20,072 bases of DNA, taken from the IMG/VR virus record IMGVR_UViG_3300025889_001235, positions 1 through 20,072 of that record, one strand, 5' to 3'. Under the pieces are notes generated by a model, which searched no databases, was not told the origin of the DNA, and worked only from the letters and a program-made list of their open reading frames with translations. The DNA comes from a virus. Positions 1 to 20,072 of the stretch are shown one piece after another. How positions within the stretch are numbered: the first letter of the stretch is position 1; each line of letters begins with the position of its first letter. The translations under genes were made by a program, and so were the position numbers.

Positions 1-107
1 GCAACCGTTTCCATTGGCATTCCTTGGATAAATCCATGATTGTCCATCGAACATCGAGCCGCTTCAATAATCAAGGATTCCACCGCCTGACGCATATATT
101 TGTCCAT
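1..107 (-). CDS. Partial hypothetical protein (5' end only)
   Basis: The first 35 codons of a minus-strand gene run off the left edge of the window, starting MDKYMRQAVESLII and continuing without a stop. The ATG at 107 has a GGAG ribosome site five bases upstream and lies just past the TAA of the exonuclease gene (118-120), so the two are probably cotranscribed. The visible part is an amphipathic helix with no motif I recognise. Its place after an exonuclease suggests the start of a DNA-metabolism block, but that is only context. Confidence 0.6.
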   Translation of the reverse strand, partial: MDKYMRQAVESLIIEAARCSMDNHGFIQGMPMETV

Positions 108-117
108 GTCTGCTCCA

Positions 118-840
118 TTAGACATATTGCGGACGAGGGCCCTGTTCTGCGAGACGTTCACGGCACCATCCGCCACAGGCTTGACACTGATACCGCCTGT
201 AGACCATCGTGCTTGAGACCATCCGGCCACGGGCCTGCATCCGCCCCTTCACATTACATTTCGGGCACCCATCAATCGAATCCACGTTCATCTTGGGATG
301 GTTGGGTATCCACGGCAGGAGCAGGGGATAGAGTTCGCCTAGCATGACCACATCATGCTTATTGTAGGCCGTCATCTTCTTCCACTTCTGCCGCTCCCCA
401 TTCATGCACCCCACCCACATCTCATGCCCTTCATGTTTCAGTTTCTCTTCGAGTCCAAGCTGCTTCGCGATGGCCGTCATTTTATTCGATTCAAACCGGA
501 AGACCCGATGCACCGTCTGATAGAGATCAACCTGTTTATAGGGTGACGGCGGTCGAATGCGATGTTTCAGAAATTCCTTGTTGAGCACCGGAATATCGAA
601 TTTCTTGCCATTGTAATGGACGACAATATCGGCTTCATCCAGTAGCGTATGAATCGCCAGGAGCATCTGTTTCCGCGGGGCCTGCTTATCTTTCACCCAT
701 TGGTGCATCATCGGGCCATCCTGATACCATTGTGCCGACCAACAAAGGATGTAGGAGCTTTCTTCGACTTGATCGTGCGAAATGTTCTGGTCAAAGAGTC
801 CCCAAAAGTACCCTTTATTGGGTGCGGTTTCAATGTCCAA
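118..840 (-). CDS. DEDD-type 3'-5' exonuclease (RNase H-like fold) with C-terminal zinc ribbon
   Basis: This is a DnaQ/PolB-type 3'-5' exonuclease domain protein, probably acting in phage DNA replication or repair. The motifs are DIETAP (exo I), HYNGKKFDIP (exo II, with N and D) and YNKHDVVML (exo III, Y-x3-D). The C-terminus has two CxxC pairs (CPKC and CQAC), a likely zinc ribbon. The only usable start in frame is the TTG at 840, with no ribosome site. The conserved family beginning (basic or polar residue, then ILLLDIETAP) is present in frame further upstream: R-I-L-L lies at 841-852, preceded by ATA at 853-855 and a stop at 871-873. So the true N-terminus is longer than the TTG start allows and has been displaced by the homing endonuclease insert next to it. 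An ATA start with a GGGGTG site is possible but would be very rare. Function is confident; start and present activity are not. Confidence 0.85.
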   Translation of the reverse strand: MDIETAPNKGYFWGLFDQNISHDQVEESSYILCWSAQWYQDGPMMHQWVKDKQAPRKQMLLAIHTLLDEADIVVHYNGKKFDIPVLNKEFLKHRIRPPSPYKQVDLYQTVHRVFRFESNKMTAIAKQLGLEEKLKHEGHEMWVGCMNGERQKWKKMTAYNKHDVVMLGELYPLLLPWIPNHPKMNVDSIDGCPKCNVKGRMQARGRMVSSTMVYRRYQCQACGGWCRERLAEQGPRPQYV

Positions 841-855
841 GAGTAAGATACGTAT

Positions 856-1355
856 ACTAGCACCCCGTCGTTATATATCGGTGCTTTCTGGCACATGGCT
901 TACACATACCATGATGAGAATGTTTTCGATCAGGATGGCAATTCGCCATCCGCCCATCTATCACGACACGTTGAGATTTCCAGATATTTAATAATTCATT
1001 GAACTTAAGTTTTCGCCTCGATCCCATTAGAGGATACAATGTCATCATCCACCCAGCAGCTTTCGACCCCATTGCAGCGCACTGCCATGTTTGAAGTTTT
1101 GATTGTCCATATGGTCCGTGAGGTCCCCAAATTTTTACACCTAGCAACTCAGCAGCTCGCGCAACTATATCTCTATCGCTCATTTGAAGTGCAAGACTGA
1201 TAGAACCCTTGTACGCACTTCCCGCATTCCGCCACATCCGAAATGTGCCTTCTCCCTCTAGTAAACCTGCGAGCCATGCGATGTTTTTGATACCAATACT
1301 CATCGCAATCATCCTCGTCGCTGAAGTCCATAAATTCCAGATGATCGCCATGTAT
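856..1355 (-). mobile_element. Putative 500-bp homing endonuclease insertion in the exonuclease gene
   Basis: Both edges carry the same four bases, ATAC on the minus strand (1352-1355 and 852-855). Removing exactly 500 bases between them joins a GTG start with a strong AGGAG site to the conserved exonuclease N-terminus in frame, giving V/M-E-I-R-I-L-L-L-D-I-E-T-A-P. The segment is almost filled by the LAGLIDADG gene (857-1303). I infer that it is a homing element inserted at codon 3 or 4 of the exonuclease. Whether the RNA is spliced is unknown: only about 50 bases lie outside the endonuclease gene, too few for a free-standing group I ribozyme core. The short repeat could be coincidence. Confidence 0.5.
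857..1303 (-). CDS. LAGLIDADG-type homing endonuclease, 148 aa
   Basis: This is a single-motif LAGLIDADG endonuclease, which would act as a dimer and cut a specific DNA site to spread its own gene. The motif is WLAGLLEGEGTF at residues 10-21, with the acidic catalytic residue in the EGEG part. A second conserved stretch, MSDRDIVARAAELLG, is typical of the family. The C-terminus (CHPDRKHSHHGMCKPC) is a small Cys/His cluster seen in other phage homing endonucleases and likely binds zinc. I chose the ATG at 1303 because GAGG lies nine bases upstream; the ATG at 1312 has that site directly abutting it, and the one at 1351 has no well-placed site. The stop is one base before the ATA of the exonuclease frame. 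It could be free-standing or intron-borne. Confidence 0.82.
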   Translation of the reverse strand: MSIGIKNIAWLAGLLEGEGTFRMWRNAGSAYKGSISLALQMSDRDIVARAAELLGVKIWGPHGPYGQSKLQTWQCAAMGSKAAGWMMTLYPLMGSRRKLKFNELLNIWKSQRVVIDGRMANCHPDRKHSHHGMCKPCARKHRYITTGC

Positions 1356-1373
1356 TTCCACTGGCGTTCTCCT
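1353..1373 (-). promoter_or_regulatory. Strong ribosome site and GTG start, probable detached start of the exonuclease
   Basis: AGGAG (1369-1373), seven bases, then GTG GAA ATA (1353-1361). The frame stays open for 62 codons to 1173, but after about 24 codons (an acidic MDFSDEDDCDEYWY stretch) it runs antiphase through the endonuclease coding region and is probably not selected. Joining GTG GAA ATA to the exonuclease codons at 852 restores the family N-terminus. The alternative is an independent small acidic protein truncated by the insert. Confidence 0.5.
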
Positions 1374-1387
1374 GGTGAATCGACGTG

Positions 1388-1576
1388 CTACATCGGTACT
1401 TCAACACACTTCCATTCCACTTTGGTCCCATCCTGCGTGAGTATCGCCGCTTCCGCAATCCCGGCATCACGACAGGATTCAGGACTCGTATAGACCGTTT
1501 CCGGTGGCAACTCCAAGTGCATCGGCGTAGCCACAAACGTAAATTTCACCGTCACCACTAACAGCCAGATACTCAT
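1388..1576 (-). CDS. Small exported protein, 62 aa, unknown function
   Basis: The ATG at 1576 forms an ATGA overlap with the stop of the lipoprotein gene upstream, which decides this start over the one at 1591. Residues 1-17 (MSIWLLVVTVKFTFVAT) are a hydrophobic signal-like segment. The rest is about 45 residues with two cysteines (SCRDAG and WKCVEV) that could form one disulfide outside the cytoplasm. No family recognised. It closes the lysis block, so a minor envelope role is possible. Confidence 0.55.
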   Translation of the reverse strand: MSIWLLVVTVKFTFVATPMHLELPPETVYTSPESCRDAGIAEAAILTQDGTKVEWKCVEVPM

Positions 1577-1782
1577 ATCCCTTCCTTGCAAAACCGATAG
1601 GCTTCCTTCAGTTGCTCAGCTTCTCCATACAGATCCACAATCTCTTGAAAGACTTCCCGTGAAAGAGCCATGCAATCGTCGCGTAACCGTGGATCGCAAT
1701 TCGAGACATCCAGCTTAGTCTGCGGTTGCGGCATGATACAGCCTGTTAAGAGCATGGCTCCTATGAGGCCAATCCCTCGCAT
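1573..1782 (-). CDS. Small lipoprotein, candidate outer-membrane spanin subunit
   Basis: A 69-residue protein that begins MRGIGLIGAMLLTGC, a short lipoprotein signal with lipobox L-T-G-C, so the mature chain would start at Cys15 and be anchored by lipid. The mature part begins IMPQPQTKLD, which fits the proline-containing linker common in o-spanins, then an acidic helix with three further cysteines. It overlaps the gene before (TAATG) and after (ATGA), so translation is coupled. Its place two genes after a membrane-anchored coiled-coil protein supports a spanin role in disrupting the outer membrane at lysis. Family membership was not tested, and it could be another phage lipoprotein. Confidence 0.65.
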   Translation of the reverse strand: MRGIGLIGAMLLTGCIMPQPQTKLDVSNCDPRLRDDCMALSREVFQEIVDLYGEAEQLKEAYRFCKEGI

Positions 1783-2558
1783 TAGTGTTTATGCAACCCA
1801 GGCGGCACAAAGGTTTTGCTCTGTTGCGCTTGTGACTGCACCTGCGATTGCGACTGACTAACCGTGGTATCATTTCCACCCGTCAAGGCTCCTAAGATCC
1901 CTAAGCCAAGAGCCTGTAAAGCCCCCATCACAACATAGCCTCCCTGCCCTGGTGAGGAGGAATGCGTCCACGCCTCCCGTTCCTCTTTGGGGAGGTTCTG
2001 ACAATTCCGATATTCAATGTCCGGGGAAAGCGGTTGCAGTCCTTCTTCCTGCTTCACTTCGCCATCGCACATGACTAACTTGGAATACTTGTCATTGGTC
2101 CCGAAGAATTCCTGATCGCTGACGACCACTTCCTTGATGTATCGGCCTCCACCCATGTCATAGACCGTACTGCATCCTGCGAGCAGTCCGGCACAGATCA
2201 ACAGGAGGATTGACTTGATTCCTGCATCTTTCGCGGCTTGATCCTGTGCGGCTTGGGCTTCAGCTAACACTTGTGCCGACTTCTTCTTCTGCTCCACCGC
2301 ATCCTTCATTGCACCCCAAATTGTAGGGGCAATCTTATCCGCATCGGTGCCGATGACTTTGGGAGCCGCCGCAATCGCGGCAAGAATGGCAGGGCTGAAG
2401 AGTTCAGGATCGCACCCAAAGGTGGTCAGCCCTTCATAGACCACGCCACCGATGGCCACGCCCAACGCCGTCGATTTGTAATTGGAAATCACGCGGTTCC
2501 AGAGCCATGTGCCCATTTGGACGAGGAGTGGGCCAAAGAGTGTGAGAATGGCTTGCAT
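1782..2558 (-). CDS. Holin-like membrane protein fused to a lipoprotein-type segment, 258 aa
   Basis: The N-terminal half (1-80) is hydrophobic with stretches at about 3-20, 31-43 and 56-66, resembling small phage membrane proteins of the holin class. A charged Ala/Gln/Lys helix follows (about 84-112). At 114-129 there is an internal KSILLLICAGLLAGC, a textbook lipoprotein signal with lipobox L-A-G-C129, followed by a polar domain, a hydrophobic glycine-rich stretch (207-228) and a Ser/Gln-rich tail (SQSQSQVQSQAQQ). Lipobox signals belong at the N-terminus, so this reads as two proteins fused. No in-frame start lies just before the lipobox, but an ATG one base out of frame lies at GATGCAGG, so a one-base indel, natural or from assembly, is plausible. 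The ORF starts after a good GGAGG site and overlaps the next gene by TAATG. Confidence 0.6.
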   Translation of the reverse strand: MQAILTLFGPLLVQMGTWLWNRVISNYKSTALGVAIGGVVYEGLTTFGCDPELFSPAILAAIAAAPKVIGTDADKIAPTIWGAMKDAVEQKKKSAQVLAEAQAAQDQAAKDAGIKSILLLICAGLLAGCSTVYDMGGGRYIKEVVVSDQEFFGTNDKYSKLVMCDGEVKQEEGLQPLSPDIEYRNCQNLPKEEREAWTHSSSPGQGGYVVMGALQALGLGILGALTGGNDTTVSQSQSQVQSQAQQSKTFVPPGLHKH

Positions 2559-2569
2559 CAGGTGCCTCC

Positions 2570-2818
2570 TTATTTCATTTGCTTTTCAATGAGCCGGTCG
2601 ATCTTCGCTTCTAAACTGGATAATCGCTGGCCCAGTGACGATTGCAGCACGTAATATCCTTTCGTCTCCTGCTCGATCTTCGTTTCCGCCACCGAGACAC
2701 GTTCGTTCACCGTCGCAATCTTTTCCTTGAGAGCCGACGCATCGGAGAAGTAAAAGACGACCACCGCCGCAATCCAAGCCACAATTTGCAACGATTTGAA
2801 CGTCTTGTCAAAGTCCAT
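2570..2818 (-). CDS. Membrane-anchored coiled-coil protein, candidate inner-membrane spanin or holin
   Basis: 82 residues: a cytoplasmic or signal-like start, one membrane segment at about 10-24 (LQIVAWIAAVVVFYF), then a continuous heptad-like helix to the end (LKEKIATVNERVSVAETKIEQ and following). One N-terminal membrane segment with a periplasmic coiled coil is the layout of i-spanins. The gene overlaps the end of the M15 peptidase gene by 11 bases, with a GGAGAAGGG ribosome site inside that gene, which is typical of lysis cassettes. A holin role is the main alternative, as no other clear single holin is present. Confidence 0.65.
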   Translation of the reverse strand: MDFDKTFKSLQIVAWIAAVVVFYFSDASALKEKIATVNERVSVAETKIEQETKGYYVLQSSLGQRLSSLEAKIDRLIEKQMK

Positions 2819-3137
2819 CGCTATGTCCCTTCTCCGGTTCCTTCGGATCGAACTCGATATGAATATGATCGGCTTCCATTACCACATCAAACTGTGCGCC
2901 CAAGGCAATACGAAGCTGCTTATAGACCGTCTCCTTCTGCCCCGCCGTCAGCATTCGTGTCCGAATGTCCAGCGCATTCCCAGAGTAATGCAGACTGTTC
3001 GGACCATGCACCCCATCAGAGGCACTGGTAATGGTCGCCCATTCGTGAATCTGCCGATAATAAATCATGCAGGCCACCACATAGGCGATAGTCATTTGCG
3101 GCTTGAGTCCCCTGAGATCGACGCCGCTTTTAATCAT
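2808..3137 (-). CDS. M15-like zinc D-Ala-D-Ala peptidase, probable endolysin
   Basis: A 109-residue peptidase of the M15 (VanY/D-Ala-D-Ala carboxypeptidase-like) group. The zinc-site pattern is S-L-H50-Y-S-G-N-A-L-D57, i.e. HxxGxxxD, and E-A-D90-H-I-H93 near the C-terminus; H50, D57 and H93 are the expected zinc ligands with an acidic residue beside them. Proteins of this type cut peptide cross-links in peptidoglycan, and compact versions of about 100-150 residues are common phage endolysins. There is no signal peptide, so it would need a holin to reach the wall. It lies directly before the candidate spanin genes, confirming a lysis block. Confidence 0.8.
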   Translation of the reverse strand: MIKSGVDLRGLKPQMTIAYVVACMIYYRQIHEWATITSASDGVHGPNSLHYSGNALDIRTRMLTAGQKETVYKQLRIALGAQFDVVMEADHIHIEFDPKEPEKGHSDGL

Positions 3138-3143
3138 AGTGCG

Positions 3144-3491
3144 TTACATCCATTTCCAACATCGTCCATTTTTCAACCATCGACGGCAGATCGGTTCAGG
3201 CGTAGGATCTGGGGGTGGTGGCGCGGGAGCCAGCCATGACACTTCACTCGCTGGGAGACTTTCCCCATACGCATTGAACGCCGTCACCGTGAAGTAATGC
3301 AGAAGCCCATCATCCTGAATCCCTAATTCTGTACAGGTCGTTTGTGTCGAGAGTCCTAACTGCAACGACCAGGCTCCGTAGAGTTCCCCATCAACCCGAT
3401 GATACACACGATACCCCAACAGATCCGTTTCCGAATTCGCATTCCAGGTCAATGTACACAAGGCCATCGTAAGGATGACCCGTGCGGTCAT
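3144..3491 (-). CDS. Fibronectin type III domain protein, 115 aa
   Basis: One FN3 domain fills residues about 10-90: the first strand LTWNANSETDLLGYRVY and the last YFTVTAFNAYGESLPASEVSW are near-consensus. A proline-rich linker (PAPPPPDPTPEP) and a basic-aromatic tail with Cys and Trp follow. The first ten residues (MTARVILTMA) are hydrophobic, but the FN3 strand begins straight after them, so a cleavable signal is doubtful. The start overlaps the stop of the beta-helix gene by ATGA. FN3 domains in phages usually decorate fibres or tails and bind carbohydrate weakly, so I read this as an accessory to the fibre proteins upstream. Confidence 0.75.
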   Translation of the reverse strand: MTARVILTMALCTLTWNANSETDLLGYRVYHRVDGELYGAWSLQLGLSTQTTCTELGIQDDGLLHYFTVTAFNAYGESLPASEVSWLAPAPPPPDPTPEPICRRWLKNGRCWKWM

Positions 3492-5656
3492 GGCACGCCT
3501 GCACCCAAGAGCGTCACGGTCAACCGAGGCGTCTGGCTCACGGTGATCGCCGTTCCATCCTGTTGCACTAGTTTGAAATCGTAATAATCGCTCTCGGCAG
3601 CATCGGTATCGAGTTGGAGATAGAACAGGGCTTCTCCTTCGCTATCCTGCGTAAAGTCAAACGTGGGAATCGCCGTCGAGGAACGAATGACGACACCAGA
3701 GACATTGGACGCATAATCGCTCGTCAACCGTTCCGTGGTCGTCGTGCCTTGGTCGGGAACATTCGCAATCGTGCCGATCCCGATGAATTTGATGTTCCCC
3801 GCATCAAAGGCATCCGGCACATAGGCATAGGCTCCACCGTTTTTGGAATACTGGAGCAGGAACCCTGAGCCTGGGCAATCGCCACCTGTACAGTTGATCT
3901 TGAGACGGAGGGCAATCTTGCCACCGGGGACGATCTTCTTATTGACATTATCCGCTGAGCCTGCTGCGGGTAAGCGGGTGCTCCCACTTTCGGTTCCATA
4001 GAAACTGTAGAAGGCAAACCGTGATTGTGTCCAGGCATAACTCACCCCACTGATATTATTGGCACAGGTTTGATTCGTGAGTGCAAGAAGCGGTTGATTG
4101 GTGGTATTCCCCATCAAGGCGGAATCGGTGACATTCCCGCCGCTATAGCTGAAATCAATCGCGGTGCCGCTTGAAAAGGCACTGGACACCGTGACATCCA
4201 TCTGATTCGTACCATTGCGTGCCACACTGGACACGGTTTTCGCCACCGTATCCTCACGAGCCGAAAAGCCCGTCACACTCGACGCGGGTAACAGCGGCGG
4301 GTTCAAATTATTTTCAAAGGTAATGTTGACCACCGTGGGCGTTCCGGCTGCTACTTGACAGCTTGAGAAGGCCAGGGCTTCAAACGCCCCGATCTCTGGC
4401 GCGCTTCCGTTATAGGCATAGCCCACATTGACCCCAGCGTTGAGCATGGTACTGGATGCCGTTAAGGAATAATCCCCACCCGCCGAATTCGTGAAGAGAG
4501 GATCGGCAGCAAAAGCGTGGGTTTGTGAGGGGGCACTTGTACAGTTATAAAAGTTGTTATAATCGATCGTGAGATTTGTGACATATTGCGTCCATTCACT
4601 GGTTTGGACGCAGGCATTACTCGTATTACGGAATTGAATGTTATTCTTAAAAATCGGATTGAGATTCGTGACATTCGGAAGAAAGGACGATGAGGGGGAA
4701 AGAAAATAGGCTCCATCAATGACCGTGTTGTTATATAAGACGCATCCACTGGATGCCGTCATGCCCATCGTGTACGCATTTCCGGTTCCTTCGTATTTCA
4801 CGACATTATGGTGCGCCGATGATCCGATGCACTCATAGGCAGTGGCAGGATCCCACAAACAACAACTGGAATTCCCGCCCAGCATAAGACCACGCCCATT
4901 TTGCTGGGCGACGTAATTGTGATGGAATTCGTTGTTGCGGATACCACCCTTGCCATACAAATGATCGCCCCAGGCATCGCCTCGCGTCACCGTGTTATAC
5001 CGTACAATCGTGCCAGTATTGTTGAATGTTTCGATGGAACTCGCCACCGTATTAAACTCGACTAATCCGTTGTCCTGATTCACTTTAATCCCTGTATCTT
5101 TTTTCGATGTCGCATCGGCAAATGTCATGTTCCGAACCGTGCAATTCGTGTAGCCAGTGGTGGATGGTCCGGAGGTCGTCGGAATCTGTGAATTCCAGCA
5201 CCGGACAAAGGCGTTCCCGCTGGTTGGTCGTGATCCACAACTACTCCCAGCGTTTGTCGTCACAGCAAGCCCATCAATGGTGATATAGCTGGCATACATG
5301 GAAAATGCTGGGGAACATTGTGCGTGTGAAGTCGTATCAACGATTGCACTCAGTTGATTCTCGGCTTGGATGGTAATAGGATTCTGCGCGGTTCCGCTGG
5401 TCTCGAATACAATCTCTCCCTCGGTATAGGTGCCATCCCCAACAATGAGCGTATCCCCAGCGACTAAACATCCAGTACCACCACTTCCTGTTGATCGCCC
5501 GATGGTCAACTTTGCCTTCGTTCGATCGCTGGAGGCCGTCGCAGCCGTCGCACAGGAATTCGCATCCGAGCCGGATTTGTCCGTGTAATAGGTCGTGGCC
5601 CAGACGGGCGTCACCGATATGGTGAGGAGGATAACCACGAGGAGTTGTATCATCAT
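3488..5656 (-). CDS. Exported right-handed beta-helix protein, candidate fibre/depolymerase, 722 aa
   Basis: It starts MMIQLLVVILLTISVTPVWA, a Sec-type signal with probable cleavage after VWA, although its n-region lacks a positive charge. Residues 20-420 are a pectate-lyase-like parallel beta-helix: a YYTDKSGSDAN opening, GDTLIVGDGTYTEG, then short repeats rich in N, I and V (NCTVRNMTF, VEFNTV, VRYNTV, FHHNYV, LYNNTV). About 430-540 resembles a SwmB-type Ig-like adhesin domain, and a C-terminal beta-domain follows. There are 16 cysteines. Such proteins bind or cut surface polysaccharide. It starts three bases after the preceding stop and overlaps the FN3 gene. No catalytic residues can be assigned by eye, so 'depolymerase' is inference; a pure adhesin is equally possible. 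Confidence 0.75.
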   Translation of the reverse strand: MMIQLLVVILLTISVTPVWATTYYTDKSGSDANSCATAATASSDRTKAKLTIGRSTGSGGTGCLVAGDTLIVGDGTYTEGEIVFETSGTAQNPITIQAENQLSAIVDTTSHAQCSPAFSMYASYITIDGLAVTTNAGSSCGSRPTSGNAFVRCWNSQIPTTSGPSTTGYTNCTVRNMTFADATSKKDTGIKVNQDNGLVEFNTVASSIETFNNTGTIVRYNTVTRGDAWGDHLYGKGGIRNNEFHHNYVAQQNGRGLMLGGNSSCCLWDPATAYECIGSSAHHNVVKYEGTGNAYTMGMTASSGCVLYNNTVIDGAYFLSPSSSFLPNVTNLNPIFKNNIQFRNTSNACVQTSEWTQYVTNLTIDYNNFYNCTSAPSQTHAFAADPLFTNSAGGDYSLTASSTMLNAGVNVGYAYNGSAPEIGAFEALAFSSCQVAAGTPTVVNITFENNLNPPLLPASSVTGFSAREDTVAKTVSSVARNGTNQMDVTVSSAFSSGTAIDFSYSGGNVTDSALMGNTTNQPLLALTNQTCANNISGVSYAWTQSRFAFYSFYGTESGSTRLPAAGSADNVNKKIVPGGKIALRLKINCTGGDCPGSGFLLQYSKNGGAYAYVPDAFDAGNIKFIGIGTIANVPDQGTTTTERLTSDYASNVSGVVIRSSTAIPTFDFTQDSEGEALFYLQLDTDAAESDYYDFKLVQQDGTAITVSQTPRLTVTLLGAGVP

Positions 5657-5659
5657 TAT

Positions 5660-6412
5660 TTATTCTCCCAACAACATTGGAGCGATACGTCGGCGAGCAC
5701 TCGTCTGTGCCTTAAACGCCTGAATGATCGTGACAAAATTGTTCTCAGCAACAGGCCACGTACTTGTAAACGTCGCGGCAACCGACCCTGCCGAGGATTG
5801 GATGCGATGTTCGGAATAAAGCACTTGACACCCGGATAAGGTATGCCCCGTAAAGCTCGTTCCGGCATTGACCGTTGTACAACCTCCACCCGAATCATAG
5901 GTCGCCCCAAAAATATAATCGCCATTCGCCGTGGTCGTGATGGCTGTAGAGGTGACACCATCGGTTGTGTCATCCATACTGGTAACCCAGTTCCCGACAT
6001 ACCCATCATCAGGACTGGTCGTATCCGCTCCACTGATTTCATGGCAGACAACGCCCTTATGACCCGCTAAGCTGCTCGAAAGCGTCACCGTCACCACGGT
6101 AAATGGACCTGTGACATTCGTGGCATAGGCCCCTAAGATGCGCTCCGTATTAGTCGTATCAAGATAATATGTTCCACGTAGCGTATAGGTATTCGTTTGT
6201 GTGTCGCTGAGTGAACTGACCGTGATGGAAGTGCTTTTGATCGACACGGCACAGGCAATGAGGTTTCCAGAGGTCACATTGCTCCCAAACGTACAGGTGA
6301 CTGTGGTACTATCACCGGAACTCCCGTTCGTGCATTCCTGCACAAAATCGGTGGCCCCATAGGAGGGTGTGGGAGTACTCGCAAGCAGAATGAGCCAGAA
6401 TATCCAGATCAT
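5660..6412 (-). CDS. Exported beta-sandwich adhesin-like protein, 250 aa
   Basis: It begins MIWIFWLILLASTPTPSYGA, a hydrophobic signal with likely cleavage at SYG|A or nearby. The mature part is all-beta with T/S-rich strands, including TSGNLIACAVSIKSTSITV and SDTQTNTYTLRG, a pattern found in many secreted bacterial and environmental phage proteins of unknown role. It has six cysteines, and the last residues (ARRRIAPMLLGE) are a basic, separate tail that may be a docking peptide. The start forms a TAATG overlap with the fibre gene stop, so the two are translationally coupled and are probably made together. No enzymatic motif is visible. Confidence 0.65.
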   Translation of the reverse strand: MIWIFWLILLASTPTPSYGATDFVQECTNGSSGDSTTVTCTFGSNVTSGNLIACAVSIKSTSITVSSLSDTQTNTYTLRGTYYLDTTNTERILGAYATNVTGPFTVVTVTLSSSLAGHKGVVCHEISGADTTSPDDGYVGNWVTSMDDTTDGVTSTAITTTANGDYIFGATYDSGGGCTTVNAGTSFTGHTLSGCQVLYSEHRIQSSAGSVAATFTSTWPVAENNFVTIIQAFKAQTSARRRIAPMLLGE

Positions 6413-12839: not shown

Positions 12840-14500
12840 CGTGGCCGACCCCCTTGCAGCGCGGTCAAGAGCGGAGCCACCTTCCCGCCGGCTTCGGCAA
12901 TCTGCCCGGCCTCTGCTAAGGATTGTTCTTGCGCCTCTTGCTGGAATCGCGCCTGCCGCAACGCTTCGACTTCCTGATCGGTGCGGGTCACTTTCGCCGG
13001 CACGCCGCGCACGCTAAAGGCATGTTGCGCATACTTGTCGGTATCGAGCCAATCCCAGACTTCCGGTTTCACCTGGGCAATCGGAATCAAATCCTGAATG
13101 GCCAGCGTCACGGACTCGACATCGACGGCCCGCTGCGCCCGTGCGAGCGGATTCTCAAACTCCACGGCAATCTCGCCATCGGTATCAAAGATGTTATCCG
13201 GCGGCGGCGAAAAGGCTCCGGCCAACCACATCTGTTCAAAGGCAATATCGACCACGCGCTGTAAGAGTTCCCGCTGCGTGCGGCCATAGACCGGCCCCAT
13301 GAGCTTAAAGAGTAGTTCCATCTTCTTCGCAAATTCAAAGGCGGTCATCTCGCTCTTGCTGACTTCCATCAAGGCCAGTATTTGATCGACGAAGAAAATC
13401 TGACGAATGGATTTCCGCAGTTCCTCTTCCTTGATCTGCGAGACTTCTGGGTGCGAGCCCGTCTGCCAGGGCATGATCGTATCGCCAATGGCCTGCCCAT
13501 GCGTATTGATCGTGGTCGGCCCTGACGGGACTAAGCGGAGCGTCCCAATCACGGAATCGTGCCGCATCAACACGGGGGGGCGGATCTTGAGGGCCCAGTC
13601 TTCCAGCCCCATCTTCTTCGCTTGATTCAAGGTCCAGATGTCGCCAAAGGCAATATCCCCCCGGCCACGGCCATAGACTTCCCCTGGCGTGCGGTGATAG
13701 CGTGGGACCCCCGCCGGAAACGACGGATAGCCGCTTTCTCGAAGGATGGTTTTGCTCTCCTTCTCGATCCACACGGAGGCCCACGGCATCTTCAGATTGC
13801 CAGCCGCAAATTCCTGTTCGCTTAAGGTCCGAGGATAAATCGCATGGACGACACAGAATTTCTCGTCCGGTTTGCCGGTAGCCAAGGCTTGCGTGACCTT
13901 CTCTGGCAACTTCGTATCTCCGAACTGTGCCTTGAGATTCGAGGCCGTCATCTCCATTTCGTCCATTGCGGTATCGACCAGGCCATCCGGTCCATCCGCA
14001 ATCACGAACCGCCCCGTGCGCTTGGCTTGCACATGAAAGCCCCGAAAGCCTTCCGTGCGGCGATTGATGGATGGGGGCAATTCTTCGACGAGGAGAAACC
14101 CGGTCCCAAACCCACCCCAGTCAATCAACGATTCCACCCCTTCGCCGTAAAACATGCTGCGCGAGAACTGAGCCAGCATCCGATCCCGACTCTCCTCCAG
14201 CCATTCATTAATCGCATCGTTGCCGCGTAAATTGAGATTGCGCATCCGCAAACTGAACCATTGCTGGGCGGGGCTAATCGTATTGCTCGCCACAAACTGC
14301 GCCATGAGTTCAGACGCCATGAGCGAGGTGGAGTCCCAGACGTAAGGATTCAACTTCTGCCCCGGTTCAAACTTGGTCGTGATGCCGACCCGTGACAGCG
14401 ATAGATAAGGAGCCATCGCTTCCCAGCGGGTCCGATGCGTGGACGCCGCCTGCACCAGTTTGTCGTACCGATCGATCAGGGCTTTGCCGTTGGCAGGCAT
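12836..14500 (-). CDS. Portal protein (podovirus head-tail connector type), 554 aa
   Basis: A 554-residue protein of the podovirus head-tail connector type, which forms the dodecameric ring for DNA entry. Size is typical. Recognisable stretches are the helical start RYDKLVQAASTHRTRWEAMAPYLSLSR, VWDSTSLMASELMAQFVASN, the domain DWGGFGTGFLLVEE (portal hinge type) and the long helix region TAFEFAKKMELLFKLMGPVYGRTQRELLQRVVD, with a C-terminal Gln/Glu/Ala coiled segment. It lies after terminase and a small head protein and before scaffold, as in epsilon15 and BPP-1. The GGGAG ribosome site lies at spacing 7. A long antisense-frame ORF lies within it but is a shadow. Confidence 0.9.
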   Translation of the reverse strand: MPANGKALIDRYDKLVQAASTHRTRWEAMAPYLSLSRVGITTKFEPGQKLNPYVWDSTSLMASELMAQFVASNTISPAQQWFSLRMRNLNLRGNDAINEWLEESRDRMLAQFSRSMFYGEGVESLIDWGGFGTGFLLVEELPPSINRRTEGFRGFHVQAKRTGRFVIADGPDGLVDTAMDEMEMTASNLKAQFGDTKLPEKVTQALATGKPDEKFCVVHAIYPRTLSEQEFAAGNLKMPWASVWIEKESKTILRESGYPSFPAGVPRYHRTPGEVYGRGRGDIAFGDIWTLNQAKKMGLEDWALKIRPPVLMRHDSVIGTLRLVPSGPTTINTHGQAIGDTIMPWQTGSHPEVSQIKEEELRKSIRQIFFVDQILALMEVSKSEMTAFEFAKKMELLFKLMGPVYGRTQRELLQRVVDIAFEQMWLAGAFSPPPDNIFDTDGEIAVEFENPLARAQRAVDVESVTLAIQDLIPIAQVKPEVWDWLDTDKYAQHAFSVRGVPAKVTRTDQEVEALRQARFQQEAQEQSLAEAGQIAEAGGKVAPLLTALQGGRPR

Positions 14501-14503
14501 GTC

Positions 14504-14755
14504 TTAACTCCCAAAGGTGTCCTTCAACTTGTCCGGCACAAACTGACTCAGTAACGTACTGCGAAAGCCTCGTGCCCGTGACCGACGCCGGGCCGCTTCC
14601 GCCGCCGCTTGCTGCACTTCCGGCGTGGCTTCACTAATCGGGGGTGGCGAGACCGGTGGAGCCGGCGGCTTCAACGTATTGAGCCCCGCCCGTCCCACTT
14701 CCGAAATCCCTCCCGTCGCCACTCCTGTTACGATGCGCCCAACCGTGCCTCCCAT
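14504..14755 (-). CDS. Small head protein between terminase and portal, 83 aa
   Basis: 83 residues, starting MGGTVGRIVTGVATGG, then a proline-rich linker (LKPPAPPVSPPPI), then a basic Ala/Arg helix (AAAEAARRRSRARGFRSTLLSQFVPDKL). Podoviruses with this portal type often have such a short protein between the terminase and portal genes, with a glycine-rich start and a conserved R-rich, serine-ending C-terminus. Role unknown. The ribosome site GGAGG overlaps the TerL stop codon. Confidence 0.6.
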   Translation of the reverse strand: MGGTVGRIVTGVATGGISEVGRAGLNTLKPPAPPVSPPPISEATPEVQQAAAEAARRRSRARGFRSTLLSQFVPDKLKDTFGS

Positions 14756-14764
14756 CCTGACCTC

Positions 14765-16333
14765 CTACCACGTTGAGACGACCTCGACCCCTGGGCGGGC
14801 GAGATCGAAGTGGGTTTCTACCTGCACCGGCCCCGGTGGTTGCAATTCCGCCGTCAACCCCCAGAGCCAATAAATAAACGCATCGCCCAGATCTTCCCAC
14901 GGATGATTGGGTTTCTTCGGCAGATCCCGCCGCACCTGGCCTAAGCGATCCGTGGGGTAAAACCACCGCCCGGACAAGGCCCGAATCAACGGCATCCCAT
15001 CCACCGGATCAATGACCAAGGACGGTTTCCCCGCCGCCCAATGATGATTCATCGCGCTAATTAACACATGCTTCCGAGACTCCCATTTGACTGGCCCTGG
15101 ATACCACAAGCCTCCCAACATGGACTCCAACGTCGAAATCGGGTCCCGTTCAATATCACTTTGCTCGCCGGTCTGTCCGGCGGGGTCGTAGCAGCCAATC
15201 AGCTTCCGCCGGTCCTGCAACGTCCACGGCGCATACTGGGACAGCCACGGAATCACGGCCTCCTCCAGATGTTGTTTGACGCCCCCTCGCTCGCAGGTCA
15301 GGGCGGCATAGACCCGCCGCTGCCCCCGCCACGGTTGGCCAATGATCGTCGTGGGCGTATGCCCGAAATCCTGTCCGAGCAGCAACGGTTCCCCGTCGAT
15401 GGGGTAGATCCGCTCTGAGGCCACATGGCAGTCTTCCCGAAAGCCTTCTGCCACCTGCGCCCCCATGAGCAGCGTACCCGGCTGCCCCTCAATAAGCCGC
15501 CGAAGGATGTCGGGGCGGTCACGGAGCGCATGTGCCCATTCGCGTCGTTGAGCCTCTGACGCCCGTTCCCCCGGCGGAATGCGAAACCACATCCGCGCTG
15601 GATCAGCCGGATGGGTTCCACGCACACCCAACCCTGGTTGAAACCGCTGCCACGTCCAATGGTCCTCATCGGGATAGTTCAACGTCATCACGGCAGGATA
15701 CGCGACCGAGCCGGGAATCTCCCGATCCTGCTCGTCGCGGCCATAGCCACAGCGTCTGGATGTGAGGGCGATGGACCAGGCCGTTTCATCGACGCCCGTA
15801 CTCTGCACCAACACCGCCGCCGGTGCCGGTTCTTCAAACCAGACCCCATGCACTTCCATCCTCACCCGATCCATCGCGCCTTGATCTTCAATGCCAAACA
15901 AATGCAGATGCACATATTCACGCCCGCCGACTCGACCGACCATCAAATGCCCGCCATCGCGCTTTTCCCAGGCCCCCTTCCAAAAGGGCTTCTCCATGCT
16001 AGGAATCGTTTTCAGTTTATGGGAGGCGAAGGTGTCGGTCACGCCCATCCAAATCACCGGCAAGGGATAGCCGGCCAGTTCATGCCGCATCGCATGGAGG
16101 AACATCGCCCCCAACACGCCAAAGGTTTTGCCGTCGCCACGAGTCCCAAAGCAGGCAATCTCCGACGCCTGCCCCTCCGCCACGGCATTCACAAACTGAT
16201 TGACCACCTTGCCGAACTTGAGGACCAGATTTTTGTCGTGCTTGCGGGGATCAGACGGCGGACGGCCCTTCGTATGCGTGCGAATGGTTTCGCCTTCGGT
16301 CGCGGAGATGATCGGTGCGAGGGAGGATGCCAT
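14765..16333 (-). CDS. Terminase large subunit, 522 aa
   Basis: The packaging motor and nuclease that moves phage DNA into proheads. Walker A-like GTRGDGKT lies at residues 63-70, and Walker B-like VWFEEPA at 164-170. The nuclease domain has acidic residues at expected places: GQDFG (D322), CYDPAG (D383) and DLGDAFIYWL (D481/D484). Length (522) is typical. The Walker A form, with R-G-D-G-K-T, is like other podovirus terminases. The start has an AGAGG site ten bases away, which is a little far, though no better start exists. Small subunit upstream, portal downstream. High confidence. Confidence 0.93.
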   Translation of the reverse strand: MASSLAPIISATEGETIRTHTKGRPPSDPRKHDKNLVLKFGKVVNQFVNAVAEGQASEIACFGTRGDGKTFGVLGAMFLHAMRHELAGYPLPVIWMGVTDTFASHKLKTIPSMEKPFWKGAWEKRDGGHLMVGRVGGREYVHLHLFGIEDQGAMDRVRMEVHGVWFEEPAPAAVLVQSTGVDETAWSIALTSRRCGYGRDEQDREIPGSVAYPAVMTLNYPDEDHWTWQRFQPGLGVRGTHPADPARMWFRIPPGERASEAQRREWAHALRDRPDILRRLIEGQPGTLLMGAQVAEGFREDCHVASERIYPIDGEPLLLGQDFGHTPTTIIGQPWRGQRRVYAALTCERGGVKQHLEEAVIPWLSQYAPWTLQDRRKLIGCYDPAGQTGEQSDIERDPISTLESMLGGLWYPGPVKWESRKHVLISAMNHHWAAGKPSLVIDPVDGMPLIRALSGRWFYPTDRLGQVRRDLPKKPNHPWEDLGDAFIYWLWGLTAELQPPGPVQVETHFDLARPGVEVVSTW

Positions 16334-16418
16334 GCTGCGACGGCCTCTTTTTAGGGAAAAATCCTACGGGAGTGGACTCGTGACATTACACGCGATTCAA
16401 AAGCCCCTCCCCACCCCT

Positions 16419-16940
16419 TCACTTTTTTGGCGCGCCCTGATGCTCAATTACCTGGGGCTGTACCGGGTCCACTACTGCGCTGTCTGGTGTGATGTCTTTG
16501 CAGGGTTGCTCGATAATCAAGCCAGCCGGACCAGACAGTGTAATGTGCACTTGGCTATTTTCTCGAAAACTAGGATCAGCTTGTTTGCGGTAAAACATCA
16601 ATAATGTTGCCACCGCTTTGTCAATCTTGCCATCCTCAAAGGCTCTCTGCGCATGGCGGTCCATCAACACGCCGCGCGCGAACTTCGCGTTTTCTAAGTG
16701 TTCTTGTTCTCTTTTAGCAAAATCGACGTCAGATAAACGCCATGTAAACAACAGCGACGATGTCACCCCTACTTTATCCAGGGCCTTACTGAGCATGCCT
16801 TCTTCTACAAGAGCTTGTAAGTATTGCTCTTTCCGTTCTTCGGTCTCAAGAATGCTCTTCCCGTTACTGTATTTCGTGGGATCTTTTCCATACAGTTTCC
16901 GCGGTTTGCCAGTCTTGGTCTTTGCCGGTGCTGTTGCCAT
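16419..16940 (-). CDS. Terminase small subunit-like protein, 173 aa
   Basis: The first gene of the leftward operon. An Ala/Lys-rich start (MATAPAKTKTGKPRKLYGKD) precedes helices resembling the HTH-like DNA-binding region of terminase small subunits: KEQYLQALVEEGMLSKALDKVGVTSSLLFTWRLSDVDFAKREQEH. The central KIDKAVATLLMFYRKQADPSFRE helix would drive oligomerisation. Small subunits recognise phage DNA and load the motor. It has a GAGGGGG ribosome site at spacing 4. Family sequences diverge, so the call rests on HTH pattern plus its place just before TerL. An 85-bp gap to TerL holds no evident gene or signal. Confidence 0.75.
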   Translation of the reverse strand: MATAPAKTKTGKPRKLYGKDPTKYSNGKSILETEERKEQYLQALVEEGMLSKALDKVGVTSSLLFTWRLSDVDFAKREQEHLENAKFARGVLMDRHAQRAFEDGKIDKAVATLLMFYRKQADPSFRENSQVHITLSGPAGLIIEQPCKDITPDSAVVDPVQPQVIEHQGAPKK

Positions 16941-16948
16941 AATGCCCC

Positions 16949-16977
16949 CTCATAGCATTGTTGAGTAATCTTGTCAA
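16949..16977 (-). promoter_or_regulatory. Candidate leftward sigma-70 promoter for the late operon
   Basis: TTGACA (16972-16977), 17-base spacer, TATGAG (16949-16954). The -35 box is consensus; the -10 matches four of six. Transcription would begin about two bases before the ATG at 16940, so the mRNA would be leaderless and the GAGGGGG site would lie outside it. Another start or a phage RNA polymerase is therefore possible. Confidence 0.4.
16957..16977. promoter_or_regulatory. Degenerate operator copy 1
   Basis: Left half ATTGTTGAGTAA is identical to operator copy 2; the right half keeps GTCAA. It contains the TTGACA -35 box of the leftward promoter, so a bound repressor would block it. It lies 35 bp from copy 2. 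Confidence 0.45.
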
Positions 16978-16991
16978 GTCCGTCCTAGGAC

Positions 16992-17016
16992 ATTGTTGAG
17001 TAAGTTAGTCAACAAT
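16992..17016. promoter_or_regulatory. Near-perfect 25-bp palindrome, operator copy 2
   Basis: The arms are ATTGTTGA and TCAACAAT around a TAA-x-TTA core; only the central base and one symmetric G/G pair break symmetry. Two copies near a promoter in a divergent region fit the operator of a dimeric regulator. No repressor gene lies in the window. Confidence 0.55.
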
Positions 17017-17103
17017 CCAGGCCAACACTCCCTCTTCAGAGAGGAAGAGAGTCCTAAAGCACGTTGATTAGCTAGTTATCCCCAGGTGGTTGAAATGCAC
17101 CAA

Positions 17104-17154
17104 GTTAGCAAAAGTGGCTAACATCACACTGCCTAACATCCCCTGCCTAACGGC
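17104..17154. repeat. Cluster of CTAAC repeats (iteron-like)
   Basis: TGGCTAACATC (17115-17125), TGCCTAACATC (17130-17140) and TGCCTAACGGC (17144-17154) lie in tandem at 14-15 base spacing. One inverted GTTAGC (17105-17110) faces the first copy. Spacing of one and a half helical turns per copy may fit a regulator or initiator binding site. Confidence 0.4.
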
Positions 17155-17414
17155 TTCAAGATACCATGAAGTTTGATTATTGTCAACAGGTGCAATATGC
17201 GCCAATTCTGAAAAATGTACTGGTGAATTCTGCGACATGTCTGTTTCTTGCGTTTTCAAGTACTTCGGTCATTTTATTGAATTTGTCTCTTTTTTGCGAC
17301 GTTCCAGAATGCGCCACTCTGGCATCTGGCCATGCAATTTGGCGTAGGGTTGGGACTGGTATATGGCTTGCAATACAGCCATGTAGCAATTGGCAATCAA
17401 CTAAGGGGGATAAA

Positions 17415-18281
17415 ATGAATGTGTATGAAATCATAACTGAGAGAATACTCAAGCAGATGGAGCAAGGCTCTATTCCCTGGCGTAAACCCTGGAAGAGTGC
17501 GCTAGGTGAAGAGCCTGCTAACTTAGTCTCGAAGCAAGGATACAAAGGAATAAACCGTTTCTTGTTAGGCTCATTACCGTTTGAGCGGCCCTATTATGTA
17601 ACTTATAAGCAAGCCTCAGAACTGGGTGGTAATGTGAAAAAAGGCGAACATGGGTGCCCAGTGATATTCTGGAAGCGTTCTCAGTATACCAAAGCGCACA
17701 GCGACGGAACGGAAACGGAAGAAACAGGGTTTATTCTCCGCTATTACACGGTCTTCAATATTGAACAATGCGAGGGACTAACGGACAAGCTCGCGCCATT
17801 GCCTGAGAATCCTACTCAGCCTTTCAATGCTATCGACTCTGCTGAACGTATTGTGCGGGGATATCGTTCGGCTCCGTCTCTGGTTCACAAAGCCGGCGAT
17901 CGAGCCTGCTATTCCCCCTCTCATGATACCGTGACCATGCCAGAGAAGAGTCAATTCTGCTCCGAAGTGGAATACTACTCTACGCTGTTTCATGAATTCA
18001 CGCATTCAACGGGACATGAAACGCGCCTGAACCGGAAAACATTGACTGAATTATCCTACTTTGGAGATCAAAACTATTCACGCGAAGAGTTAGTGGCTGA
18101 AATGGGTGCTGCTTTTTTGTGCGGGCACGCCAATATTGAGAACGAGGCGGCATTGAAAAATTCAGCGGCATACCTAGATGGATGGAGGAAGAGACTCCGG
18201 ACTGATAGTAGGGCCGTTATCCTTGCGGCCGGGCAAGCGCAGAAGGCGGCGAATTATATCTTAGGGGCAAGGGAGGAATAG
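17415..18281 (+). CDS. ardC: ArdC-like antirestriction protein (ssDNA-binding domain plus zincin), 288 aa
   Basis: ArdC-type proteins combine an N-terminal ssDNA-binding ArdcN (DUF1738) domain with a zinc-metallopeptidase-like domain; plasmid ArdC protects incoming DNA from restriction. Here residues 3-130 give the N-terminal pattern (EIITERILKQMEQGSIPWRKPW, GYKGINRFLLG, YVTYKQASELGGNVKKGEHG). Residues about 185-201 carry FHEFTHSTGH, with HEFTH at 193-197 as zinc site and SREELVAEM at 222-230 holding the likely third ligand. I chose the ATG at 17415, 249 bases inside the longer frame, because GGGGG lies five bases upstream and the protein begins as the family does. It is the first early gene, as expected for a protein needed upon DNA entry. 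Confidence 0.88.
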   Translation: MNVYEIITERILKQMEQGSIPWRKPWKSALGEEPANLVSKQGYKGINRFLLGSLPFERPYYVTYKQASELGGNVKKGEHGCPVIFWKRSQYTKAHSDGTETEETGFILRYYTVFNIEQCEGLTDKLAPLPENPTQPFNAIDSAERIVRGYRSAPSLVHKAGDRACYSPSHDTVTMPEKSQFCSEVEYYSTLFHEFTHSTGHETRLNRKTLTELSYFGDQNYSREELVAEMGAAFLCGHANIENEAALKNSAAYLDGWRKRLRTDSRAVILAAGQAQKAANYILGAREE

Positions 18282-18284
18282 ATT

Positions 18285-19013
18285 ATGACAACATATAACT
18301 TACTATCCGAAGACAGTTCGAATGCAAAACTAGCAAAGAGTGCCCTGGTAGACGGAGGCCGCTACTACTCCGTTATCCTTTACCTTGCTCCGTCGCGAAT
18401 GAACCGGAGAGGGGTGGAGTTGTGCATTGGCGCGACCGAGGAATGCCGAAAGGCCTGTCTCTATACAGCCGGACGTGGGGCCTTTTCCAATGTTCAGGAT
18501 GCTAGAATGCGGCGCGCGAACTTGTTTGTCGAAGACAAGGTGGAATTCCTCCGCCTGTTACGTGAAGACATCACGAAAGCAGCGGACTCTGCAATGAAGC
18601 AGGGCAAGGAGCTTGTTGTGCGACTAGATGGGACGTCCGATGCCGTTGCGAAAGAATGCTACGACCTTATGCGGGAGTTTCCGCTGGTCCAATTTATGGA
18701 TTACACGAAAGACCTGTTTAAGTTCGCGCAATTTATGACAGGCAAGCTTCCGAAGAACTACACGGTAGCCTTGAGCTTTACGCCCGAAAATCAACCCTAC
18801 GCTATCCATGGGCTCGAACATGGAGCGAGGGTCTCCGTGGTCTTTCAGGGCGAACTACCGGAAACATGGCACGGTTTTCCGGTGGTCGACGGAGATAAAC
18901 ACGACCTGATATTCCTGCAACCTATGGGCTCAGTGCTCGGCCTCAAGGCGAAAGGAAAAGCTCGAGCCATGGCATCGGGCGGATTCATTCAGATAGGTAA
19001 GGGAGGGAACTAA
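18285..19013 (+). CDS. GP88-family phage protein with Cys cluster, 242 aa
   Basis: This resembles the phage GP88 family, of unknown function. The key region is LYLAPSRMNRRGVELCIGA and EECRKACLYTAGRGAF with cysteines at 47, 54 and 58, then NVQDARMRRANLFVEDKVEFLRLLREDI. Cysteines close together in this pattern suggest metal or Fe-S binding. Later VVRLDGTSDAVAKE, MDYTKDLFKFA and ALSFTPENQ form alternating strand-helix elements like a TIM-barrel; a link to radical-SAM-type chemistry is speculation. The gene begins three bases after the ArdC stop, behind GGGAGGAA, so the two are cotranslated and likely work together early in infection. Confidence 0.75.
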   Translation: MTTYNLLSEDSSNAKLAKSALVDGGRYYSVILYLAPSRMNRRGVELCIGATEECRKACLYTAGRGAFSNVQDARMRRANLFVEDKVEFLRLLREDITKAADSAMKQGKELVVRLDGTSDAVAKECYDLMREFPLVQFMDYTKDLFKFAQFMTGKLPKNYTVALSFTPENQPYAIHGLEHGARVSVVFQGELPETWHGFPVVDGDKHDLIFLQPMGSVLGLKAKGKARAMASGGFIQIGKGGN

Positions 19014-19015
19014 CG

Positions 19016-19192
19016 ATGAATACCTGTATCCACTGCGGAAAGCGGAACTACTGGATTGACGGCGACTATTGTGAGGTTTGCAGGTTTGCCATGGGCCAAT
19101 GGGACGCCGATCCTACAGAATATGCTAATGAAAACCAAGAGTTATCCTTCCAGAGGTATTTGTTGCGAGAACGTAACAGGAAACGACGATAA
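19016..19192 (+). CDS. Small zinc-ribbon protein, 58 aa
   Basis: 58 residues beginning MNTCIHCGKRNYWIDGDYCEVCRFAMG, with CIHC and CEVC, two CxxC pairs 15 residues apart: a zinc ribbon. The rest is acidic then basic (RYLLRERNRKRR). The ATG follows two bases after the GP88 gene stop with GGGAGG upstream. Small zinc ribbons in phage early regions often bind host transcription or nuclease proteins, but the target here is unknown. Confidence 0.7.
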   Translation: MNTCIHCGKRNYWIDGDYCEVCRFAMGQWDADPTEYANENQELSFQRYLLRERNRKRR

Positions 19193-19234
19193 CGAACCAT
19201 TCTCTAACATTCGACTAGAAAAGGAGCATACATT

Positions 19235-19351
19235 ATGACCCCCACCATTGAATCCGTAATCATCATTGGCATTCTGTCGCTCTTGCTGGGCCTTACCATC
19301 TGGGGCTGGCTCGCGGTGCTTGAACTACTGATATGGCGGGGGATACTCTAG
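19235..19351 (+). CDS. Single-pass membrane microprotein, 38 aa
   Basis: MTPTIESVIIIGILSLLLGL begins a 38-residue chain with one or two hydrophobic segments (about 8-36, IGILSLLLGLTIWGWLAVLELLIW). AAAGGAG lies eight bases before the ATG. Unknown function; small membrane peptides of this kind may alter the host membrane or serve superinfection exclusion, but no family is recognised. Confidence 0.55.
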   Translation: MTPTIESVIIIGILSLLLGLTIWGWLAVLELLIWRGIL

Positions 19352-19400
19352 CCAACTCACGGGGCCGCACACGGTCCATGAACGGCTGGCATGAAAAAAA

Positions 19401-19406
19401 TATAAT
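19401..19406 (+). promoter_or_regulatory. Possible -10 box of an internal early promoter
   Basis: A perfect TATAAT follows an A7 run in the 124-bp gap 19352-19475, 70 bases before the next gene. There is no good -35 at 16-18 bases. This gap holds nothing else that I can support. Confidence 0.25.
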
Positions 19407-19475
19407 GTGATGGTTCGACGATTTTACTTGCAACCAACAACTCACGGCTCCATACTGGGGCAGAAATGAGGCTAT

Positions 19476-19691
19476 ATGACACTCGAACAGCGCATTGACT
19501 ATGCCAACAAACTCGCACGCATGTATCGGGCCGAGGCGGAAGGCATGACGGCGGCCTTGCTGAATGCTCCGCCGTGGTGGCAGCAAAACGTCATTGATGA
19601 CGCCGACGATGAGGCGATCCAAGCGGCGAGAGAGCGCGGCTACCGGGATGGGCAGGCCATGATCTTAGCGGGACAGGTGGAACCAAACTAA
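19476..19691 (+). CDS. Small hypothetical protein, 71 aa
   Basis: Starts MTLEQRIDYANKLARMYRAE behind GAGG at spacing 4. A helical, acidic chain with AAL-LNAPPWWQQNVIDDADDEAIQAARERGY; not recognised. It ends 14 bases before the next ATG. Coding look is good (no long hydrophobic run, even amino acid use) and a role in early infection is only inferred from place. Confidence 0.6.
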   Translation: MTLEQRIDYANKLARMYRAEAEGMTAALLNAPPWWQQNVIDDADDEAIQAARERGYRDGQAMILAGQVEPN

Positions 19692-19705
19692 GGGAGGACT
19701 AGACC

Positions 19706-19861
19706 ATGTACGACGATTTTGAGACGCAGGCCAGGGTACGCATGGTGCAACGGCAGAATAGTTCTTGGGCGGCTCGCCGGCAGGAACAACTGGACACGCT
19801 TGGGGTGGGTTTGGTGATTCTGGGATTTCTCGGCGCGGTTGTCGCCATATGGGTGTGCTAA
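19706..19861 (+). CDS. Small tail-anchored membrane protein, 51 aa
   Basis: Begins MYDDFETQARVRMVQRQN after GGGAGG at spacing 9. The first 30 residues are polar and basic (WAARRQEQLD), then one membrane segment at about 31-50 (TLGVGLVILGFLGAVVAIWV) ends the chain. It looks tail-anchored with the N-terminus in the cytoplasm. The stop overlaps the next start by TAATG. Unknown function. Confidence 0.6.
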   Translation: MYDDFETQARVRMVQRQNSSWAARRQEQLDTLGVGLVILGFLGAVVAIWVC

Positions 19862-20072
19862 TGCGTGTGTCTATCTATCAGCAGGACGAACCGCAGTATC
19901 AGCCGTTGGATCTTCGACATCTCACGGAGCCGGAAGCGACTGAGTTATGCTTAGCCATCCGGCAAACGCTGTTGCCCTACGCCACGGTGTGGCATCTGTG
20001 CGACCTCTCGAACCGCTGTGAGAATTTGTTGCGGCGGCATCGGATCAGGACCGTGGGCGAGGTCCAGGACAT
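19861..20072 (+). CDS. Partial hypothetical protein (3' end off window)
   Basis: 70 codons to the window edge, starting MRVSIYQQDEPQYQPLDLRH and overlapping the previous stop (TAATG). The chain is helical with LTEPEATELCLAIRQTLLPYATVWHLCDLSNRCENLLRRHRIRTVGEVQD; the last part, RRHRIRTVGEV, resembles a helix-hairpin-helix-type or RNA polymerase alpha C-terminal helix, though too little is visible to say more. No family assigned. Confidence 0.5.
   Translation, partial: MRVSIYQQDEPQYQPLDLRHLTEPEATELCLAIRQTLLPYATVWHLCDLSNRCENLLRRHRIRTVGEVQD

Follow-up and report, generated by a model that had tools for sequence, protein, structure and literature searches.

The sequence analyzed here, referred to as the window, is a virus record of 20,072 bases that carries head, connector and terminase genes. 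At positions 118-1782 on the minus strand, a replication-type exonuclease stands last in a series of small structural and lysis-like genes. At 17166-19013 on the plus strand, an ArdC-like anti-restriction protein (ArdcN + MPTase-PolyVal) is followed by a GP88-family gene, with the structural genes on the opposite strand.

The exonuclease is a DnaQ-like protein of the phrog_403 family (DNA polymerase exonuclease subunit; phrog_403, E = 1.8e-78; RNase_H_2, E = 1.2e-16). Its conserved part runs on the minus strand from R1 of the RILLLDIETAP motif to the last codon (852-121), an intact open reading frame of 244 codons that ends at a stop codon at 120-118, retains the DIE motif and represents a full-length family member. 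A preliminary description of this DNA had stated that the conserved N-terminus lacks a usable start, and the codons between the previous in-frame stop and R1 (CGA CGG GGT GCT AGT ATA) indeed include no ATG, GTG or TTG. The first canonical start codon in the gene is TTG 840, at residue 5, which would retain the DIE motif. We propose that the exonuclease starts instead at the ATA immediately before R1 (853-855, minus strand). At the proper spacing from this codon is a Shine-Dalgarno (SD)-like site, GGGGTG (861-866, minus strand), located inside the last codons of the preceding endonuclease gene. Its duplex with the 16S 3' end was calculated at -8.7 kcal/mol, a value as low as that of only 4% of random sites and stronger than the median of the relatives' canonical exonuclease starts (-5.4 kcal/mol). 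RNA folding around the ATA did not differ from that of shuffled sequences. In E. coli, initiation at AUA is very inefficient.

To place this codon within its family, we gathered related exonuclease loci from viral contigs, obtaining 134 distinct loci among the matches listed, so that the counts given here describe samples. In 113 of these 134 loci, the codon directly preceding the conserved K/R-I-L-L-L-D-I-E-T was canonical (ATG, 81; GTG, 17; TTG, 15), and most of the remaining relatives had such a codon within a short distance upstream, a few codons away. In the family alignment, the ATA of the window occupies exactly the normal start position. All conserved exonuclease residues lie downstream of the endonuclease gene, and conserved protein sequence was thus found on only one side of the supposed insert. 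Because the relatives begin at the position of the ATA, the window exonuclease, as judged from the alignment, has its whole N-terminus with nothing missing, and it needs no start farther upstream. The proposal that an insert had split the gene near its start is therefore not upheld, and neither is the alternative of a destroyed start, given that the start position is conserved at the ATA and the gene is complete.

The closest exonucleases among the matches listed were those of two contigs, L171 (58%) and L155 (56%), both with an adjoining upstream endonuclease gene, and a search of genome contigs for the exonuclease returned remote matches only. We also sought a close relative of the window free of the endonuclease. 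The terminase and portal relatives of the phage gave no match to the exonuclease, its lysis-side genes led to no comparable locus, and DNA searches found no near-identical relative in the collections searched; no close endonuclease-free relative was found by any of these three routes.

The gene upstream of the exonuclease is on the same strand and carries the motif WLAGLLEGEG. The long open reading frame (1351-857) matched phrog_5046 (E = 1e-14) from residue 22, and the family profile matched the structures of the LAGLIDADG proteins I-AniI and I-OnuI in the PDB (E values of 3e-7 to 1e-6). In Pfam, the window protein itself had no match, and its relatives gave weak matches to LAGLIDADG_1/_3. 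A search with the single protein as query found nothing, and an alignment-based search gave at least 184 homologues. PHROGs and some RefSeq records list the family as "HNH endonuclease", but the structure matches are to LAGLIDADG proteins, and other depositors use the name LAGLIDADG. The C-terminus of the protein contains a Cys/His-rich segment, CHPDRKHSHHGMCKPC. Homologues align only from about residue 17-22 of the long frame, and the SD site is better at ATG 1303 (-8.7 kcal/mol) than at ATG 1351 (-3.3 kcal/mol); the gene therefore probably extends from ATG 1303 to TAG 857 (857-1303, minus strand). The N-terminal extension MAIIWNLWTSATRMIA (1304-1351, minus strand), which does not align to homologues and has the weak SD site, is probably untranslated. 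With these observations, the insert boundary that had been proposed upstream was not confirmed. The stop codon, TAG 859-857, ends one base ahead of the ATA at 855-853, as the preliminary description had noted together with the LAGLIDADG identity of the gene. With its own frame and stop, a complete exonuclease downstream and no intron match, this is a separate gene. By motif, kinship and organization, it can be assigned to the free-standing LAGLIDADG homing endonucleases, and its product would be expected to cleave DNA.

We then examined how often the exonuclease lacks a canonical start. Only 3 of 135 loci (window included) had no canonical codon at the conserved position or in frame upstream: ATA in the window and, in two only distantly related loci, ACG (L157) and ATC (L250). 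A further locus, L068, was flagged at first owing to a one-residue alignment offset and has a real ATG. In L157, a LAGLIDADG gene (2007-2369) is followed by an exonuclease with ACG for a start (2354-2356) behind AGGAGG. In L250 (2095-2500), an endonuclease VII gene is followed by an exonuclease with ATC, with AAGGAG upstream; the next canonical start lies only at residue 19, past the DIE motif, and a relative with 74% DNA identity has ATG at the start position. The SD duplexes of the window, L157 and L250 were -8.7, -11.8 and -8.5 kcal/mol, values equalled or surpassed by 4%, 0.6% and 4.8% of random sites, respectively. Across the loci, 12,272 available changes would create a stop as against 791 that would destroy a start, and no more than two early stops were found. 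Since random error or decay predicts far more stops than start losses, ATA, ACG and ATC are probably working near-cognate starts at these three loci.

An endonuclease gene precedes all three non-canonical exonucleases, LAGLIDADG in the window and L157 and endonuclease VII in L250. With a grouping chosen post hoc, the window picked as odd, and a small sample of related loci, non-canonical starts occurred in 3 of about 11 loci with a LAGLIDADG or endonuclease VII neighbour as against 0 of 124 others (Fisher p = 4e-4; p = 0.005 without the window); for a LAGLIDADG neighbour alone, the figures were 2 of 7 against 1 of 128 (p = 0.007), or 1 of 6 against 1 of 128 without the window (p = 0.09). Endonuclease VII, often an ordinary phage gene, also precedes a phrog_403-type exonuclease in Pseudomonas putida phages. 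We regard the link between a non-canonical start and an upstream endonuclease gene as a lead.

Based on these observations, we consider it likely that a free-standing LAGLIDADG gene (about 1303-857) abuts an intact, unspliced exonuclease that initiates at AUA 855-853 under the guidance of GGGGTG. Ribosomes translating the endonuclease would terminate at UAG 859-857, GGGGTG at 866-861 would hold or recruit a 30S subunit, and initiation would then occur at the AUA, probably aided by termination one base upstream. The yield of exonuclease would be expected to be low. The preliminary description had itself listed a switch of the start to ATA or TTG among its options; the ATA half of that suggestion agrees with the family start position and the SD site.

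The same pair of genes recurs elsewhere. Members of the endonuclease family were located directly upstream of the exonuclease in at least six other contigs; L152, L155, L157, L171 and L182 were found by the endonuclease-alignment search, and the sixth, L066, separately. In five of the six, the exonuclease start is canonical. In a quick tree, judged by its well-supported branches, two or more changes were needed for the exonuclease-adjacent endonucleases, and because the pair recurs and the tree needs these changes, the exonuclease start appears to be an endonuclease location that is used repeatedly or has been kept for long.

Two of these contigs provide information on how such an arrangement may arise. 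In L157, the endonuclease gene opens behind AGGAGG with TTG AAA ATA CTC CTG CTG GAC ATC GCG TGG, which encodes (L)KILLLDI, the N-terminus of the exonuclease, fused to AWLAGLLEGEG. In L066, a LAGLIDADG gene (2130-2501) takes the place of other small genes present in its endonuclease-free relatives L062, L063 and L067; the DNA similarity to all three resumes at the exonuclease start codon, and the first 33 nucleotides of the endonuclease gene are identical at 25 of 33 positions to the exonuclease start of L067. When a matrix built from 113 exonuclease starts was applied to the 5' ends of 77 endonuclease genes, L157 ranked first (24.3 bits) and L066 second (21.4 bits), and the window scored 0.67 bits. 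In L157 and L066, the endonuclease gene, as its opening codons read, uses a copy of the exonuclease start, with a complete exonuclease downstream. This raises the possibility, which we put forward tentatively and hold to be distinctly less probable than its converse, that the first codons of the exonuclease are a recurrent landing place for endonuclease genes, which usurp the ribosome-binding site and start of the exonuclease, so that its own synthesis has to begin at AUA, ACG or AUC by means of a site within or close to the 3' end of the endonuclease gene.

In the window itself, the preliminary description had correctly placed a start about 500 bp upstream: AGGAG (1373-1369) and GTG (1361-1359), a pair on the minus strand (1359-1373) with an SD energy of -7.4 kcal/mol. 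It opens a 62-codon acidic frame (1361-1173, minus strand; VEIHGDHLEFMDFSDEDDCDE...) with a good SD, which overlaps the endonuclease gene in a different frame and for which no relatives were found; a separate small gene at 1361 was accordingly rejected, having no relative in phages and codon scores that pointed neither way. Deletion of the 500 bp between ATAC 1355-1352 and ATAC 855-852 does yield GTG-GAA-ATA-CGT in frame, as had been claimed, but the join is no better than chance. The real sequence holds two strong-SD starts that a 4-bp repeat can join in frame, one 509 bp and the other 724 bp from R1, and at least one equivalent join turned up in 30% of dinucleotide shuffles (16% within 520 bp). 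We rejected an ATAC-mediated 500-bp insert, given the equivalent join at 724 bp and those in 30% of the shuffles. The joined product, M-E-I-R-I-L-L-L-D, would also exceed the usual protein by two residues. As an exonuclease-like start, GTG GAA ATA C ranked 19th among 1,193 start codons over 10 nt and 267th over 15 nt, a weak resemblance to the family start.

It is nonetheless conceivable that the endonuclease gene invaded the exonuclease just past an original start at GTG 1361 (GTG GAA ATA C), so that the SD site and this start stayed behind upstream and the exonuclease was reduced to the ATA as a makeshift start. This reading concerns origin and is compatible with initiation at the ATA. It draws on the same event as read in the KILLLDI codons of L157 and the 25/33 match of L066 to L067, and on the good SD at GTG 1361. 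Against it, the remnant amounts to about 10 nt and scores 0.67 bits rather than 24.3 or 21.4, it lies out of the endonuclease frame, and equivalent joins arise by chance. We consider this origin rather unlikely for the window; the earlier suggestion of an invasion at the 5' end of the exonuclease finds its counterpart in L157 and L066 as a general idea, and no relic of it was demonstrable in the window.

We regard as about equally improbable that the ATA arose through an error in sequencing or assembly, or belongs to a mutated minority allele, and that the real start is ATG, in which case an ordinary free-standing endonuclease gene would sit beside an ordinary gene. ATA is one base from ATG, the layout of stop, one base, start and SD would then be ordinary, and the window genome is represented by one record only; because no near-identical relative was found, this contig may carry an error of one base at 853 or reflect a mixed population there. 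However, good SD sites accompany near-cognate codons at the corresponding position in two loci sampled from different metagenomes, and the internal stops observed are far fewer than errors would yield.

Initiation at TTG 840 (MDIETAP...), the other half of the suggested start switch, makes use of the first canonical codon in frame and keeps D-I-E. We consider it very unlikely, since its SD energy is only -1.4 kcal/mol, it would lose RILL, the conserved first strand, and no comparable downstream start exists in L250.

The least credible reading is a compact self-splicing intron, removed at 857-1353 so that GTG GAA is joined to ATA CGT: the joined frame is open, and some group I introns have ORFs that overlap the core, but the Rfam intron scan, carried to E <= 5 for the window and to gathering score for seven related loci, found no group I or group II catalytic core, the conserved LAGLIDADG frame occupies 447 of about 497 nt and thus nearly all of the supposed insert, and relatives with the same gene pair start normally, which makes splicing unnecessary. 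An intein was rejected because the LAGLIDADG gene is read in a frame other than that of GTG 1361 and other than that of the exonuclease. A frameshift fusion of endonuclease and exonuclease was also rejected, as the coordinates would require opposite shifts in the window (+1) and L157 (-1), so that there is no common frameshift signal.

The arrangement that we favour, with the exonuclease read from the AUA behind a free-standing endonuclease gene, has partial parallels in known systems. The free-standing seg and mob endonuclease genes of T4 often overlap their neighbours tightly, and translational coupling has been suggested for them (PMC2988022). Like these, the window gene is a promoterless endonuclease ORF between conserved phage genes (PMC2988022); unlike these GIY-YIG or HNH genes, it is of the LAGLIDADG type and abuts the start of the downstream gene, and that gene has a near-cognate start. 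As with mobE in nrdA of Aeh1 and mobA in gene 60 of T4, the endonuclease gene is associated with a gene of replication or nucleotide metabolism, whereas there the insertion divides the coding region between two polypeptides (PMC2988022) and the window exonuclease is one complete ORF. LAGLIDADG genes of Arthrobacter, Curtobacterium and Microbacterium phages belong to the same phrog_5046 family, are likewise free-standing and share the overlap with the preceding gene. In contrast to the window gene, they sit downstream of other genes rather than upstream of a DnaQ-like exonuclease; in Curtobacterium phage Ashes, for example, the phrog_5046 gene lies downstream of a Cas4-like exonuclease. With respect to the start codon, infC in bacteria begins with AUU. 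Streptomyces sigR begins with GTC (PMC5472188). Like infC and sigR, the window exonuclease is an intact gene whose start is outside ATG, GTG and TTG, and in those genes initiation is weak or regulated. In contrast to them, ATA, ACG and ATC recur within one phage gene family behind endonuclease genes, and are known here from sequence.

The window thus contains a known kind of element with what may be an unusual translational consequence; the six further contigs with the gene pair and the start copies of L157 and L066 are new. Use of the near-cognate starts would mean that a mobile endonuclease has reshaped how a phage replication gene is translated while leaving that gene unsplit, and coupling would perhaps let a very weak start codon survive. 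If endonuclease genes do take over the 5' end of the exonuclease, its output would be throttled by, or dependent on, translation of a selfish gene, and the altered start might also guard against re-cleavage. Gene finders limited to ATG, GTG and TTG would miss or truncate such genes; in L250, the exonuclease would be left without its active-site motif. The start of a conserved exonuclease is recorded here as a recurrent location of endonuclease genes, and these loci provide natural test cases for initiation at AUA, ACG and AUC.
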